Notes under the pieces: generated by a model
What the model was told of the DNA's origin: nothing
What the model saw: only the letters and a program-made list of their open reading frames with translations
The model's database searches: none
Made by a program: the position numbers and the translations under genes
Assembly (NCBI GenBank): GCA_009917695.1
Contig: JAACJG010000002.1
Span: forward strand, 434,001 to 498,000
Length of the DNA stretch: 64,000 nucleotides
Reading direction: 5' to 3'
Source: Candidatus Rifleibacterium amylolyticum
GTDB lineage: Bacteria > Muiribacteriota > Ozemobacteria > Ozemobacterales > Ozemobacteraceae
Part shown: in pieces, positions 1 through 64,000 of the stretch
Numbering within the stretch: position 1 is the stretch's first letter
Layout: every line of letters starts with the position of its first letter

Positions 1-1464
1 GTTTATAGCAGCCCGCACCGTTTTGCCAGCGCGATATTCTTCCTTGATCCGTTCAAAGATGATGACATTGGCATCTACAGCCATGCCAACCGTGAGGATG
101 AGGCCGGCGATACCCGGCAGAGTCAAAGTGCCGCCAAAGAACACCAGCACGGCAAAGATGATCAAAGTATTGAAAAGGACGGCGGCATTAGCAAGCGTTC
201 CGCAAAACCGGTAGAACATCGCCATGAACGACAGCACGAGCAACGTTCCGACAATACCGGCGCTCCAGCCGGCCTTTATCGATTCCTGACCGAGAGTAGG
301 CCCGACGACTCGGCTTTCAAGTGCGATCAAACTTGCTGGAAGCGCACCGGCTCTCAAGACGATCGCAAGGTTCTGAGCCTCTTCGAGAGTGAAACCGCCG
401 GTGATCTGTGCCATTCCGCCGGTAACTCTCGACTGAATGGTCGGGGCACTGTGAATCTTTCTGTCGAGCACTATCGCGAGCTGTTCGCCAATATGAGAAC
501 CGGTTACCTGAGCGAATCTGGCAGCACCTTCGGCATTGAACTCCAGATGCACAACAGGAGCGCCCAGTTCGTCGAATGCAACCTTCGCGAATTTAAGATC
601 ACGACCGGCAATCTCAGGCCTGGCTGCGAGCTTGAACCATATATCCTGATGCCGGTTGTTTCCAGGAAGCATCATCAGAATCTCGGTTTCAGCATTGACC
701 GGCTCGAGCTGATCTGCAGTCAAAGCCTGATCGATGACCATGTGAAACTGTAACATGGCCGTGTTTTGAATCAACTGCTTGACTCTTTCCGGGTCTTTTA
801 CGCCAGGCAGCTGAATCCTGATGCGGTTCCCATCCTGAGCCTTTATGGTGGGCTCGGCAATACCATACATATCGATACGGTTTCTGATGATTTCGACCGA
901 TCGTCTGACCGCGTCAGCGATGTTATCGTTCTCCTGAACAGAATCGGTATCGACCTGATATACAAGATCGATTCCGCCTTTCAGATCCAGTCCCAGCGTG
1001 ATTTTAGCCTGGGGAAACAATGTCGCGATCGACAGCGGCAATTTTGCATAAAGTTGTGCTTCTGCGAGGAGACGACGGGCTTCTTCGCCCGTTTTACCTG
1101 CAACTTTCAAAGAAACACTTCCCCTGGCATAATCTGGGTCGACGACACGTGCTTCGACACCACGGTTGACCAGAACTTTTCTGGCAGTATCGACGACATT
1201 GTTAAGAACGGCATCAGGACTTGCAGGATTTCTGGCGAGATTGAATATCTCTGCCATCCGATCGACCTGAAATTTTATCAGCGCTGACTTACCGTCATCC
1301 AGCGAACTGAATTCGAGCAGCCGCTCTGGAACGGCACGCTGTTCAGCCGGAGAAATGATTCCGAATGCCGTATCCCAGATGCTGGTAGACGGCAGACTGT
1401 AAAACAGAGAAAACAGAAATATCGTTGCCACAATGATGATTGTGCCTCTGTGCTTATTTTTCAT
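1..1464 (-). CDS. secD: Protein translocase subunit SecD (3' end outside window)
   Basis: SecD works with SecF and SecYEG in the inner membrane, using the proton motive force to complete export of proteins across the membrane. The ORF has no stop inside the window; 488 codons are visible. The translation starts MKNKHRGTIII with one N-terminal membrane helix, then a periplasmic part containing LGLDLKGG and RNRIDMYGIAEP, both SecD hallmarks. The last visible residues are the IFERIKEEYRAGKTV motif next to the fourth membrane helix region. The ATG at 1464 is preceded by an AGGGAG ribosome binding site. SecF probably lies just to the left, separate or fused; this cannot be seen. Confidence 0.93.
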   Translation of the reverse strand, partial: MKNKHRGTIIIVATIFLFSLFYSLPSTSIWDTAFGIISPAEQRAVPERLLEFSSLDDGKSALIKFQVDRMAEIFNLARNPASPDAVLNNVVDTARKVLVNRGVEARVVDPDYARGSVSLKVAGKTGEEARRLLAEAQLYAKLPLSIATLFPQAKITLGLDLKGGIDLVYQVDTDSVQENDNIADAVRRSVEIIRNRIDMYGIAEPTIKAQDGNRIRIQLPGVKDPERVKQLIQNTAMLQFHMVIDQALTADQLEPVNAETEILMMLPGNNRHQDIWFKLAARPEIAGRDLKFAKVAFDELGAPVVHLEFNAEGAARFAQVTGSHIGEQLAIVLDRKIHSAPTIQSRVTGGMAQITGGFTLEEAQNLAIVLRAGALPASLIALESRVVGPTLGQESIKAGWSAGIVGTLLVLSFMAMFYRFCGTLANAAVLFNTLIIFAVLVFFGGTLTLPGIAGLILTVGMAVDANVIIFERIKEEYRAGKTVRAAIN

Positions 1465-1523
1465 TGATTGAACTCCCTGATTGCGACTGTTGGCAGTTGC
1501 TGCTGCCTGACAGACATGCGAAT

Positions 1524-1536
1524 GACAATGATTGTC
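1524..1536. promoter_or_regulatory. 13-bp palindrome upstream of secD, possible operator
   Basis: GACAATGATTGTC is a perfect inverted repeat around one central base, 60 bp upstream of the secD start. Two CCATGG palindromes follow at about 1539-1556. The shape resembles a small repressor operator, and the spelling is loosely like half of a Fur box, but no promoter elements could be placed around it, so a role is only a guess. Confidence 0.25.
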
Positions 1537-1595
1537 GCCATGGGTAAACTGACCATGGACTAAGTCTTACTGGAGCTGGAGTCGGTGTAGGGGGG

Positions 1596-1952
1596 TCAGC
1601 CGTCGCTACGCGGCATCTGAGCAATAACGAAACCCCATTTTTTTACAGGATGAACGAAAAAAGACGTTCGCCTGTTCTGTATTGGGATGGTAGCAGACTG
1701 CAATGAAGAAAAGACGATTGCCGAGAACTCCCGGAATGCGCAGGACGGATTCAGTGACGATCTTATATCAGGCGCTGTTAATCTGGAAATACCGGCTGTT
1801 GCATTTATCCGGCAGTTGTCGTGCAAAACGACGGGTTCTCTGACGACGCCGTCTTTCTGACTTCCAGAAAAACAAAACAGCTCTCTGTCTGTCATCCAGA
1901 GAGTCTGACTGAGGAAGGCGATCAGGAAAACTAACAACAGCGCTTTTCTCAT
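1596..1952 (-). CDS. Small secreted hypothetical protein
   Basis: I do not recognise this protein. From the ATG at 1952 it is 118 residues and begins MRKALLLVFLIAFLSQTLW, a plausible signal peptide. The mature part has no motif I can name. The open frame extends 29 codons further upstream to 2039, but that stretch has no signal sequence and approaches the hppA promoter. No good ribosome binding site is visible before either start. It sits alone between secD and hppA, so it may be a lineage-specific gene or a chance frame. Confidence 0.4.
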   Translation of the reverse strand: MRKALLLVFLIAFLSQTLWMTDRELFCFSGSQKDGVVREPVVLHDNCRINATAGISRLTAPDIRSSLNPSCAFREFSAIVFSSLQSATIPIQNRRTSFFVHPVKKWGFVIAQMPRSDG

Positions 1953-2039
1953 ATGAATAATGATAACACGGTTAACCGAAGAACACCATTCAAAAAACTG
2001 TGCAAAAACAGCGTCACTGCTTTCGAAAGCGTAAAACAT

Positions 2040-2068
2040 TTGACAACGGCAGTCTCAGCAGATATATT
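2040..2068 (+). promoter_or_regulatory. Sigma70-type promoter for hppA
   Basis: TTGACA at 2040-2045, a 17-base spacer, and TATATT at 2063-2068. This is close to the consensus and lies about 60 bases before the hppA start codon. It is the strongest promoter I can read in the window. Confidence 0.7.
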
Positions 2069-2126
2069 ACCTAGCTGTCAATATAGAAAAGAGTTCTGAA
2101 GGAATGCTGTTCTGAAGGAGATTTGT

Positions 2127-4946
2127 GTGGACACTCAACTTTTGTTCTGGCTTGCCCCGGCAGGCTCACTGATCGCTCTCGCTTTCGCTTATTATTTTTT
2201 CACCAGCATGATGCAGTCGGATCCCGGCTCTGAAAAGTCGCGGGAAATCGCCAGCTACGTCAAAGAAGGCGCCATGTCTTACCTCTGGTCACAGTATCGG
2301 GTAGTCGGCATATTCTTCGTAGTTGCCTTCGCTTTCTTTTCGTTCCTGGCGTTCGTGCTCAAAGTGCAGAGCCCCTGGACACCTCTGGCCTTTCTGACCG
2401 GTGGCTTCTTTTCGGGCCTTTCCGGCTATCTTGGCATGATCACCGCTACTAATGCCAGTAACCGCACCACTGCCGCGGCTGCCAAGTCCCTCAACCAGGG
2501 CCTGCAGGTTGCTTTCCGCAGCGGCGCTGTCATGGGCTTTGTCGTTGTCGGCCTTGGTCTGCTCGATATCTCAATCTGGTGGAAGATCCTCACTCACATC
2601 ATGTCGCTGAGTGAAACCACCTTTAAAGACAGTATTTTTGCAGTTCACGACTACATGGAAATCACCACCATCATGCTGACCTTCGGCATGGGCGCAAGCT
2701 CGCAGGCTCTTTTCGCCCGCGTCGGCGGTGGTATTTTCACCAAAGCGGCTGACGTCGGCGCCGACCTTGTTGGCAAAACCGAAGCCGGCATTCCCGAAGA
2801 CGATCCGCGCAACCCGGCCGTTATCGCCGACAACGTCGGTGACAACGTCGGCGACGTTGCCGGTATGGGTGCCGACCTTTATGAATCATACTGTGGTTCG
2901 ATTCTGGCCACAGCCGCTCTTGGCGCCGCTGCATTCTCAACTGGCGACCTGGCACAGTATCAGCTCAACTCGATTCTTCTGCCGATGGCTATTGCCGGGG
3001 CCGGCATTTTGTTCTCGCTGATCGGCATTTACTTCGTCAGCACCGACGAAGACGCTTCTCAGAAAGAACTGATGGGCGCGCTCGGCCGTGGCATTAACGT
3101 ATCATCGGCTCTTACCGCCATCGGCAGCGCCATTTTGACCTACTACATGCTGCCCGAGCACATCGGTATTCTCGGCTCGATCATCACCGGTCTGGTTGCC
3201 GGTATCATCATCGGCTGGGCAACTGAATACTACACCTCCGGCGACTACCCGCCAACCCAGGAAGTAGCCGGCCAGGCCACTACCGGCCCAGCCACCGTCA
3301 TCATTGAAGGTCTTGCGACCGGCATGATGTCAACTGGCATCCCGGTTGTCACCGTTGGTCTCGGCATCATTCTGGCCTATGGCTTTGCCAATGGTTTCAC
3401 CGATCCTTCGATGGGTCTTTACGGTATCGGTATCGCCGCTGTCGGCATGCTCTCAACCCTCGGCATCACCCTGGCTACTGACGCTTACGGCCCGATCGCC
3501 GACAACGCCGGCGGCAATGCCGAAATGTCAGAGATGGGTCCGGAAGTGCGCAAACGCACCGACGCTCTCGATTCTCTCGGCAACACCACTGCTGCTACCG
3601 GTAAGGGTTTTGCCATCGGTTCAGCCGCTCTGACTGCCATGGCTCTGCTTGGCGCCTATGTTGAAGAAGTTCGCCATGGTCTGCTGCGTGTCGCCAAATT
3701 CAGCGAGTCTCAGCTTGACAGCTACATTTTCGTCAGTCCCGAAAAGGCGGTTCCGATAGCCAAGGCAACCATGGCCGACTTCATGGCCTACTACAACGTA
3801 ACCCTGATGAATCCGCTCGTTCTTGTCGGCGTATTTCTTGGCGCCATGCTGGTTTTCGTCTTCTGCGCCATGACCATGAAAGCAGTTGGCCGCGCCGCTC
3901 ACAGCATGGTCGAAGAAGTCAGACGCCAGTTCAAGGAAATACCTGGCCTGCTCAAGGGCGACAAGGGTGCCAAAGCTGATTATGCTTCGTGCGTAGCCAT
4001 TTCTACCAAGGGTGCCCAGAGAGAAATGCTGGCCCCCAGCCTTCTCGCCATTATCACACCGATCGTCGTCGGCCTGGTTCTCGGTGTTGGCGGCATCATC
4101 GGCATGCTGGTCGGCGGTCTCGCCTGTGGTTTCGCAGTAGCGATCATGATGGCCAACTCAGGCGGCGCCTGGGACAACGCCAAGAAATATATCGAAGCCG
4201 GCAATCTCGGTGGAAAAGGCTCTGATAACCACAAGGCAACTGTAGTCGGTGACACTGTCGGCGATCCGTTCAAAGATACGTCTGGCCCGTCACTCAACAT
4301 TCTGATCAAGCTGATGAGTATGGTTGCGGTTGTTGTGGCCGGTCTTACCGTTTCTTATGCCCCGACGATCCAGTTCTACTTCGGCTTCAATCCTTCCGAG
4401 GTTTCTTACAAAGAAGAATTCAACAAACGTCTGAGTGCTCGCGAAGTAACTCTGCCCAGCCTTACTGAAGCTCCTGGTGCTGCCAAAAGCAGCTCAATCT
4501 TTGAAGATCCGCTCATGGGAACTGAAGACATCTATCTGCCCAATGAAACCGATGCAGCAGCAAGCATTCAGACTCCCAAAGTTCCCGATGTGAAACCTGG
4601 CGAAGTCAAACCGTTGCCGACCGACAGCAAACCGGCTGATAAGCCGGCAGAAGGCGGTTTCTCTGGCGGATTCGACGCCGTAGATGATAAACCTGCTGAC
4701 AAACCGACCGAAGGCGGTTTCTCTGGTGGTTTCGATGCTATCGAAGATAAACCAGCTGACAAGCCGGTCGAAGGCGGTTTTTCGAGTGGCTTCGATGCCA
4801 TGGATGAGAAGAAGGACGAACCGGCCACTACCAGTGGCGGTTTTGACGCCATCGAAAGCGGCAGCGAAGAAAAGCCGGCGGACGAGCCCAAGGAAGAACC
4901 GGCCAAGCCCGCAACTGAAGCTGCCGGTGGTTTCGAAGGAATGTAA
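2127..4946 (+). CDS. hppA: Membrane-bound ion-pumping pyrophosphatase with repeat tail
   Basis: This integral membrane enzyme hydrolyses pyrophosphate and pumps H+ or Na+ out of the cytoplasm. The translation has many membrane helices, the pyrophosphate-binding signature DVGADLVGK at residues 209-217, and a second conserved Asp/Asn cluster in the PIADNAGGNAEMSEM region. At GNTTAATGKG (residues 485-494) the key position is Ala489; Ala rather than Lys here is the mark of the K+-dependent subfamily, which includes Na+ pumps. The usual core ends near residue 760. The remaining ~175 residues are an acidic Pro/Glu/Lys-rich tail with 20-residue repeats, which I do not know from this family. The GTG start at 2127 has AAGGAG seven bases upstream. 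The gene is monocistronic, between a strong promoter and terminator. Confidence 0.95.
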   Translation: MDTQLLFWLAPAGSLIALAFAYYFFTSMMQSDPGSEKSREIASYVKEGAMSYLWSQYRVVGIFFVVAFAFFSFLAFVLKVQSPWTPLAFLTGGFFSGLSGYLGMITATNASNRTTAAAAKSLNQGLQVAFRSGAVMGFVVVGLGLLDISIWWKILTHIMSLSETTFKDSIFAVHDYMEITTIMLTFGMGASSQALFARVGGGIFTKAADVGADLVGKTEAGIPEDDPRNPAVIADNVGDNVGDVAGMGADLYESYCGSILATAALGAAAFSTGDLAQYQLNSILLPMAIAGAGILFSLIGIYFVSTDEDASQKELMGALGRGINVSSALTAIGSAILTYYMLPEHIGILGSIITGLVAGIIIGWATEYYTSGDYPPTQEVAGQATTGPATVIIEGLATGMMSTGIPVVTVGLGIILAYGFANGFTDPSMGLYGIGIAAVGMLSTLGITLATDAYGPIADNAGGNAEMSEMGPEVRKRTDALDSLGNTTAATGKGFAIGSAALTAMALLGAYVEEVRHGLLRVAKFSESQLDSYIFVSPEKAVPIAKATMADFMAYYNVTLMNPLVLVGVFLGAMLVFVFCAMTMKAVGRAAHSMVEEVRRQFKEIPGLLKGDKGAKADYASCVAISTKGAQREMLAPSLLAIITPIVVGLVLGVGGIIGMLVGGLACGFAVAIMMANSGGAWDNAKKYIEAGNLGGKGSDNHKATVVGDTVGDPFKDTSGPSLNILIKLMSMVAVVVAGLTVSYAPTIQFYFGFNPSEVSYKEEFNKRLSAREVTLPSLTEAPGAAKSSSIFEDPLMGTEDIYLPNETDAAASIQTPKVPDVKPGEVKPLPTDSKPADKPAEGGFSGGFDAVDDKPADKPTEGGFSGGFDAIEDKPADKPVEGGFSSGFDAMDEKKDEPATTSGGFDAIESGSEEKPADEPKEEPAKPATEAAGGFEGM
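4629..4808 (+). repeat. Three 60-bp in-frame repeats in the hppA tail
   Basis: Three tandem units begin at 4629, 4689 and 4749. Each encodes KPADKPxEGGFSxGFDA plus three acidic or hydrophobic residues. A decayed fourth unit (SGGFDAIESG) follows, and GGFEGM ends the protein. The units differ at silent positions, so they are not a very recent duplication. Confidence 0.85.
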
Positions 4947-4970
4947 CAAGCCTTAAACAGCCGCTTATAA

Positions 4971-5004
4971 AAAACCAGCCCCTGCCAAAGCAGGGGCTGG
5001 TTTT
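4971..5004. terminator. Bidirectional intrinsic terminator between hppA and aldo/keto reductase
   Basis: A perfect 15-bp inverted repeat, AAAACCAGCCCCTGC with its complement, encloses the loop CAAA. It is flanked by A on one side and T on the other, so it can end transcription from both convergent genes. Confidence 0.88.
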
Positions 5005-5020
5005 ATGCGCTTTTGCCAGC

Positions 5021-5974
5021 TTAGACGATTCTGATTGCGAACTTCGGGCAGACCGGAGCACAGTATCCGCAGAGAACACAAAATGAATGGTTGATAACCG
5101 GTGATTTTTCACCTGGTTGCAAAGCGCCCTGCTGGCAGGTGCTAACACAGGCATTGCAGTTAACACAGATGCCGGTGTTGATGAACAGACGGCGCTCCCG
5201 ACCAGCAACCTGGCGGGCGAAATCGTCATCTACTGCTTCGTTGCGCGCCAGTCTGACATTCATGTCAACTTCATCTTTGCTGGTCATGCCGACAACAGCC
5301 GCATCGACAGCCTGAGAAGCAAAAAGCCAGCGCAATGCTGCTGCGGCATCATTGCGCAAATGACCACCACCAAGAGGTTTCATGGCGTAGACCCCCACAC
5401 CACGTGCGCGGGCGTTCTTGAGTATATCGGTCATTTCGACCAGAGTAGCATCGAGGATGCCGATCCCGTCACGATTGTACATGGGATGCAGAACTTCGAT
5501 TCCTTCAGTTGCAGCGAGCAAATCGATTGTTCGCGCCGAATGCGAGCTTGCACCTACTGCTCTGATCAAACCCTTTTCGCGGGCTTCACGCAGATAAGCA
5601 AGAGCACCGCGGCGCGCCTCAATATCGGCAGCATCGCGCACAGCATGCAATAGAAAAACATCGATCTTCGGCAGACCTGTCTGCTGCATACATTCCTCTA
5701 CTGCTGCCTGCATGGCCTCGCGTGTGTTTGCCGCCGATTTAGACGCAATAACCGGCAAAGGCCCTTGCCAGTGTCTGAGAGCCGCTGCGACCTGTGGATA
5801 AGAGCCATACATCTGGGCAGTATCAATAAAAGTTATGCCCTGGGCGAGTGCATGCAAAATAACCTCAGCACCGGCTGCCACATCAAGACCTCGCTGCATT
5901 GGGCTCATGGTTAGAGTCCCGAGGCCAAGCAGGCTTACTTCAATTCCGGTTTTGCCAAGTTTCTGTGTTTTCAT
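5021..5974 (-). CDS. Aldo/keto reductase with C-terminal 2[4Fe-4S] ferredoxin domain
   Basis: The N-terminal ~250 residues are a TIM-barrel aldo/keto reductase with the DTAQMYG segment (catalytic Asp and Tyr), the SKS lysine and the LLH histidine. The C-terminal ~60 residues carry two ferredoxin clusters, CVNCNACVSTC and CVLCGYCAPVC, so the protein probably couples a carbonyl or imine reduction to electron carriers. This two-part layout is common in anaerobes; the substrate is unknown. I chose the ATG at 5974 because GGAGG lies just before it; an ATG four codons earlier (5986) overlaps that site. A TATAAT box sits about 26 bases upstream. It is convergent with hppA. Confidence 0.88.
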   Translation of the reverse strand: MKTQKLGKTGIEVSLLGLGTLTMSPMQRGLDVAAGAEVILHALAQGITFIDTAQMYGSYPQVAAALRHWQGPLPVIASKSAANTREAMQAAVEECMQQTGLPKIDVFLLHAVRDAADIEARRGALAYLREAREKGLIRAVGASSHSARTIDLLAATEGIEVLHPMYNRDGIGILDATLVEMTDILKNARARGVGVYAMKPLGGGHLRNDAAAALRWLFASQAVDAAVVGMTSKDEVDMNVRLARNEAVDDDFARQVAGRERRLFINTGICVNCNACVSTCQQGALQPGEKSPVINHSFCVLCGYCAPVCPKFAIRIV

Positions 5975-5999
5975 GATTGCCTCCATGGCTTTTTACGCC

Positions 6000-6005
6000 A
6001 TTATA
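6000..6005 (-). promoter_or_regulatory. -10 box of the aldo/keto reductase promoter
   Basis: A perfect TATAAT on the minus strand lies 26 bases before the chosen start. No good -35 is present at 16-18 bases (the nearest candidate, TCGACA, is 19 away), so the promoter may be weak or activator-dependent. Confidence 0.4.
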
Positions 6006-6114
6006 AACCATTTTCCCTGGCCCGTGTCGATATGGTAATTTTCGTTGCCAATCGGATGGAGATTGTATAAGCTTATGTCAAAGAGAGCGCGATACATTTT
6101 ATGGAGGCAGGACG

Positions 6115-6462
6115 TTGTATAAGATAGAGTCACAGCGTAGACAGAGAGTTCTCGTCCTCGACATTCAGGGTTATTGCGAGGCCGAGGCCGGAGAAGAGAT
6201 TGCCAGCCTTATCGATAAAACCTTTGCGGCTGAAAAGCCAGGTGGAGTTATTTTTAACTTCGGCGAGTGCAAAGTCATCAACAGCGTCTGCGTTTCAAGA
6301 TTAATAGAAACAATCGAGCTTATCGCCTACGACCATGAAACTGACACTGTTGTCTGCGGCCTCGACCAGACCAAGGCAACTCTGTTCAAGATGGTTGGCA
6401 TGCTCGATCTGGCAGAGCTCAAAGACGATGTCGAAACAGGCATAAAATATCTCGGCGAATGA
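6115..6462 (+). CDS. STAS-domain protein (anti-anti-sigma factor-like)
   Basis: A 115-residue single-domain protein of the SpoIIAA/RsbV type. Such proteins are switched by phosphorylation of a serine and bind a partner kinase or other regulator. The central strand and helix read GVIFNFGECKVINSVCVSRL; the Ser after INS aligns with the usual phosphoserine, although the normal D-S-S/T-G is changed to N-S-V-C. The start is TTG at 6115 with GGAGG upstream. It runs convergently toward a SpoIIE-type phosphatase gene only 9 bases away, the expected enzyme for dephosphorylating a STAS protein. No RsbW-like kinase is visible in the window. Confidence 0.85.
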   Translation: MYKIESQRRQRVLVLDIQGYCEAEAGEEIASLIDKTFAAEKPGGVIFNFGECKVINSVCVSRLIETIELIAYDHETDTVVCGLDQTKATLFKMVGMLDLAELKDDVETGIKYLGE

Positions 6463-6471
6463 CGTTCTGCC

Positions 6472-8337
6472 CTACCCTCTTTCGATCATCAACACTGTAA
6501 AGTCGTCGGGTTGCGGCTGGCCGGAAAACTTATGTGGATGGTTGGCCAGAATATCACTGCACGCGTCAACAACAGGCTTCTTCGGGCGCTTCAGCAGGTA
6601 CTCTCTGAATAACTCAAAAGCATCTTGATCTTTGGCGCCAGGAAAAGATTCGATCAGTCCATCACTGTAGAACAAAAGACGGTCGCCAGGCTGCAAAGAG
6701 CCACAATAAGGTTGTCCTGGACGGTAGGAATCTTTTGTGCCGAGAAATGTGCCGACTGCCGCGAGTTGCTCGATACTGCCATCATGCTTAAGCAGATAGG
6801 GGTATGGATGTCCGCAGTTGTGATACTCAAATTTGTGAGTTTCTGTATCAACCCATAGTATTGCAGCTGTCATCATGAGCTTGCGCCGCAAAGCCCTGAA
6901 AAGCACCGAATTCAGCGCACCGGCAAGCTTTTCGGCAGTGAAGCCATTCTCAAGACCAAGCAGCACTGTTGCTTTTCCAATAGCCATGGCCAGAGCTGAA
7001 GGAATGCCATGCCCGGTTGCGTCGCCTATGATCACAAGCAGATACCGATCATTTACTGCGAAATAATCATAATAGTCGCCACCTAACTCATTAGCAGAAT
7101 GCGACAAGCCGGATACCCGCCAGTTATTGAGCTGCAACTCTTCGCGCGGCAAAAGCTGCTCCTGCACCAGACGGGCATTGCCAGCTTCCTGCTGTCGCGC
7201 ACGAAGATTGAACAGATTATCAAGATATTGTGCCACATAAAAAATAAGACAACTGCCCAGCCAGGTGATAACCATGACAGCTATGGGAATATGCATCAGA
7301 AAGGCTTCTGAGAAAACAGTCAGAAAAATTGCAAACAGGGCAAAAACCAGAGGAGTGATCAGCAACGAATAGCCAGACATTACGCATATCCAGCCAGAAA
7401 GAAGGCCTATGGCCAGCATCAGGGCCCGATAAAATCTGTCGGAATGAACAAGTCGGCCAATGCGACCGGATGCCAGTGTGTCGATTGAAGCTGCCAGAAT
7501 TTCGACGCCAGAGATGATTCCCAGAGGGGTGTTGTGATAATCATGTACTGCTGGAGCGTTAACACCAAGAACCAGAACTTTATCACGACAGAATTCGCGA
7601 TATTTATCTTGATTCTCGGCAATGTCACTCAGCGATAAAACCGGAATACCGCCGCCGGCGCGAGCAAAAACGACCGGCAATTCATGCGGAAAGCTTGTTA
7701 CAGAATTCGAATCTGATGCAATAAGCTTTTGATATGCCTGTATAGCAACACTTTGAGCATTCAGCCTCTCATCACGAGTTCTGAAACTGCGTAGACGACC
7801 ATCCCGTTCGATAAGACCCCAGACAAACCCTTCTGCCAGAGCATTGTCTCTGAATCGCTGTAACGAAGTAAACCTGGCCAGACTTACCCCTTGCGGCGTC
7901 TCTTTTTCTTCGAGAATCGATATCAGAATGATATTACCCAGCTCACGAACAGTCTGTTCAAGCTTTTCATCGCCGGCCCCGGTATCAGAATTCTGAAAAA
8001 GAATATCAACTACTATCCCTCGCGGTTGCAGTCCGGCGAGAAGGCGAAGGGCATCTGCCACCTGTTCTCGCGGCCATGGCCAACGGTTTACGCCAGCCGC
8101 CAGAGTTTTCATATCAATACCAACGACAACCACTGACGGATCGGCATTGCGATATTCAGCGGCTATAGAGTGTTTATAGTCATAAAGAGAGTTTTCGAGC
8201 CAGCCTGAAGACGCCGGAACGAAAACCAGTATAATGGCCACAAGAATCAGCACAGCCGCGCCGGCCAGCAAAGGCTTCAAGCCAAGCATATTTTTAAGCC
8301 GCTGCGCCAGTTGTCGGGTGTTTTCGAATATCTGCAT
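6472..8337 (-). CDS. CHASE2 sensor-SpoIIE-type protein phosphatase
   Basis: A membrane signalling protein. A first membrane helix (about residues 23-43) is followed by an extracytoplasmic CHASE2 sensor (about 45-300), two or three membrane helices (about 305-390), and a cytoplasmic PP2C/SpoIIE phosphatase (about 410-621). The phosphatase metal-binding motifs GGDYYDYF, GDATGHGIPSALA and FYSDGL are all present, so it should be active on Ser/Thr phosphoproteins, most simply the STAS protein encoded next to it. It is the last gene of the pseudopilin-FecR operon, 59 bases after fecR-like. Confidence 0.92.
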   Translation of the reverse strand: MQIFENTRQLAQRLKNMLGLKPLLAGAAVLILVAIILVFVPASSGWLENSLYDYKHSIAAEYRNADPSVVVVGIDMKTLAAGVNRWPWPREQVADALRLLAGLQPRGIVVDILFQNSDTGAGDEKLEQTVRELGNIILISILEEKETPQGVSLARFTSLQRFRDNALAEGFVWGLIERDGRLRSFRTRDERLNAQSVAIQAYQKLIASDSNSVTSFPHELPVVFARAGGGIPVLSLSDIAENQDKYREFCRDKVLVLGVNAPAVHDYHNTPLGIISGVEILAASIDTLASGRIGRLVHSDRFYRALMLAIGLLSGWICVMSGYSLLITPLVFALFAIFLTVFSEAFLMHIPIAVMVITWLGSCLIFYVAQYLDNLFNLRARQQEAGNARLVQEQLLPREELQLNNWRVSGLSHSANELGGDYYDYFAVNDRYLLVIIGDATGHGIPSALAMAIGKATVLLGLENGFTAEKLAGALNSVLFRALRRKLMMTAAILWVDTETHKFEYHNCGHPYPYLLKHDGSIEQLAAVGTFLGTKDSYRPGQPYCGSLQPGDRLLFYSDGLIESFPGAKDQDAFELFREYLLKRPKKPVVDACSDILANHPHKFSGQPQPDDFTVLMIERG

Positions 8338-8396
8338 TGATTTAGAACCGCAATAATTAAAGTTGTAAGATCAGAGATTGAATAATGTGGCTGATA

Positions 8397-9005
8397 TTAT
8401 CTCGTATTGAATTTAAAACTTTCGTCCTTGTTCCCGAAAAAGTCTTCTGATTCGAGCAGATTAAAGTTGACCGGCTGCGGTAATGGGCCCTGTTGAACCT
8501 GCCACAGCAGTTTCTGGCTGCCTGTCACCTTCTGTTTACTGCCATCGCGCGCAGTAAATTCAACTGTTCCCTCTTCGACCCAAAGCTCGAAAGAATCAGA
8601 AGACACAAGCTGCCCGAATTTAGTGCCAAGAACTGCGGTATTACCGTGTGGAGTCTCGATCTGAATTTCGGTCTGCTGCTTATTTACATCGAATACAGCT
8701 TTACCTGAGCCATGGAAACCCATAGCCACTCCGGCACGCACTTCGTAATATGAATCAGGAGCGATTTTGATGCTGCCTTTGCGCGCCAGATCTTCAAGCG
8801 CGGCGGTGCTTTCTTTATCGGTACGGACTGCACCCTGGTGCTTGAGCTGCATGTCTACTTTTGCAGCAACGAAGTCCAGGGCACCTTCTGCTCTGGCATC
8901 AACTTTGCCTTCTATCTGGGCGATTCGGGCCAGAGGCTCGTCATTGCTGCCGCAACCTGCGACAAACAAGCCTATCAGGCAGAAAAGAACCAATGTTTTT
9001 TTCAT
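8397..9005 (-). CDS. FecR-domain lipoprotein
   Basis: A 202-residue protein starting with a lipoprotein signal peptide (lipobox VAGC, Cys18). The mature part fits the FecR fold: TPHGNTAVLGTKF and LWVEEGTVEF match the repeated beta strands of that family. FecR domains in the periplasm often pair with CHASE2 receptors, and the next gene encodes one, so it probably helps sense an envelope signal. It lies 23 bases after the pseudopilin gene, with no promoter between. Confidence 0.85.
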   Translation of the reverse strand: MKKTLVLFCLIGLFVAGCGSNDEPLARIAQIEGKVDARAEGALDFVAAKVDMQLKHQGAVRTDKESTAALEDLARKGSIKIAPDSYYEVRAGVAMGFHGSGKAVFDVNKQQTEIQIETPHGNTAVLGTKFGQLVSSDSFELWVEEGTVEFTARDGSKQKVTGSQKLLWQVQQGPLPQPVNFNLLESEDFFGNKDESFKFNTR

Positions 9006-9028
9006 TTTATTCTCCTGTTACGTCTGGT

Positions 9029-10393
9029 CTACTGCGTAATCATTCCTACCGTGCTTGTTCTGATAAAGTCAAGAATTACCGGCACTCTGACCGCAATGAC
9101 ATGATTGAGTTTTTCGAGATTGGCATAACGTTTGAGCCATTCATCAGGCGTATCCAACAAGCCGCGTTCAAAAGTAGCCAGACGATAAAGATACGGGTTA
9201 CGACCTTCAGAAAATTCCTTGACGCGTAAAAGAAACTGGCGGTATTCCATTTTGCCACTGCTGTGAGTCGGCAATATTGCAGCCAGCCGATAAAGGTCAA
9301 AAAGTTTCATCATAAGTTGCGTCTGAACTTTTCCGCCTTTATAGCGCATAAGATCACTTTTAAGCAGAGTATTGTAATAATATCTTGCCTGTAAAAGGCT
9401 CCCTGAAAAATATTCATAAATAATGCGATAATACATCAGATCCTGCTGAAAGGTTGTCGGGTTAAAACCGCTTCCAGTTGCGGTCTGAAACTTGCCCTGA
9501 GCCTGAAGCACCTCAAACTGAGGGTCAAGATAAGCCACAATCTGATAACATATCCTGGCGATGTCATACCAGGTCTCAGCAATTGATTTTCGTAATTCAT
9601 ACTGCTTTTCAAGATTGACTGCCGGAGTATTCTCAAGTTGCAGAACCAGTTTTCTTATCTCATTCTTGCGCTTGAGATAATACTCTGAAGTTGCAAAATC
9701 GCGTGTGACCAGTGATATTCGACCAAGTGCGAGAATAGATTCAACATTTTCGCCGGTGTCAGCCGCGATTTCAGCCACAGTTGTGGTTGGGCGCGCAAAA
9801 ACTTCAGTCGGAATGCGAGCGTCGATGCTTGCCTGATCTACAGCCAGCCCCAAATCGACTTTTTTAACTGTTACCGGAGAATACATCTGCATCGAAGTAT
9901 TGAATTCGCCACGACCCGTCTGGCTTTTCCACTTAAAAGCTATGTTGCTCTGAATAAGATTGCGATCCTCATGATCTCCATTTTTGGCAATTCGCTGACC
10001 GGCAACTGTAAATTTGAACTTGTCGACTGAATCATAGAGAGGTTGCATCTGCTGAGTAATTGCGCCATCGACATTTGCATCAATTTTTCCATAAGGGGCC
10101 CTGATATCTTCAATAAATGAAAAAAAGATCGATCGTCCTTCAACGACTTCATGCTCAACTGTCGAAGCGCCATCAACTCCAAGCGTTTCAAAACCATAAG
10201 GATTTAAAGCCAGTTCTTCGATGAGATCTTCGGCCACTTTCTGCGACAGAACCACAGCATTGAGATGCTCTGCCGAAAATTGCATTTCTTTGGTCGATGA
10301 CCTGACAAAAATCAGGTAAATGAGCGCAATGCCGGCCAGAATCGAAAAACCGATAATCATTTCGACAAGAGTAAAAGCGCGACGTCTTGTCAT
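9029..10393 (-). CDS. Type IV pilin-like (pseudopilin) protein with large C-terminal domain
   Basis: The N-terminus RRRAFTLVEMIIGFSILAGI is a class III prepilin signal: a positive leader, cleavage before Phe with Ala at -1 instead of the usual Gly, Glu at +5, then a hydrophobic helix. At 454 residues it is much longer than a normal pseudopilin. The C-terminal ~250 residues are helical and unrecognised. It should be processed by a prepilin peptidase and join a pilus or type II secretion-like filament. It overlaps the preceding gene by 4 bases. Confidence 0.8.
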   Translation of the reverse strand: MTRRRAFTLVEMIIGFSILAGIALIYLIFVRSSTKEMQFSAEHLNAVVLSQKVAEDLIEELALNPYGFETLGVDGASTVEHEVVEGRSIFFSFIEDIRAPYGKIDANVDGAITQQMQPLYDSVDKFKFTVAGQRIAKNGDHEDRNLIQSNIAFKWKSQTGRGEFNTSMQMYSPVTVKKVDLGLAVDQASIDARIPTEVFARPTTTVAEIAADTGENVESILALGRISLVTRDFATSEYYLKRKNEIRKLVLQLENTPAVNLEKQYELRKSIAETWYDIARICYQIVAYLDPQFEVLQAQGKFQTATGSGFNPTTFQQDLMYYRIIYEYFSGSLLQARYYYNTLLKSDLMRYKGGKVQTQLMMKLFDLYRLAAILPTHSSGKMEYRQFLLRVKEFSEGRNPYLYRLATFERGLLDTPDEWLKRYANLEKLNHVIAVRVPVILDFIRTSTVGMITQ

Positions 10394-10920
10394 TCAATTC
10401 CTCCAAGGTTCATCAAACCAACATGAGCTAAAAACTGATATTCGCCCTTTTCGTTTACCACGGTAGCGTTTACCTGAACACTGGTAGGAGAAAGGCTGGT
10501 AAAACGCAACTGCCTGATTGAATCGAGAAGTATTTTTTCGTTATCAGCCTGATAGCCGCCCTTATAATCATTCTGATAGGCAACCAGCTTGTAGACCCTC
10601 TGTCCTAACACTGAGGCTCTGTCATTATTTGGCTCAAGATAAAGTATTGTCATCCGGTTTATGACATCTTTGAACACCATATAAGGCAGCGTTTCACCGG
10701 TTGCTGGTCGAACGATATCAGTGCCCATACGGATCTGATCGACAAGATGATCGAAAGCTCTGCGCGATTCCATCTGCAGGGTAGCCTGATGTGAAAGATT
10801 CTGTTGCGTGGTGCCTACAGAACTGAACAAGCGCATAACCACAGTGCCGATTAATGCGACGAGGCATACGGTAACAACAAGCTCAACAACAGTAAAAGCT
10901 CGGCGGCGCTGAAAACACAC
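10390..10920 (-). CDS. Type IV pilin-like (pseudopilin) protein
   Basis: A 176-residue protein with the prepilin motif RRRAFTVVELVVTV (Ala at -1, Glu at +5) and one N-terminal hydrophobic helix. The size and later strands fit a minor pilin of the GspJ/PilW kind, but I cannot assign it more closely. Its start shares one base with the stop of the preceding gene and its end overlaps the next gene by ATGA, so the three pilin-like proteins are translationally coupled. Confidence 0.8.
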   Translation of the reverse strand: MCFQRRRAFTVVELVVTVCLVALIGTVVMRLFSSVGTTQQNLSHQATLQMESRRAFDHLVDQIRMGTDIVRPATGETLPYMVFKDVINRMTILYLEPNNDRASVLGQRVYKLVAYQNDYKGGYQADNEKILLDSIRQLRFTSLSPTSVQVNATVVNEKGEYQFLAHVGLMNLGGIE

Positions 10921-12407
10921 TATTCCATCTCACCTTCTACCGTAGCAGTGGCTTCTTCGGCGGCGGCAGACACAGCTGCTGCTTCTTCGGCCGCTTCGGT
11001 TTCTGCGACATCGGCGCTGGCAGCTGCCTGTTCTGCAGCAGCCATTGCTTCAAGTTCTTTCAATTCCGCCAGACGGGCTTCGGCTTCGGCAACAGCGTCT
11101 TGAATCTTTTCCAGGCTTTCCTGAGCGCTGGCGAGAGTATCAGTAAGCTTCTGTGATACCTCACTTGTCATGCTGTAACCTTGGATATCGCCGGCCATTT
11201 CGGTAAGCCGGTCGAGATCTGCCTGAGTCCGTTCTTCTGCTGCTTTCCAGTCGTTGAGGAGACTCTCTACTGCCGCTGATGTTGTCAAGCCTTCGAGATA
11301 TGAGCCCTCGCCCGTCACCAGATGCTCGTATCCTCGTTCAATTGCGGTGGTAATATCATTCATTGAAGAAACTACAGTCTGTGCAACCATCTCTTCGATA
11401 GCCTCGCGGGCCTCTATGCTTGGCGCTTCGGCAATACCGGTTTTCGACTCATCGATGAGGCTGTCAAGCGTCTCATAGGTTTCCTGTTTTGCTTCGGCAG
11501 CGATTTCCCATTGCTCTGTCGCAGCGGGAATGCCATCGACACCATTTTGGTCAATTTCGGTCCAGGCTTTGTCGGTAGCTTCAACCAGCTTTTCTGAAGC
11601 AGCTGTAAGCTTTTCCGAAAGTTCGTTGATCTGGTTGCCGGAAATTGAATCATAGCCAATACCGATGTAGGACGAGCTGGGGCCGGGGGCTGTCGGCTTT
11701 TCAGCCGCCAGTGGCGCCTGAATGTCTGGAGGGGCGACAGCGACTCTGGCTTCCATCATTTCTTCTGTAACAGAAACAGGAAATTCCTGCTGAAAATCTT
11801 CAGGCACACGAGCACCCATCTTTTCGATCACAGATTTTGTATTCACCGATTTCATCAACTCAGCAGCCAGCACGTCAGACTTTTTCTGGTTAGCCGCTCT
11901 CTGAGCCAGCATTTCCTCGACCTGACCGGCAATCTTGCGGGGCCCGTTGATCGTCGGAAAATCTTCGACATCTGGCGTGGCGTATAGTTCGACAATGATA
12001 TTGTTTGACACGTCGAGAAGGTCATCGTTAAATCTGATGCGCCAGAAGTACATTCGCGAAATTCCGGCCAGATGGGTTCGAATGTAGACATCTGCCTGAT
12101 AATCTTTACCGGCAGTATTCTCGACCAGCAGATCATAATGCCCGCCCTGAAGCGGAATTTTGGTCTCAGTGTATGGTTCGGTCAAAAAAGGCCGGTTGGC
12201 CCACGAAAATGCATGAACCTTTGCACAAACACGCGAAAATGCAGAATATGCAATTAAAAAAGACAGCTGATGATTGTTCGTTCGATATATCTGCGTTCTG
12301 AGACCCTGATTCAGGCCTCCAAGGGTGGTTACCAGCCCAAGCACCGCCAATATGGCCAGTAGACTCAGAGGCAACACCATTCCGCGCGTTGCAAATTTCC
12401 TGCTCAT
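10920..12407 (-). CDS. PilX/GspK-like membrane protein with long coiled coil
   Basis: The N-terminus MSRKFATRGMVLPLSLLAILAVLGL resembles PilX-type minor pilins, which have a Gly-Met/Phe-Val-Leu start and no +5 Glu. About 150 residues follow that look like an extracellular domain. The C-terminal ~250 residues are low-complexity, Ala/Glu-rich and strongly predicted to be coiled coil, ending in an almost pure Ala/Glu/Val stretch. I do not know another minor pilin with such a tail. It is the first gene of a five-gene operon with a good promoter about 100 bases upstream. Confidence 0.7.
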   Translation of the reverse strand: MSRKFATRGMVLPLSLLAILAVLGLVTTLGGLNQGLRTQIYRTNNHQLSFLIAYSAFSRVCAKVHAFSWANRPFLTEPYTETKIPLQGGHYDLLVENTAGKDYQADVYIRTHLAGISRMYFWRIRFNDDLLDVSNNIIVELYATPDVEDFPTINGPRKIAGQVEEMLAQRAANQKKSDVLAAELMKSVNTKSVIEKMGARVPEDFQQEFPVSVTEEMMEARVAVAPPDIQAPLAAEKPTAPGPSSSYIGIGYDSISGNQINELSEKLTAASEKLVEATDKAWTEIDQNGVDGIPAATEQWEIAAEAKQETYETLDSLIDESKTGIAEAPSIEAREAIEEMVAQTVVSSMNDITTAIERGYEHLVTGEGSYLEGLTTSAAVESLLNDWKAAEERTQADLDRLTEMAGDIQGYSMTSEVSQKLTDTLASAQESLEKIQDAVAEAEARLAELKELEAMAAAEQAAASADVAETEAAEEAAAVSAAAEEATATVEGEME

Positions 12408-12509
12408 TGCTTACCCTCCGTTGCCCGTAAGTTCCTGCACGACTCAAATCAAAACACCTTCACCAGTACAACTCTGTATTTTATTGTGAAGAATGCGAAA
12501 CTGCAGTTA

Positions 12510-12539
12510 ATTCTAGCGAATCCCCCATCAGATTGTCAA
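12510..12539 (-). promoter_or_regulatory. Sigma70-type promoter of the pilin-FecR-CHASE2 operon
   Basis: Read on the minus strand: TTGACA (12534-12539), an 18-base spacer, TAGAAT (12510-12515). It lies about 100 bases upstream of the PilX-like gene in the 292-bp gap before cyuA. I found no comparable promoter facing cyuA. Confidence 0.6.
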
Positions 12540-12699
12540 ACAAGAGTGTTGTCAGGACATATCCCAGACTTCTAACGGAGTTTTTGCGACAAATGTTTCA
12601 TGTTCCATGAGCGACCAAAGAAAATCACTATCCGATCACCATTGTTTTGCAGCATGCTGATGTGCTAACCTTCAGGGGCTTGAATCTGGAGGAACTGCC

Positions 12700-14004
12700 A
12701 TGAGTCTTACGCAACTTGAACGCACGCTTAAACTTGATATAAAAGCCGCCCTGGGATGTACCGAGCCGATAACAATAGCTCTTGCCGTCTGCAAAGCCCG
12801 GCGCCTGACCGCCGGAAAAGTTAAAAAGATAAACCTCAAACTCTCGACGAACCTGCTGAAGAACGCAATGGAAGTAGGCATTCCAGGCACTGGCGGTCAG
12901 CGCGGAATACCTCTCGCCGCTGCACTTGGCTGTTTTTCTCCGGCAGAAGACCCCGGGATGACTCTTCTTGAGGGCATGACAAAAGAATGGCTGCAGCAGG
13001 CCCGCAAATTCGTTGAAGCCGATCTGGTCGACATAGAGCTTGCGTCAGACAGACATGGACTTTTTGTCGAAGCGGTCGTTGATGACGACATTGGCAATTC
13101 GGCCCGCAGCATAATACATGGCAGTCACGAAAACTGCATTCTGCTTGAAAAGAACGGCGAAATCATATTCAAATCAGATAAAGCCGGCGACTCCGGTTCT
13201 GGCAAACTGCTTCAGGAAAGACAGAAACTTGCTGCCACCTCATTTGCAAAAATCTGGAACAACATCAGCGCGCTCTCGCCTGAACTGCGACGCCACATGC
13301 TCAGTGGCATAGATATGAATCTAAAAGTAGCTGAAGCAGGCATGGGTAAAGATGGGTTTTTGAAAATCGGCAACATCTATCGCGAGCTTATGCAGCAGGG
13401 CTGGCTTGGCAACGATGTGATCAACGAAGCCAAGGCTCTCACTTCGGCTGCAGTCGATGCACGCATGTCGGGTTGCGACCTGCCGGTAATGACTTCTGCC
13501 GGTTCCGGAAACCAGGGGCTCACGATAACTCTGCCCCTGTACGTGCTGGCAAAACACGTAAAAGCCGACGACACAAGACTCAGCGAAGCTCTCGCAATAA
13601 GTCATGGAATCACCAGCATACTAAAACACCACTCCGGCACGCTTTCAGCAATGTGTGGCTGTGTTGTCTGTTCAGGCACAGGTTTGACCGCAGGCGCCAC
13701 CTACCTGCTCGGTGGCGACCTTGAAATCGCGACCGCAGCGGTAAACAACATGGTTGGCAGCATCACCGGCATCATCTGCGATGGCGCCAAAGTCGGCTGC
13801 TCGATCAAGCTGATATGCGCGGTAGACTCGTCATTCCAGGCCGCCATGATGGCAATGCGCGGCCTCAAACTGCCCACGACCAACGGCGTGCTCGGAGAAA
13901 ATCTCGAATCCAGCCTTGCCAACATCGGGCTGATTGCGGCACCCGGCATGGTGGAAACCGACGATCAGATTCTGTCGATAATGCTCGGCAAACCTCTGAG
14001 ATAA
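12700..14004 (+). CDS. cyuA: UPF0597/CyuA-family L-cysteine desulfidase (serine dehydratase-like)
   Basis: The family (E. coli YhaM/CyuA) uses an oxygen-sensitive [4Fe-4S] cluster to break L-cysteine into pyruvate, ammonia and sulfide. The 434-residue length is typical. The conserved cysteines are visible: Cys20 in GCTEP, Cys319/321/324 in MCGCVVC, and Cys360/367 in IICDGAKVGC. The Gly-rich GIPGTGGQRG segment fits substrate binding. The ATG follows GGAGG. aroA starts only 5 bases after its stop, so the two are probably cotranscribed. Reaction on L-serine cannot be excluded. Confidence 0.82.
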   Translation: MSLTQLERTLKLDIKAALGCTEPITIALAVCKARRLTAGKVKKINLKLSTNLLKNAMEVGIPGTGGQRGIPLAAALGCFSPAEDPGMTLLEGMTKEWLQQARKFVEADLVDIELASDRHGLFVEAVVDDDIGNSARSIIHGSHENCILLEKNGEIIFKSDKAGDSGSGKLLQERQKLAATSFAKIWNNISALSPELRRHMLSGIDMNLKVAEAGMGKDGFLKIGNIYRELMQQGWLGNDVINEAKALTSAAVDARMSGCDLPVMTSAGSGNQGLTITLPLYVLAKHVKADDTRLSEALAISHGITSILKHHSGTLSAMCGCVVCSGTGLTAGATYLLGGDLEIATAAVNNMVGSITGIICDGAKVGCSIKLICAVDSSFQAAMMAMRGLKLPTTNGVLGENLESSLANIGLIAAPGMVETDDQILSIMLGKPLR

Positions 14005-14009
14005 GACAG

Positions 14010-15296
14010 ATGTTCATCGCACCGACAGGCAGAATTGGCGGCGAACTGACTGTCGCAGGCGACAAGTCGATCTCGCACCGACTGGTTCTGCTGTCACTGC
14101 TAAACCGGGGCTCGATCGAAATTACCGGCCTGTCGGACTGCATTGATGTAAAAAGCAGTCTGGCTGCAGTAAAGCAGCTTGGAGTCAGTGTCACGCAAGA
14201 AAAAGAGTTAACACTGCTGCAAAACAGGGGGATGCTGGCCAGACAAGGTCATTTTAACATTGACTGTGGCAATTCCGGCACGACCGCCAGACTGCTGACC
14301 GGCATACTGGCAGGCCAGCCCGGATTTTACAGAATTTTCGGCGACGAATCTCTTAACCGCAGGCCAATGCGGCGCATCGCCGAACCCTTGAACATGATGA
14401 ATGCGAACATCAGCATTGCATCAAACGGCTGCTTACCGCTGGAAATCTCGGGCAGCAGGTCTCTGCGGGCAGCCAGCCTGAGCAACCCGACCGGCTCAGC
14501 CCAGGTTAAATCAGCGATAATGCTGGCAGCACTGCAAGCCTTTGGCGAAACCACAATAAGCGAAGAAATTTCTGGCAGAGATCACAGTGAACGCCTGTTC
14601 AGCCGCCTCAACCTGCCGATAATGCTCAGCAGCAACAGCATCAGAATCAAAGGCCCGGCCGAATTATCTGGAAATCACCGTTTTAGCGTGCCAGGCGACA
14701 TCAGCAGCGCTGCTTTTTTTGCCGTGGCGGCATGCATAATACCTGAGAGCCGTCTGCAAATCAGAAATGTTCTGTTGAACCCTACCAGAACGGGTTTTCT
14801 CAAAGTTCTGCGTCGAATGAGCGCCAGAATCGAGGAAAAAACAATTTCAGACAAATGGGAACCATGCGGCGACATCAGCATCCAGAGCTCTGAACTGTGC
14901 GCCACCGAAATTGTAGCAGATGAAGTGCCTTATCTGATCGATGAATTACCGGTGCTGGCGGTTGCCATGGCTTTTGCCAGAGGCAGATCGCGGGTAACCG
15001 GCGCCGGCGAACTGCGGCACAAAGAAACCGACAGAATTCGCGACCTGATCGGCCAGTTCAAACTGGCCGGAATCAACTGCCGTGAGCTGGTCGACGGCTT
15101 TGAAATCGAGGGACCCGCTAATATCAGCAGAAACGCATGCCTCGACTCATGTCACGACCACCGCCTGGCCATGAGTTTATCGATAATGGCACTTGCCAGC
15201 CCAGATGGACTTGCGATAGAAAATACTGACTGCAGTGCAATTTCTTTTCCTGAATTCTTCAGTTCGCTGCGCAACTGCACCCGGCAAAAAAACTGA
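14010..15296 (+). CDS. aroA: 3-phosphoshikimate 1-carboxyvinyltransferase (EPSP synthase)
   Basis: This cytoplasmic enzyme adds the enolpyruvyl group of PEP to shikimate 3-phosphate in the chorismate pathway. The 428 residues carry the family signatures GDKSISHRL near the start, CGNSGTTARLL and NRRPMRRI in the first lobe, and HKETDR and HRLAMS in the second. The frame stays open upstream to 13815, but that part overlaps cyuA in another frame and lacks homology, so I use the ATG at 14010. The order aroA-cmk-rpsA is shared with many bacteria. Confidence 0.95.
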   Translation: MFIAPTGRIGGELTVAGDKSISHRLVLLSLLNRGSIEITGLSDCIDVKSSLAAVKQLGVSVTQEKELTLLQNRGMLARQGHFNIDCGNSGTTARLLTGILAGQPGFYRIFGDESLNRRPMRRIAEPLNMMNANISIASNGCLPLEISGSRSLRAASLSNPTGSAQVKSAIMLAALQAFGETTISEEISGRDHSERLFSRLNLPIMLSSNSIRIKGPAELSGNHRFSVPGDISSAAFFAVAACIIPESRLQIRNVLLNPTRTGFLKVLRRMSARIEEKTISDKWEPCGDISIQSSELCATEIVADEVPYLIDELPVLAVAMAFARGRSRVTGAGELRHKETDRIRDLIGQFKLAGINCRELVDGFEIEGPANISRNACLDSCHDHRLAMSLSIMALASPDGLAIENTDCSAISFPEFFSSLRNCTRQKN

Positions 15297-15314
15297 GTTT
15301 TCTCCATTTTTTAC

Positions 15315-15343
15315 TTGCAACTTTTTGCAGGATGATGTACACT
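15315..15343 (+). promoter_or_regulatory. Sigma70-type promoter for cmk-rpsA
   Basis: TTGCAA (15315-15320), a 17-base spacer, TACACT (15338-15343). This would give a leader of about 55 bases containing the hairpin at 15355-15379. Confidence 0.5.
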
Positions 15344-15354
15344 TTCGCCCATTA

Positions 15355-15379
15355 GTTGTCTGCTGTTTTCACAGACAAC
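15355..15379 (+). promoter_or_regulatory. Leader hairpin before cmk-rpsA
   Basis: GTTGTCTG pairs with CAGACAAC around a 9-base loop, in the predicted mRNA leader just before the AAAGGA ribosome binding site. No U-run follows, so it is not a terminator. In E. coli, rpsA is autoregulated through leader hairpins; a similar control here is inferred. Confidence 0.45.
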
Positions 15380-15404
15380 GATCTAAAGGAGCCTTGTTCT
15401 AGTC

Positions 15405-18116
15405 TTGGATTCACCAAACCAGACAGATAGTTGTGAAGTTATTGCCATCGACGGTCCAGCCGGGGCAGGTAAAAGTACGGTAGCCCGAAAAGCTGCCGAA
15501 AAGCTTGGGTACAATTACCTCGACACCGGTGCCATGTATCGCGCGATCACGTTCAAAGCGCTGCAGGAAAAGGTCGAATTTTCCAACAGCCGCGAACTTT
15601 ATCGCTGCGCCAGCGAAAGTGGGCTGCGCTTCGAAGAAAAAAGCGGCAGTTCTTTTCCGTCTGTCTATCTGCACGACCTCGACGTAACCCACGACATTCG
15701 CAAACCCGAAGTTGCCCGTCATGTCTCAGAAGTAGCTGCTGACCAGGGCGTTCGCCAGTGCATGACCGACCTGCAACGTCAGATCGGCCGGCATGGCAAA
15801 TGGGTTGTCGATGGACGCGACATCGGGTCGGTGGTCTTCCCCAAGGCTCGCGTTAAAATATTTCTCACTGCGTCTATCGAAGAAAGAGCCCGCCGCCGCT
15901 ATGACGAACTCAAAGCCAAAGGCTTTGACGCAGATCTCAAGAGCCTGCAGCAGGAAATCGCGCGCCGCGACGAATACGATTCGAACCGCGAGATTGCGCC
16001 GCTCATTCAGGCCAAAGACGCCATATTGCTGGATACAACCAGTCTGAACATCGAACAGGTGGTCGACCGGATTATCAATATCGTAACTAATACCCGGGAC
16101 AAATTGATCCCAATGGAGGAACGTATGACCGAAGTCAACACAAACACACACCAGGAACCGGCTGAAGACACCATGGAAAACCAGATGACCATGGAGGAAG
16201 CTCTTAGTGGCGAGTTCCGAACAATCTCCAGGGGAGCGATTGTGACCGGAACTGTGATCGAAAAGAACCAGTCCGGAATTTATGTCGATCTGGGCTATAA
16301 GTCTGACGGCGTTGTGCCGATCGAAGAATTCGACGGCGAGCAGGACAAATACAACGTCGGCGACCAGATCAGAGTTTACGTCAAAAAGGTCGATGATGGA
16401 CACGGCCAGCTCATGCTGTCGTTCCGCCGCGCCAAGGAACTCGGTTCCTGGGACGAAATCAACGAAGCTTTTACCAATAAAACCCCGATCGAAGCCACTG
16501 TAACCGAGCGCATCAAGGGCGGCTACAATGTCGACATCAAGGGCGTGCGCGCATTTCTGCCGCAGAGCCAGCTCTCCCACGGGAAAAACGCCAAAGAAAG
16601 CATCGGCAAAACCTTTCCGATGCTGGTCACTGAATTTGACCGCCGCCGCAAGAACGTCGTGGTTTCTGAGCGCGCCATTCTCGACAAGGTTCGCGACAAG
16701 CGCAAGAATGAGATTTTCGAAAAGTACAACGTCGATGACATGATCAAGGGAACCGTTTCAAGAATCGTTGAATACGGCGCTTTTGTCGATCTCGGCGATG
16801 GCGTTGAAGGCCTGATTCACCGCAACGACCTGAGCTGGTCGGTAATTTCCAACCCGCGTGAAGTCGTGCAGCCCGGTGAAACTGTCGAAGCCAGAATCCT
16901 CAAGATGGATGTAGAAAAAGGCAAAATCAGCCTTGGCCTCAAACAGAAGAAGGATAACCCCTGGGAAACCGTTGACGGCCGCTACCAGGTTGGCAAAAAG
17001 TATCACGGCCGCGTCAAGAACCTCATGGATTTTGGTGCCTTCGTCGAACTCGAAGAAGGCATTGAAGGTCTGGTTCACATTTCTGACCTGTCATGGGCGC
17101 GCAATATCAAGCACCCAAGCGAAGTCGTCGCTTCCGGCGCCGAAATCGACATAGTGGTCAAAGAAATCGACAAAGAAAAGAAGAGAATCTCTCTCTCTTA
17201 CAAAGAAGTTCTGCCCCACCCGTGGGATGAAGTCACTTCAAAATACAAGATCGGCGATGTGGTAACCGGCAAGGTCAACAATATGACCGACTTCGGCGCC
17301 TTCATCGAAATCCAGCAGGGTATCGAAGGCCTTCTGCATGTCTCTGACATGGACTGGGTCAAGAAGATCAACCACCCCAAAGAAGTCCTTGAAAAAGGCC
17401 AGGAAGTCAAAGTCAAGATCCTCAACATCGACTCTGCCAACCACCGCCTCTCTCTTGGCCTCAAACAGACCACCACCGACCCCTGGGAAACTGTTGAAAA
17501 CACTTACAAAGTGGGCGATCAGGTTACCGGCGTCGTCAAGAACATCGTTAACTATGGCGCCTTCGTTCAGCTCGAAAGCGGCCTCGAAGGCCTGCTGCAC
17601 GTTTCTGAATTCTCGTGGCAGAACGAAGTCGAAAACCCGGCTGAAGCCCTCAAGGTTGGCGACCAGGTTACTGTCATGGTTTACGAAATCGACAGAAACA
17701 AACAGAAGATCGGTCTGTCACTGCGCCGCCTGCAGGATGATCCCTGGCGCGATGTCGAGCGCAAGTTCGGCAAAGACAGCGTTCATCAGGGCAAGATCAC
17801 CAATCTGCTCGAAAATGGTGTTGAAGTTGAAGTTACCGAAGGCATTACCGGCTTCGTACATATCTCTCAACTGGCAGCACAGCGTGTCAACACTCCATCT
17901 GAAGTGGTCAAAGCCGGCGATGTCGTAACCTACAAGGTTCTCGAACTCGACCGCAAGAATCGCCGCCTCAAGCTTTCGATCAAGGAAGCCAGCATGGACA
18001 GCGACACCAAGGAACTCAAAAAATATCAGGCCGAATCAGAAACCGGCTTCTCAGACACTATCGGCGACCTGCTCAAAGAACAGCTCGAGTCTTTCAAAAA
18101 GAACCTCGACAAGTAA
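15405..18116 (+). CDS. cmk-rpsA: Fused cytidylate kinase-ribosomal protein S1
   Basis: Residues 1-230 are CMP kinase, which makes (d)CDP from (d)CMP: P-loop GPAGAGKS at 17-24, DTGAMYRA, and the VDGRDIG motif. After a linker of about 40 residues come seven S1 RNA-binding domains, each with the GxxxxxxxxGAFVxL and GLxHxSxxxW pattern in the later ones; E. coli S1 has six. S1 brings mRNA to the 30S subunit. The TTG at 15405 is the only upstream start that keeps the first kinase strand; AAAGGA precedes it by an unusually long 14 bases. Inside the linker, GGAGG and an in-frame ATG at 16125 could start a free S1. A terminator follows. Confidence 0.93.
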   Translation: MDSPNQTDSCEVIAIDGPAGAGKSTVARKAAEKLGYNYLDTGAMYRAITFKALQEKVEFSNSRELYRCASESGLRFEEKSGSSFPSVYLHDLDVTHDIRKPEVARHVSEVAADQGVRQCMTDLQRQIGRHGKWVVDGRDIGSVVFPKARVKIFLTASIEERARRRYDELKAKGFDADLKSLQQEIARRDEYDSNREIAPLIQAKDAILLDTTSLNIEQVVDRIINIVTNTRDKLIPMEERMTEVNTNTHQEPAEDTMENQMTMEEALSGEFRTISRGAIVTGTVIEKNQSGIYVDLGYKSDGVVPIEEFDGEQDKYNVGDQIRVYVKKVDDGHGQLMLSFRRAKELGSWDEINEAFTNKTPIEATVTERIKGGYNVDIKGVRAFLPQSQLSHGKNAKESIGKTFPMLVTEFDRRRKNVVVSERAILDKVRDKRKNEIFEKYNVDDMIKGTVSRIVEYGAFVDLGDGVEGLIHRNDLSWSVISNPREVVQPGETVEARILKMDVEKGKISLGLKQKKDNPWETVDGRYQVGKKYHGRVKNLMDFGAFVELEEGIEGLVHISDLSWARNIKHPSEVVASGAEIDIVVKEIDKEKKRISLSYKEVLPHPWDEVTSKYKIGDVVTGKVNNMTDFGAFIEIQQGIEGLLHVSDMDWVKKINHPKEVLEKGQEVKVKILNIDSANHRLSLGLKQTTTDPWETVENTYKVGDQVTGVVKNIVNYGAFVQLESGLEGLLHVSEFSWQNEVENPAEALKVGDQVTVMVYEIDRNKQKIGLSLRRLQDDPWRDVERKFGKDSVHQGKITNLLENGVEVEVTEGITGFVHISQLAAQRVNTPSEVVKAGDVVTYKVLELDRKNRRLKLSIKEASMDSDTKELKKYQAESETGFSDTIGDLLKEQLESFKKNLDK
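16115..16127 (+). promoter_or_regulatory. Internal ribosome binding site and ATG between the cmk and rpsA parts
   Basis: GGAGG at 16115-16119 is followed five bases later by ATG at 16125-16127, in frame with the fusion (codon 241). The resulting product, beginning MTEVNTNT, would be a complete S1 of 663 residues. The spacing is much better than that of the fusion's own TTG start. Confidence 0.55.
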
Positions 18117-18153
18117 GAGCATCAGCCCGTCTGAAATTCATGCTTGACAACAG

Positions 18154-19232
<1,079 letters not shown>

Positions 19233-19257
19233 CTGGAGTCTGACCCGTATTGAAACC

Positions 19258-19300
19258 AACACAGGAAATCCGCACGGCGGGTTTCCTGTGTTTCTTTTTT
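19258..19300 (+). terminator. Intrinsic terminator between gap and pgk
   Basis: AACACAGGAAA-CC pairs with GG-TTTCCTGTGTT, followed by a T-rich run. It may attenuate rather than fully stop transcription into pgk, for which I see no clear separate promoter. Confidence 0.75.
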
Positions 19301-19346
19301 GCTGTATAATGTCAAGCACAATCCCCTGTTAATGGAGGAACCTAAT

Positions 19347-20558
19347 ATGTTCAGAACGATCAGAGACATCGCCCTTTCCGGCCGCAAGGTTCTGGTGCGC
19401 GTTGACTTTAACGTGCCACTTGATGAGAACCGCAATATCACCGACGACACCCGTATCAGAATGGCGTTGCCAACCCTCAACCACATTCTCGACAATGGCG
19501 GCAGACTCGTGATAATGAGCCACCTTGGCCGCCCCAAAGGCGCCGTCGAACCCAAATATTCGCTTAAGCCCCTGGTAGCCCATTTAAGCAAGCTGCTCGG
19601 CAAACCCGTTCAATTTGCCGAAGACTGCATCGGCGAAAAGGCTGCAGCCGTCGTCAACAATCTCAAAAATGGCGAAGTCGCCATGCTCGAGAACCTGCGC
19701 TTCCATAAAGAAGAAGAAAAAAATGACGCGGCCTTTGCCAAAGCTCTGGCAGCTCTTGGCGACATCTTCGTCAGCGACGCATTCGGCACCGCGCACCGCG
19801 CCCACGCTTCAACTGCCGGCATCGCCGACACGCTTCCCGCCTACGCCGGCTTTCTGATGGAAAAAGAAATCAACTATCTCGGTAAAGTTACCACCTCACC
19901 AGATCGCCCGCTGGTAGCCATCATGGGTGGCGCCAAGGTCAGCGATAAAATTCTCGTTATCGAAAATCTGCTGGAAAAAGTTGACGCGCTGCTGATCGGC
20001 GGCGGCATGGCCTTCACCTTCCTCAAGGCACAGGGCCACAATATCGGCAAATCACTGTGCGAACACGACAAACTCGATCTCGCTCTGTCGCTGATTGAAA
20101 AGGCCAAAAACTCGGGACGCCGCATTCTGCTGCCGACCGATGTGGTTACCGCAGCCGAAATTAAGGAAGGCGTCGCGACTAAGACTGTTGATATCAGCAG
20201 TATTCCTGAAAACGAACTTGGCCTCGATATTGGCCCGAAAACCATTGAAGCCTTTGCGGCAGAACTCAAGACCGCCAAAACCGTTCTCTGGAACGGCCCG
20301 ATGGGCGTGTTTGAGACGAAGCCCTTCGATAACGGCACCCGCAAAATTGCTGAGCTGCTGACCGGACTCAATGCCACCACGGTCGTCGGCGGTGGCGACT
20401 CGGTTGCTGCAATCGAGCAGATGGGCGCAGCCGACAAGGTATCGCATGTTTCTACCGGCGGCGGTGCCTGCCTTGAGTTCCTTGAAGGCAAAGTTCTGCC
20501 CGGCATCGAAATATTCTCGCGTGACATCAAAGAAATGGCAGAAGGAGCCAAAGTATGA
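19347..20558 (+). CDS. pgk: Phosphoglycerate kinase
   Basis: Transfers phosphate from 1,3-bisphosphoglycerate to ADP in glycolysis. The 403 residues match the usual length and carry the signature VRVDFNVPL, the substrate-binding arginines in SHLGRPKG and RAHAST, and the nucleotide-site GGGDSVAA. The ATG at 19347 is preceded by GGAGG; an upstream in-frame extension to 19299 lies inside the terminator region and is rejected. It overlaps tpi by 4 bases (ATGA). Confidence 0.97.
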   Translation: MFRTIRDIALSGRKVLVRVDFNVPLDENRNITDDTRIRMALPTLNHILDNGGRLVIMSHLGRPKGAVEPKYSLKPLVAHLSKLLGKPVQFAEDCIGEKAAAVVNNLKNGEVAMLENLRFHKEEEKNDAAFAKALAALGDIFVSDAFGTAHRAHASTAGIADTLPAYAGFLMEKEINYLGKVTTSPDRPLVAIMGGAKVSDKILVIENLLEKVDALLIGGGMAFTFLKAQGHNIGKSLCEHDKLDLALSLIEKAKNSGRRILLPTDVVTAAEIKEGVATKTVDISSIPENELGLDIGPKTIEAFAAELKTAKTVLWNGPMGVFETKPFDNGTRKIAELLTGLNATTVVGGGDSVAAIEQMGAADKVSHVSTGGGACLEFLEGKVLPGIEIFSRDIKEMAEGAKV

Positions 20559-21307
20559 GCAGAAGACCTTTAATAGCCGCCAACTGGAAAATGCATAAAA
20601 CCAGTCAGGAGGCGAGAACCTTCATGGCTGAACTATTACCGAAAATCGCTGACCTCAAGGAAGTCGATGTTCTCGTCTGCCCGCCTTATACGCTGATTTC
20701 CACGGTAGATCAGAGTCGTGAAGGCAGCAAGGTGCTGCTTGGCGCCCAGAACATGCATCATGAGAGCAAAGGTGCTTTTACCGGCGAAGTCGCGCCGCAG
20801 ATGCTCAAGGATCTCAACTGCGAATTCGTTATTATCGGCCATTCAGAGCGCCGCTGGATCTTCGGTGAAACCGATGAGACCATCAACAAAAAGGTACATG
20901 CCGCTTTTGCCAATGGCCTGATTCCGGTTCTCTGTGTTGGCGAGAAACTTGACGAACGCGAAAAGAATCTTACCGACCAGATTATTCTCAACCAGATGGA
21001 AAAGAATCTAGCCGGGATTTCGGAAGATTACGTAAGCAGAATGGTAATCGCCTACGAACCGGTCTGGGCAATTGGCACTGGCAAAAATGCGACGACCAAA
21101 GACGCAAAAGACGCGATTGCACTGATCCGCGAATTCGTTCACAGCAAATTTGGCCAGGAAGTGGCCGACAAGATACGCATACTCTATGGCGGCTCAGTCA
21201 AGCCCGAGAATATCAAGACTTATATGGAACAGGACGGCATTGACGGCGCACTGGTTGGCGGAGCCAGCCTTGAAGCTGATTCATTTGCCAAACTGACCAG
21301 GTTCTGA
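20555..21307 (+). CDS. tpiA: Triosephosphate isomerase
   Basis: Interconverts glyceraldehyde 3-phosphate and dihydroxyacetone phosphate. The 250-residue TIM barrel has AANWKMHK (Lys), IGHSERR (His), the catalytic Glu in YEPVWAIGTG and the phosphate-binding LYGGSV. It is translationally coupled to pgk through the ATGA overlap and followed by a terminator, so gap/pgk/tpi form one glycolytic unit. Confidence 0.97.
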   Translation: MSRRPLIAANWKMHKTSQEARTFMAELLPKIADLKEVDVLVCPPYTLISTVDQSREGSKVLLGAQNMHHESKGAFTGEVAPQMLKDLNCEFVIIGHSERRWIFGETDETINKKVHAAFANGLIPVLCVGEKLDEREKNLTDQIILNQMEKNLAGISEDYVSRMVIAYEPVWAIGTGKNATTKDAKDAIALIREFVHSKFGQEVADKIRILYGGSVKPENIKTYMEQDGIDGALVGGASLEADSFAKLTRF

Positions 21308-21330
21308 CCTTAAAGAACTTCGCGCGAAAC

Positions 21331-21386
21331 AACCGTTTGCCAGTCGCGACCCGGCAACGATGTCGGGGCTGGCAGGCGGTTTTTTG
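21331..21386 (+). terminator. Intrinsic terminator after tpiA
   Basis: AACCGTTTGCCAG pairs with CTGGCAGGCGGTT with small mismatches, enclosing a second GC-rich hairpin, and is followed by T6. Confidence 0.75.
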
Positions 21387-21423
21387 CTGGCAATGAACTT
21401 GCTGCATCGGTTAAAATAACTGC

Positions 21424-23124
21424 ATGAGTATCGGCATAAGACTCAAAATCGCGTTAGGCTTTACCCTGCTGACCATAGTGGTTGTCTCGGCGGTTTCGTT
21501 CTGGGCCGCACAAAGCCTTGGCGTTTCGATCGACAGCTCAGACTACGACAAGCTCGAAAGCATGAAAAACAGTGTAATCAGTCAGCTGACACAAGCACAG
21601 CAGGATCTTGACCGCGTCGGCGAAGACACTGCCAGTGCCCTTATCGACATGGAATTTTTCGGACATGACGCTGATCAACAGCAGCGTCTGGCCGAAAAGA
21701 TAAAAACGTCGCTGAATATCGACTGGCTCGAAATTTTTCAGCAGGGCAAGCCAATTCTGCAGCCGTACAGTTCTTTTGTTCAGCCGGGTCTCAGTCGCTC
21801 CCGACTGCTGCGCCTCACTGGTTCCGGACCGTTTTCCTATCGCGGGTATCTGGTCACCGCGAGTCCAATTGGCGGCAACAGCAATGCGACTCTTTTTCTG
21901 GCTCGGCAACCTGAATTCAAGGGCATTCCTCTGCTGTGTATATTCGATGACACAGGCATACTCTATACCGACCGCTACCTGCCAGAAGCAGATTTTCTCA
22001 AGAAGCTGACTGTGGATAATGTAACCGATCAGATAATTATCGATAACGAGGTTTTCAGAATACGCGCTTTCAAGGAACCGGCCAGCGCATACTGGCTGCT
22101 GGTCGGTTATGCCGCGCAACGCGCAACCATCAGCCGTGCTGATATAGACCAGCTCATGCTGCGTCTGGCAATTCTTGAGGTGGTCGGACTTCTTATTCTC
22201 GGCTATTTTATCGGTCAGCGCATGTTTTCGCCATTGAATGCACTGCGCCATGGTATCGAGCAGGTAGCTGCCGGACATTGGAAAGAGATTCCGCTTAACG
22301 AAGCACCGATGAAAAACAGCGGCGACGAGATAGAAAACGTCGCCCACAGCTTCAACCACATGGTGCGCGAATTATCTCTGGCTCAGAACCGACTTATCGA
22401 AGTGCAGAAAGAACTCGCAACCAAGGAAAAAATGGCGGCACTCGGGCGATTTTCAGCAGGCATAGCGCATGAGATAAACAACCCGCTCGGTACCATACTG
22501 GTGACTGCCGGCATGCTCAAGGAGGCCGCCGCCAGCAATGGCAATATAGCGCCCGAAGAATTTGACGAAATAATTGAAGAAGTAAAGCGCTGCCGCGATA
22601 TCATCGCGACTCTGCGCACTTATACCGGCCGCATGCAGCCGGGTCTGGTGCGCATGAACTTCGCAGCATTTTTTAGTCAGATACGCTCACAGATGGCAGC
22701 TGTCGCCGAATTCAACGAGCTCGAGCTGGCATTTTCCTCAACCGTCAGCGAAGGTGATCTGCTGGTCGATGGCAAGGCCATGCATCAGGTCTTTTACAAC
22801 CTGATCAGAAACGCTGGCGAAGCGATGAGCGATCAGCAGACCCGGTGCGTGAATATTGCCGCGGCGTTAGAATCAGACCATTTTACGATCAGGGTACAGG
22901 ATACCGGTCCTGGCTTTCAGTGCCTGCCCGAACACATTTTCGAGCCACTGTTCACGACCAAAGCACAGGGAACCGGCCTGGGACTGGTAATCTGCCAGGC
23001 GATCATCGATGGCCATCATGGCACAATCGAAGCGCGCCGAATCGATAACCGCATTACCGAATTCTGCATAAGCCTGCCCATAGCACAGCCAGAAGATGAC
23101 AAAACAGGAGAAGATCGCAGATGA
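21424..23124 (+). CDS. Sensor histidine kinase (HAMP, HisKA, HATPase)
   Basis: A two-helix membrane kinase. Helix 1 is at about residues 8-30, an extracytoplasmic sensor of ~210 residues follows, and helix 2 is at about 245-265. Then come a HAMP linker, a dimerisation domain with the phosphoryl His349 in AHEINNPLG, and an ATPase with NLIRNAGEAM, DTGPGF and TGLGL. The sensor has no motif I recognise. No ribosome binding site precedes the ATG. It overlaps the response-regulator gene by 4 bases, so the two form a cognate pair. Confidence 0.93.
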   Translation: MSIGIRLKIALGFTLLTIVVVSAVSFWAAQSLGVSIDSSDYDKLESMKNSVISQLTQAQQDLDRVGEDTASALIDMEFFGHDADQQQRLAEKIKTSLNIDWLEIFQQGKPILQPYSSFVQPGLSRSRLLRLTGSGPFSYRGYLVTASPIGGNSNATLFLARQPEFKGIPLLCIFDDTGILYTDRYLPEADFLKKLTVDNVTDQIIIDNEVFRIRAFKEPASAYWLLVGYAAQRATISRADIDQLMLRLAILEVVGLLILGYFIGQRMFSPLNALRHGIEQVAAGHWKEIPLNEAPMKNSGDEIENVAHSFNHMVRELSLAQNRLIEVQKELATKEKMAALGRFSAGIAHEINNPLGTILVTAGMLKEAAASNGNIAPEEFDEIIEEVKRCRDIIATLRTYTGRMQPGLVRMNFAAFFSQIRSQMAAVAEFNELELAFSSTVSEGDLLVDGKAMHQVFYNLIRNAGEAMSDQQTRCVNIAAALESDHFTIRVQDTGPGFQCLPEHIFEPLFTTKAQGTGLGLVICQAIIDGHHGTIEARRIDNRITEFCISLPIAQPEDDKTGEDRR

Positions 23125-24455
23125 AAAGCCGCATAGTAGTAATAGATGACGAAGTAAAGTTGCTCAAAGCCCTGAAAAAAGCACTCGAGCTTGAAGGATT
23201 CGAAGTCTACGACTTCAGTGACCCGACCAGCGGCCTTGATTTCATAACCAGACGCGACGTCGATCTGGTCATTTCCGACATCCGCATGAGCGGCATGTCT
23301 GGTATAGAGCTGCTCGGCCGCATCAAGCAACTCAAACCCGATCTCAGCTGTATTCTCATGACTGCTTTTTCATCGGTAGAAACCGCGATTACCGCAATAA
23401 AACTTGGCGCCAGCGACTATCTGCTCAAGCCCTTCGAACTGGTCGATTTCAAGAATGCCGTTAACCAGGTGTTAAAAAACCGCAACCTTTCTCAGACCGT
23501 CAGCGGCGATAAGGAGCTGATAGGACATTCAGAAGTGATGCGTCAGATACACAAAATAGTCGACAGCATTTCTGACACCAGCAGCACCGTGCTGATTTAC
23601 GGCGAAAGCGGCACTGGCAAGGAACTCATCGCGCGCTCCATTCATGACAGCTCAAAGCGGCGCGATATGCCTTTTGTTGCAGTTAATTGCAGCGCCATTC
23701 CTGAACAGCTTTTCGAGAGCGAAATGTTTGGCCACAAAAAAGGCAGTTTTACCAATGCCTACACCGATAAAACCGGCCTGTTCAAAGAGGCTGAGGGCGG
23801 CACTCTTTTTCTCGACGAAATCGGAGATCTGCCGCTGTCGGGGCAGGCAAAGCTGCTGCGCGTTCTTCAGGATGGAATTTACAAGCAGGTTGGCTCAACG
23901 CAACAGCTCAAATCTGATGTGCGCATAATTGCAGCGACCAACAAAACTCTGCGCAAAGAGGTAGCTGCCGGCAATTTTCGCGAGGACCTGCTATACCGTA
24001 TAAATGTCGTTGAAATCGAACTCCCGCCGCTACGCCAAAGACGTGACGACATTCGGGAACTCAGCGAGTTTTTCATCAAATATTACTCAGAACGCCACAA
24101 CCGCAAAATTACAGGCGGCAGTGCCGATTTTTTCGAAGCTTTGCGAAATTATGAGTGGCCGGGCAATATACGACAGCTCGAAAACTGCATAGAACGCGCT
24201 GTCATACTTAAACGCAGCGGAGAACTGACCGCAGCGGACCTCAACCTGCCCGATGCCGAAAATATAGACAACATCGTGCAGATAGACAGCTCACAACCTC
24301 TCGCCGAAACGATCAACCGTATCGAAGAAAACATAATATTACAGGCTCTGCATGCTGCCGACTGGAACTATTCCCGCGCGGCGGCGACACTCGGACTGAC
24401 CCGACAAAGCCTGCATTACAAACTAAAAAAATATGGAATCAGCAAGGATCAGTAA
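23121..24455 (+). CDS. NtrC-family response regulator with altered GAFTGA loop
   Basis: An activator with a receiver domain (phospho-Asp53, Lys103), an AAA+ domain (Walker A GESGTGKE at 161-168, Walker B FLDEIGD at 230-236) and a C-terminal Fis-type helix-turn-helix ending WNYSRAAATLGLTRQSLHYKLKK-like. NtrC proteins remodel sigma54 RNA polymerase through loop L1, normally GAFTGA. Here residues 208-213 read GSFTNA, so the contact with sigma54 may be changed or lost. It is coupled to the kinase before it and overlaps the next gene by 23 bases. Confidence 0.93.
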   Translation: MKSRIVVIDDEVKLLKALKKALELEGFEVYDFSDPTSGLDFITRRDVDLVISDIRMSGMSGIELLGRIKQLKPDLSCILMTAFSSVETAITAIKLGASDYLLKPFELVDFKNAVNQVLKNRNLSQTVSGDKELIGHSEVMRQIHKIVDSISDTSSTVLIYGESGTGKELIARSIHDSSKRRDMPFVAVNCSAIPEQLFESEMFGHKKGSFTNAYTDKTGLFKEAEGGTLFLDEIGDLPLSGQAKLLRVLQDGIYKQVGSTQQLKSDVRIIAATNKTLRKEVAAGNFREDLLYRINVVEIELPPLRQRRDDIRELSEFFIKYYSERHNRKITGGSADFFEALRNYEWPGNIRQLENCIERAVILKRSGELTAADLNLPDAENIDNIVQIDSSQPLAETINRIEENIILQALHAADWNYSRAAATLGLTRQSLHYKLKKYGISKDQ

Positions 24456-25758
24456 ACACACAGACCTGCAACGCCCCGGCATTAGCGCGCGCACACGCTG
24501 CATGCTGATTTGCTTTATCTGCGTTCTGTCTGTTCTACCACACAGCGCTCTGCCGCTGAGTGCCCACGCCGAAATTTCAGACATATTTGGCAACCCTGTT
24601 TACGAAATGATTAGCGAAGGCGATGACTTGACCATGCGCTTCAAACAAAGCTGGTCTTTCGACAGCATCGATCTTCCAGCTGCGTCACAGGCTCTATGGG
24701 GAGACAACACCCTGTGCCGGGCAGCAGTAATTACAATAGCAGGCCGCGGCTTTATTTCACACCTCAGTGACGATAAAAAACGACTCAGATTCAACCTCTA
24801 TGGCGCTACCGGTAGCCAGCTGCAAATCAAGCCCATTTTCAAAACAGCTGGTATCGGTCAGTCCGGAACTCCTCCCTTGTTTGTAGCCACTCCCGCCCGC
24901 ATCAGACAACTTGAAGACGAACTCAAGGACCTGGCAGAGTCAGTATTGAGTTTTCAGAAACGCAACAGCTGCTTTTCATGCCATACAGCCTTACCGCTGG
25001 CAATAACCTGTAAAGTAGCGGCCGCGTCTGGGTTGCGTATTCCCGATACAACCCTCAGTCAAATCGGCGGCGAGATTGCTGAAATGCAGGAATATGATGG
25101 AACTTACCATTTCCCCCAGCATCCAGATTATGGGGTAATTTCACCGACTCTCTGTGCCGGCACAATAATGGCCATTATCAGCGACTTTTCCAGCCAATAT
25201 CTCGAAAATTTACATAAGATAAGGCAGTTGCTGCCTGAATGGCGTGACGACGACGGGTTGCTCAAGTCCGATTTTTATTTCAGACCGCTTTTTATCGGGC
25301 ATAAGACGAACATGCTTTTTGAAGCGATAATCCTGCAAACGCTCTACCTTTACAGCGCCTCAGATGACCCCGAAGTGTTCGACGACAGCCTGCGTCAGCG
25401 CCTGAACCAGCTGCGCCGGGCCGCAGCCTTTGACCCGGCTGAACCGATTCATCGCCAGATTCTGCTGATGGCCGGAACGCCTGTGCTTTTCCAGTTTTCA
25501 TCGACAGAGAGGCCGCTGATAGTAAAACAGCTGCTGCAGCTGTTGAAAAACGAACCCGAAGGCGAACGCGCTGATATAAGAGCGCTGGCTTTATATCTGC
25601 TGAGTAGATTCAGCCTGGAAGTGCCTGCTAATCAACTGCAAAGGAAACCACTGCAGAACCTCGGAGACCGAATCTGGGCGTGTTTTGAACAGATTGTGAT
25701 TTCTCTGCCAACAAGCGCAAAGAATATGCAGCAAACTGCCGATAATATGGAACAATGA
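24433..25758 (+). CDS. Secreted protein with CxxCH heme-binding motif
   Basis: A 441-residue exported protein: the basic N-terminus is followed by a hydrophobic stretch ending in SAHA, a likely signal peptidase site. About residue 180 it has NSCFSCHTALPLA, a c-type-heme CxxCH motif followed by Leu-Pro as in some periplasmic proteins with an alpha/alpha-barrel (prenyltransferase-like) fold. Much of the C-terminal half is helical. I do not recognise the family and heme binding is inferred from one motif. The ATG at 24433 lies inside the regulator gene; a later ATG at 24502 is possible. Its stop overlaps the deacetylase gene by ATGA. Confidence 0.7.
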   Translation: MESARISKHTDLQRPGISARTRCMLICFICVLSVLPHSALPLSAHAEISDIFGNPVYEMISEGDDLTMRFKQSWSFDSIDLPAASQALWGDNTLCRAAVITIAGRGFISHLSDDKKRLRFNLYGATGSQLQIKPIFKTAGIGQSGTPPLFVATPARIRQLEDELKDLAESVLSFQKRNSCFSCHTALPLAITCKVAAASGLRIPDTTLSQIGGEIAEMQEYDGTYHFPQHPDYGVISPTLCAGTIMAIISDFSSQYLENLHKIRQLLPEWRDDDGLLKSDFYFRPLFIGHKTNMLFEAIILQTLYLYSASDDPEVFDDSLRQRLNQLRRAAAFDPAEPIHRQILLMAGTPVLFQFSSTERPLIVKQLLQLLKNEPEGERADIRALALYLLSRFSLEVPANQLQRKPLQNLGDRIWACFEQIVISLPTSAKNMQQTADNMEQ

Positions 25759-27107
25759 AACTGTTAGTGACCAGACTATTTCTGTCAGCGGCAAGATTGT
25801 GGCTGATAGTGTTTCTGTTTATGGGCTCAATAAATGGCCCGGTCCGGCTTTGCGCGCAGGATTTCGGCAGCGCCAGTCCTCCCGACCTGATGAAGGACTT
25901 TGAAGCTCTACGCCAGCGCATAAGACAAAACCCGCGCGATATTGCGGCACTCAATTCACTCGGCATAATATACGCTCAGGCCGGCAAACTCGATGATGCC
26001 ACCCGCCTCTGGCGTTATGCTCTTAACATCGATCCCAACTATATCCACCTTTACAATAACCTTGGGTCTGCACTCAAACAGGCCGGCCGCAAAGAAGAAG
26101 CACGCCTGATTTTCCGAACAGGCCTGACCCGGTCTTCGTCATACTGGATCTACTACAACCTCGGACTGCTCGAAAAAGAAGAACGCAATCTGCCAGCCGC
26201 TGCCAACTGCTTCAAACTGTGCTTACAGCAACAACCAGGCTTTGAACCAGCGCTCAGACAACTTGCCGATCTCGGCTACCATGTGCAACTACCTCCGACG
26301 CAACCGGTCAGACCACTGACTCTTGGCAGTTACAAGCCGCCGGTCGAGACTGGCAACATTGATTTTTATCCGATGCTGCCAGGCGGCAACACTGAACAGG
26401 GCAATGGGCGAACCTACAGCTCAGGTTCTACATATGCTTCCAGATCAGAACGCACCGCACCCGCTGTATTCACACCGCTCAGCCTGGCTGACTGCGACAA
26501 AATTATCAAAGAATTCAAGACTGCGCCGCAAGACCGTTATATCGCGCTCACCTTCGATGACGGCCCGCACCATTCCTATTCTAGAGAGATTCTCGACATC
26601 CTCAGACGTGAAGGAGCGAAAGCGACATTTTTTGTAGTCGGCAGCCGCGCTGAAACTTATCCAGACATAGTAGCCCGCATGGCTGCCGAAGGGCATGATG
26701 TCGGCAATCACACCTGGGAACATCGTGGTCTTGGCAAAAGCAGCAGTGCTGAAGGCCTGCAAAGCCTGCGACGAACCAACGAGCTGATCAGTGGCATCAC
26801 CGGCAAACCCTGCCTGATCGTCAGACCGCCCTTTGGTCAGACCAATCAGAAAGTGCGAGAGCTCATTCATGGCCAGGGCTGGCACGAAATCATGTGGGAT
26901 TCTGACAGCCGCGACTGGGAAAATAAGAACCCCGACCGCATACTCTACCGCGTCATGCGCTCAGTAAGCCCTGGCAGCATAGTGCTTTTTCACGATATTC
27001 ACCCCGGCGCTGCCCAGATGCTGCCAACCCTGATCAGGGCTTTCAAAAACAACGGATATCGCTTCATCACAATTTCTGAACTCATCGCCATCAGCAACGC
27101 CAGCTGA
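25755..27107 (+). CDS. TPR-polysaccharide deacetylase fusion, exported
   Basis: A signal peptide (first ~35 residues) is followed by three or so TPR repeats (about 45-170), a Pro/Ser-rich linker, and a carbohydrate esterase 4 domain (about 250-450). The deacetylase has TFDDGPH (catalytic Asp and metal Asp), HTWEH (metal His pair) and RPPFG, and so should remove acetyl groups from an N-acetylated polysaccharide such as peptidoglycan or an exopolysaccharide. It ends a four-gene overlapping run with the kinase and regulator, which suggests envelope or capsule control. Confidence 0.9.
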   Translation: MKLLVTRLFLSAARLWLIVFLFMGSINGPVRLCAQDFGSASPPDLMKDFEALRQRIRQNPRDIAALNSLGIIYAQAGKLDDATRLWRYALNIDPNYIHLYNNLGSALKQAGRKEEARLIFRTGLTRSSSYWIYYNLGLLEKEERNLPAAANCFKLCLQQQPGFEPALRQLADLGYHVQLPPTQPVRPLTLGSYKPPVETGNIDFYPMLPGGNTEQGNGRTYSSGSTYASRSERTAPAVFTPLSLADCDKIIKEFKTAPQDRYIALTFDDGPHHSYSREILDILRREGAKATFFVVGSRAETYPDIVARMAAEGHDVGNHTWEHRGLGKSSSAEGLQSLRRTNELISGITGKPCLIVRPPFGQTNQKVRELIHGQGWHEIMWDSDSRDWENKNPDRILYRVMRSVSPGSIVLFHDIHPGAAQMLPTLIRAFKNNGYRFITISELIAISNAS

Positions 27108-27130
27108 ACCTGCTGCCAGAAGCCATCCGC

Positions 27131-27180
27131 AGATTACCCCGATTACACCGAATATTCGATTACGATTACGCGCACGAGCA
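27131..27180. repeat. Degenerate (GATTAC)n-GCGCACGAGCA tract
   Basis: GATTAC occurs four times, with degenerate spacing for the first two, then CGCACGAGCA. It is the same type of tract as at 58154-58177 and 63721-63753. It lies in the 203-bp gap between the deacetylase and a small membrane protein. The rest of the gap is C/T-rich and shows no gene. Confidence 0.6.
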
Positions 27181-27310
27181 AAATTTTACAATCAGCGCAA
27201 TCTACGAAAGCCTCTTCTCTCTATGCTCTTCTTTGTGGCTCTGCGCCTTTGCGCGAGCTTCTCTTAACTTCTTCTTTACAAATGCGCGAAGAATTACTTA
27301 TGCTAAGCGC

Positions 27311-27529
27311 ATGTGGATCGTAATACTCAACTTCTGCCTGTTCCTGCTGCTGCTTGGGTTCTTTTTTTACGGCATCAGACAGTGGACAAACCTGATCAGC
27401 GAGCCTGAAGAAGAGACAAAAAATGTCATCATCGACGGCCGTAACCTGCGACTGCCGTTGTGGATACTGATCGCTGGACTTGGCGCAGTATCGCTTCTCA
27501 AGGACATCATCAGCTGGCTCGGATACTAA
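27311..27529 (+). CDS. Small two-helix membrane protein
   Basis: A 72-residue protein with an N-terminal hydrophobic helix (residues 3-22), a polar middle with EPEEETKN, and a second helix at about 50-70. I do not recognise it. The ATG at 27311 is chosen because residues upstream in the frame are not protein-like; no clear ribosome binding site is present. It ends convergently with the transporter gene, overlapping by 4 bases. Confidence 0.5.
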   Translation: MWIVILNFCLFLLLLGFFFYGIRQWTNLISEPEEETKNVIIDGRNLRLPLWILIAGLGAVSLLKDIISWLGY

Positions 27530-29766
27530 TCGTGTGAAAGATAGTCTTTTGCATCGGCAGAATGCACCAGCAGAGTTGTAGGCAGCCCTTTGAGCATTTT
27601 CTCGTAACTGTTGAACCAGTTTTCTTCCTGGTCGGCTTCTGGCAGCTCAAATCCCATAAACACGCAATCGGCGTCACCTGAATTATTGTGCAGGGTGTCG
27701 GTAAAATTTCCGCTGCAGACAACGACCTCGGCTTCGGCATCGACGCGTGCGAACTCGATCAGTTCTTCGAGAGCTTTTCTCGACTGTTCGAGTCCTTCCA
27801 GGTTCTGAATAACGCGTTTGAGAACAATACGTGAATTACCCCACTCCCAGTTATGTGACAGCAGGTGTGCCATCAGAATCATCAACGGCCCGTTCTTCTG
27901 GCCGCGCCACCAGATATCGATACGTTTCGACTTCTGCGGGTCCGGCAGACCACGATCGCAGACAAGAATCTGACTGACCTTCAGATAGGTCGCTTCGCGC
28001 AGATAAGAAACATATTTGACCGGATCGCGTGAATCACCCATCCAGCCGCAGATAAAGAGATTCGGGCGTAACGGGCCATAGGCGGATCCTTGTAGAATGG
28101 TGCGCACACCGGCCGGAACATCATCGGCGACAACAACCTGCGAAAAAGCCTGGATACACTTTTCATCGAGAAAATCGTTGAGCTGCTTACAGGCTGACTG
28201 TCGCTGCTGGCTAAGATCAGCCAGTTTGCCGATCAGTATATTGGCAAGGACAACCAGACCTCTACCGGCATTGAGCCAGACCGAGTAGGTTACCAGCGTC
28301 TCACGCGAAGACGGATTGCCGCTCAATGTCAGAATTGATGGGCGCCAGTTGCGAATGTCATCGTCGAACTGCTTGAGAATAAAAAGATTGTCTCTTATGC
28401 GTGAGTACAAAAAACCACGACGGGCATCGCCGAAGGAAATCGCCATTTTGCGTTTACGCAGATAAACCACCAGCGAAAAGAGAATGAACAAAGCCAGCAT
28501 AGCAGCCTTGAAATCGATCAACACGGCAGAGCCAAAGCTTCCGGCAAAACCAAGAAAAGCCAGAAACCAGTGAAAGAACCTGAATCGCGGTCTAAAGGAC
28601 GGATTGGCCGAGTAGGCCTCGATAAAGGCGGCCAGGTTGAGCAGACCGAAGGTGAAAAGAAAAAACATGCCCATGATTGCGGCAACATGGTTGAGGAATT
28701 GGCCGCCCGAACCGTCACCACCCAGCCATAGCAGAATAAAAGTGGCGATGCCACAAAAATACAGGGCGGCTCTCGGCTCATCGGTTTCACCATAACCTCT
28801 GGCAAAGGGTTTTAAAAAAGGAATGATCTCATCGCGCGCAATCGCCTGAAGAACTCTTGGTGCGCCAACGAAGCGTCCGAGCGCGCTCGACAGCGTTGCT
28901 GCGTAAACTCCGGCTACGACCATAAATTCCGCGCCAAACAGGGCGTTTTCGAGCATGACCTTGTAAGGCGTATCGATCAGCTCTGCCCGCAAAAAACCGC
29001 CGCCGTACAGGATTATCTGAAGAAAATAAACCAGAGTGGCAACCAGCAGGGCATACAAAGTTCCCTTCGTCATGCTTTCACCAGGTTTTTCAAGATCACC
29101 CGACATGTTTATACCGGCAATAAATCCGGTTACCGAAGGGAAATATATGGCAAAAAGAGTCCAGAAATTGCTGCTGCCCATTGGACAATTGGCCGAATAC
29201 AGGTTGGCCGCTAACCGTTCGCTCGAAAAGCTCTGATAGGCTCCAGCCAGAAAAACGAATATAGATGAAAACAAGATGGCCATAATTACATACTGTGTTT
29301 TGATGGCCCAGTCAGCCCCGACCCGCGCGATAAGAAACAGTATTGCCGCTGCCGTCAGCCCCGTATAGAGGAAATACGGCTCAAGAATCTTGAACGATTT
29401 GGTTGCCGCCTCAGCGAAGCCAAGCAGGTAAAAGCTTATCGATACTACCTGCGCCAGAAATAGCGTTATGCCGATAGCACCACCAAACTCGGCTCCCAGC
29501 ACCCGCGAAACCATAAAATAGGCACCGCCGCCCTTGACCGGCATATTAGTCGAAATAGCGCCAACTGACAGCGTCGTCAACAGAGTAATGAACTGGCAAA
29601 GCAGCAAAATTGCGATGGCGTTTATGATGCCGGCCTGGCCGACTACATAGTTTGAACGCATGAACATGATAACGCCGAAAATGGTGAGAATACTCGGCGT
29701 AAAGACTCCGCCGAAGGTACCGAACTTCAGCGTGCTGGCGCGACCAGCATAATTGGCATTGAGCAT
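27526..29766 (-). CDS. SLC12-like (cation-chloride cotransporter family) APC permease
   Basis: The N-terminal ~430 residues form an APC-fold transporter with about 12 helices. The opening segment GTFGGVFTPSILTIFGVIMF and the AISTNMPVKGGGAYF region closely resemble eukaryotic Na-K-Cl and K-Cl cotransporters. The C-terminal ~300 residues form a soluble domain like the SLC12 C-terminal domain. Bacterial members may carry K+/Cl- or amino acids; substrate is not determinable here. The ATG at 29766 follows GGGAG. Confidence 0.85.
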   Translation of the reverse strand: MLNANYAGRASTLKFGTFGGVFTPSILTIFGVIMFMRSNYVVGQAGIINAIAILLLCQFITLLTTLSVGAISTNMPVKGGGAYFMVSRVLGAEFGGAIGITLFLAQVVSISFYLLGFAEAATKSFKILEPYFLYTGLTAAAILFLIARVGADWAIKTQYVIMAILFSSIFVFLAGAYQSFSSERLAANLYSANCPMGSSNFWTLFAIYFPSVTGFIAGINMSGDLEKPGESMTKGTLYALLVATLVYFLQIILYGGGFLRAELIDTPYKVMLENALFGAEFMVVAGVYAATLSSALGRFVGAPRVLQAIARDEIIPFLKPFARGYGETDEPRAALYFCGIATFILLWLGGDGSGGQFLNHVAAIMGMFFLFTFGLLNLAAFIEAYSANPSFRPRFRFFHWFLAFLGFAGSFGSAVLIDFKAAMLALFILFSLVVYLRKRKMAISFGDARRGFLYSRIRDNLFILKQFDDDIRNWRPSILTLSGNPSSRETLVTYSVWLNAGRGLVVLANILIGKLADLSQQRQSACKQLNDFLDEKCIQAFSQVVVADDVPAGVRTILQGSAYGPLRPNLFICGWMGDSRDPVKYVSYLREATYLKVSQILVCDRGLPDPQKSKRIDIWWRGQKNGPLMILMAHLLSHNWEWGNSRIVLKRVIQNLEGLEQSRKALEELIEFARVDAEAEVVVCSGNFTDTLHNNSGDADCVFMGFELPEADQEENWFNSYEKMLKGLPTTLLVHSADAKDYLSHD

Positions 29767-29886
29767 GCATTCACTCCCAGAATTTATGCATCAGCAGATT
29801 AACATAGCACGAGATTTACCGCAATAGCCTCACTGCTGCTCGAAATCACAGCTATAACTGCACTGGCAAATTGTGCGCCAAAAGAT

Positions 29887-29916
29887 ATTGGCAAACGAAC
29901 CGGTTTTGCCTTATGC
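29887..29916 (+). promoter_or_regulatory. Possible promoter of the M48 protease gene
   Basis: TTGGCA (29887-29892), an 18-base spacer, TATGCT (29911-29916), about 50 bases before the start codon in the 197-bp gap between divergent genes. Confidence 0.4.
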
Positions 29917-29963
29917 TGTAGGCAGTAAACGTTCATATTCCGGTATCAACAAGGAGAGAGGCA

Positions 29964-30863
29964 TTGGAAAACGACATCACCATCAAACGACGCCTGAAGA
30001 CCTTCCCGAATCTCAAGGCCGAAGACTTCCAGCACCCCTGGGATCGCCAGGCCATCAGCGCACTCAGAGCTATTCCCGGTTTTGAATTTCTCGTTAAAAA
30101 GCTGATGGAAATCGGCTTCGAGCAGTTTTTCAGAATCACCAATCTGGCCAGCAACGTGCAGGTAAAGGGAAAAATGCTGCCGCGTCTGCGCGAAACCCTG
30201 CGTTATGCCGCCCGTATTCTCGACATGCAGGAACCAGATCTTTTCATCACCACCACTCCGGTGCCAAATGCCTATACTTACGGTGAAACCAAGCCATTTA
30301 TCGTGCTGACTTCCGGCCTCATCGAAGTCATGGACGAAGAAGAAATCTTCTTTATTCTCGCGCATGAACTCGGCCACATCAAATGCGGACACGTGCTCTA
30401 CAAGACCATGGCGCGCAACTTCAAGATCGTTCTCGATATCGCGGCGGCCGCCACACTTGGCGTTTCTTCGCTGATCAGCACCGGTCTGCAGCTCGCCCTC
30501 TTCGACTGGGAAAGAAAATCAGAAATGACCTGCGACCGCGCCGGCCTGCTCTGCGTACAGAATCAGCACGTCGCCAACCGCGCCTTCATGAAAATGGCAG
30601 CGGCCACGCCCAAGCTTTACAACGAAATGGACGAAGCCGAATTTTTGCGCCAGATCAGAGCTTACGAAGACGCCACCGATGAATCTTTCATCAACAAGAC
30701 CTATACAGCTCTGATAACTTCGACAATGACGCACCCGTTCCTGATCCTGCGGGCAAAACAGCTCGACAGCTGGATCAGCACCGACGAGTTCAGCAAGGTT
30801 TCCGGCATCAGCCAGGAGGAAGTTCGCGAAGATAACCCGAGCTTCTCTACTGCAGAAGCCTGA
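29964..30863 (+). CDS. M48-family zinc metalloprotease
   Basis: A 299-residue protease with the zinc motif HELGH at about residue 137 and a distal Glu in the WERKSEMTCDRAG segment (third ligand and structural Asp). There is one hydrophobic region (about 155-175), less than in HtpX, so it may be cytoplasmic or weakly membrane-bound. The start is TTG at 29964 with AAGGAGAG upstream. The substrate is unknown. It ends overlapping the convergent ankyrin gene by 17 bases. Confidence 0.88.
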   Translation: MENDITIKRRLKTFPNLKAEDFQHPWDRQAISALRAIPGFEFLVKKLMEIGFEQFFRITNLASNVQVKGKMLPRLRETLRYAARILDMQEPDLFITTTPVPNAYTYGETKPFIVLTSGLIEVMDEEEIFFILAHELGHIKCGHVLYKTMARNFKIVLDIAAAATLGVSSLISTGLQLALFDWERKSEMTCDRAGLLCVQNQHVANRAFMKMAAATPKLYNEMDEAEFLRQIRAYEDATDESFINKTYTALITSTMTHPFLILRAKQLDSWISTDEFSKVSGISQEEVREDNPSFSTAEA

Positions 30864-31413
30864 TCACTTCATCGCGTTTCTGCGAAACGGCCAGATCGAG
30901 AGCGGTCTGGCCGTTTTCTGTTTTCCAGCTCGTGTCAGCGCCAGCAGCCAGCAACGCTTTTACCGAATCTGTACAGCCCTGCTGGGCCGCAAGATGCAGT
31001 GGGGTCCAACCGTCGGCATCGGCTATATCGATAGCGGCTCCCAGTTCGATCAGCTGTTTAACTATAGGAGTACAGCCGCGGTAGGCGGCCCAGTGCAGAG
31101 GAGTCCAGCCATCGCGCTCGATGCGCCTGAAATCGGCTCCCTTCTCGATCAACATGGCAAAGGTTTCCGGCTTCGAACGGGCGGCGGTGAGATGCAAAGC
31201 GGTTACGCCATCGACATTCATCGCATCGACCTGCGCACCAGCTCGCAGTATCGCGGCAGTCGCTTCCTTAAGCCCGTGTTTGGCGGCCAGATGTAAAGGC
31301 GCTATTCCAGTTATATCGGTAGCGGTGACATCAGCGCCGGCTTCGATAAGCTGTAGAGCCAGCTTCTCGTCTTTGGCGTCGAGCGCCTGATGCAGTTTCA
31401 GTTCGTCACGCAT
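30847..31413 (-). CDS. Ankyrin-repeat protein
   Basis: A 188-residue protein made almost entirely of five ankyrin repeats, recognised by recurring GxTPLHxAAxxG-type segments (for example DGWTPLHLAAQQG). Such proteins bind other proteins; no signal peptide or other domain is present, so it is probably cytoplasmic. The ATG at 31413 has GGAG upstream. Confidence 0.9.
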   Translation of the reverse strand: MRDELKLHQALDAKDEKLALQLIEAGADVTATDITGIAPLHLAAKHGLKEATAAILRAGAQVDAMNVDGVTALHLTAARSKPETFAMLIEKGADFRRIERDGWTPLHWAAYRGCTPIVKQLIELGAAIDIADADGWTPLHLAAQQGCTDSVKALLAAGADTSWKTENGQTALDLAVSQKRDEVIRLLQ

Positions 31414-31442
31414 GTTTTCTCCAGCATGTTACAAAAGGATCA

Positions 31443-31471
31443 TTGATATACTTCTGAATTTTTATTATACT
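31443..31471 (+). promoter_or_regulatory. Sigma70-type promoter of the SPFH/zinc-ribbon gene
   Basis: TTGATA (31443-31448), a 17-base spacer, TATACT (31466-31471), about 50 bases before the start codon. Confidence 0.6.
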
Positions 31472-31523
31472 GAACTAAGTTTATACGTTCTTCGAATTTT
31501 ATGCCAGCACGGGAGGAAACGAC

Positions 31524-32687
31524 ATGGGCTTTTTTGCTAACCAGATGCGTTCAGTTATCGAGTGGAAAGATGCTGATCCCGATCTTCTGATCTGGAGATG
31601 GAACGGCACCAATGACGAGCTTAAGAATGCCTCGAAGCTCATTATCAACCCCGGCCAGGCCGCCATATTCGTGTATGAAGGCCAGATCAAGGCCATTCAC
31701 GATTACCCCGGCATGTTCGAACTGCGAACCGCCAACCTGCCCTTCTGGACCACGATCAGCAAGATCATGCAGGGCTTCACCTCTGAACACAAAGCGAATG
31801 TCTATTTTATTCGCATCACCACCTTCCTGAACCAGAAATGGGGAACCAAAGCGCCGGTTAAGTACACCGACCCGGTTTACAAGTTTCCGGTTGGGCTGCG
31901 CGCCTTCGGCAACTTCTCGTTCAACATCACCGACCCGCGCAAATTCTTCACAGAATTCGTCAGCAACGCCGAAGTTTACCCGATCAGCGCGATTCGCAAC
32001 GTCATCGTCGACCGCATCATGCAGCCACTTACCGACGTTCTCGCTCAGAGCGGCTACAGCTACGCCGAAGTAGACAGCAAGCGGATGGAGCTCTCGAAAA
32101 AGCTCAGCGAACTGGTCGCCCCTGAATTTCTGCCGCTCGGCTTCGAAATGTCTGACTTCAGAATCGAAAACACCGATTTCGACGAAAAGACTCAGGAGCG
32201 CATCGACAAAATCTCTGACAAAATGGCTGATGCACACGCTATCAATGCCATGGGCAACATCAACAATCAGGGCCTCAACGCTTACGCCACCATCGAGCGC
32301 CTCAACGCCATGAACACTGCCGCCGCCAATCCGAATGGCATGGCTGGAATGGGCGTCGGCATGGGCGCTGGCATGGGTCTCGGTGCCGGAATGGGCATGA
32401 TGGGCGGAATGGGAATGGGCGTTCAGCAGCCTCAGCAGGCAGCGGGTGCCACCGTCAGCTGCTCATGTGGAGCTTCCATGAACGCAAACGCCAAGTTCTG
32501 CCCCGAATGCGGCAAACCCAACAGCCAGGGCAAAGTTGCCTGTATCGGTTGCGGAGCCCAGATCAAAGAAGGCGCCAAGTTCTGCCCCGAATGCGGCAAG
32601 CCCCAGAGCGCCAGCTGCCCCAAGTGCAATGCAACCATCGCCGGCGGCGCCAAGTTCTGCCCCGAATGTGGTGAAAAGGCCCAGTAA
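31524..32687 (+). CDS. YdjI-like SPFH-domain protein with zinc ribbons
   Basis: Residues 1-260 match the SPFH-type 'virion core protein' family that includes B. subtilis YdjI, a membrane-stress protein acting with PspA-like factors. A Gly/Met-rich linker follows (about 270-305). The C-terminus has three zinc-ribbon modules with CxxC pairs: C-S-C-G with CPEC, CIGC with CPEC, and CPKC with CPEC. The ATG at 31524 follows GGAGG. No PspA, YdjG or YdjH gene is nearby. Terminator follows directly. Confidence 0.85.
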   Translation: MGFFANQMRSVIEWKDADPDLLIWRWNGTNDELKNASKLIINPGQAAIFVYEGQIKAIHDYPGMFELRTANLPFWTTISKIMQGFTSEHKANVYFIRITTFLNQKWGTKAPVKYTDPVYKFPVGLRAFGNFSFNITDPRKFFTEFVSNAEVYPISAIRNVIVDRIMQPLTDVLAQSGYSYAEVDSKRMELSKKLSELVAPEFLPLGFEMSDFRIENTDFDEKTQERIDKISDKMADAHAINAMGNINNQGLNAYATIERLNAMNTAAANPNGMAGMGVGMGAGMGLGAGMGMMGGMGMGVQQPQQAAGATVSCSCGASMNANAKFCPECGKPNSQGKVACIGCGAQIKEGAKFCPECGKPQSASCPKCNATIAGGAKFCPECGEKAQ

Positions 32688-32706
32688 TTCAGTTTTTTAA
32701 GCGATC

Positions 32707-32735
32707 AAAAACCGCCGGGCAACCGGCGGTTTTTT
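32707..32735. terminator. Bidirectional intrinsic terminator
   Basis: ACCGCCGG-GCAA-CCGGCGGT with flanking A and T runs, between two convergent genes. Confidence 0.88.
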
Positions 32736-32750
32736 GTTTCGATAAGTGGT

Positions 32751-35231
32751 TCAATCTGCCTGAGTTTGATCGGCAGAATCAAGGCGTATAATCTCGAACA
32801 TTTTGAAAAAGTGGGCTGATTGATAACGTGAGCGCATCATGCGCGCCGCCGTTTCGACCGCCGCCTTTTCGTCGCCGGCGAGCTGATGGATGCGATAGTA
32901 GAGAAAATCAATATTCTCTTCAACCGCGTCATAGATAACGCTGCCATATTTTTCGAGATTGCCGAACAATACCGGGGGTGGCTGGCGATGCTTTATCATC
33001 GGCGTGAAAACGTCGTGGTCGCTTCCGTCCAGGCTGTATTCGATCCAGGGAAGATCGTCGCTGAGCAGGCGGATACCGTTACCGGTATAGGCCTGCATTC
33101 CTTCTTTGTTCATCCAGAAACCGGCCAGAAAGTTTTCGATGTTATAACCGCCCTTAACGAGAAGTTCGCTGACGGCCGGCTTTTCCAGCAATTGCGAAAC
33201 GGCTATGTCATCTGGCTGCAACGGCTGATCAGAGCCGACAAGAACCCCCTGTTCGCCGATCCAGAGCAGCGAATATCTGAATGAGGCGGCAAAGGTGGCG
33301 ATGATCGATCTGAATTCGTCGAGTGTCATTGCATGGTATGGCAGCCATTGCGCGACAATGCCGCCTTCGTTCAGGCGCCTGCGACATAGCTGATAATATT
33401 CGCGCGAATAAAGATTCACTGTTCCAGCACGTTTCGGATGCAGTGGTTCGCTGGTGATTATATCGAATTTTTGCTCAGAGCTGGTCACAAAAGACCGGCC
33501 GTCATCGATGACCAGATTGAACCTGTCAGGATCTTCAGCGAAGCTGGCAAGGCCATTCCAGGGGTAAAACATCGGCAGCAGCTGCTTGACCGAAGGCGAA
33601 ATCTCGACCGTGGTGACTCTTTGCACTCTTGTATCTCTAAGACAGGTGCCGGCGGTAACACCGGTACCAAGGCAGATAACCAGCACCTGTCGTGGATCAG
33701 GATGCAACGCCAGCGGCACCAGCGACATCATTATCTGATTACGATAATGTGTGTAATCGGTGCCTGCCGCCTCGTGGTCATTGATATAAAGACTCATCTC
33801 ACCGCGCCGATTACGTGTTACCACAGCGGTCGCATCGCGGTTTTCCTGATAAACCAGCAGTTCATGCCCCGCATCTGGAACATAACCCGGATCGGGCTTT
33901 ATCATCAGCATCACAAGAATTACCCCAATAAGAGCGTAAGAGAGCCGGCCTACCACAGTTCTGAAAGCAATCAGAATAATGAAAATCGGCAGAGATCCGA
34001 TGAGAATGAAAGATCGCTGTATGCCCAGCAGTGGAATCAGCAGAAAAGTCGCGGCAAATGGCCCGAGAACTGAGCCAACCGTGTTGCATGAGTAAAAGAA
34101 TGAAGCTGCCTTAACCGGCAGACTGGCCATAACGTAACGACAGAGAACCGGGAAACAGAAACCCGACAGAAATGCCGGTGGCATGAGCAGAATGCATGCT
34201 TTTACAAACAGGTTCCAGACATGGTTGTCAAAGAAAAGTGTGTTGAGAAAGTCGAACTGCAAAAAGAGATGCGAGCTGAATATGATGTAAAGGCCCTGCA
34301 AAAACAGAGCGGCCGGCAGAATCTTCTGCTGTCGTTCAGTTGTCAGCATGCCGGCAACGTAACTGCCGACTCCGATCCAGAGGCAGAAAGCAAAAACAAC
34401 CGCCGGAAACAGATAAATATTGTTGTAAACATAAGGCAAAAAGTACATCGAATGCCTGAATACAAGGATCTCGTAGGCCATTCCGGCAAAGCCCATAAGA
34501 AAAGTCGCCAGGTAAAAGCGCCAGTAATCAGGGTTTTCGGTCGCAGCAAGGCTGCCCGGTGCGACTTGCGGTTGGGCGAAATCTTCAGATTCTGCCGCCG
34601 GATTCTGAATTTCTATTGCGCCTGCAGGCGCTGATAAACTGCCGAGCAGTAGAAAAGAAACGGCAAGCACTATATTGAGTGCGACGCCGGTCAGCGATGT
34701 CGCACGCAGACCCAGGCTGCCCATTAGATAAAAACCGGTTGCCAGCACACCGGTTGCAGCTCCGAGCGTGTTGAGGGCATAGGCATTGGCGACAGTTTTT
34801 TCGCTGCAATCAAATGGCTGCAGAATTTTTATCATCAGCGAGAAAGTGCTTCCCATAAGACTGGTCGGGATAAGCAGAATAAGAAAGGCTACAGCAAAAA
34901 CCGCCAGCGAGTATGAAGAGGTGGCATTATTGTAGAAGAAGGCGATGACTGGCCCGGCCAGCTCAACCAGAGTCGGAAAAGCTACAGCGAAAACGCCCAG
35001 CAGCAGCTGAACTCCGGCAAAAGCGGCGGCAGGCCATTGAATACGAGTAATCAGCCGCGAAGCGAGCGCAGCGCCAATCGCCATGCCACCCATAAAGCTG
35101 GCCACGACTGCGGTTGCCGAAAGGGTTGAACTGCCCAGCAGGATTTCGAGCTGCCTGACCCAGACGACCTGATAAAGAAGCGCAGCAAATCCCGAGACAA
35201 AAAAGCAGCCTAGATAAATCACCTTTTGCAT
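32751..35231 (-). CDS. Membrane-fused spermidine synthase-like protein
   Basis: An N-terminal multi-helix membrane region (about the first 480 residues, ~12 helices, with SGFAALLYQVVWVRQ at the start) is joined to a methyltransferase-fold domain like polyamine aminopropyltransferase. That domain has the GTGVTAGT glycine motif, DDGRSFV and a YSREYY segment. The true reaction of these fused proteins is mostly unknown. Start choice is uncertain: the frame reaches 35285, but TGCTACAAT at about 35265-35273 looks like an extended -10 box, which would exclude that start. I prefer the ATG at 35231 (MQKVIYLG); 35249 is possible. Confidence 0.82.
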   Translation of the reverse strand: MQKVIYLGCFFVSGFAALLYQVVWVRQLEILLGSSTLSATAVVASFMGGMAIGAALASRLITRIQWPAAAFAGVQLLLGVFAVAFPTLVELAGPVIAFFYNNATSSYSLAVFAVAFLILLIPTSLMGSTFSLMIKILQPFDCSEKTVANAYALNTLGAATGVLATGFYLMGSLGLRATSLTGVALNIVLAVSFLLLGSLSAPAGAIEIQNPAAESEDFAQPQVAPGSLAATENPDYWRFYLATFLMGFAGMAYEILVFRHSMYFLPYVYNNIYLFPAVVFAFCLWIGVGSYVAGMLTTERQQKILPAALFLQGLYIIFSSHLFLQFDFLNTLFFDNHVWNLFVKACILLMPPAFLSGFCFPVLCRYVMASLPVKAASFFYSCNTVGSVLGPFAATFLLIPLLGIQRSFILIGSLPIFIILIAFRTVVGRLSYALIGVILVMLMIKPDPGYVPDAGHELLVYQENRDATAVVTRNRRGEMSLYINDHEAAGTDYTHYRNQIMMSLVPLALHPDPRQVLVICLGTGVTAGTCLRDTRVQRVTTVEISPSVKQLLPMFYPWNGLASFAEDPDRFNLVIDDGRSFVTSSEQKFDIITSEPLHPKRAGTVNLYSREYYQLCRRRLNEGGIVAQWLPYHAMTLDEFRSIIATFAASFRYSLLWIGEQGVLVGSDQPLQPDDIAVSQLLEKPAVSELLVKGGYNIENFLAGFWMNKEGMQAYTGNGIRLLSDDLPWIEYSLDGSDHDVFTPMIKHRQPPPVLFGNLEKYGSVIYDAVEENIDFLYYRIHQLAGDEKAAVETAARMMRSRYQSAHFFKMFEIIRLDSADQTQAD

Positions 35232-35326
35232 AAATATCTTACTCTTCATGTGCTGTATTGAAACATGGCAATTGTAGCACTCCATCGCTCAGATAGCGAG
35301 CTTATACGGTTGAACAATCGAATAAC

Positions 35327-35360
35327 AGAAAACCGCCGGATTGGCCGGCGGTCTGTTTTT
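35327..35360. terminator. Intrinsic terminator after the outer-membrane protein gene
   Basis: AACCGCCGG pairs with CCGGCGGT, with A and T runs on the two sides, so it is usable on either strand. It lies 18 bases beyond the minus-strand stop at 35378. Confidence 0.75.
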
Positions 35361-35377
35361 AAGGCTTTAAGCTGAGT

Positions 35378-36670
35378 TTACTGGAAAAAGGTGGTCAGGC
35401 CGAGCACCAGGCGATAGTTGTAGCCATAGCGCTGGTCGTTGGTCACTGCGATTGGCACTGCCAGCTCGAATGCAAAGTTTTCGGTCGGAGTGTAGCGCAG
35501 ACCTGGTATTACATCGACTTTGAGACCTTCGGCGCCCCAGTCTTCACCGGCAAGTTCAGCCATTACGGTAACGTTGTGAGTATGCGGGTATTCGATACCG
35601 ATGTTGTAGTAAAACTTATCGGCCAGGCCATCAGGATAGAACTGGGTATTTGGGTCACCAGTCATGACATAGCCAAGATTGAGATGGCCGACGACTTTTT
35701 CGTAACTCTTGCTGAAAGCGGTAAAGATCTCGAAGTCGGTCTTGCCGGTACCAAGCCCCTTGCTGTCGTTACCGGTCGGGAACTTGAAACCGAGACCAAA
35801 GGCACCACGCATCTGATACTGAGGATTATCGAAGATGCGGTATTTGAAACCAAGTTTCGAATCGCCGCTGCCTGACTCAGAGATGTCGCGGGTCCAGAGA
35901 ATGCGTGATTTGATGGTGTAATCAACGACCGGAATGGTGTAAATAACCTCAAGATCGTCGGTTACTGCGTAGTTGAAGAAAATCGGCAGTTCGAGCATGT
36001 CGCCGCTTTCGTTGCTTGCCAGCTGGCGGTCGTAGACGCGATCGAGATCGAACCAGCTTGAATGAAAGCCCATCTTGAACGAACCAGCTTTGCTGACGTC
36101 AGCCGAAGTTGTGTGAGTAAGCCCGGTAAAGCCCGACATGTTACAGGCAAGCACACGGGTTACCGCTTCTTCGAGCGGAACCGTCATCATGGTATCAGAA
36201 TAGAGGGGAGGCAAAACCGTGCGTGACGGCACCGGCAAGGTAGTTACCGGCGGCAGATTGAGCGGCTCCTGTGAGTATATCTCACTGCCTCCGGCTGCGC
36301 GACCACTGCCGCTTTTCACGACAGGCGCCCTCTGCGGCCGCTGTACCGGAACCGGCGCGGCAATCTGCGAAGAAAGGCCGGATGAACTGCCACTGACGTT
36401 GCCGGTGATTGGTGGCAGACTCAGCTGCTGCGGCGCGCCTGATGAACCCGGCGCAACCGTGATTGGCGGCAGAGTTTCACTCTGTCCCAGATATTGCGGT
36501 GCATTCTGGGTCGCACTGTATTGATCGGCAGATCTGCTCATGGCAGTCTGCATCGAGCTCGAAAAGCCATTCTGCCGCACCTGCTGCTGCGAATAAGAAT
36601 AGCTCTGCGCCCAGGCCGGTGATGCCAACAGCCAGGCTGCCAATGCGACTATTGCGGTATTTCTTTTCAT
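35378..36670 (-). CDS. Putative outer-membrane beta-barrel protein
   Basis: A 430-residue exported protein. The signal peptide ends in SPAWA-Q. A low-complexity Ser/Gln/Pro-rich stretch follows (about 25-150) and then ~270 residues of alternating strands with Gly/aromatic pattern, ending in a C-terminal aromatic residue (TTFFQ), all typical of a barrel. Parts such as YRIFDNPQYQ and TPTENFAFELAVP resemble 'phenol MetA degradation-like' or transporter channel families. I cannot assign a substrate. The ATG at 36670 has GGAG seven bases before; an ATG at 36721 lacks a signal peptide context. Confidence 0.75.
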   Translation of the reverse strand: MKRNTAIVALAAWLLASPAWAQSYSYSQQQVRQNGFSSSMQTAMSRSADQYSATQNAPQYLGQSETLPPITVAPGSSGAPQQLSLPPITGNVSGSSSGLSSQIAAPVPVQRPQRAPVVKSGSGRAAGGSEIYSQEPLNLPPVTTLPVPSRTVLPPLYSDTMMTVPLEEAVTRVLACNMSGFTGLTHTTSADVSKAGSFKMGFHSSWFDLDRVYDRQLASNESGDMLELPIFFNYAVTDDLEVIYTIPVVDYTIKSRILWTRDISESGSGDSKLGFKYRIFDNPQYQMRGAFGLGFKFPTGNDSKGLGTGKTDFEIFTAFSKSYEKVVGHLNLGYVMTGDPNTQFYPDGLADKFYYNIGIEYPHTHNVTVMAELAGEDWGAEGLKVDVIPGLRYTPTENFAFELAVPIAVTNDQRYGYNYRLVLGLTTFFQ

Positions 36671-36858
36671 ACCCAGCTCCTTTGCGCCCATTCCCGCAGA
36701 TGGCCGTTTTCGACCAGCCACGACATGAACTTTTTAACAGCGTACAATACGCCGCTCGTCACATCGGCAGATGTCCGAAATATTTTTAGCTTAATTTGCC
36801 ATCCTCGAGAAAAAATTCGAGTTTTGTGGCAGAAGGACCGTCGGAATGCAATGCCAGC

Positions 36859-39800
36859 TCAACTGGCCTTTTCGACAGCCTTGAATCGCAGTTGAAGCTC
36901 TCTGAACCAGCAATAACCGACAGGAACCACGAACAGAGTCAATAACTCGATGCACATGCCTCCGAAAGTCGGTATTGCCATAGGAATCATGACATCAGCG
37001 CCTCGACCGGTCGAGGTCAACACTGGCAGCAGAGCCAGTATCGTCGTGGCAGTAGTCATCAAACATGGCCTGATTCTTTTGAGACCGGCTGCCAGAACCG
37101 CCGCGCGGATCTCTTTGACATTTTCCGGATCACGCCTGCGAAAGCTTTCTTCAAGATAAGAGGCCATAACCACACCATCGTCACTGGCAATACCAAACAG
37201 CGCGATAAAGCCAACCCAGACAGCAATAGAAAGATTCATCGGCCCGATATTGAGCAATTCGCGAAAGTGAATGCCAAAAAGGGAGAAATTAAGAAACCAG
37301 CTTTGAGAGTAAAGCCAGATCATGATAAAGCCGCCGGCCCAGGCAATGCCGATTCCGGCAAACACCAGAAAAGTCACTGCAACTGAAGAAAACTCAAGAT
37401 ATAGGATCAGGAATATCAGCAACAGACTGAGCGGAAGTACTACCATGAGTCGCTTCTCGGATCTGACCTGATTCTGATAGTTGCCGATGAATTTGAAGCT
37501 GGTATTCGCCGGTAGCTTCAGGGTTCCCGCCTCTATCCTTTCGTTCAAAACTGCTGCGGCGTTTTCAACGACGTCGGTTTCAGCAAATTCGGGCAGTTTA
37601 TCAAAGATTACGTAACCCACCGGAAAGGAATTCTCGCTCTTGAGAGCCTGTGGCCCGCGAACAAACGATATTCTGGCGAGGTCGCCGAGCGGAATGAATT
37701 TTCGGTCGGGCGTGGCAACCGGAATATTTCTGATCAGTTCAGGACTGTCGCGAAGTTCACGCGCAAATCGCAGGCGAATACCATAGCGCTCGCGGCCTTC
37801 AACTGTCTGTGACAGAGTTTTGCCGCCCAGTGCGATTTCTATTACATTCTGCAGATCGGTTACCTTGATGCCATAGCGGGCCGCAGCCTGTCGGTCTATT
37901 TCAATTTCAATATAAGGTTTGCCGACGATGCGGTCAGCAGACACCGTATCTGCATCGACTCCGCGCATCTGTTTGAGCTCTTTTTCGAGAACGAAACCAA
38001 ATTCCTCTACCGTTTCCGTATCGGGCCCGGTTATCTGAATGCCCATCGGGGCTCTGATTCCTGTCTGCAGCATGACCAGACGGGCCGCAATCGGCTGCAG
38101 CCTTGGCGCCGAGGTTGTGCCCGGTACGGCACTGACTTTGACTATCTCATCCCAGATATCATTCGGATTCTTGATGTGATCGCGCCACTGACGCTTTCTT
38201 TTGCCGGTTTCCGGGTCAGGCTCAGAATATTCTGCTACGTAAGATATGACCGTCTCTATCATCGAAATTGGTGCCGGATCAAGAGGCGATTCAACTCTGC
38301 CGATCTTGCCGACGACGGATTCGACCTCAGGAATAGCCCTTATCGCCATATCCTGCTTGCGGAGTATGTCAAGACACTCGGCCAGACTGGCATGCGGCAT
38401 GGTTGTGGGCATCAAGAGGAAACTGCCTTCATCGAGCGGAGGCATGAATTCTCGCCCAAGGCCGGGAAAAGCGTGAACGCCAGCCTGCCATAGTCGGGTG
38501 TGCGTAATCGTTGTGGGTGCGATACCTACTTTGCTGACAAGAAACGGAACAAAGGCGTTTACCGTTTCGAATCCAAGCCAGACGTGTAGACCGAAAACCA
38601 GAATAAGCAAAGGTACTGCCACGAAGGTCTTTTTGTGGTCAAGAAACCATCCGAGCATACTGCCATAATGATTCAAAAACAGCCTGAAACCAAAAAGCAA
38701 AGCTCCTGAAGTTACCACAACTGCGAACAGATTAAGCCAGAACCCGCGGCCGTAACCAAGTGGCATCCAGATTCCGGTCAGATATAGAGCGGCGGCGGCA
38801 GCAAAAAGCAGCGGCCCCCAACGCCCGGCCTGAGCGCGAAACGCAGACGGGAAGTTCTGCCAGAAAACTCCGACAAGGCCGGCAATCAGCAAGAGCAAGC
38901 CGGTCACCGGCAAAAAACAGGCTGTTACTATTCCAGCAAAAATAAGAGCCACAAACCTTAAATCATATTTGCTTCGCGAATTTTTAAAAATGATGGTGGC
39001 TGCGACCGGAATCAAGATCAGAGCGATAAAAAGCGAAGAAATCAAAGCGAAGGTTTTCGTCCAGGCCAGGGGCGAGAACAGCTTGCCTTCAGCGCCGGTC
39101 ATCGCAAACACCGGTAAAAAACTGACTACAGTCGTAGATACTGCGGTAATAACGGCTGACCCAACTTCGGTAGCGGCATTGTAGATTGATTCTTTAACTG
39201 GAGTGTCTGTTTCCGAGTCTTTGTCGAGATGAGAGATGATGTTCTCGCAAAGTATTATTCCCATATCGACCATGGTTCCGATGGCGATGGCAATGCCGGC
39301 GAGAGACATCAGATTGGCACCGATTCCGAACACTTTCATGGCAATGAAAGTCATCAGCACCGCCAGCGGCAGCAGGCCGGAAATGAGCATGCTTGAACTC
39401 AGATGCAGCAGCATGACGATGACAACCATGATGGTAATAGTTATCTGCTGTGACAGGGCATCCTGAAGGGTGTCGAGTGTTTCGCCGATCAGCTTTGTTC
39501 GATCGTAGAAAGGCACGATTTTCACCTGACTCAGCGAACCATCGGGCCGCTGACGGGTCGGCAGGCCCGGTGCTATTTCTGCAATCTTGGCCTTGACGTG
39601 ACCGATCACTTCAAGTGGATTGGCGCCAAATCTGGTGACAACAACACCACCCACAACTTCAGCTCCTTCTTTGTCGAGCGCACCCCGGCGCAAGGCAGGT
39701 CCAGAACCAACCCGGGCGATGTTGCCGATGGTAATGCCAACACCGTTGACCGACTTGATCACGGCGTTCTTCAGGTCTTCGATCGATTTGATGAAGCCAA

Positions 39801-40524
39801 TACCGCGAATCACATATTCAGCCCGGTTGATTTCAATCGTTCCGGCGCCAACATCGAGGTTACTCTCCTTGATGGTCTTGACCAGTTCCGGGATCGTAAT
39901 GTTATAAGTCCGCAAGGTTTCGGGGTCGATGTCTATCTGATACTCGCGCACCATACCTCCGACAGAGCTTACTTCAGCGACTCCGGGCACCGACTGCAGC
40001 GCGTATTTTATGTTCCAGTCCTGAACACTTCTCAGTTCATGCGGGTCAAAGCCATTGCCTTCTACGGTATACCAGAAGACCTGCCCGAGAGCGGTGGCGT
40101 CTGGCCCCAGCACCGGGTTGACACCCTCAGGCAGAATGCCTCGTATGGAAGCTAGTTTTTCGATAATTCGCGATCGTGACCAGTAAAAATCTACTTTCTC
40201 ATCAAAGATGATGTATATCGATGCAAACCCGAACATGGAGGTCGAGCGTATAGTAGCGACGCCTGGAATTCCCATCAGGTTGACGGTGAGCGGATAGGTT
40301 ATCTGATTGTCGACATCACGCGGCGAGCGCCCGGGCCAGGCGACGAACACGATCTGCTGGTTTTCGCCAATATCTGGAATGGCGTCGACGGCAACCGGAT
40401 CTCTGAGAATACCGGTTTTGAGATCGAAAGGAATGACCGAAAGGCCATAGCCGGCCAGAACGACCAGCAAAATTGCGGCTATAATGCGTTTTTCGAGAAA
40501 AAACCGGATAATGGCGTTCATCAC
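36859..40524 (-). CDS. Heavy-metal efflux RND pump (CusA/CzcA-like)
   Basis: The inner-membrane, proton-driven pump of a tripartite metal export system. It has the RND architecture with two duplicated membrane halves and large periplasmic loops; motifs such as IAIGTMVDMGIILCENI (helix 4) and GIASDDGVVMASY match the HME subfamily, and helix-4 Asp/Glu residues fit metal/proton coupling. At 1221 residues it is 150-180 longer than CusA. The extra length is a block of hydrophobic helices between about residues 515 and 640 in the middle of the protein. It overlaps the adaptor gene by 4 bases. Confidence 0.92.
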   Translation of the reverse strand: MMNAIIRFFLEKRIIAAILLVVLAGYGLSVIPFDLKTGILRDPVAVDAIPDIGENQQIVFVAWPGRSPRDVDNQITYPLTVNLMGIPGVATIRSTSMFGFASIYIIFDEKVDFYWSRSRIIEKLASIRGILPEGVNPVLGPDATALGQVFWYTVEGNGFDPHELRSVQDWNIKYALQSVPGVAEVSSVGGMVREYQIDIDPETLRTYNITIPELVKTIKESNLDVGAGTIEINRAEYVIRGIGFIKSIEDLKNAVIKSVNGVGITIGNIARVGSGPALRRGALDKEGAEVVGGVVVTRFGANPLEVIGHVKAKIAEIAPGLPTRQRPDGSLSQVKIVPFYDRTKLIGETLDTLQDALSQQITITIMVVIVMLLHLSSSMLISGLLPLAVLMTFIAMKVFGIGANLMSLAGIAIAIGTMVDMGIILCENIISHLDKDSETDTPVKESIYNAATEVGSAVITAVSTTVVSFLPVFAMTGAEGKLFSPLAWTKTFALISSLFIALILIPVAATIIFKNSRSKYDLRFVALIFAGIVTACFLPVTGLLLLIAGLVGVFWQNFPSAFRAQAGRWGPLLFAAAAALYLTGIWMPLGYGRGFWLNLFAVVVTSGALLFGFRLFLNHYGSMLGWFLDHKKTFVAVPLLILVFGLHVWLGFETVNAFVPFLVSKVGIAPTTITHTRLWQAGVHAFPGLGREFMPPLDEGSFLLMPTTMPHASLAECLDILRKQDMAIRAIPEVESVVGKIGRVESPLDPAPISMIETVISYVAEYSEPDPETGKRKRQWRDHIKNPNDIWDEIVKVSAVPGTTSAPRLQPIAARLVMLQTGIRAPMGIQITGPDTETVEEFGFVLEKELKQMRGVDADTVSADRIVGKPYIEIEIDRQAAARYGIKVTDLQNVIEIALGGKTLSQTVEGRERYGIRLRFARELRDSPELIRNIPVATPDRKFIPLGDLARISFVRGPQALKSENSFPVGYVIFDKLPEFAETDVVENAAAVLNERIEAGTLKLPANTSFKFIGNYQNQVRSEKRLMVVLPLSLLLIFLILYLEFSSVAVTFLVFAGIGIAWAGGFIMIWLYSQSWFLNFSLFGIHFRELLNIGPMNLSIAVWVGFIALFGIASDDGVVMASYLEESFRRRDPENVKEIRAAVLAAGLKRIRPCLMTTATTILALLPVLTSTGRGADVMIPMAIPTFGGMCIELLTLFVVPVGYCWFRELQLRFKAVEKAS

Positions 40525-42350
40525 TTTGCACCCTTGCTCCAGACTTTTTTCGTCTCACCACAACGCAGCATCATTGCACCAAAATATGGATTGGCCAGCT
40601 CAGAAGCCTCCTGAAACCAGACAGCCCCCTTATTATCAAAAGCCATCGGACAGAAGTCTTCATGAATTGCAAAGCTCAGACTGCTGCCTGCAAGAACGAC
40701 AAGTTCTTTTATCGACGGCGTCAGCTCATTCAACTGCTCTCTAGCCTTGATAATGTCCTTTTCACCAGCCATTTTCATCAAAACCGGCATCATTCTGTCT
40801 GCTATTCCCTGCAAAGCTGCACTATCAGAGTTCTTAAGGCCGCTCAACCGTTCGTGAGCATGGTGAGCCGCCTGACTCGGAAGCTGATCCTGTGCCAGCA
40901 GGCTGGATATTTCCAGACAGGGCCTGAGCAACTCTTCTACGGCAGTGACAGCCTCGGGGGAGAGGCTCTCCTGTTCCGCTATCGGAGTGAGGTCGCGGTG
41001 CGGGCTCATCATACTCATGCCAGCGCGAATCTGCTGTTCAGAATCCAGCTTGAAAGCACCTTCGACAACGACTTTGTTACCGGCTTCCAGTCCCGAAAAA
41101 ACAAGATAACCATCATCGACGTGCGGGCCAACAACGACTTCAGTCGCTTCATAGAGGTTTTCGGCATCAGCTGTCTTACGAAAGACGATTGATCGCGGCC
41201 CGCTCCAGAGCACTGCAGTTTCTGGCACCAGCAAAGGCAAAGCCGCGTCAGTGCCGGTGTTTATTCCAAGACTTTCCACGGGCACCAAAGCCATGCCGCA
41301 GACATCGCATTCTCCCGGGCCGTCTTTGATCACTTCAGGGTGCATTGGTGATATCCACTTGCCAGACAAAGCCGGGTTGATGACTTCGCCTTTATTGCCC
41401 AGCGACACTTTGATGGTGATGCGGCCGAACATACCCGGCTTCAAAAGGCCCTCGGCATTATCGACGTTGATTCTTGCATCAACAGTGCGTGAACTGGTCT
41501 GCAGAACTGGAGAGATGAATGAGATGGTTCCCGGAAAAATGCGACCGGGATAGGCTTCGAATTCACAGCTGACCTTCTGCCCATAGCGCAGCCACTGAAT
41601 ATCACGCTCATATACCGAGGCTATAAGCCACAGCCGGCTCATATCGGCAATCGAAAACAGGCGGGTTCCCTGATTCACGTACATGCCTTCCTTGACCGCC
41701 TGTTCGATGACGATTCCCGCAGATGGTGAATTGATTGTCACTAGATCTTTCGCAGCCGGCGCTGCGATGAATTGTTCAATCTGCTGCGGTGAAATACCCC
41801 AGCGCAGCAGGCGCTCAGTTACAGCAAGATGCAATGATTCGTTGCCCACGGTTCGGCGCAGCTCTTCCTGGGCGGCAATCAGGTCTGGGCTGTAAAACTC
41901 AGCCATGTGGTCGTTAAGCTTGACCGGAATTCCGGTGTAGTTCACATAAAGCTTGTCGATTCTGCCGGCGACCCACGCGGTGACGTGGCGCAGTCTTGTT
42001 TCATCGAGCTGCAACGTACCCGGCAAGCGCAGAGTTCTGGTAGCAGGCCCTGAATAAACCGGCGCGGTCTTAACTTGAGCCAGTTCTTTTGCAGAATCTG
42101 AAAGTTTCAATGTGCGTGGATCAAAAGAAAATGCATCTTCGCTCAACGGAATGAGATCCATAAAACATTTTGGGCATTTACCCGGTTTGGGCTGTTTTAT
42201 CTCAGGATGCATCGAGCAGGTCCAGGTTTGCGGAACCGTTTGTGTTAAATTCTGCGTCACCGGCGGGGCAGGCGCCGCAAAAAACAGCGAACCAGCAACC
42301 AGTCCACTGAGAAAAGCCAGAATGATGATCAAGAATCGTTTTTTGTTCAT
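40521..42350 (-). CDS. RND periplasmic adaptor with two heavy-metal-binding motifs (CusB-like)
   Basis: A 609-residue membrane-fusion protein linking pump and outer-membrane channel. After an N-terminal anchor, residues ~43-70 form a heavy-metal-binding domain (CSMHPEI...CPKC). The barrel-sandwich and beta domains follow, then a second copy of the same motif (SPMHPEV...CDVCGM) is inserted around residue 335. The last ~130 residues resemble the DUF3347 metal-related domain, with HEDFCPMAF. Having two such motifs in one adaptor is unusual. Overlaps of 4 bases join it to both neighbours. Confidence 0.9.
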   Translation of the reverse strand: MNKKRFLIIILAFLSGLVAGSLFFAAPAPPVTQNLTQTVPQTWTCSMHPEIKQPKPGKCPKCFMDLIPLSEDAFSFDPRTLKLSDSAKELAQVKTAPVYSGPATRTLRLPGTLQLDETRLRHVTAWVAGRIDKLYVNYTGIPVKLNDHMAEFYSPDLIAAQEELRRTVGNESLHLAVTERLLRWGISPQQIEQFIAAPAAKDLVTINSPSAGIVIEQAVKEGMYVNQGTRLFSIADMSRLWLIASVYERDIQWLRYGQKVSCEFEAYPGRIFPGTISFISPVLQTSSRTVDARINVDNAEGLLKPGMFGRITIKVSLGNKGEVINPALSGKWISPMHPEVIKDGPGECDVCGMALVPVESLGINTGTDAALPLLVPETAVLWSGPRSIVFRKTADAENLYEATEVVVGPHVDDGYLVFSGLEAGNKVVVEGAFKLDSEQQIRAGMSMMSPHRDLTPIAEQESLSPEAVTAVEELLRPCLEISSLLAQDQLPSQAAHHAHERLSGLKNSDSAALQGIADRMMPVLMKMAGEKDIIKAREQLNELTPSIKELVVLAGSSLSFAIHEDFCPMAFDNKGAVWFQEASELANPYFGAMMLRCGETKKVWSKGAK

Positions 42351-43723
42351 TTTTCACGTCCTCTTTCGCTGGAGGTTATGCCCAGACCGGCCAGAATCTC
42401 GGCATGCAGCTTGTTAACAGAATAGTCAGCTTCGATCAGGCTGTTTTTGACTGCAAGAAGTCGGCTTTCAATTTCAATAAGTTCCTGAAAGCCAGCCTTG
42501 CCGTTTTCATAACGTGACTTCACTCCGACAAAAGCCTTTTCGAGTTCAGGTTTCATCTGATCTCTGATGATGCCCAGATTTTTTTCAGCCTGGTTGAGCG
42601 CAGCGAGATTGCCTGTGAGCTCAGCTTTCAGTCTGTTTTCGATCTCTCTAACCCGGGCCTGCGCAGCGAGCATACGCTCACGCAGCTGCAAAGAGAAAAC
42701 CCGGTTGAATTCGATGTTGCTGTCCTTTATCAGGTTACCTGCAGCAGCGCGGCCTGTGACCGATATGGTCTCTGCGGCAGGAATCGCGGACAAGCCAGTG
42801 AATTCTGGAAACGACATACGTTCGAGCATGCTTGTCATTTTAAAGAGCCTTTGCACAACGCTATGTTCGGCTGCGAGCTCCGGATGTCGCTGCAGTGAGG
42901 CTTTCTGGTCAACACCTGAAAAATCGGGTTGCATGACACGGCCAGAGAACCGGATCTGCGGAGTTCTGCCGTTGAGCAGCGCATAGATGTTCTGCAGCAG
43001 CATTTCTCGCTCTCCTTCGTAGCGGTTCTTCTGCATGGTGTATTTTCTCGCTTCATTGGCGACCATGGTCAGCTCGGCCAGTGATATTCTGCCATTCCGA
43101 TAAAGGCTGTCAGAGGTTTCTTTGAGGTTGAGATAGAGCTCGATATTCTGAGCGACAAGAGCAATTTTTTTCTGAACCTGCAACAACTGATAGGCAAGAA
43201 TTCTGGCCTTCAGAGCTGTCTTTACCAGCGTCAGCTGCATTCTGGCCTCAGCTTCTGCAGAAATCAAATCGGCAATTTCCAGCTTCAACGCCGAAACACC
43301 CGGATATGGGTGCTCTTTGCTGAGCGGCACAAGCAAAGGGCTCATCCCGATAAAGCGGGTAAACTGCTCAATCACCGGTTCAATTGCCCGTGTCTGGCCA
43401 AGGTTGAAGCGAGCAGCACTCAGAAGGCGCTGCTGTTTTTCAACTTCCGGACTAAGCTTTTCGGCAAATTCCACCAGCTGCTCCGGAGTGTTTATTACCT
43501 CTGGAACTGTGACTACCTGCTGAGGCTCAATGTCTGTCGGATTGTCATCCGGGCGCACAATCGTCACGGCATGTTGCGACTTCACTGCTACTGACGGCGG
43601 CGCGGGATGCTGAAGACGCTGCAGCTGTAAACGGTAAAAATCAGTTGCCATTGGGGTTTGGCCGCTTGCGGCAACGGCAAAAGTAAACAGAAAAAATAAG
43701 TTAACCAGCTGATGCCTTTTCAT
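42347..43723 (-). CDS. TolC-family outer-membrane factor, second copy
   Basis: A 458-residue exported protein with the long helices and Ala/Leu/Glu heptads of TolC/CusC-type channels, including an ENRLKAELTGNLAAL-like coiled-coil segment and a C-terminal ESRLLAVKNSLIEAD repeat. It overlaps both the adaptor and the other TolC gene by 4 bases. It is shorter in conserved barrel signatures than the other copy. Confidence 0.78.
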   Translation of the reverse strand: MKRHQLVNLFFLFTFAVAASGQTPMATDFYRLQLQRLQHPAPPSVAVKSQHAVTIVRPDDNPTDIEPQQVVTVPEVINTPEQLVEFAEKLSPEVEKQQRLLSAARFNLGQTRAIEPVIEQFTRFIGMSPLLVPLSKEHPYPGVSALKLEIADLISAEAEARMQLTLVKTALKARILAYQLLQVQKKIALVAQNIELYLNLKETSDSLYRNGRISLAELTMVANEARKYTMQKNRYEGEREMLLQNIYALLNGRTPQIRFSGRVMQPDFSGVDQKASLQRHPELAAEHSVVQRLFKMTSMLERMSFPEFTGLSAIPAAETISVTGRAAAGNLIKDSNIEFNRVFSLQLRERMLAAQARVREIENRLKAELTGNLAALNQAEKNLGIIRDQMKPELEKAFVGVKSRYENGKAGFQELIEIESRLLAVKNSLIEADYSVNKLHAEILAGLGITSSERGREK

Positions 43724-45009
43724 TTCTGCCCTGCACTTTCTGTAAGCTCAAAAGGCATGCCTACGAACTTTTCGAGATCAGCAGCACTGCTGAAAAGATC
43801 GGCTTCGGCCCGCAAAGCTGCAATCTGCAGAGCATAAAAAGTAGAGGCCGTTTCGAGATAATCGGCGAAGTTGCTGCTGTCATTCTGAAAAAGCGCGTTG
43901 GCGCTCTCCATAGCAGTTTTTGCCTGAGGCAATATAGTGTCGCGGTAAATTTCGACCAGGCGCCGGCGATTGGCCAGTGTAAAAAAGAGTTCGCTGAAGT
44001 CGGCTCTGATTTTATTCTGTTCAGCTGCCACCTGAGCATCGGCTTCACGCTTTTTCTGCACGGCCTCCTGCATTCGACTGCGGTTCTTGGCACCCCACAC
44101 CGGCAAATTCATCTGAACGAAAACGCCAACCGAATCTTTGCCCTCACCGGGAATATCAGGGCCACTCAGATCCGGTCGGTGACCGGTAAAGGCTCGGCTG
44201 TAGCCGACCATAAAATCCGGTCGTGAATCATATCGCGCCATGCGAATGCCTGTAGCAGCGATCCTGCTGCTATTTTTCGCAGCCTGAATTTCGAGTTTCC
44301 GGCTGAGAGCCTGTTCAAGTAAGTTGGCTTCATCGCTCGGAAAAACGTGCCTCGGCAATTGCGTAAACCATTCCTGCGGCAGCGTCTCGATTCCGGTCAA
44401 TGCAATGAGTCTGGCTTTTTGCGCTGCCAGCAGCTCCGAATAGCGAATGAGATCGTTAGCGTTCTGCGCCTGCTGACTCTGCACCTTGATTACCGGCATC
44501 AGAGTAGAAGCTGGCTGAATCGAGTTAATATTGCGGTTGAGCAATTCGACGAGCTCGCGGTTTTTCTCGGTAGCACGCATAGCTGCCGAAAGGAACCAGA
44601 TTTCGGCAAAAGTTTTCTTGATGTCGGTTATCAGATCTCTCAGCCTGACTTCATATTTGATTCTGGCATTCTCAGACATCTGATGATTGAGACGAACCGC
44701 CGTCTTCTGCTTTCCGGGGTATGGCAACATCTGACTGATGGTTAGAACCTGATCCTGTTCCCCGGTTCTTGTTTGAATCGGCTCAATGTTATGTCTGAAG
44801 TTAATCTGTGGATCAGGCAACGCCGTTTTGTGAACTATCGCCTCCCTGCTCGCCTGCCAGTTAAAAAAAACCGCCTGCAGATCAGGGTTGTTCTGCAGGC
44901 TGCTTTCGATAAGAGTTGTAAGAGCCTCTGTAGCAGAGTTAGCGGCACGAACCTGAACAATTGAGAAAACTAAAATAGCAACAACAACGGCAGTCACCTT
45001 TTTGGCCAT
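43720..45009 (-). CDS. TolC-family outer-membrane factor, first copy
   Basis: A 429-residue exported protein with a signal peptide (cleavage near VRAANS) and two outer-membrane efflux repeats; the PDPQINFRHNIEP and MPYPGKQKTAVR segments are typical of CusC/CzcC-like proteins. It is encoded directly before the second TolC-like gene with a 4-base overlap. Either could be the channel of the RND pump; both may form mixed trimers. Confidence 0.85.
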   Translation of the reverse strand: MAKKVTAVVVAILVFSIVQVRAANSATEALTTLIESSLQNNPDLQAVFFNWQASREAIVHKTALPDPQINFRHNIEPIQTRTGEQDQVLTISQMLPYPGKQKTAVRLNHQMSENARIKYEVRLRDLITDIKKTFAEIWFLSAAMRATEKNRELVELLNRNINSIQPASTLMPVIKVQSQQAQNANDLIRYSELLAAQKARLIALTGIETLPQEWFTQLPRHVFPSDEANLLEQALSRKLEIQAAKNSSRIAATGIRMARYDSRPDFMVGYSRAFTGHRPDLSGPDIPGEGKDSVGVFVQMNLPVWGAKNRSRMQEAVQKKREADAQVAAEQNKIRADFSELFFTLANRRRLVEIYRDTILPQAKTAMESANALFQNDSSNFADYLETASTFYALQIAALRAEADLFSSAADLEKFVGMPFELTESAGQK

Positions 45010-45031
45010 AAGATCGCAATTTCCTTCTCAG

Positions 45032-45439
45032 TTAATTCTTATTTTTGCTTTCTTCATTGTGATAAAAAGTGATCGTTTTTGCAACCTCATCGACTTTGAA
45101 AAACTTCAGATCGGCGGCGAGACCGGTTACCGGGCACTTGCCATCGACATTGGTGACTGTAAGCGTCGTCAGTACCGCATTGGCAAGCTTTTCGGCGTAT
45201 TTTGCCGGATCAGCGGAAAACATGCCGATACAGCCGGGGCAGCAGAAATAATAGAGCTTGCCATCGATGACGGTGTTGACCGCCTTGTTGATTTTTCCAC
45301 CCATGACCGGGCAGTTTTCTGAGGAAACTTCGATGATCTCGGTCGGGAAAGATTTTTCGGCGACAGGCTGCGTTTCATCGGCAAAAAGCACCCCGGCAAA
45401 AAGAACGATCAAGATTGCCAGCAGAGTAATTCTATTCAT
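45032..45439 (-). CDS. Secreted metal-binding protein with YHS-like motifs
   Basis: A 135-residue exported protein with signal peptide and three cysteine-rich motifs: CPVMGGK, YYFCCPGC and CPVTGL. The first two are the layout of a YHS domain, which binds copper or similar metals. It opens the metal-efflux operon and would serve as a periplasmic metal buffer or chaperone. The ATG at 45439 was chosen because GGAGG is 7 bases upstream; ATG at 45442 is also possible, and the frame opens at 45454. Confidence 0.8.
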   Translation of the reverse strand: MNRITLLAILIVLFAGVLFADETQPVAEKSFPTEIIEVSSENCPVMGGKINKAVNTVIDGKLYYFCCPGCIGMFSADPAKYAEKLANAVLTTLTVTNVDGKCPVTGLAADLKFFKVDEVAKTITFYHNEESKNKN

Positions 45440-45469
45440 CATGCACCTCCACATTTAATTGCTACTAAT

Positions 45470-45498
45470 AATATATCCTAATGGCTGTAGACATGCAA
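45470..45498 (-). promoter_or_regulatory. Sigma70-type promoter of the metal-efflux operon
   Basis: Minus strand: TTGCAT (45493-45498), a 17-base spacer, TATATT (45470-45475), about 30 bases before the first gene. The 17-base spacing argues against MerR-type control, which needs 19-20. No metalloregulator gene is close by. Confidence 0.6.
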
Positions 45499-45586
45499 AT
45501 TTTACTGAATCACTCAATCCTCCACGATCAAGACAACAATGCAACAACTCGTTGACGATCACCAGAAAGCAATCTGACTGCGCGAT

Positions 45587-47461
45587 TCAAGTATTGTTGT
45601 TTTCTGACTCTGTTTCCAGTCGCTCTTTTTCATCAAGCCAGAACGAAAAGGCGACCGAAAGAAAATCGCCGGCCGTGAAAGTCGTATTTGCATATCTGCC
45701 TTCGAAAATGCCGCAACCAAGCTCGATCATACGGGCAATCCGCCGATCATGGTCTTTTATGAGTCTTACAATGGCGCTGCCTTCTTCAACGGCATTGCTG
45801 TTGATCTTCATTTCTGCCAGCTGCCAGAGCAGCTCGTCACGCATGACGTCTGATTCTATTTTTTCCTGCAGCTGCAAAGCGAGGTGAAAACGTTCATAAC
45901 GGGCGAGCAACAATGAGCATTGCGACATAATTGCGTCTTTGTCTGTCGTTGAAATCTTATTCTGCAAAGATGAAACGATCAGGTTCAACAGATTGATTTT
46001 CTCCTGATAGTTGCGGTTTTCAGGATTATCGGCAATAACGCGCAGGTAGGCCTTGCATCTGCTCACATTTGTCTGTAGCGAATCTGCCAGAGTTCTGGCC
46101 AGCTGAAAGTTGTCTAATGAGGCGTGTTTGCCGACGATTTCAATCACGGCAAGATCTTTTAGTCTGGCATCGCCAATCTGCTCCAGCAAATCATTTGCCA
46201 GTTCAATCTGGCCGAATTCAAGACACTTCTTGAGCAGAAAACTTACAAATTCTGAATCCTTATTAGTGTATCCCTGCCCTTGCGACAAATTGAAAGCTCT
46301 CTGCATCAACTCTCTAATTTTAGCTTCCTGCTTAAATTTGAAATATACAGAAGCCGCCTGAGTAAGTATCAGAATCTTTTCCGGAACGTCCTTGAGAGTT
46401 TCGACCAGTTTAACTGCTTCGTTGATCAAGTCATAGACAACCTGCATAGCTGCTCTATCCTTGTATTCAGAAGCAATGGCGAGATAAGCCCGCGCCCGCA
46501 GAAATGGTACAGCAATACCGGCAGCCGCATCACGTGCCTGAGAAAAGAAGCCTTCTACAATATGCTTCATGACAAGACTCACCGCAAGTTCAGCTCGAAT
46601 CAGTGAATCCTCGATCTTCCTGCCAATTTCGACAATGCTGGCAAATTTGCCGGAGGCAATGAGGTGATCGACAATCTGATGCATGATCGACAATTTCACT
46701 TCTTCATCGGGAACAGTCTCGGCAACTTCGAAAGCCCAGTAATATTCGCCACTTTCACCCAGCTTGAATGCGATCCAGGCACGTCCGGTCACCAGCACTT
46801 CGAGTTCTTTGCTGCGCTCAACTGTGTCGATGGCACTGATAAACATCTGACGGGCCCGGTCACGCAGTTTCTTTTCGTAATATACGCAGCCAAGGCTGGT
46901 CAACAAACGAACCTGATCCATGGTATCGGGGAAAAATGCCGATAATGTCACCGCCCGTTCATATTCACCAATGCCGGCATAACTCACCGCAACAGCACTC
47001 AGCGTATGACCGCGCGAAACCGGGTCAGAGATTCGTTCGGCAAGTTCAGCCGCTTCGTTGACCACCGCCAATGCCCTGGCAGGCTGGCGATTGATCAAGA
47101 ACAACCCGGCAAGAGAAGCCAGCTTTTCGCAGCAAAGCTCGGTCTGGCTGATGTTTCTCGCACAATCATGCAGAATTTCGAGCATTTCCTGGCGCCAGGC
47201 ATCTGCGCGCAGCTTTTCGATTCGCTTTTTAATACTCTCATAAGTGCTGCGGCCGATACGAAATTTTCTTTGAGCGATCATGAGTGCGAGAGAAGATGAA
47301 GGAAAGCGCTCGAGTATTGAATCAATAAGCGACAGCGCCTGCCGATAAAGGTTTATGGCTCGTATGTAGTCGCATTTTTCGGCTTTGCGGGCGTCGCAAT
47401 ACAGCCCATACGCCTGGACGAACAGGTAATTCTCGTTGATGCGCCCGCTCTTTTTCATCAT
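45587..47461 (-). CDS. TPR-like helical-repeat protein downstream of clpA
   Basis: A 624-residue, signal-free, all-helical protein with degenerate tetratricopeptide-type repeats throughout (for example in RALAVVNEAAELAERI and YERAVTLSAFF). I do not recognise a specific family; it is likely a cytoplasmic scaffold. It lies 18 bases after clpA, so it belongs to the ABC-F-clpS-clpA operon. The frame begins GTG-ATG-ATG at 47464-47458; I use the first ATG (47461), with a weak purine-rich site before it. Confidence 0.72.
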   Translation of the reverse strand: MMKKSGRINENYLFVQAYGLYCDARKAEKCDYIRAINLYRQALSLIDSILERFPSSSLALMIAQRKFRIGRSTYESIKKRIEKLRADAWRQEMLEILHDCARNISQTELCCEKLASLAGLFLINRQPARALAVVNEAAELAERISDPVSRGHTLSAVAVSYAGIGEYERAVTLSAFFPDTMDQVRLLTSLGCVYYEKKLRDRARQMFISAIDTVERSKELEVLVTGRAWIAFKLGESGEYYWAFEVAETVPDEEVKLSIMHQIVDHLIASGKFASIVEIGRKIEDSLIRAELAVSLVMKHIVEGFFSQARDAAAGIAVPFLRARAYLAIASEYKDRAAMQVVYDLINEAVKLVETLKDVPEKILILTQAASVYFKFKQEAKIRELMQRAFNLSQGQGYTNKDSEFVSFLLKKCLEFGQIELANDLLEQIGDARLKDLAVIEIVGKHASLDNFQLARTLADSLQTNVSRCKAYLRVIADNPENRNYQEKINLLNLIVSSLQNKISTTDKDAIMSQCSLLLARYERFHLALQLQEKIESDVMRDELLWQLAEMKINSNAVEEGSAIVRLIKDHDRRIARMIELGCGIFEGRYANTTFTAGDFLSVAFSFWLDEKERLETESENNNT

Positions 47462-47479
47462 CACTCTCGCTTCCAGCCA

Positions 47480-49738
47480 TCAGCTTTTTTCAGTGATTTC
47501 AAATTCAAGTTTTTCAGCGGAGGGAGTATGACTGAGACGAACGTGGCCGCCATGGCTGAGTTTTCCGAAGAGAACCTCTTCGGAAAGCGCATCCTTGATC
47601 TCCTTTTGAATGACACGAGCAAGCGGGCGGGCGCCGTGAACCGGGTCGTATCCCTTTTCAGCCAGCCACAGGCGCGCCGACTCATCGAGTTCGAGCTCAA
47701 CCCGGCGCTCTTTGAGCTGGGCGTTAAGCTCGCGAATGAACTTGTCGACAACCTGCTTCATCGTTTCGGGGGCTAGCGCCGCGAAGCTGATGATACCGTC
47801 GAGGCGGTTGCGAAACTCTGGCGAAAACAACTTTTCGATGGCAGCCTTGCCCTTCCATTCGGTGTCCTGCTCGCGAGTAAAGCCAATCGAGCCTTTCGCC
47901 ATATCGCGGGCGCCTGCGTTCGAGGTCATGATCAGGATGACATTGCGGAAATCGGCCTTCTTGCCGGTATTGTCGGTCAGAGTCGCGTAATCCATGACCT
48001 GCAACAGAATGTTGAATACGTCTTCGTGCGCCTTTTCGATTTCGTCGAGCAGCAGCACCGAATACGGGTGTTTGCGAATCGAATCGGTCAGTGCACCACC
48101 CCGCTCGTAACCTATATAACCCGGAGGAGCGCCGATAAAGCGGGCCACCGCATGCTTTTCCATGTATTCGCTCATGTCGAAGCGCAGAAAATTGACGCCA
48201 AGCGAGGCTGCCAGCTGCTTTGCCACTTCGGTCTTGCCGACACCGGTAGGCCCGGTGAACAGAAACGACCCGACCGGGCGCGTCGAACCAGCCATGCCGG
48301 CACGGGAAATCTTTATGGCACGCACCAAAGCTTCGAGCGCCTGATCCTGGCCAAATATCACATGCTTGAGGTCACTTTGCAGATTCTTGAGTTTATCAAG
48401 ATCAGAGGTCGAAATGCGCCGCGACGGTATGCGCGCAATACGCGCAATCGCCTTTTCGATATGGGCATGCCTGACTATCATGGCACCTTCGCGCTTTTTG
48501 ATCTTGAGTATGGTCGCAGCTTCATCCATAACATCGATTGCCTTGTCAGGAAGGAACTGCTCCTGAATATATTTGGCAGACAGTTCAGCAGCTGCTTTGA
48601 GCGCTTTTTTTGTATAAGTCACGCCATGAAACTTCTCGTAAACCGGCTTGAGGCCGACAAGAATGCGGTGCGTCTCTCTGACCGAAGGTTCATAGAGATC
48701 GATCTTCTGGAAACGCCGTGAAAAAGCGCGGTCCTTGTCGAAATTCTTGTATTCTTCGAAGGTTGTAGTGCCGATACATCTGAATTTGCCGGCGCCGAGG
48801 GCGGGTTTGAGAATGTTGGCGGCATCGAGAGCGCCGCCGCTGACCGCGCCGGCCCCGATGATGGTATGAATCTCGTCGATGAAGAGAATCACACCGGGAA
48901 TCTGCTGCAGGCTCTTTATCGTAGCCTTGAGGCGCGCCTCGAAATCACCGCGATACTTGGTACCGGCCAGCAGCGCGCCCATGTCGAGCGAGTAGATTTT
49001 GATATCCTTGAGCGTTGCCGGCACCTCGCCGTTGTGAATGCGCAGCGCGATGCCCTCGACGATCGCGGTCTTGCCGACACCGGGCTCGCCGACGAAAATC
49101 AGGTTGTTCTTGCGCCGGCGGTTGAGCACGATGATAGCCCGGGCAACTTCACGTGAACGTCCGATCAACGGGTCGATATCGCCACGTGCCGCCTTGTCGT
49201 TGAGACATTCGGCAAAACTCGCGAGCGGGTTGGCAACCACCGTTGGTTCGCCTTCTTCACCTTCTGCCGGTTGTTCCGGGCTGAAGCCCTCTTCGTCTTC
49301 GGGACCGGCCCGGGTGATGCCGTGTGAAACGAAATTGAGCACATCGAGCTGAGTAATATCCTGCTTCTTCAAAAAATAAACGGCGTGCGAATCTTCTTCG
49401 CTGAAAATAGCGATAAGCAGATCACCGGCAGTCGCTTCCTTTTTCTCAGAAGCCTGCACATGAATCATCATGCGTTGAATCACCCGCTGAAAAGCCATTG
49501 TCGGCAGAGGGTCGGCATGGCCGCCTTCCTTGATGACCGGCACCAGCTCAGCAAAATGCTCTTTGAGATCGGCTTCGAGCACGGCAAGGTTGCAACCACA
49601 GGCCTTTAGAATACGTGAGCCGGTTCCGTCATGTATCAGTGCGTAAAGCAGATGTTCGACGGTAAGGTATTCGTGATGGCTGGTAGCGGCCTGTTCGATT
49701 ACTGCCTGTAGAATAATATCGAGGTCTTTGCTGATCAT
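47480..49738 (-). CDS. clpA: ATP-dependent Clp protease ATP-binding subunit ClpA
   Basis: A hexameric AAA+ unfoldase feeding proteins to ClpP. It has the double Clp N-domain (about 1-140), first ATPase GEPGVGKT, and second ATPase [11 protein letters not shown] with the sensor region, and the C-terminal domain. The length (752) matches ClpA. The ATG at 49738 overlaps the clpS stop by ATGA and has GGAG just upstream; the frame opens six codons earlier. No clpP in the window. Confidence 0.95.
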
Positions 49739-50049
49739 TCTTTCTCCATATCGCATTTAAGCGGGTAACCGTTTTCGCGGGCAACAGCGTGCACGCGCGC
49801 AATTTTGGTCTCGGCGATTTCACGGGTGTAAACTCCGGCCAGACCTTTGCCGTTACGATGAACATGCAGCATTATGCTGGTAGCCTGCACCTTTGAGTGG
49901 CCAAAAATGCTCTCGAGCACTTCGACGACGAATTCCATGGTCGTATAGTCATCATTCAGCAGAAAAACCTTGTACATAGAGGGTTTGGCGGTCTTCTGCC
50001 GCGTCTTTTCCATTACTCCGCGTTGCGGGGTATTCTCATTATCAGCCAT
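49735..50049 (-). CDS. clpS: ClpS adaptor for N-end rule substrates
   Basis: A 104-residue adaptor that binds ClpA and delivers proteins with destabilising N-terminal residues. Signatures [17 protein letters not shown] and the [13 protein letters not shown] segment, which holds the binding-pocket residues, are intact. The ATG at 50049 has GGAG upstream; it overlaps the ABC-F stop by 8 bases and clpA by 4. Confidence 0.95.
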
Positions 50050-52039
50050 TGGCGGCTCCTTCTTTAAGGCGGGAAAGTTCGGCACCAACCTGCTGGTCTT
50101 CGCCGTGCAGGCTTTCCCAGGCGCTCAGAGCCTGTTCGAGCTGAGTGTTGATCGCGGCATGACGGGTGGCCGCCTCGGCAACATGCTGCGGGCTCCATTC
50201 AGACGGCGGGCAGGCCAGCTGCTCTTCAACTTCGGCAAGTTGTTGCTCAAGCCGGCTCACCAGCGATTCAGCCTCTTCGATCTCGCGCTTGAGTTTCTGC
50301 AGGCGGTTGTTCAGCTGTTTCTGCAGACGATTGTTCTCGCGTGCCTGCTGTTTTTTGTCGCTGACCGGTCGACCTTCATCAGCAACCGCGTCTACAGGGA
50401 TATCACCATTGAGTTCGCGACATTGCCGCGCCCAGAGATACTGGCTGTAGTTGCCATCATAAACTGTTGCCCGACCGTTATCTATTGCCAGTATGCGGGT
50501 AGCGAGGCTGTCGAGAAAAAAGCGGTCGTGCGAAACTATTATAATTGTGCCGGGAAAATCTTCGAGCGCGTTGAGCAGTGCTTCGCGGCTGTTGATGTCG
50601 AGATGGTTGGTCGGTTCATCGAGCAGCAGCAGATTGCATGGCCGCAGCATCATACGCGCCAGCCCGAGACGGCTCTTCTCGCCGCCGGAAAGCACGCGCA
50701 CCTTTTTTTCGACCTCGTCTCCTGAGAACAGGAAGGCGCCAAGCAGGTTGCGCACCTGAGGTACCGCATCGAGCGGTGCTTCGCGCATTACGCGTTCCTG
50801 CACGGTTTCGTCGCCTTCGAAACTGATCTCTTCATCCTGGGCGAAATAACCAAAATGCACGCGGTAGCCGGTCTCGAGACGACCATCCCAGAGGGCGTCT
50901 TCGCCGGCAAGAACGCGCATCAGCGTGGTTTTCCCAGTGCCATTCTCGCCGATTATCGCCAGGCGGTCACCGCGGTTGAGTACGAACGAAACATCCTTGA
51001 GCACCTGATGATCGCCATATGAACGTCTGATGTTCTCTCCGCGCAAAACCACTTCACCACTGCTTTCACACCTGGGAAAGCTGAAGCTGAGTTTTGGCAG
51101 AGCGCGCACCTGGCTGATCTTCTCGATCTTTTCGAGCTGCTTGATGCGACTTTGCACCTGCGAGGCTTTGCTGGCCTTGTATCTGAAGCGTTCGATAAAT
51201 TTTTCGACACGTTTGCGTTCGCGGTCCTGGCGATCCTGTGCTGCCTGTGCCTCGGCGGCCCAGGCCTCACGCGCTTCGAGAAAACCAGAATAATTGCCAC
51301 GAAAGGTGCGTGAACCTTCCGGCATGATGGCGACAACCGAACTGGCAAGCTCATCAAGAAAATAGCGGTCGTGCGAAACGACCAGAATGCCACCGGTATA
51401 TAAGCCCAGATAGTCTTCGAGGAATGAAATTGATGAAATATCGAGATAGTTGGTTGGCTCGTCGAGCAGCAGATAATCAGGCTCGGTCAGCAGCAGGCGC
51501 ACAAAATAAGCGCGCATCTGCCAGCCGCCCGAAAAGGTTTTGAGCGGGTCATGAAAGCGGCTTTCAGGAAATCCGAAACCTTTGAGCAGTCTTATCGTCT
51601 TTGCCTGCCAGGTATAGCCGCCGGCGCGGTCGTATTCAATGACCAGGCGGTCATATTCATCCTGCATCGTGGCCGAAATATGGCCGGCCGCCATTTCGTG
51701 CTCTATCGTCTCGATGCGGCCGCGGATAATCTTGAGACGGTCAAAAGCCTGAGTAGCCAGTTCCCATAGGGTCATCGTCTCTTTTTCTCGCGCCCAGTTC
51801 TCGTTGTCAGCGAGAAATATTTCCTGTGGCAGGTAGCCTATACGACTGTCTTTGGGGCAGGTAACGGTGCCGGTATCGGGCGTTTCATGACCGAGAATGA
51901 TTTTCATCATCGTCGTCTTGCCCGAGCCGTTGCTGCCGACCAGCGCGACGCACTCGCCCGGATTGACGGCAAAGGTCACGCCAGAAAACAGTTTCCTGAC
52001 GCTGAAAGATTTTTCGAGATTGTTGATCTGTAATGACAT
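50042..52039 (-). CDS. ABC-F ATPase (Uup/EttA-type ribosome-associated)
   Basis: A soluble tandem ATPase that acts on the ribosome. Both nucleotide domains have Walker A ([18 protein letters not shown]), and signature motifs FSGGW and LSGGEKS. The linker between them and a C-terminal coiled coil of about 80 residues (Uup-type) are present. No membrane part exists, so it is not a transporter. The ATG at 52039 is favoured over the upstream 52075 because a promoter -10 box lies at 52066-52071. Confidence 0.92.
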
Positions 52040-52065
52040 AAAAGCAGCCCCGTCTGCCGTGCTGC

Positions 52066-52094
52066 ATTCTATCACTTTACTCGCCTACTTTCAA
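52066..52094 (-). promoter_or_regulatory. Sigma70-type promoter of the ABC-F-clpS-clpA operon
   Basis: Minus strand: TTGAAA (52089-52094), a 17-base spacer, TAGAAT (52066-52071), giving a short leader before the ATG at 52039. Confidence 0.65.
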
Positions 52095-52376
52095 ACCATA
52101 CCCGGCGCGAGCAGCAATTCAAGGTCAAAAACAACCCTCTTTCAGCTGACTACAGGAATGCAATCCATTTGAGACTGAATACTTGACGATATTGTGTAAA
52201 AAAAACCGTAACCAAACAGCAGATTTTCAGGTAAAATAGGTCATCCTGTTTCTAAGCCATTAAACCAGATAAAGATTGTCGATCTGCCTGAAGATAGCGG
52301 ATGACTACAATGTAATGCCACAGCAACACGATAACAGGAGTGCGATTTCAGAGTTTTTCAGGTGAAAGGCGCAGAG
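52095..52376. other. Divergent intergenic region ahead of the lipid cluster
   Basis: The 337-bp gap between divergent genes holds the ABC-F promoter on the left. The rest should contain the promoter of the UbiA cluster, but I can only find weak candidates: TTGACG at 52183 without a fitting -10, and TAAAAT at 52232 without a -35. No ORF, hairpin or repeat of note was seen. Confidence 0.4.
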
Positions 52377-53372
52377 ATGAGCATGGCTGAAATAAAAAAG
52401 TTTGTAGTTGCCTACGTCAAGACGATGAGACCCTATTATTCGTTCATTACCGGCATCGCCGGCTGGATCGGCGTCTCGTTTTACCTATGGCTCAAAGAAG
52501 TCAGATATGCGACCCCGATCACTAACGATGATTACCTGCGCGGCGTTGTCGTATTGATCATTCTTTTCTCGAGCTGGGGCGTCAACCAGATTTTCAATGA
52601 CTGGCTGGGACTGCCTGAAGACCGTGTCAACGCGCCGAACCGCCCGATGGTCAGCGGCGAGCTCAACGTCAAATGGGCGCTGACGACCTCTTTCACCCTC
52701 ATGGGCATAGCCGCTATCGTTTCTTATTTTCTCAACCCCTGGTCGCTGATTCCTCTGTTTGCCGGGTTTCTGCTCAACTTCGTCTACAACTACAGCAAAG
52801 CCTGGGGGATCTGGGCCAACGTCGTCTTTGGCCTGATGATCTCGACCTGCACGGTTTACGGCTTTCTTGCCATCGGCCCGATTCTTAACGAACCTTTCTT
52901 CACCACCAACCGCTATTCAACCATTCTGCTGGTTGCCTACATGAACGGCCTGATGACCTATTTCACCTATTTCAAAGATTATGAAGGCGACAAGGCCGCC
53001 GGCAAAAACACCTTCATCGTCAGGCATGGCGTCGAGAGAGCTAAAATGCTTGGTATATTCGGCTCATTCATGCCAACTATTCTTTTCTTCGCTCTCAGAT
53101 ATATGAATTATTTTCCGTTTGCCATCACTGAACACTTCGTCTACTGCGGGGTCATGACCATTTTTTTGCAGCTCTGGACAGCGATTCGTTTTTACCGCAA
53201 CCCGGTCGGGCCACGCGCCTACTTCTCGAACGCCACCAACTTCAGGGCATGCGCCTGCGGCCAGGTCACCATGATCGCGATATTCAACGGCACGCTGGCA
53301 CTCTACCTCTACAGCGCAACCTATGTGTTCATCGGCTTTTTGTTCGGACTGCACGACGACGATAAATCCTGA
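52377..53372 (+). CDS. UbiA-family prenyltransferase
   Basis: An integral membrane enzyme of about nine helices that moves a prenyl group to an acceptor. The first Asp-rich motif reads NDWLGLPEDRVNAPNRP (residues 74-90) and the second YFKDYEGDKAAGKNT; both are the family's diphosphate/Mg2+ sites. The acceptor is unknown. Start: I prefer the ATG at 52377 with AAAGG upstream; the GTG at 52362 is possible. The next gene starts 17 bases on. Confidence 0.85.
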   Translation: MSMAEIKKFVVAYVKTMRPYYSFITGIAGWIGVSFYLWLKEVRYATPITNDDYLRGVVVLIILFSSWGVNQIFNDWLGLPEDRVNAPNRPMVSGELNVKWALTTSFTLMGIAAIVSYFLNPWSLIPLFAGFLLNFVYNYSKAWGIWANVVFGLMISTCTVYGFLAIGPILNEPFFTTNRYSTILLVAYMNGLMTYFTYFKDYEGDKAAGKNTFIVRHGVERAKMLGIFGSFMPTILFFALRYMNYFPFAITEHFVYCGVMTIFLQLWTAIRFYRNPVGPRAYFSNATNFRACACGQVTMIAIFNGTLALYLYSATYVFIGFLFGLHDDDKS

Positions 53373-53389
53373 TAATCGAGGAAGCCGCA

Positions 53390-54577
53390 GTGTTTACACC
53401 GCTCAAACTCAGACGCACAACTCTGCCCAACCGTATCGTCAGAGCAGCAACCTTTGAAAATATGGCTGATGCCGAAGGCATACCAACGGCAAAATTCGCT
53501 GAACTTTATAAAAAGCTGGCAGATGGCGGTGCGAGGTGCATTATCACAGGTTTTAACCATACCTCACGCGAAGGCCGAGCCATGCAACCGTTTCAGGCCG
53601 GCATCGACGACAGCCGCAAAATAGCAGGCTGGAAGCAGGTGATCGATAATGTCAAGTCAGCCCAGTCTGAGACGCAACTGTTCATGCAGATTTCGCATAC
53701 CGGTCGCCAGACGCTGCAGCGTGTTACCCGCATGCCGGTTAAAGGTGCCGGCCCGGTCAAATGCACCTATTTCAGACAGCCGGTTAAGCCTCTGACTACA
53801 GATGAAGTCAAAGAAAAAGTCGATGAATACATCAGAGCTGCCATAAACGCTGAAGAAGCCGGCATCGACGGCATACAGATTCATTGCGCCCATGGTTATC
53901 TGATTCACCAGTTCATGTCTCCCTTTACCAACAATCGCGAGGACGAGTATGGTGACGACCGCCTGCTTTTTCTCAAGCAGGTGGTCAACGGAGTAAAGTC
54001 GGCAGTCAAATTACCGGTTTTCTTGAAGATCAGCGCTGCCGATGACCGCCAGCGCGGGCTGAACCTGCCGCTGGTCATTTCATACTGGCCGGATATCGAT
54101 CGTCTCGAAGTTGATGCCATTGAAATCAGCTACGGCATGATGGAAGTCGCCTTCAATATCATTCGCGGAGAACATCCGCTCGACCCGGTTCTTAAACACA
54201 ACTGCCTGTTCAACCGTTATCATCCGGCACTGCGCTGGCTGTTCAAACACTTTATCTATCACTGGTACAAACGCAGTTTTATCGATTACTGCGATCTTTA
54301 CAACCTCGAAAACGCTGCAAAAATCAAGGCAATATCGAAAACCCCAATTCTGGTTACCGGCGGTATCCGCAAAAAGAGCCAGATCGATTACATCATCAAC
54401 CAGCGCGGCATTGACGGCGTGACTCTGAGCCGGCCGTTCGTCTGTGAACCCGACTTTGTCAACCGCCTGGCCACAGGCAGCGGAGAAGTAGTATCAGGCT
54501 GCACCAGCTGCAACCTCTGCACTGTAATGTGCGACAGCAGGCAACCTCTACGCTGTTACCGGGGGCCGGCCAGATGA
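53390..54577 (+). CDS. Old Yellow Enzyme-type NADH:flavin oxidoreductase with Cys cluster
   Basis: A FMN-dependent TIM barrel (about 1-340) that typically reduces C=C bonds next to a carbonyl. It has the family's IHCAHGYLIHQFMSP and RPFVCEPDF signatures. A C-terminal segment (CTSCNLCTVMC, then a further Cys) resembles the [4Fe-4S] site of 2,4-dienoyl-CoA reductase, but the second flavin/NAD domain of that enzyme is absent. It starts with GTG at 53390 and overlaps the exporter gene by 4 bases. It may serve as ene-reductase for the cluster's acyl chain. Confidence 0.85.
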   Translation: MFTPLKLRRTTLPNRIVRAATFENMADAEGIPTAKFAELYKKLADGGARCIITGFNHTSREGRAMQPFQAGIDDSRKIAGWKQVIDNVKSAQSETQLFMQISHTGRQTLQRVTRMPVKGAGPVKCTYFRQPVKPLTTDEVKEKVDEYIRAAINAEEAGIDGIQIHCAHGYLIHQFMSPFTNNREDEYGDDRLLFLKQVVNGVKSAVKLPVFLKISAADDRQRGLNLPLVISYWPDIDRLEVDAIEISYGMMEVAFNIIRGEHPLDPVLKHNCLFNRYHPALRWLFKHFIYHWYKRSFIDYCDLYNLENAAKIKAISKTPILVTGGIRKKSQIDYIINQRGIDGVTLSRPFVCEPDFVNRLATGSGEVVSGCTSCNLCTVMCDSRQPLRCYRGPAR

Positions 54578-56868
54578 AAAAAGCGATCAGCGTGCTTGCT
54601 CACCTTCTGGTCAAATGGGCAAAATACGCGTTCGCGCCTTTCATGTTACTTCTGCTTCTGTCATTTCTGCTGTTAGGCCCGCAGATGTGGCCAATACAGA
54701 TCAACAACACCCTCGACACCTTGCTTGAGCAGGGCACCGAGCAGGCTGCCATCGACAAAAGCATTCAGCAAACCTTCGGCCTGCTCGACGAGATAATAAT
54801 TCTGGCTTATCATGATCCAGATCTGTTCAGCGTTTCCGGACTAAATCTGATCAAGCAGCTGACAGAACAAATCGAAGAAGTCGAAGGCGTTAAAAACTGC
54901 TTCTCGCTCGCCAATACGCCATTTTTTCGCAACTACGAGCGCGATGGCGAATCGATCGTTGAATCAGCCCCTCTGCTCGACACTATACCGACAGACGCTG
55001 CCGGACTGGCGCGTCTCAAGCAGGAAGCCACAGACAACAAGCTGTTTCGCAACAACATCATTTCACCCGATGGCAATACAGCGGCATTCAACATAATTCT
55101 GCGCGCCGGCCTCGATCCGTTTGCCAAAGAAGCCATCGTCAGGCAGATCCGCGCCGACTACACTGCAATGGCGCAATCACATAAAGGCCGCTTCTATTTT
55201 ACCGGCATGCACGTGTTCATGGAAACCACCGGCGTTCAGATGCAACGCGATGTCATGCAGTTTTCGGTGGTTTCGATAATTTTATTATTCATTGGACTGT
55301 ATGTGATCTTCCGTTCGGTGCCGATGGCGTTGATCGGCATAACCACTGCCGGAATCGCCAACTGGCTTCTGTTCGTTACGCTTCACCTCATGGGCAAAAC
55401 CCTGTCGATCTCAACAACTCCGGTGCCCGCCATTACCGTTGGCCTGTCGATTGCTTACGTTCTCCACCTGATTGTGGCACGCAAAGAGGGAATCATCGAA
55501 GACGCTCACGAAACTGAGCAGATCTTCATCGGCAATCTACTTTCGGCACTGACCACGATGATTGGCTTTCTGTCGCTGTGTTTGAACCCGATTCCGACTC
55601 TGCAGGATTTCGGCCTCTATGCTGGCCTGGGCACTTTTTATGCGACCATCGCCGGCGTCTTTTTCGGGTTTCCACTGCTGCAGAAACTGAAAGCACCGCC
55701 GAATCACGATTTTGGCGAAGGGGTCAAGGCAGTTGTCGAAACGGTCTTTTATCGGCATCGCCGACTGGTTATAGGAGTATCAGTCATTATTTTCTGCAGC
55801 GGCATATTCTTGCTGCGCATGGAAGTCGAAACCGATTATTACCAGTATTACCTTCGCTCAGCGCCAATGGTACAGTCGGTAGATTTCGTCAACCGCAACA
55901 TTGGCGGCCAGTATCCGATAGTAATCGAGTTTACAACGCCTGGAGTAGACCAGGTTTACGAAGGCAACATGCTGGGTTGGCTCGAAAAGCTGTCAGAGCA
56001 TGCCATGACTTATAAAGGTGTCGACAAGGTAATAACTTACCTCGACCTTCTCAACGACGGGCATCGCGCCTTTGCCGATCGGCCCGAACCCGGCTGGTTC
56101 AACAACCGTGCCATGGTGGGCCAGGTCGCCATGATGGTCAATGACGCCGGGCCAGAGCTCAGCTCATATTACGTCGATTCCGCCGCACAGAAAACCCAGG
56201 TATTCATTCGCACCAGCCATATCAACTCAGCTTCTTTTCTGGCCATAGACGAGGGAATCAGAAAGTTTCTTGCAGAGAACACACCAGATGGAATCAGCTA
56301 CAAAGTCGGTGGAACATATCTGCGCTGCGTGCAGTCGGCGAATCGCATGGCGCTCTCACAGCTTTACGGAACTTTTGTCGCGTTCTGCGTGCTGTTTTTT
56401 GTGGCATTCATAGCTATTCCGAAGGTCAAACTGATTCTGATGGCTTTCGTTGTGAATCTGCTGCCGATATTCGGCGTTTACGGCCTGCTCGGAATACTTG
56501 GCGAGACCCTGAACATGGGAACGACAACCATCGCGGCGATTGCCATCGGCATCGGCATGGACGATACCATGCATTTTCTCACCCGCTTTACTACATATTA
56601 TGAAGAAACCGGCAACCCGCACGAAAGTGCCAAACATGTGATTCACTCATCGGGAGTCTCGATGATACTTACTTCGAGCATGATCGCCCTGTCGTTTCTG
56701 TCGTTGTCACTGAGCATAATCAAGCCGATCTATCAGCTCGGAATATTCACCAGTGTAACCATGGCGTTGTGCCTGCTGGCCGATCTGTTTCTCATGCCGG
56801 TGCTGGTGAACTGGCAAACCCCGAACCCTGACCAGGCTGTCGAAAAACCGGCTTTGCCGAACAATTGA
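54574..56868 (+). CDS. MMPL/RND-type lipid exporter
   Basis: A 764-residue membrane protein with the MMPL/HpnN plan: one N-terminal helix, a periplasmic loop, five helices, then a second such unit. MMPL members carry lipids and hydrophobic molecules across the envelope, so this is the likely exporter of the cluster product. The helix IAIGIGMDDTMHF carries the conserved Asp pair of the proton relay. The ATG at 54574 overlaps the previous stop (ATGA). Confidence 0.9.
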   Translation: MKKAISVLAHLLVKWAKYAFAPFMLLLLLSFLLLGPQMWPIQINNTLDTLLEQGTEQAAIDKSIQQTFGLLDEIIILAYHDPDLFSVSGLNLIKQLTEQIEEVEGVKNCFSLANTPFFRNYERDGESIVESAPLLDTIPTDAAGLARLKQEATDNKLFRNNIISPDGNTAAFNIILRAGLDPFAKEAIVRQIRADYTAMAQSHKGRFYFTGMHVFMETTGVQMQRDVMQFSVVSIILLFIGLYVIFRSVPMALIGITTAGIANWLLFVTLHLMGKTLSISTTPVPAITVGLSIAYVLHLIVARKEGIIEDAHETEQIFIGNLLSALTTMIGFLSLCLNPIPTLQDFGLYAGLGTFYATIAGVFFGFPLLQKLKAPPNHDFGEGVKAVVETVFYRHRRLVIGVSVIIFCSGIFLLRMEVETDYYQYYLRSAPMVQSVDFVNRNIGGQYPIVIEFTTPGVDQVYEGNMLGWLEKLSEHAMTYKGVDKVITYLDLLNDGHRAFADRPEPGWFNNRAMVGQVAMMVNDAGPELSSYYVDSAAQKTQVFIRTSHINSASFLAIDEGIRKFLAENTPDGISYKVGGTYLRCVQSANRMALSQLYGTFVAFCVLFFVAFIAIPKVKLILMAFVVNLLPIFGVYGLLGILGETLNMGTTTIAAIAIGIGMDDTMHFLTRFTTYYEETGNPHESAKHVIHSSGVSMILTSSMIALSFLSLSLSIIKPIYQLGIFTSVTMALCLLADLFLMPVLVNWQTPNPDQAVEKPALPNN

Positions 56869-56881
56869 GGAGTATCAGCGC

Positions 56882-58126
56882 ATGCAACCCAACCAGATTA
56901 CCGGAATTGGCCTGATTACAGCTGCCGGCGTCGGCTGCGCCGAAAATTACCGCAACTTTACCGCCCGCAATCCTGGAATCTGCACGGTAACCAGATTTGA
57001 GCTGCCTACTGCCAAGGTAAAAACCAATTTTGCCGGCCTGATCAAGAATTTGTCCAATGAGTCTCTTCCGACAGAACTCCTGCCAATGCTGAATGAAGAT
57101 GATCTGGCACAGGACTACGTCAAAGCCGCAGTCTATGTGACCGCCGAAGCGATAAAAGATGCCGGACTAGCAGACAGAGAGGTTTCTGATCCGCGCCGAA
57201 CCGGTCTGATAGTCGCCAGCAGCCTCGGAAATTTTCTCAACGTTTCCGAACTGGTTAAAGATTATTTTATGAAAGAGCTCTACAAGATCACCTCGCTGAT
57301 TCACGGCATGAACAGCTACCTGCCCTCGCGCCTTGGCAGCATGTTCGGCGTTGCCGGCCCCTGCTACTTCGTAAGTTCTTCATGCACCAGCGCTCTCAAT
57401 GCCATACTGCAGGCCGACACCCTTATAAAAAGTGGTGTCGTCGATCGCATGCTCGTCTGTGCCGTCGATGTCTGCCTCGAAACCGGAACCTACCACCTAT
57501 GGAACAAGATCCGGGTGCTTTCACACCGCAATGACAGCCCGCAGACCGCCTGTCGGCCCTACTGCAAGACCCGCGATGGCATTGTGGTATCAGAGGCTGC
57601 CGGTTGCTTTGTCATCGAACGAGCCGAGCCAGCAACTCGTAGCCATGCCACTATCAAAGGCATAGGCATGGCCAACGGTGCCAGTGATTTTCTCAAGCCA
57701 TCGCCAGAACTGCTTGAAGCTGCCATTCGCGAGGCGCTCGCAACAGCGCAGACCCCTTCCGACGAAATCGACTTCATCGCCGGCTCAGCCTCGGGCTCGC
57801 CGCACTGCGACCATTTTGAATCTGAGGCGGTATGCCGCGTTTTCGGCGAACGGGCGAAAAAAATACCGGTATTTCCATACAAAAGCTTTCTCGGATCAAC
57901 CTTCGGAACCCAGGCGATCAGTGAAGGAGCCCTGGCGATCAGATCGATGAACGGAAACCTGGTGCCCGAACCCTTTAATATTTTTGAGCCAGACGAGCGT
58001 GTCAAGGCCAATGTTTATTATAATGCCTCTGATTATGCCGGGTATGAGATCAATAAAATACTCTTTATCAATTACGGTTTTGCCGGCAACCACATGGCGA
58101 TGGTGTTGGGGAAATGTGACAGTTAA
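56882..58126 (+). CDS. Beta-ketoacyl synthase homologue lacking catalytic histidines
   Basis: A 414-residue thiolase-fold protein of FabF/KS length. The nucleophile Cys168 in SSSCTSALNA is present. The two histidines needed for decarboxylation are replaced: HGT/HAT is Ser302 (GSASGSP), and the GH of KSxxGH is Gly338-Ser339 (KSFLGST). Lys334 remains. It therefore probably cannot do normal decarboxylating condensation; it may be a chain-length-factor-like partner, an acyl transferase or a primed thioester handler. GAGGAG precedes the ATG. Confidence 0.9.
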   Translation: MQPNQITGIGLITAAGVGCAENYRNFTARNPGICTVTRFELPTAKVKTNFAGLIKNLSNESLPTELLPMLNEDDLAQDYVKAAVYVTAEAIKDAGLADREVSDPRRTGLIVASSLGNFLNVSELVKDYFMKELYKITSLIHGMNSYLPSRLGSMFGVAGPCYFVSSSCTSALNAILQADTLIKSGVVDRMLVCAVDVCLETGTYHLWNKIRVLSHRNDSPQTACRPYCKTRDGIVVSEAAGCFVIERAEPATRSHATIKGIGMANGASDFLKPSPELLEAAIREALATAQTPSDEIDFIAGSASGSPHCDHFESEAVCRVFGERAKKIPVFPYKSFLGSTFGTQAISEGALAIRSMNGNLVPEPFNIFEPDERVKANVYYNASDYAGYEINKILFINYGFAGNHMAMVLGKCDS

Positions 58127-58153
58127 GATCTGAAGGAAGTTACAGCGATACCA

Positions 58154-58177
58154 ATTACGATTACGATTACGAGCACG
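58154..58177. repeat. (GATTAC)n(GAGCAC)n tract before the ACP gene
   Basis: ATTACGATTACGATTACGAGCAC lies in the 70-bp spacer between the ketosynthase-like and ACP genes, just before the ACP ribosome binding site. Confidence 0.7.
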
Positions 58178-58196
58178 GATAGCCGAAGGGGGAGAG

Positions 58197-58448
58197 ATGA
58201 GCAAACCTGAAATTACGCGTGAAGCGCTGATAGAAAAAATTGTGGCGGCGATTAAAAAGGTGTCGGGCATCAGCATTGCGCCAGAAAAATACGGCGACAA
58301 CCTGTTTGCGCTTGGCCTCGACAGCATCAAGGCAATACAGGTCGTCAACATGCTCGAAGACGAACTCGACCTGATGATTGACGATGCCCATCTGCCAAAA
58401 TTCACCTCAATCGATGCCATTGCCGCCCATTTTGATAAAATTCGGTAG
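58197..58448 (+). CDS. Acyl carrier protein
   Basis: An 83-residue carrier domain with the phosphopantetheine site GLDSIK (Ser43). The LGLDSI form is closer to polyketide-type than to fatty-acid-type carriers (usually GADSL). It would hold the acyl chain for the ketosynthase-like, dehydratase and oxoamine synthase proteins. Its ribosome binding site GGGGGAGAG is strong. No phosphopantetheinyl transferase is in the window. Confidence 0.92.
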   Translation: MSKPEITREALIEKIVAAIKKVSGISIAPEKYGDNLFALGLDSIKAIQVVNMLEDELDLMIDDAHLPKFTSIDAIAAHFDKIR

Positions 58449-58505
58449 GCAATCAGCCTGTAACAGAGGCTAAAGAATACAAAACTGATTTCAAAAGGAG
58501 AAGCT

Positions 58506-59069
58506 ATGAGTTTTAATAGATTTCTGACTATTTCAGTTGTGTTGTCGTTGTTTGTTGTTGGCTTTGCTGAAGCGAGTTTTGCGCAAACCACAGAAGATCT
58601 GTGCAAACAGGTCAAGCAGATAATGCATTGTCTTAAAAACAACCAGATTCCTATGGCCAAAGCGCATATTGCAAGATTTTATCCGCCAGAATACCGGGAG
58701 TATCTAAAAGAAACCTTTGGTGATGAGCTTGGTTCAGCCTACGCACGCGATTTTCAGGAACAGGTATCTTCTCTTGCAGATTTCGTAGAGCTAATGACAA
58801 AAAGATTTCAGATGGAAGTTGATGCTGACTTTGGGGATATCAGATGTTTCAAAATCGATCAGCCATCAGATATTCCAACCTGGGTCTGGCAAAAGAAGCA
58901 GACTTTTCTTCTGCAGAACATGAAAAAACCGGTCTCGCTTTATGAAATAATGTTTTACGTTTCCAGGGATCGCGAGACATTCAGGCCAATTGCAAACTTT
59001 GTTATCATCAACGGTTCATTCAAGCTGATCGGGCAACCCGAAAAGGCAGCCAGCGCTCTGATGAACTGA
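58506..59069 (+). CDS. Secreted hypothetical protein within the lipid cluster
   Basis: A 187-residue protein with a signal peptide ending near ASFAQ. The mature part is helical with a few strands at the end (FRPIANFVIINGSFKLIG). I recognise no family. AAGGAG precedes the ATG. Its place between the ACP and dehydratase genes suggests a periplasmic role in lipid transfer, but that is inference. Confidence 0.75.
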   Translation: MSFNRFLTISVVLSLFVVGFAEASFAQTTEDLCKQVKQIMHCLKNNQIPMAKAHIARFYPPEYREYLKETFGDELGSAYARDFQEQVSSLADFVELMTKRFQMEVDADFGDIRCFKIDQPSDIPTWVWQKKQTFLLQNMKKPVSLYEIMFYVSRDRETFRPIANFVIINGSFKLIGQPEKAASALMN

Positions 59070-59123
59070 TTTAAACCCGCAGCCTCGAAGTTTGTTATCG
59101 ATGCCTGCTTCTGAAAGGGATGA

Positions 59124-59906
59124 ATGAAAGCTGACTGCACCTTTTCGCTGGAAGAATTGCCGTGTCTGGCCGATCATCAGCTGGATGGCACGCCGTTCGT
59201 GCCGATGGCGATGCTCGTCGATGAACTCGCGCGCAGATTCAGCCGAGACTGCTGCAGCTTTGCCGGCATCGAAGTAAAGACGCCGGTGATGCTGCGCAGA
59301 AGACTGGCTAAAACACTGGTTTGCACCTGCGACGAACAAACCTCCAGCCTGCAGGATGAGAATGGTAATCTGCATGCGATTCTTACCAAAGGCGCCAACA
59401 TATTTGCAGACGGCGGTTTTGAGCTGGCAGCACCCCGGGATGCAATTCCCTCAGCCTTGTTGAAACAGCAGCTTTACCCGGCGCTGCTGTTCCACGGTCC
59501 GACTTTTCAGGCTGATTTCGTGTTTTACGAATTCAACCGCCAGACGGTTGTGGTCGAACTCTCTGATTTTGCCCACGAAAACCCGTCTCTGGGTGGATAT
59601 GCTCACGACCAGCGTGTTCCCATAGTTCTTTTCGATCTGCTGTTACAGGCCGCCGGACTGCACCTCATGGCCTTTTCTGATACTTATGGGCTGCCGACGG
59701 CATGCGCAAGCCTGTCGATATTCAATCGCCGGCCGGTCGGCAATGTTCTGGTAAGAGTCACCTGTCATGAGAGTGATCTCTACAGCATAATTGCCGGCGA
59801 TACGACCGGGAAATCGGTAATGACCTGTTCAGGAATACGTTTTGCCAGATCCGTCCGTAAGATAGAAGCCGAAAAAAAAGATATTTTGAAGGAACTTACC
59901 AGATGA
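59124..59906 (+). CDS. Stand-alone PKS-type dehydratase (double hot-dog)
   Basis: A 260-residue protein that resembles the dehydratase domain of type I polyketide synthases: LADHQLDGTPFVPMAM (catalytic His18 with the following hydrophobic segment), FHGPTFQ (123-129, cf. YGPxFQ), and Asp171 in the LFDLLLQAAG helix. This gives the His/Asp pair expected for removing water from a 3-hydroxyacyl-ACP. No other PKS domain is attached. It overlaps the next gene by ATGA. Confidence 0.78.
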   Translation: MKADCTFSLEELPCLADHQLDGTPFVPMAMLVDELARRFSRDCCSFAGIEVKTPVMLRRRLAKTLVCTCDEQTSSLQDENGNLHAILTKGANIFADGGFELAAPRDAIPSALLKQQLYPALLFHGPTFQADFVFYEFNRQTVVVELSDFAHENPSLGGYAHDQRVPIVLFDLLLQAAGLHLMAFSDTYGLPTACASLSIFNRRPVGNVLVRVTCHESDLYSIIAGDTTGKSVMTCSGIRFARSVRKIEAEKKDILKELTR

Positions 59907-61162
59907 ACGATAACGAAGCAACCACCGAGTCCCTGTATGAGCCGCCGCCCGAGAGCAACGACATAACCGAAAAGACCCGTTTCTTTTATCCAAAACTGCT
60001 CGACATTCAGCAAAAAGGCCATTACACCTACCGCCGCACTCTGGCTTCGCCTAGCCAGCACCGGGTAACCACAGTCGACCCGGCGACTGGAGAAAAGCGT
60101 GAAATGCTGATGTTCGCTTCGAACAACTACCTCGGCCTGTCTACTCACCCTCGTGTGATCGAAGCGGCAAAAAAGGCAGTCGTCGACTATGGCTACGGAA
60201 CCGGCTCAGTTGCGCTGCTGAGCGGCACATCAGAAGTGCATCGCCGGCTCGAACAGAAAATCGCCGAGTTTTACCGCTGCGAGAGTGCTGTGGTGTTTCC
60301 GACTGGCTATCAGGCCAATGTCGGCACCATTCAGGCGATGGTCGGTGCCGGCGATGTCGTTATTTCAGACATGTACGCGCACGCATCGCTGATCGATGGC
60401 GTCAAGCTCAGCGAAGGCTCGCTCAAGTATTTTCAGCACAATGACATGGCACATCTCGAGCAGATGCTGATCCGTGCCAGTCGTTTTTTCAAGGGCAAGC
60501 TGATTGTCGTAGATGGCGTGTTCAGCATGGATGGAGACATCGCACCCCTTGATGAGATTCAGAAACTGGCAAAAGCTTATGGCGCCGCAGTTCTGGTAGA
60601 TGAAGCGCATGCTGTCGGCATGATCGGAGCGACCGGGCGCGGCAGCGCCGAGCACTTCGGGCTCGACGGTCAGATCGACCTGACTATCGGCACATTGTCG
60701 AAAGCGCCGTCGGGAATCGGCGGTTACCTGGCCGGCAAAGCCGAAATCGTCGAATATGTCAGACACTTTGCGCGTTCTTATATCTTTTCGACCAGTATTC
60801 CGGTGCCGGTGGCAGCAGGATTGATCGAGGTGTTCGACATTATCGAGCACGATGCCGAACTGCGCAACCAGCTGCGCAGCAACGTCGATTACCTGCTTGC
60901 CGGCTTTCACCGCCTCGGTTTTCACACCTTCGGCTCGTCTACTGCGATTATTCCGGTGTTGATCGCCGACGACATCAAGCTGCGCAAAGTCTGCAAGGCA
61001 CTGCATGAGCGTGGAATATTCGCGACACCGGTGACCTTTCCGGCGGTGGCCAAAGGGCGTTCGCGCATCAGATTCTCGGTAATGGCAACACATACCCGCG
61101 AAGAACTCGACACCCTGCTCACTGCCATGTCCGAACTGAAACAGACCTTCGACCTCTCATGA
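59903..61162 (+). CDS. Alpha-oxoamine synthase (SPT/BioF/Kbl family)
   Basis: A PLP enzyme joining an acyl thioester to an amino acid with loss of CO2 to give a 2-amino-3-ketone; family members include serine palmitoyltransferase (sphingolipids), BioF and Kbl. The 419 residues show PLP sites H160 (YAHASLIDG), D233/H236 (VDEAHAVG) and the Schiff-base Lys267 (GTLSKA). Nearby ACP, reductase and lipid kinase favour an SPT-like lipid role over BioF or Kbl. Whether the substrate is serine cannot be told. Confidence 0.9.
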   Translation: MNDNEATTESLYEPPPESNDITEKTRFFYPKLLDIQQKGHYTYRRTLASPSQHRVTTVDPATGEKREMLMFASNNYLGLSTHPRVIEAAKKAVVDYGYGTGSVALLSGTSEVHRRLEQKIAEFYRCESAVVFPTGYQANVGTIQAMVGAGDVVISDMYAHASLIDGVKLSEGSLKYFQHNDMAHLEQMLIRASRFFKGKLIVVDGVFSMDGDIAPLDEIQKLAKAYGAAVLVDEAHAVGMIGATGRGSAEHFGLDGQIDLTIGTLSKAPSGIGGYLAGKAEIVEYVRHFARSYIFSTSIPVPVAAGLIEVFDIIEHDAELRNQLRSNVDYLLAGFHRLGFHTFGSSTAIIPVLIADDIKLRKVCKALHERGIFATPVTFPAVAKGRSRIRFSVMATHTREELDTLLTAMSELKQTFDLS

Positions 61163-61358
61163 TACTAATACGGTTCCGCAATAACCCCGTTACGCTCCGA
61201 GAAATCGAAGAAAGGGCGCAGGCGGGTTTCTCATAAGCGGAAACTTCGAGCCAGGCAGCTTTGACGCAAAGCCATAGCTATTCACGTCATATTTCGCCTG
61301 GGGAGAGTTGTAGCGAATGAGATTCCGCCGAGAGCCCGACACAGAGTAGAAAAACATC
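61163..61358. other. 196-bp gap inside the lipid cluster
   Basis: The largest spacer in the cluster after its promoter region. It holds no convincing gene. A minus-strand frame continues across it (61190-61501), but overlaps the next gene. No hairpin with T-run was found, so transcription probably continues. Confidence 0.35.
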
Positions 61359-62405
61359 GTGAATTCAACAAAGCTAAGAAATAACATACTGATAACTGGT
61401 GCAAACGGATTTATTGGAAGCCATATCGTCAGGGCTTTCTGCAAACCACGGCACGCCAAGGTTACGGCGTTGGTGCGGCCGAGTTCCGATCTGCGCTTCA
61501 TCAGGTGTTACCCGATCGAAATGATGCATGGTGACCTGGCCAGCGGCAGCTTTGACCCGGCGCAGATGCAAAATTTCGACACAATAGTGCATGCCGGTGG
61601 CAAGGTTGGCGACTGGGGTGACTATCAGGACTTCTACCGCACCAACGTGCTCGGCAGTCTGGCGCTGTTCAACGCAACCCGACATGACAGTGGTTTTGTC
61701 TATATCAGTTCAAATGCCGTGCTTGGCGAAGAAGACGAGGCCCAGGCGAAAGCCGAAAATGCCGAACGCCGGCCGGTATTGGAGTATGCTTTTGAGAATC
61801 TGCTGCCTTCGGCAATGAACCATTACCGTTTGAGCAAAGCAGTCTCAGAGATGCTTTTAATTGCGCGCGCAAAACAGACCGGACGGCGGTTGACCGTAAT
61901 CAGACCGGTCTGGGTTTTCGGGCCGCGCGAGTTCAATGCCGGACCTTATGAATACTGCAAAACGGTTAAAGGTGGCATGCCGCTGATGCCAGGTTGCGAC
62001 AGCAACCGTTTTCATACAATCTATGCCGGCGATCTTGCGAAAATAGTTGTCAAAGTCAGCAACAACATCAAACCAGACATAAATATCTACAATGTTGGCA
62101 ATCCTCAGGTAGAGCTGATGACTGACTACTGGTCAGCATTCTGTGCAGCAATGGGCGTAAAAGTTCCGCGGCATATTCCAAAATGGCTGCTCTATCCGCC
62201 GGCAATGATGATGGAAGCAGCCTGCAGCCTGGCAGGAGCTACCGAACCGCCGCTGTTTACACGCGCAAGAGTCTATATGTTCTATGCCAGTAATGTGTAT
62301 AATGTCAGCAAGGTTATTGATGATTACGGCATCGATAAGTTCACTTCTCTCGAAAAAGCAACACGAGTCACTGTCCGCTGGTGGCGGATGAATGGCTATC
62401 TATGA
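61359..62405 (+). CDS. NAD-dependent epimerase/reductase-type SDR (CerR-like)
   Basis: An extended short-chain dehydrogenase: GANGFIGSH (residues 14-22) is the NAD(P) site, and Y156/K160 in YRLSK is the active pair. The 348 residues and the C-terminal half fit the 3-beta-hydroxysteroid dehydrogenase/HpnA/CerR subgroup. In Caulobacter, CerR reduces the ketone of the SPT product, which is a good model for this gene beside an oxoamine synthase. The start is GTG at 61359 with a weak ribosome binding site. Confidence 0.85.
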   Translation: MNSTKLRNNILITGANGFIGSHIVRAFCKPRHAKVTALVRPSSDLRFIRCYPIEMMHGDLASGSFDPAQMQNFDTIVHAGGKVGDWGDYQDFYRTNVLGSLALFNATRHDSGFVYISSNAVLGEEDEAQAKAENAERRPVLEYAFENLLPSAMNHYRLSKAVSEMLLIARAKQTGRRLTVIRPVWVFGPREFNAGPYEYCKTVKGGMPLMPGCDSNRFHTIYAGDLAKIVVKVSNNIKPDINIYNVGNPQVELMTDYWSAFCAAMGVKVPRHIPKWLLYPPAMMMEAACSLAGATEPPLFTRARVYMFYASNVYNVSKVIDDYGIDKFTSLEKATRVTVRWWRMNGYL

Positions 62406-62421
62406 CTTCAGGAGGCACGCA

Positions 62422-63717
62422 ATGAGCAGACCGCGATTTCTGATCGGCCCGGCAAAACTGCTGTTTTATACCCGCATGGTGATTCATGTTTTTCTGCATT
62501 ATCTACTGCGCCTGCTCAAGTGCGAACTCGGGCCGACAGGCTTCGTACTGTTGCTGAAACGGCTTATACTTTTTCTCAACGCGGTTCGACACAACAAGGT
62601 CGTCGAGGTCGATGGCAAATACAAGTTTCAGCTCTACATGCCAGCCTACCCAACCCCTGCTTTCTGGGAATCAATCGAAAAATTCATCAGACCCGACCCG
62701 GGCCCACTGACCGTGGTATTTTCGATGACCAAAGCCTGTGGCTACAAGTGCCCACATTGTTATCAGCGCAACGATACCGGTGCTGATCTCGATATCGAAC
62801 TGCTCAAAAAGACGGCCCGCCAGATGCAGGAAGTTGGTGTAACCATGTTCGACATCGAAGGCGGCGAACCGCTGCTGATGTTCGACCGGCTGATCGAACT
62901 GCTTAAAGCGTTTGATAACAAACGCGAGCTATGGGTTAACACTACCGGCCATACTCTAACACCCGAAAAAGTGCAGAAACTCAAAGAAGCCGGGCTTTTC
63001 GGCGTCATGATTTCGCTGCACTCGATCGACGAGAAGGAATACGACAAGTTCACCGGCTTTCCCGGCTCTTTTGGTATAGCCCGTGATGCCGTCAGACAGT
63101 TTGTCGATGCAGGTATCGTCGTCGCGATAAACTGCTGTCCGTCAGCCGAAATGGTGGCCGATGGCACGGTCGAGCGAGTATTCGAACTGACAAAACAATG
63201 GAACTGCTCATATATTCAGGTCATTCACGGCAAGTCAGCTGGCGCCTGGCTCGGCAAAGACGACGAAATGATCAAGGCCGATGCCTCGATACGCAAACTC
63301 AACCAGATTCATCTCGATTACAACCTGCTGTCGCGCTATCGCGATCATCCTGCGCCGGCAGTGCAGGTTTTCGAGGAAAACGAGCAACATTTTGGCTGCA
63401 CTTCGGGTGGCATAGACCGTTTCTACATCGGTGCCAATGGCGATGTTCAACCCTGCGAGTTTTTGAACGTCTCGTTCGGCAATGTTAACGAAGAAGACTT
63501 TCTGACCATTTTCAGGCGGATGCGCGAGTATTTCAAAGAACCGGGCTGTCGCTGGCTGTGTTCGCGTGAAGCGCACACAATCTACGAGACAATGCAGGAA
63601 AACAAGCTGACCGCTACCCCGCTGCCCTGGAAATACACGAAAGATCTGCTGAAAAAGTGGGATTACGGCCGCAAGACGCCGTTATACAGAAAAATGGGAA
63701 TCTATAAAAACCAGTAG
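62422..63717 (+). CDS. Radical SAM enzyme with SPASM-like C-terminus
   Basis: The cluster motif CxxxCxxC (Cys106, 110, 113) binds the [4Fe-4S] that cleaves SAM. GGEP follows in the barrel. A ~90-residue N-terminal extension with hydrophobic helices may hold it at the membrane, and a C-terminal Cys-containing part (CTSGG, QPCEF, CRWLCSREA) resembles SPASM auxiliary-cluster regions. I cannot name the substrate. The ATG at 62422 has AGGAGG upstream; an ATG at 62392 overlaps the previous gene. Confidence 0.88.
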   Translation: MSRPRFLIGPAKLLFYTRMVIHVFLHYLLRLLKCELGPTGFVLLLKRLILFLNAVRHNKVVEVDGKYKFQLYMPAYPTPAFWESIEKFIRPDPGPLTVVFSMTKACGYKCPHCYQRNDTGADLDIELLKKTARQMQEVGVTMFDIEGGEPLLMFDRLIELLKAFDNKRELWVNTTGHTLTPEKVQKLKEAGLFGVMISLHSIDEKEYDKFTGFPGSFGIARDAVRQFVDAGIVVAINCCPSAEMVADGTVERVFELTKQWNCSYIQVIHGKSAGAWLGKDDEMIKADASIRKLNQIHLDYNLLSRYRDHPAPAVQVFEENEQHFGCTSGGIDRFYIGANGDVQPCEFLNVSFGNVNEEDFLTIFRRMREYFKEPGCRWLCSREAHTIYETMQENKLTATPLPWKYTKDLLKKWDYGRKTPLYRKMGIYKNQ

Positions 63718-63720
63718 AAC

Positions 63721-63753
63721 GATTACGAGCACGAGCACGAGCACGAGCACGAG
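63721..63753. repeat. GATTAC(GAGCAC)n tract
   Basis: GATTAC followed by four copies of GAGCAC and GAGG, between the radical SAM gene and the lipid kinase. Same family as at 27131-27180 and 58154-58177. Confidence 0.75.
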
Positions 63754-63770
63754 GAAACAGGATAACCTGA

Positions 63771-64000
63771 ATGGATGTTTTGGATCGACAAAAACAGGCA
63801 GATCGACCGGTAGAATCTCTGTTTCTGGTGCTGAACCCTTCTTCGCGGTCGTTTAGCGGGCAGAAGAAGTGGCCGCGGATTTTTGAACTGCTCGAACGCT
63901 CGGGTGTTTGCTACGAGCAGGCGCTTACCAGCCAGAGCGGCGACGGCACCCGCCTCGCCTTCGAAGCAGCAAAGCGCGGCTTCAATGCAATAATCGCGGT
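63771..64000 (+). CDS. Diacylglycerol/sphingosine-kinase family protein (5' part)
   Basis: The first 76 codons of a gene that continues beyond the window. LFLVLNPSSRSFSGQKKW is the nucleotide-binding start of the DAGK/LCB5 family, followed by the expected helix and GFNAIIAV just before where GGDGT should come. Such enzymes phosphorylate diacylglycerol, sphingoid bases or ceramide. This supports a lipid product for the cluster. Confidence 0.85.
   Translation, partial: MDVLDRQKQADRPVESLFLVLNPSSRSFSGQKKWPRIFELLERSGVCYEQALTSQSGDGTRLAFEAAKRGFNAIIA

Follow-up and report, generated by a model that had tools for sequence, protein, structure and literature searches.

The question raised by this locus is what product is made by a run of co-directional genes in which an alpha-oxoamine synthase (AOS) is accompanied by a UbiA-family prenyltransferase. 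The chemistry of AOS lipids, such as sphingolipids and sulfonolipids, is usually treated as separate from that of the isoprenoid lipids made by UbiA enzymes; a conserved gene set that joins both leads to the testable prediction of a mixed lipid and touches on the strictness of this lipid divide. The window analyzed here is a stretch of 64,000 nucleotides from Candidatus Rifleibacterium amylolyticum, whose genome (G000) is a 5.39-Mb MAG of an uncultured member of Candidatus Riflebacteria. The reading favored here, held tentatively, is that the operon directs the synthesis and export of a membrane lipid built on a phosphorylated, sphingoid-like amino alcohol and bearing an isoprenoid chain.

Gene content and borders of the operon

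A preliminary description of this DNA placed eleven co-directional genes at 52377-64000, and open frames, all on the + strand, are found at these positions. Its domain calls are matched by Pfam for UbiA, Oxidored_FMN, MMPL, ketoacyl-synthase, PP-binding, aminotransferase, SDR, and radical SAM/SPASM. The genes are as follows:

52377..53372, +, UbiA-family membrane prenyltransferase (Pfam UbiA, 97 bits)
53390..54577, +, OYE / 2-enoate-reductase-type flavoprotein, short form (Pfam Oxidored_FMN, 154 bits)
54574..56868, +, predicted MMPL/RND-type lipid exporter (Pfam MMPL, 77 bits)
56882..58126, +, FabF-like ketosynthase (KS) homologue (Pfam ketoacyl-synthase; alignment to E. coli FabF)
58197..58448, +, dedicated acyl carrier protein, ACP (Pfam PP-binding; phosphopantetheine site LGLDSIKA)
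58506..59069, +, 187-aa protein with a signal-peptide-like N-terminus, outside all Pfam and NCBIfam families
59124..59906, +, stand-alone PKS-type double-hotdog dehydratase, DH (AlphaFold/Foldseek; motifs)
59903..61162, +, AOS (Pfam class I/II aminotransferase; tree; SPT-type signatures)
61359..62405, +, extended NAD(P)-dependent SDR (Pfam Epimerase, 94 bits; 3Beta_HSD, 51)
62392..63717, +, radical SAM/SPASM enzyme, rSAM (Pfam/NCBIfam; CxxxCxxC)
63771..64739, +, DAGK/YegS-fold lipid kinase, cut by the window end at 64000 (full protein: DAGK_cat, 73 bits; YegS_C, 63 bits)
64859-65848, beyond the window and after the lipid kinase, ThiL-like kinase (ThiL/AIR-synthase-like)

Because the lipid kinase is completed past the window end and the ThiL-like gene comes next, the unit comprises 12 genes. 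Overlaps of a few bases between OYE and MMPL, DH and AOS, and SDR and rSAM suggest translational coupling. On the 5' side, the operon is bordered by a divergent ABC-F-like ATPase gene, together with ClpS- and ClpA-like genes; on the 3' side, an 880-base gap follows the ThiL-like gene and precedes a selenouridine synthase-like gene (YbbB, as read from the translation). An Rfam scan of the 20 kb around the operon returned no matches. None of the ten operon proteins scanned reached an NCBIfam equivalog cut-off, and all are therefore outlying members of their families. The 187-aa protein, for which no homologue was found in related loci, looks secreted.

Conservation within Riflebacteria

As the preliminary description had anticipated, the gene order is kept in the Riflebacteria loci that were compared. 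The entire operon, minus the gene for the 187-aa protein, recurs in G002 and G005, which belong to the same genus as G000; in G001, of this genus as well, UbiA-OYE-MMPL-KS runs off a contig end. A block of KS-ACP-DH-AOS-SDR-rSAM-kinase is intact in G010 and G017 and starts at a contig edge in G006, with UbiA-OYE at another genome site in all three, and in G015 a UbiA-OYE-MMPL block lies divergent beside it. In G008 and G020, which have UbiA-OYE-MMPL, the SDR and rSAM are the same, and the AOS and KS are of a different type. The lipid kinase (L033/L034) and the SDR (L035) sit in overlapping frames and were detected by profile search. OYE adjoins UbiA in the Riflebacteria loci and in the related locus of another phylum (L120, described below), and MMPL is kept with this pair in most loci. 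The AOS of the window is 91% identical to that of named relatives, such as HGW-Riflebacteria-1.

UbiA is present in 10 of 40 Riflebacteria genomes, and all seven genomes having the cluster AOS possess it, including the three in which the two genes are unlinked. Across the 40 genomes, the co-occurrence of UbiA with the cluster or variant AOS gives a Fisher p of 3.6e-7, uncorrected for shared ancestry. These gene families co-occur more than by chance: they recur in ten genomes of Riflebacteria and, outside this group, in Micromonosporaceae, in a nanoarchaeon, and in a bacterium from another phylum. The proposal of a conserved AOS-based lipid-type cluster is sustained. From the sequences compared, UbiA, SDR, kinase, and rSAM, often plus OYE, MMPL, and ThiL, appear to constitute a tailoring core, to which an exchangeable front end of AOS, KS, ACP, and DH is joined; the swapping of AOS and KS with retention of this core points to a modular design. 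Separately, seven loci of other Riflebacteria genomes (L039, L040, L041, L042, L043, L044, and L045) hold a second AOS clade that is absent from G000; a distant lipid-kinase homologue neighbors the AOS in five of the seven. This clade is probably a separate sphingolipid-like system.

The alpha-oxoamine synthase

A grouping of the AOS with Kbl or BioF, a point raised in the preliminary description, is not seen in the tree (101 rows): seven Riflebacteria sequences form their own clade (100/100), apart from E. coli Kbl and BioF. Another clade (100/99) unites the nanoarchaeal, STE_202, and G007/G008/G020 sequences, and the Micromonospora AOS groups with SPT of Bacteroidota and Cloacimonadota. The active-site signatures of the window AOS, DEAH and TLSK, are of the SPT type, and those of the variant and nanoarchaeal AOS are of the Kbl/BioF type; because of these latter motifs, the amino acid used may differ between clusters. 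Overall similarity is about equal on both sides, with 37% identity and 268 bits against Kbl and 39% and 256 bits against SPT, and the score against the NCBIfam SPT model is 377 for a cut-off of 640.

It is scarcely credible that the AOS belongs to primary metabolism as a paralogue of BioF or Kbl and has its neighbors by coincidence. Its best raw NCBIfam scores, glycine C-acetyltransferase at 408 bits and bioF at 398 bits, would suit such an origin, though both are under cut-off; however, the position in the tree and the conservation of the operon speak against it, and no biotin or threonine genes (bio, tdh), which the preliminary description had named as telling neighbors, lie within 19 kb downstream. 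This reading was rejected on the tree and the neighboring genes.

Some AOS loci of other kinds were encountered. On a Thioclava plasmid (NZ_CP135444, 505 kb; L150, 711-11155), an AOS placed in the tree as the partner of the cluster AOS clade is accompanied by an ACP, an AMP-binding protein, a KS, and a PPTase, apparently an AOS natural-product cluster new to description. In G017 (contig C1; L134, 2813-11967), an AOS adjoins an open frame of 2596 aa that gives a ketosynthase match, an arrangement recalling the PKS-AOS pair SgaAB. Downstream of the AOS of a Myxococcota MAG (L069, 9974-18020), kinase-like and ThiL-like genes are found and UbiA is absent, suggesting that the kinase-ThiL pair recurs with AOS.

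Acyl supply: ketosynthase, carrier protein, dehydratase, and flavoprotein

In alignment with E. coli FabF, the window KS retains the catalytic Cys, and both catalytic His residues are replaced by Ser; both are missing in all six compared sequences of this type, whereas the KS of the variant clusters (L126, L127, and L120) has an intact Cys-His-His triad. A chain-elongating function of the window-type KS was rejected on the loss of both His residues, and the protein is probably a KS0-like acyl transferase. The ketosynthase homology proposed earlier stands; with both His residues gone, KS, DH, and OYE are not a standard chain-extension set. The ACP, encoded three genes upstream of the AOS in the same operon, is 33% identical to the sphingolipid AcpR of E. 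coli BL21 over 58 residues.

The proposal of a stand-alone PKS-type dehydratase is confirmed by fold and motifs, with a PKS-DH score below the Pfam cut-off. Its AlphaFold model (pLDDT 87) has PKS DH domains and double-hotdog relatives as its best Foldseek matches (E 9e-12), and the motifs HxxxGxxxxP, YPxxxxHGPxxQ, and DxxxQ are conserved, the first and third being invariant. The OYE carries a conserved C-terminal Cys cluster, CxxCxxC...C.

Reductase, kinase, exporter, and the search for ligase and N-acyltransferase genes

The SDR retains the YxxxK catalytic pair, with Y156 and K160 invariant, and is 24% identical to CerR of E. coli BL21, so that its previous labeling as CerR-like is weak. The rSAM carries CxxxCxxC and an N-terminal extension of about 100 aa; among the Riflebacteria and nanoarchaeal proteins, identity is 45-91%, and its solved relatives are all distant. 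The exporter scores 129 bits with the NCBIfam HAE3 model, under cut-off. The lipid kinase has the DgkB/YegS fold, and its GTSPDF signature is invariant in Riflebacteria, L120, and the nanoarchaeon. An AMP-ligase and a CerS were to be looked for past 64 kb: neither is at the locus, and the ligase is absent from the operon and from the 19 kb downstream. A search of ten Riflebacteria genomes for a YghO/CerS-type (CC_1154-type) N-acyltransferase gave no credible match, unrelated ceramide synthases being outside its reach.

The match to bacterial sphingolipid sets that had been put forward is partial: the ACP agrees with it, the missing AMP-ligase and CerS do not, and the AOS (SPT-type motifs, separate clade) and the SDR (YxxxK, low identity to CerR) give mixed signs. 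The same evidence bears on whether the operon encodes a variant sphingolipid pathway yielding a phospho-long-chain-base or ceramide-phosphate. UbiA, OYE, and rSAM would then modify the head group or work on a different product nearby, and any second chain would be a fatty acid from an unrecognized acyltransferase. The ACP, AOS, SDR, and kinase do parallel the acpR-spt-cerR genes and the ceramide kinase step of E. coli and Caulobacter (PMC9386255, PMC11324152), as do the AOS motifs those of SPT; yet the gaps just named, the low identity to CerR, and the tracking of the AOS by UbiA in seven of seven genomes render this alternative unlikely.

The UbiA prenyltransferase

By profile, PDB sequence, and fold, the UbiA protein is closest to DGGGP synthase, and its fold matches UbiA structures. 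Its first Asp motif is altered (NDWLGLPED, against the canonical NDxxDxxxD), with the second, KDYEGDKAAG, intact. The Riflebacteria, STE_202, and nanoarchaeal proteins form one clade (99/98) and all have NDxxGxxED instead of NDxxDxxxD; the Micromonospora UbiA has a canonical motif. When E. coli UbiA, ChlG, and DGGGPS are included, the branches of the tree are very long, and it does not single out any of these outside families as the nearest. Because one Asp of the first metal motif is absent, UbiA may take something other than an ordinary prenyl diphosphate as its donor. G000 encodes a polyprenyl synthase. None of the seven Riflebacteria genomes searched has GGGP synthase (PF01884), for which reason a function of UbiA in canonical archaeal lipid synthesis is unlikely, and its membership of an archaeal-type lipid pathway in the bacterium was rejected.

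The altered motif would also fit a scheme in which the two kinases make a long-chain alcohol diphosphate that serves as the UbiA donor, so that UbiA would move the sphingoid-like chain and not an isoprenoid. ThiL converts a monophosphate to a diphosphate, and in G000, G002, G005, G017, L120, and Micromonospora a ThiL-like gene lies within or close to the cluster or its UbiA module. Such a route, however, needs the alcohol to be allylic or activated in some other way, no ThiL-like gene is seen on the nanoarchaeal contigs, and the Micromonospora motif is canonical; it is considered very improbable.

Recurrence outside Riflebacteria

Parts of the set are found in a Nanoarchaeota MAG (G058) on two contigs. 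On L102, an AOS and a kinase are followed by the first part of an SDR, and on L141 the last part of an SDR comes with the rSAM and UbiA; both gene runs are cut off by the contig end. The pieces fit a single operon with a gap, and the SDR-rSAM order is that of Riflebacteria. Both contigs carry archaeal genes above cut-off, namely signal peptidase I (L102) and phosphoglucose/phosphomannose isomerase (L141). The nanoarchaeal rSAM is 45% identical to that of the window and occurs in 1 of 371 genomes of its phylum, where it is therefore rare. MAG STE_202 (G057), from another phylum, has UbiA-OYE-ACP-AOS-kinase-ThiL-KS at locus L120. Elsewhere in this MAG (L168, G057:C241), a good homologue of the YghO-type CerS is encoded, and a conventional ceramide pathway may exist there too. 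In Micromonosporaceae, AOS-UbiA-ThiL-SDR-kinase is followed by a glycosyltransferase and an acyltransferase; the UbiA of this set is found in 5 of 121 genomes of the family, and the set, which the cultured M. chalcea DSM 43026 carries, offers a route to cultured organisms.

Among 80 AOS loci with flanks of up to 10 kb, UbiA is confined to these three groups and Riflebacteria, bar one 24-bit match. The closest AOS outside Riflebacteria in named genomes (L052, L053; 45-46% identity) lack all partner genes. No relative of the cluster was found in the plasmid collection, where rSAM matches are distant enzymes only; a Haloferax plasmid with AOS and UbiA was ruled out as a relative, as the genes are more than 50 kb apart.

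The operon could instead make a natural product for export, of an amino-polyol or aryl-polyene-like kind and with a small core that UbiA prenylates, and not a membrane lipid produced in bulk; the patchy distribution (10/40 Riflebacteria, 5/121 Micromonosporaceae) would suit this. The KS, ACP, DH, and MMPL genes resemble aryl-polyene-type sets, and the two genes that continue the Micromonospora operon favor the same conclusion. Nevertheless, a KS devoid of its catalytic His residues would build no chain, the lipid kinase and the DGGGPS-like UbiA point to a lipid, and the set is conserved in a nanoarchaeon; this explanation is accordingly judged quite improbable.

Proposed pathway

In the scheme that the sequences suggest for the phosphorylated amino-alcohol lipid, the His-less KS would transfer an acyl group, possibly 3-hydroxyacyl, from fatty acid synthesis to the dedicated ACP, and the stand-alone DH, possibly with the OYE, would set the double-bond state of the chain. 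The AOS would then join the acyl-ACP to serine or a similar amino acid, and the resulting amino-ketone would be reduced by the SDR. The DAGK-fold kinase would phosphorylate the product, with a second phosphate, or activation of the product, possibly owed to the ThiL-like kinase. UbiA would place an isoprenoid chain on a free OH or NH2 group, replacing ceramide synthase, before modification of the lipid by the rSAM and its export by the MMPL protein. What the analysis establishes is the set of genes, how it is conserved, and the folds and motifs of its proteins; all of the reactions are inferred. Reduction, phosphorylation, and export are plausible in this pathway, and the roles given to OYE, rSAM, and ThiL are guesses.

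UbiA resembles the archaeal enzyme that adds a second isoprenoid chain to a phosphorylated glycerol backbone. Assigning the second chain to it would explain at once why CerS is missing, why the UbiA is of this type, and why it tracks the AOS when the two are unlinked. The hybrid lipid is further favored because the AOS/UbiA/kinase set recurs in Riflebacteria, the nanoarchaeon, STE_202, and Micromonosporaceae, because every genome with the cluster AOS has UbiA, and because of the SPT-type AOS motifs and the polyprenyl synthase in G000. Counted against it are the near-equal similarity of the AOS to Kbl and SPT, the Kbl/BioF-type motifs of the variant and nanoarchaeal AOS, the Asp missing from the first UbiA motif, and the separation of UbiA from the AOS in G010, G017, and G006. 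The broader claim is that of a new class of membrane phospholipids, in bacteria and at least one DPANN archaeon, that pair an amino-alcohol chain derived from a fatty acid with an isoprenoid chain and are made by AOS, reductase, kinase, UbiA, and radical SAM. It is possible but doubtful; if true, sphingolipid chemistry and archaeal lipid chemistry would be combined in a natural hybrid.

Comparison with known systems

No report joining AOS with UbiA was found in the open-licence literature, and neither was a described pathway with this gene set, in line with what the preliminary description had stated; both are weak evidence of absence. The operon is apparently an undescribed, conserved variant of AOS-based lipid biosynthesis. 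Aryl polyene and dialkylresorcinol clusters bring KS, ACP, DH, and an MMPL-type exporter together, as does the Riflebacteria operon, but they are without AOS, UbiA, and lipid kinase, and their KS is chain-elongating, unlike that of the window. Archaeal DGGGP synthase (MjDGGGPS, 6m31/7bpu) is the closest solved UbiA by sequence and fold, and its substrate is a phosphorylated lipid backbone; the Riflebacteria enzyme differs in its altered first Asp motif, its AOS neighbor, and a host without GGGP synthase.

In the SgaAB polyketide-sphinganine pathway of Pseudomonas fluorescens MYb115, a PKS-type system likewise feeds a chain to an AOS; however, SgaA is an iterative type I PKS, in place of which the Riflebacteria operon has a separate His-less KS, ACP, and DH, and UbiA goes unmentioned in that paper (PMC12134224). 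The proteobacterial sphingolipid operon aasR-cerR-acpR-spt with cerS (E. coli BL21; Caulobacter CC_1162-1165, CC_1154) is alike in an AOS with a dedicated ACP, in an epimerase-type SDR, and, in Caulobacter, in a lipid kinase step. It has an acyl-AMP ligase and CerS, whereas the Riflebacteria operon has neither of these and a His-less KS; most simply, the His-less KS would load the ACP, the role that AasR has in Caulobacter (PMC9386255). To the proteobacterial set, the Riflebacteria operon adds UbiA, OYE, rSAM, DH, MMPL, and ThiL, and its AOS belongs to a separate clade.

Follow-up and report, generated by a model that had tools for sequence, protein, structure and literature searches.

The window analyzed here, i.e., a stretch of 64,000 nucleotides from a Candidatus Rifleibacterium amylolyticum contig, encodes a FabF-like protein, hereafter KS*, in which the active-site cysteine and lysine of ketosynthases are kept and both catalytic histidines are replaced by serine. 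From its sequence and by analogy with known systems, it can be proposed with moderate confidence that KS* is a non-elongating ketosynthase, namely an acyl-ACP to ACP transacylase that would load the dedicated acyl carrier protein (ACP) encoded beside it, in a conserved operon whose products are probably sphingolipid-like molecules. Non-elongating ketosynthases (KS0) are themselves already known; what appears to be new, judging from these comparisons, is the KS0 logic in a separate protein inside a sphingolipid-like operon. The features discussed below are collected in Table 1.

Table 1. Genes and codons of the KS* operon in the window, and location of the alternative front end (codon equivalences refer to E. 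coli FabF).
Feature	Position	Strand	Remarks
UbiA-family prenyltransferase	52362..53372	+	co-occurs with the core
OYE-family flavoprotein, possible enoyl reductase	53390..54577	+	usually adjacent
MMPL/RND lipid transporter	54529..56868	+	usually adjacent
KS*, FabF-like protein, Cys-Ser-Lys-Ser active site, 414 aa	56882..58126	+	open ORF
Cys168 codon TGC	57383..57385	+	FabF Cys163
Gly266 codon	57677..57679	+	FabF Asp265, loop 2 gate; Gly in 7/7 KS*
Ser302 codon TCA	57785..57787	+	FabF His303; Ser in 7/7 KS*
Lys334 codon AAA	57881..57883	+	FabF Lys335
Ser339 codon TCA	57896..57898	+	FabF His340; Ser/Thr in 7/7 KS*
His404 codon	58091..58093	+	FabF Asn404, loop 1 gate; His in 6/6 KS* reaching the position
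Dedicated ACP, motif GLDSIKAIQ	58197..58448	+	related to E. coli AcpR
DH, double-hotdog dehydratase-like, HxxxGTPFVP and DxxxQ	59124..59906	+	Pfam PKS_DH_N and PS-DH just below cut-offs
AONS, alpha-oxoamine synthase, serine-palmitoyltransferase/KBL-like	59903..61162	+	
Extended SDR, candidate 3-keto reductase, epi-like	61359..62405	+	
Radical SAM/SPASM protein (rSAM)	62392..63717	+	constant core
YegS-type lipid kinase, start (DAGK_cat)	63771..64000	+	continues beyond the window, L014:772-1740
Alternative front end (ACP2, AONS2, intact KS2) beside SDR, rSAM, UbiA, OYE and MMPL	L094:7521-10243; L096:2693-5700		

Both the N and the C domain of the Pfam ketoacyl-synt family are matched by KS*, and its score lies below the curated FabF cut-off (204.1 bits against 493.75). 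Residue equivalences were taken from an alignment with E. coli FabF (1b3n, 6okg), which bears out what a sequence-only reading of this DNA had stated, i.e., that Cys168 and Lys334 are intact and that Ser302 and Ser339 take the places of the two histidines. One orthologous copy (G001) is cut by the end of its contig, leaving seven sequences, including that of the window, for the comparison of key residues. Cys168 is kept in all seven. Regarding the serine pair, relatives share it in part: Ser302 is invariant, while position 339 is Ser in three and Thr in four, and is thus a Ser/Thr position rather than half of a strict Ser pair. The histidine which the same reading had numbered 309 and considered as possibly functional elsewhere in the pocket is actually residue 308; as it varies among orthologues (His, Tyr, Val, and Ala in three, two, one, and one of the seven), it is ruled out as a substitute base. 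His311 is present in six of the seven. Sequencing error is excluded because the same pattern is found in independent MAGs, and a decaying gene is ruled out by orthologue conservation and by purifying selection, dN/dS being 0.058-0.079 in three close pairs whose dS of 1.2-1.7 is near saturation.

KS* occurs in 8 of the 39 genomes of the phylum, the window's own included, and in 8 of the 381 genomes of a wider set (E<=1e-55), all of them from the family of the window; no relative beyond the phylum was found among these 381 genomes at that threshold. The KS* genomes known by title are metagenome assemblies. A contig scan by two peptide patterns only returned seven KS* loci, all from Candidatus Riflebacteria, and identity to KS* does not exceed 30.4% among the 15 listed of 918 matches in plasmid records. 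For comparison within the phylum, 69 ketosynthase-like proteins longer than 330 aa were reduced, by removal of near-duplicates, to a panel of 54, seven of which are KS*. The Cys-His-Lys-His set is found in 44 of the other 47, most of which are FabF orthologues and therefore not independent; the three exceptions are two proteins without Cys that resemble chain-length factors (CLFs) and one poorly aligned row. The FabF of the window's own genome is intact. In a tree of 51 ketosynthases, KS* is set off by a fully supported, very long branch and, as far as these sequences go, the loss of the histidines is a trait of the clade, not an error. The contrast drawn earlier with CLFs, which usually lose the Cys, agrees with the panel, where both CLF-like proteins lack this residue that KS* always has. 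These two CLF-like genes (L081:656-2005 on the + strand and the second ketosynthase-like frame of L097 on the - strand) come from other families of the phylum and stand beside intact ketosynthases, possibly in type II PKS clusters.

An AlphaFold model of KS* built from 51 sequences reaches a pLDDT of 90.8, an earlier model built on 7 sequences (pLDDT 59.5) having been set aside. Its best match is 4jpf (Z 55.8, rmsd 1.9, 402 residues aligned), so that the structural comparison with FabF advised by the sequence-only reading yields a FabF-like, thiolase-type KASII fold. Fold, Cys, Lys, and Phe400 are shared with FabF (KASII); in contrast, both catalytic His are lost, the gate residues Asn404 and Asp265 are altered, and the basic residues docking AcpP are missing. 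The positions of FabF Thr305 and Thr307, which we take to be pantetheine-binding, are Ser in all seven KS*, a conservative change by which both hydroxyls stay. In loop 1, the GFGGTN type is turned into GFAGNH or GFAGTH, its last position being Asn in 42 of the 44 aligned panel proteins against His in KS*, and in the acyl pocket FabF Phe202 is replaced by Trp (7/7). FabF Arg68 and Lys69 correspond to Asp and Leu in 7/7 KS*, in a gapped region where the alignment is unsure; this suggests that AcpP may not be the donor and counts against the housekeeping AcpP in its usual pose. From these residues, the active site of KS* is rebuilt, not merely broken. In FabF, Asn404 and Asp265 are described as members of a gate network, for which an exclusion of beta-hydroxyacyl-ACP has been proposed (PMC7138838).

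The order KS*-ACP-DH-AONS-SDR-rSAM-kinase is found in all five loci spanning it (L015, L016, L018, L019, and L020) and in the window continued into L014, while in a sixth genome (L120) the run is seen from ACP to kinase, the contig starting downstream of the KS* gene. ACP and DH are present in the window and at six further loci, and a dedicated ACP lies near the AONS in 7/7. This ACP carries DS(I/L)KAIQ in 7/7, to be compared with ESIK in E. coli AcpR and DSLD in the AcpP of the same genome, and is 33% identical to E. coli AcpR over 58 columns (E 4e-8). In the DH, the motifs HxxxGTPFVP, HGPxxQAD, and DLxxQ are invariant in 7/7 and the rest is very diverged. With E. coli serine palmitoyltransferase (SPT), the AONS has 35% of its residues in common; it has SPT (3a2b) and KBL as PDB neighbors, and lies below every curated NCBIfam cut-off for SPT (best 376.6 against 640 bits); the SDR shares 24% identity with the E. 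coli epi protein (E 4e-10). UbiA, OYE, and MMPL genes are usual neighbors of this run, and UbiA was found in 10 of the 13 genomes searched, i.e., in every KS* genome and in both genomes having the alternative front end described below. None of the genes of the operon was recognized as an acyl-ACP synthetase (ligase). Searched with the E. coli BL21 synthetase at E<=1e-20, 8 of 11 genomes gave no match, five of the eight KS* genomes among them; the remaining three have matches of 27-31% on other contigs. A 187-aa ORF between the ACP and DH genes (58506-59069, + strand), with no Pfam match and, by eye, an apparent N-terminal signal peptide, has no counterpart seen at the same place in five other loci. 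In conservation, the radical SAM/SPASM protein ranks with the best of the core (60-63% identical beyond the genus), and it scores far under the NCBIfam cut-offs listed.

Considering that KS* lacks both His, keeps the Cys, and belongs to a conserved lipid operon, carrier-to-carrier acyl transfer is probable. Residues, conservation, fold, operon, and co-occurrence are read from sequence, and we infer from them the catalytic steps as well as the donor, the chain, and the amino acid. Cys168 would accept the acyl chain, perhaps a 3-hydroxyacyl, from a donor thioester, probably an acyl-ACP of fatty-acid synthase, and KS* would hand it on to the AcpR-like ACP encoded beside it; the His pair would have been lost because KS* never decarboxylates malonyl-ACP. 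If 3-hydroxyacyl, the ACP-bound chain would be a substrate for the DH. The AONS would then join the chain to an amino acid, giving a 2-amino-3-oxo lipid whose ketone would be reduced by the SDR, and the kinase, radical-SAM, UbiA, and MMPL proteins would complete and export the lipid. Of the two activities suggested by the sequence-only reading in place of elongation, acyl transfer is hence the one favored by the retained Cys and Lys, the lost His pair, the Thr-to-Ser changes, and the ACP-DH-AONS operon; the altered gate residues are also counted for it. Weighing against the whole scheme are the diverged DH, the 24% identity of the SDR, and the AONS scores under the SPT cut-offs, and the ACP might be loaded instead by an acyl-ACP synthetase more distant than those searched for.

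Several known systems offer partial parallels. In the dehydrating bimodules of trans-AT PKSs, a KS0 with a Cys-Asn-His set is described as passing the chain to an ACP for dehydration, and mutation of its Cys as abolishing the product (PMC8456789). Such a KS0, e.g., KS3 of HtmA1, resembles KS* in that the Cys is kept and the HGTGT His is lost; it acts as a transacylase alongside an ACP and a DH (PMC8456789), as KS* would. However, KS0 is a domain of a large multimodular PKS whereas KS* is a free-standing FabF-like protein with ACP and DH encoded by separate genes, and the reported example retains the second His while KS* lacks both. As separate proteins, KS*, ACP, and DH nevertheless parallel a KS0-DH-ACP module. 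An algal KS0 with a His-to-Ser change in HGTGT is likewise expected to be non-elongating (PMC4661987). Regarding the SPT side, in the AcpR-SPT operons of Rhodobacteria an acyl-ACP synthetase is reported to load AcpR, which feeds SPT (PMC9386255), and the operon of E. coli BL21 has the order fatty acyl-AMP ligase, epimerase, ACP, SPT. The aasR-epi-acpR-spt operon (Caulobacter, E. coli BL21) has in common with the KS* operon that a dedicated ACP, an SPT-type AONS, and an epi-like SDR are neighbors, but its loader is a fatty acyl-AMP ligase/acyl-ACP synthetase whereas KS* and DH stand first here, with rSAM, kinase, and UbiA genes in addition. Taken together, the lack of a recognized synthetase gene in the operon, the KS0-DH-ACP precedent, and the place of KS* at the head of the operon lead to the transacylation reading. 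AmcF, a ketosynthase of cispentacin formation, is also KS-like, of type II, and has a dedicated ACP as its partner, but it elongates, as a heterodimer with AmcG according to its description (PMC10698177), unlike KS* under transacylation. Membership of KS* in the AmcF family was rejected, its score being 100.7 against a cut-off of 325.

Transacylation by KS* could be carried one step further, although we regard this extension as doubtful: KS*, ACP, and DH may form a free-standing dehydrating module leading from a 3-hydroxyacyl chain through 2-enoyl-ACP to a 3-keto-4-ene sphingoid base independently of oxygen. KS* would shift an (R)-3-hydroxyacyl chain from fatty acid synthesis to the ACP, its gate having been reset to accept beta-hydroxyacyl chains; the DH would yield 2-enoyl-ACP, and condensation of this with serine, or with an amino acid like it, by the AONS would give the 3-keto-4-ene base, whose 4,5 double bond is of the sphingosine type. 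CqsA was dropped as a precedent for an AONS taking 2-enoyl thioesters, since its substrates are described as decanoyl- and octanoyl-CoA (PMC3376566). A sphingoid kinase of P. gingivalis is reported to phosphorylate dihydrosphingosine and not sphingosine (PMC9045371), so that a 4-ene substrate becomes slightly less likely for such a kinase.

The SDR and radical-SAM core is present in 10 of the 39 phylum genomes, and the SDR in 10 of the 381 genomes of the wider set. KS* and the KS*-type AONS are found in seven of the ten core genomes. In two others (G020 and G008), the ACP and the AONS adjoining the same core are of another kind (33-35% identity for the AONS), as is the ketosynthase, whose Cys-His-Lys-His is intact; a profile search of these stretches, with one out-of-frame row among its seven, gave no DH. 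The contig of the tenth (G007) begins inside the MMPL gene and showed no front end. As a KS* genome (G015) shares its genus with G020 and G008, the front end seems, from these sequences, to have been exchanged between relatives. KS* chemistry is not required by the core, given the two genomes in which an intact ketosynthase, with no DH found, stands beside it. Among these few genomes, a missing His pair coincides with presence of a DH. The swap of an intact ketosynthase without DH for a His-less one with DH, on the same core, would be a natural test of the purpose of the His pair.

Other activities of KS* have to be weighed. KS* might move the acyl group from Cys168 to a small-molecule N or O acceptor, e.g., N-acylate the long-chain base in replacement of the usual N-acyltransferase. 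None of the genes from KS* to the kinase was recognized as an N-acyltransferase, and acyltransferases of ketosynthase fold acting outside elongation are described, e.g., ChlB3, which loads an ACP; however, an N-acyltransferase could be encoded outside the operon, the hydroxyls on the pantetheine side are retained through the Thr-to-Ser changes, and the KS* gene comes directly before ACP and DH, not among the late genes, so that we hold this activity to be unlikely. It is slightly less likely still that KS* is an elongating enzyme in which the function of the His pair has passed to Ser302, to Ser/Thr339, or to the conserved His404. The consistent His at a position that is nearly always Asn in the panel and the intact ketosynthase of the alternative front end speak for elongation, but FabF Asn404 is placed in the gate network with Asp265, outside the Cys-His-His site (PMC7138838).

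A role as non-catalytic, CLF-like partner of an intact ketosynthase encoded elsewhere is improbable: although CLF-like pseudo-ketosynthases do occur in the phylum (L081, L097), these lack the Cys that KS* has kept throughout and adjoin an intact ketosynthase, as a CLF gene adjoins an intact KS-alpha, whereas no second ketosynthase was recognized in the KS* operon. Formation of a carbon-carbon bond without decarboxylation, the other option of the sequence-only reading, is given the lowest probability. Retention of Cys and Lys with loss of the His pair would be compatible with such a reaction, and the SDR is weakly similar to OleD-type reductases, whose pathway starts with a head-to-head condensation; against this, it has found no positive support in sequence, and the AONS of the operon would already give the C-C bond-forming step needed for the SDR product.

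If the transacylase reading is true, the SPT-type ACP would have another loading route, the KS0 principle would extend beyond giant PKSs to a small separate protein, sphingosine-like unsaturation would be obtainable without oxygen, and a lipid class would have to be sought in a phylum known here from metagenome assemblies only. Among the literature matches listed, with most subscription journals uncovered, there is no free-standing KS0-like transacylase of FabF type. Within the same coverage, which makes for weak evidence of absence, no literature linking Riflebacteria with sphingolipids was found; that on Riflebacteria and polyketides comprises only unrelated work by title or abstract, and a word search of PMC11334938 gives no mention of Riflebacteria. 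With regard to ketosynthases serving sphingoid base formation elsewhere, SgaAB from Pseudomonas fluorescens is reported as a ketosynthase-containing PKS that feeds an SPT-like AONS and makes sphinganines (PMC12134224), but it is a single type I PKS whereas the KS* system consists of separate proteins. Further alpha-oxoamine synthases are found in G037, G010, and G020 on contigs bearing large ketosynthase frames of PKS size, an arrangement that recalls PKS-fed sphinganine clusters.
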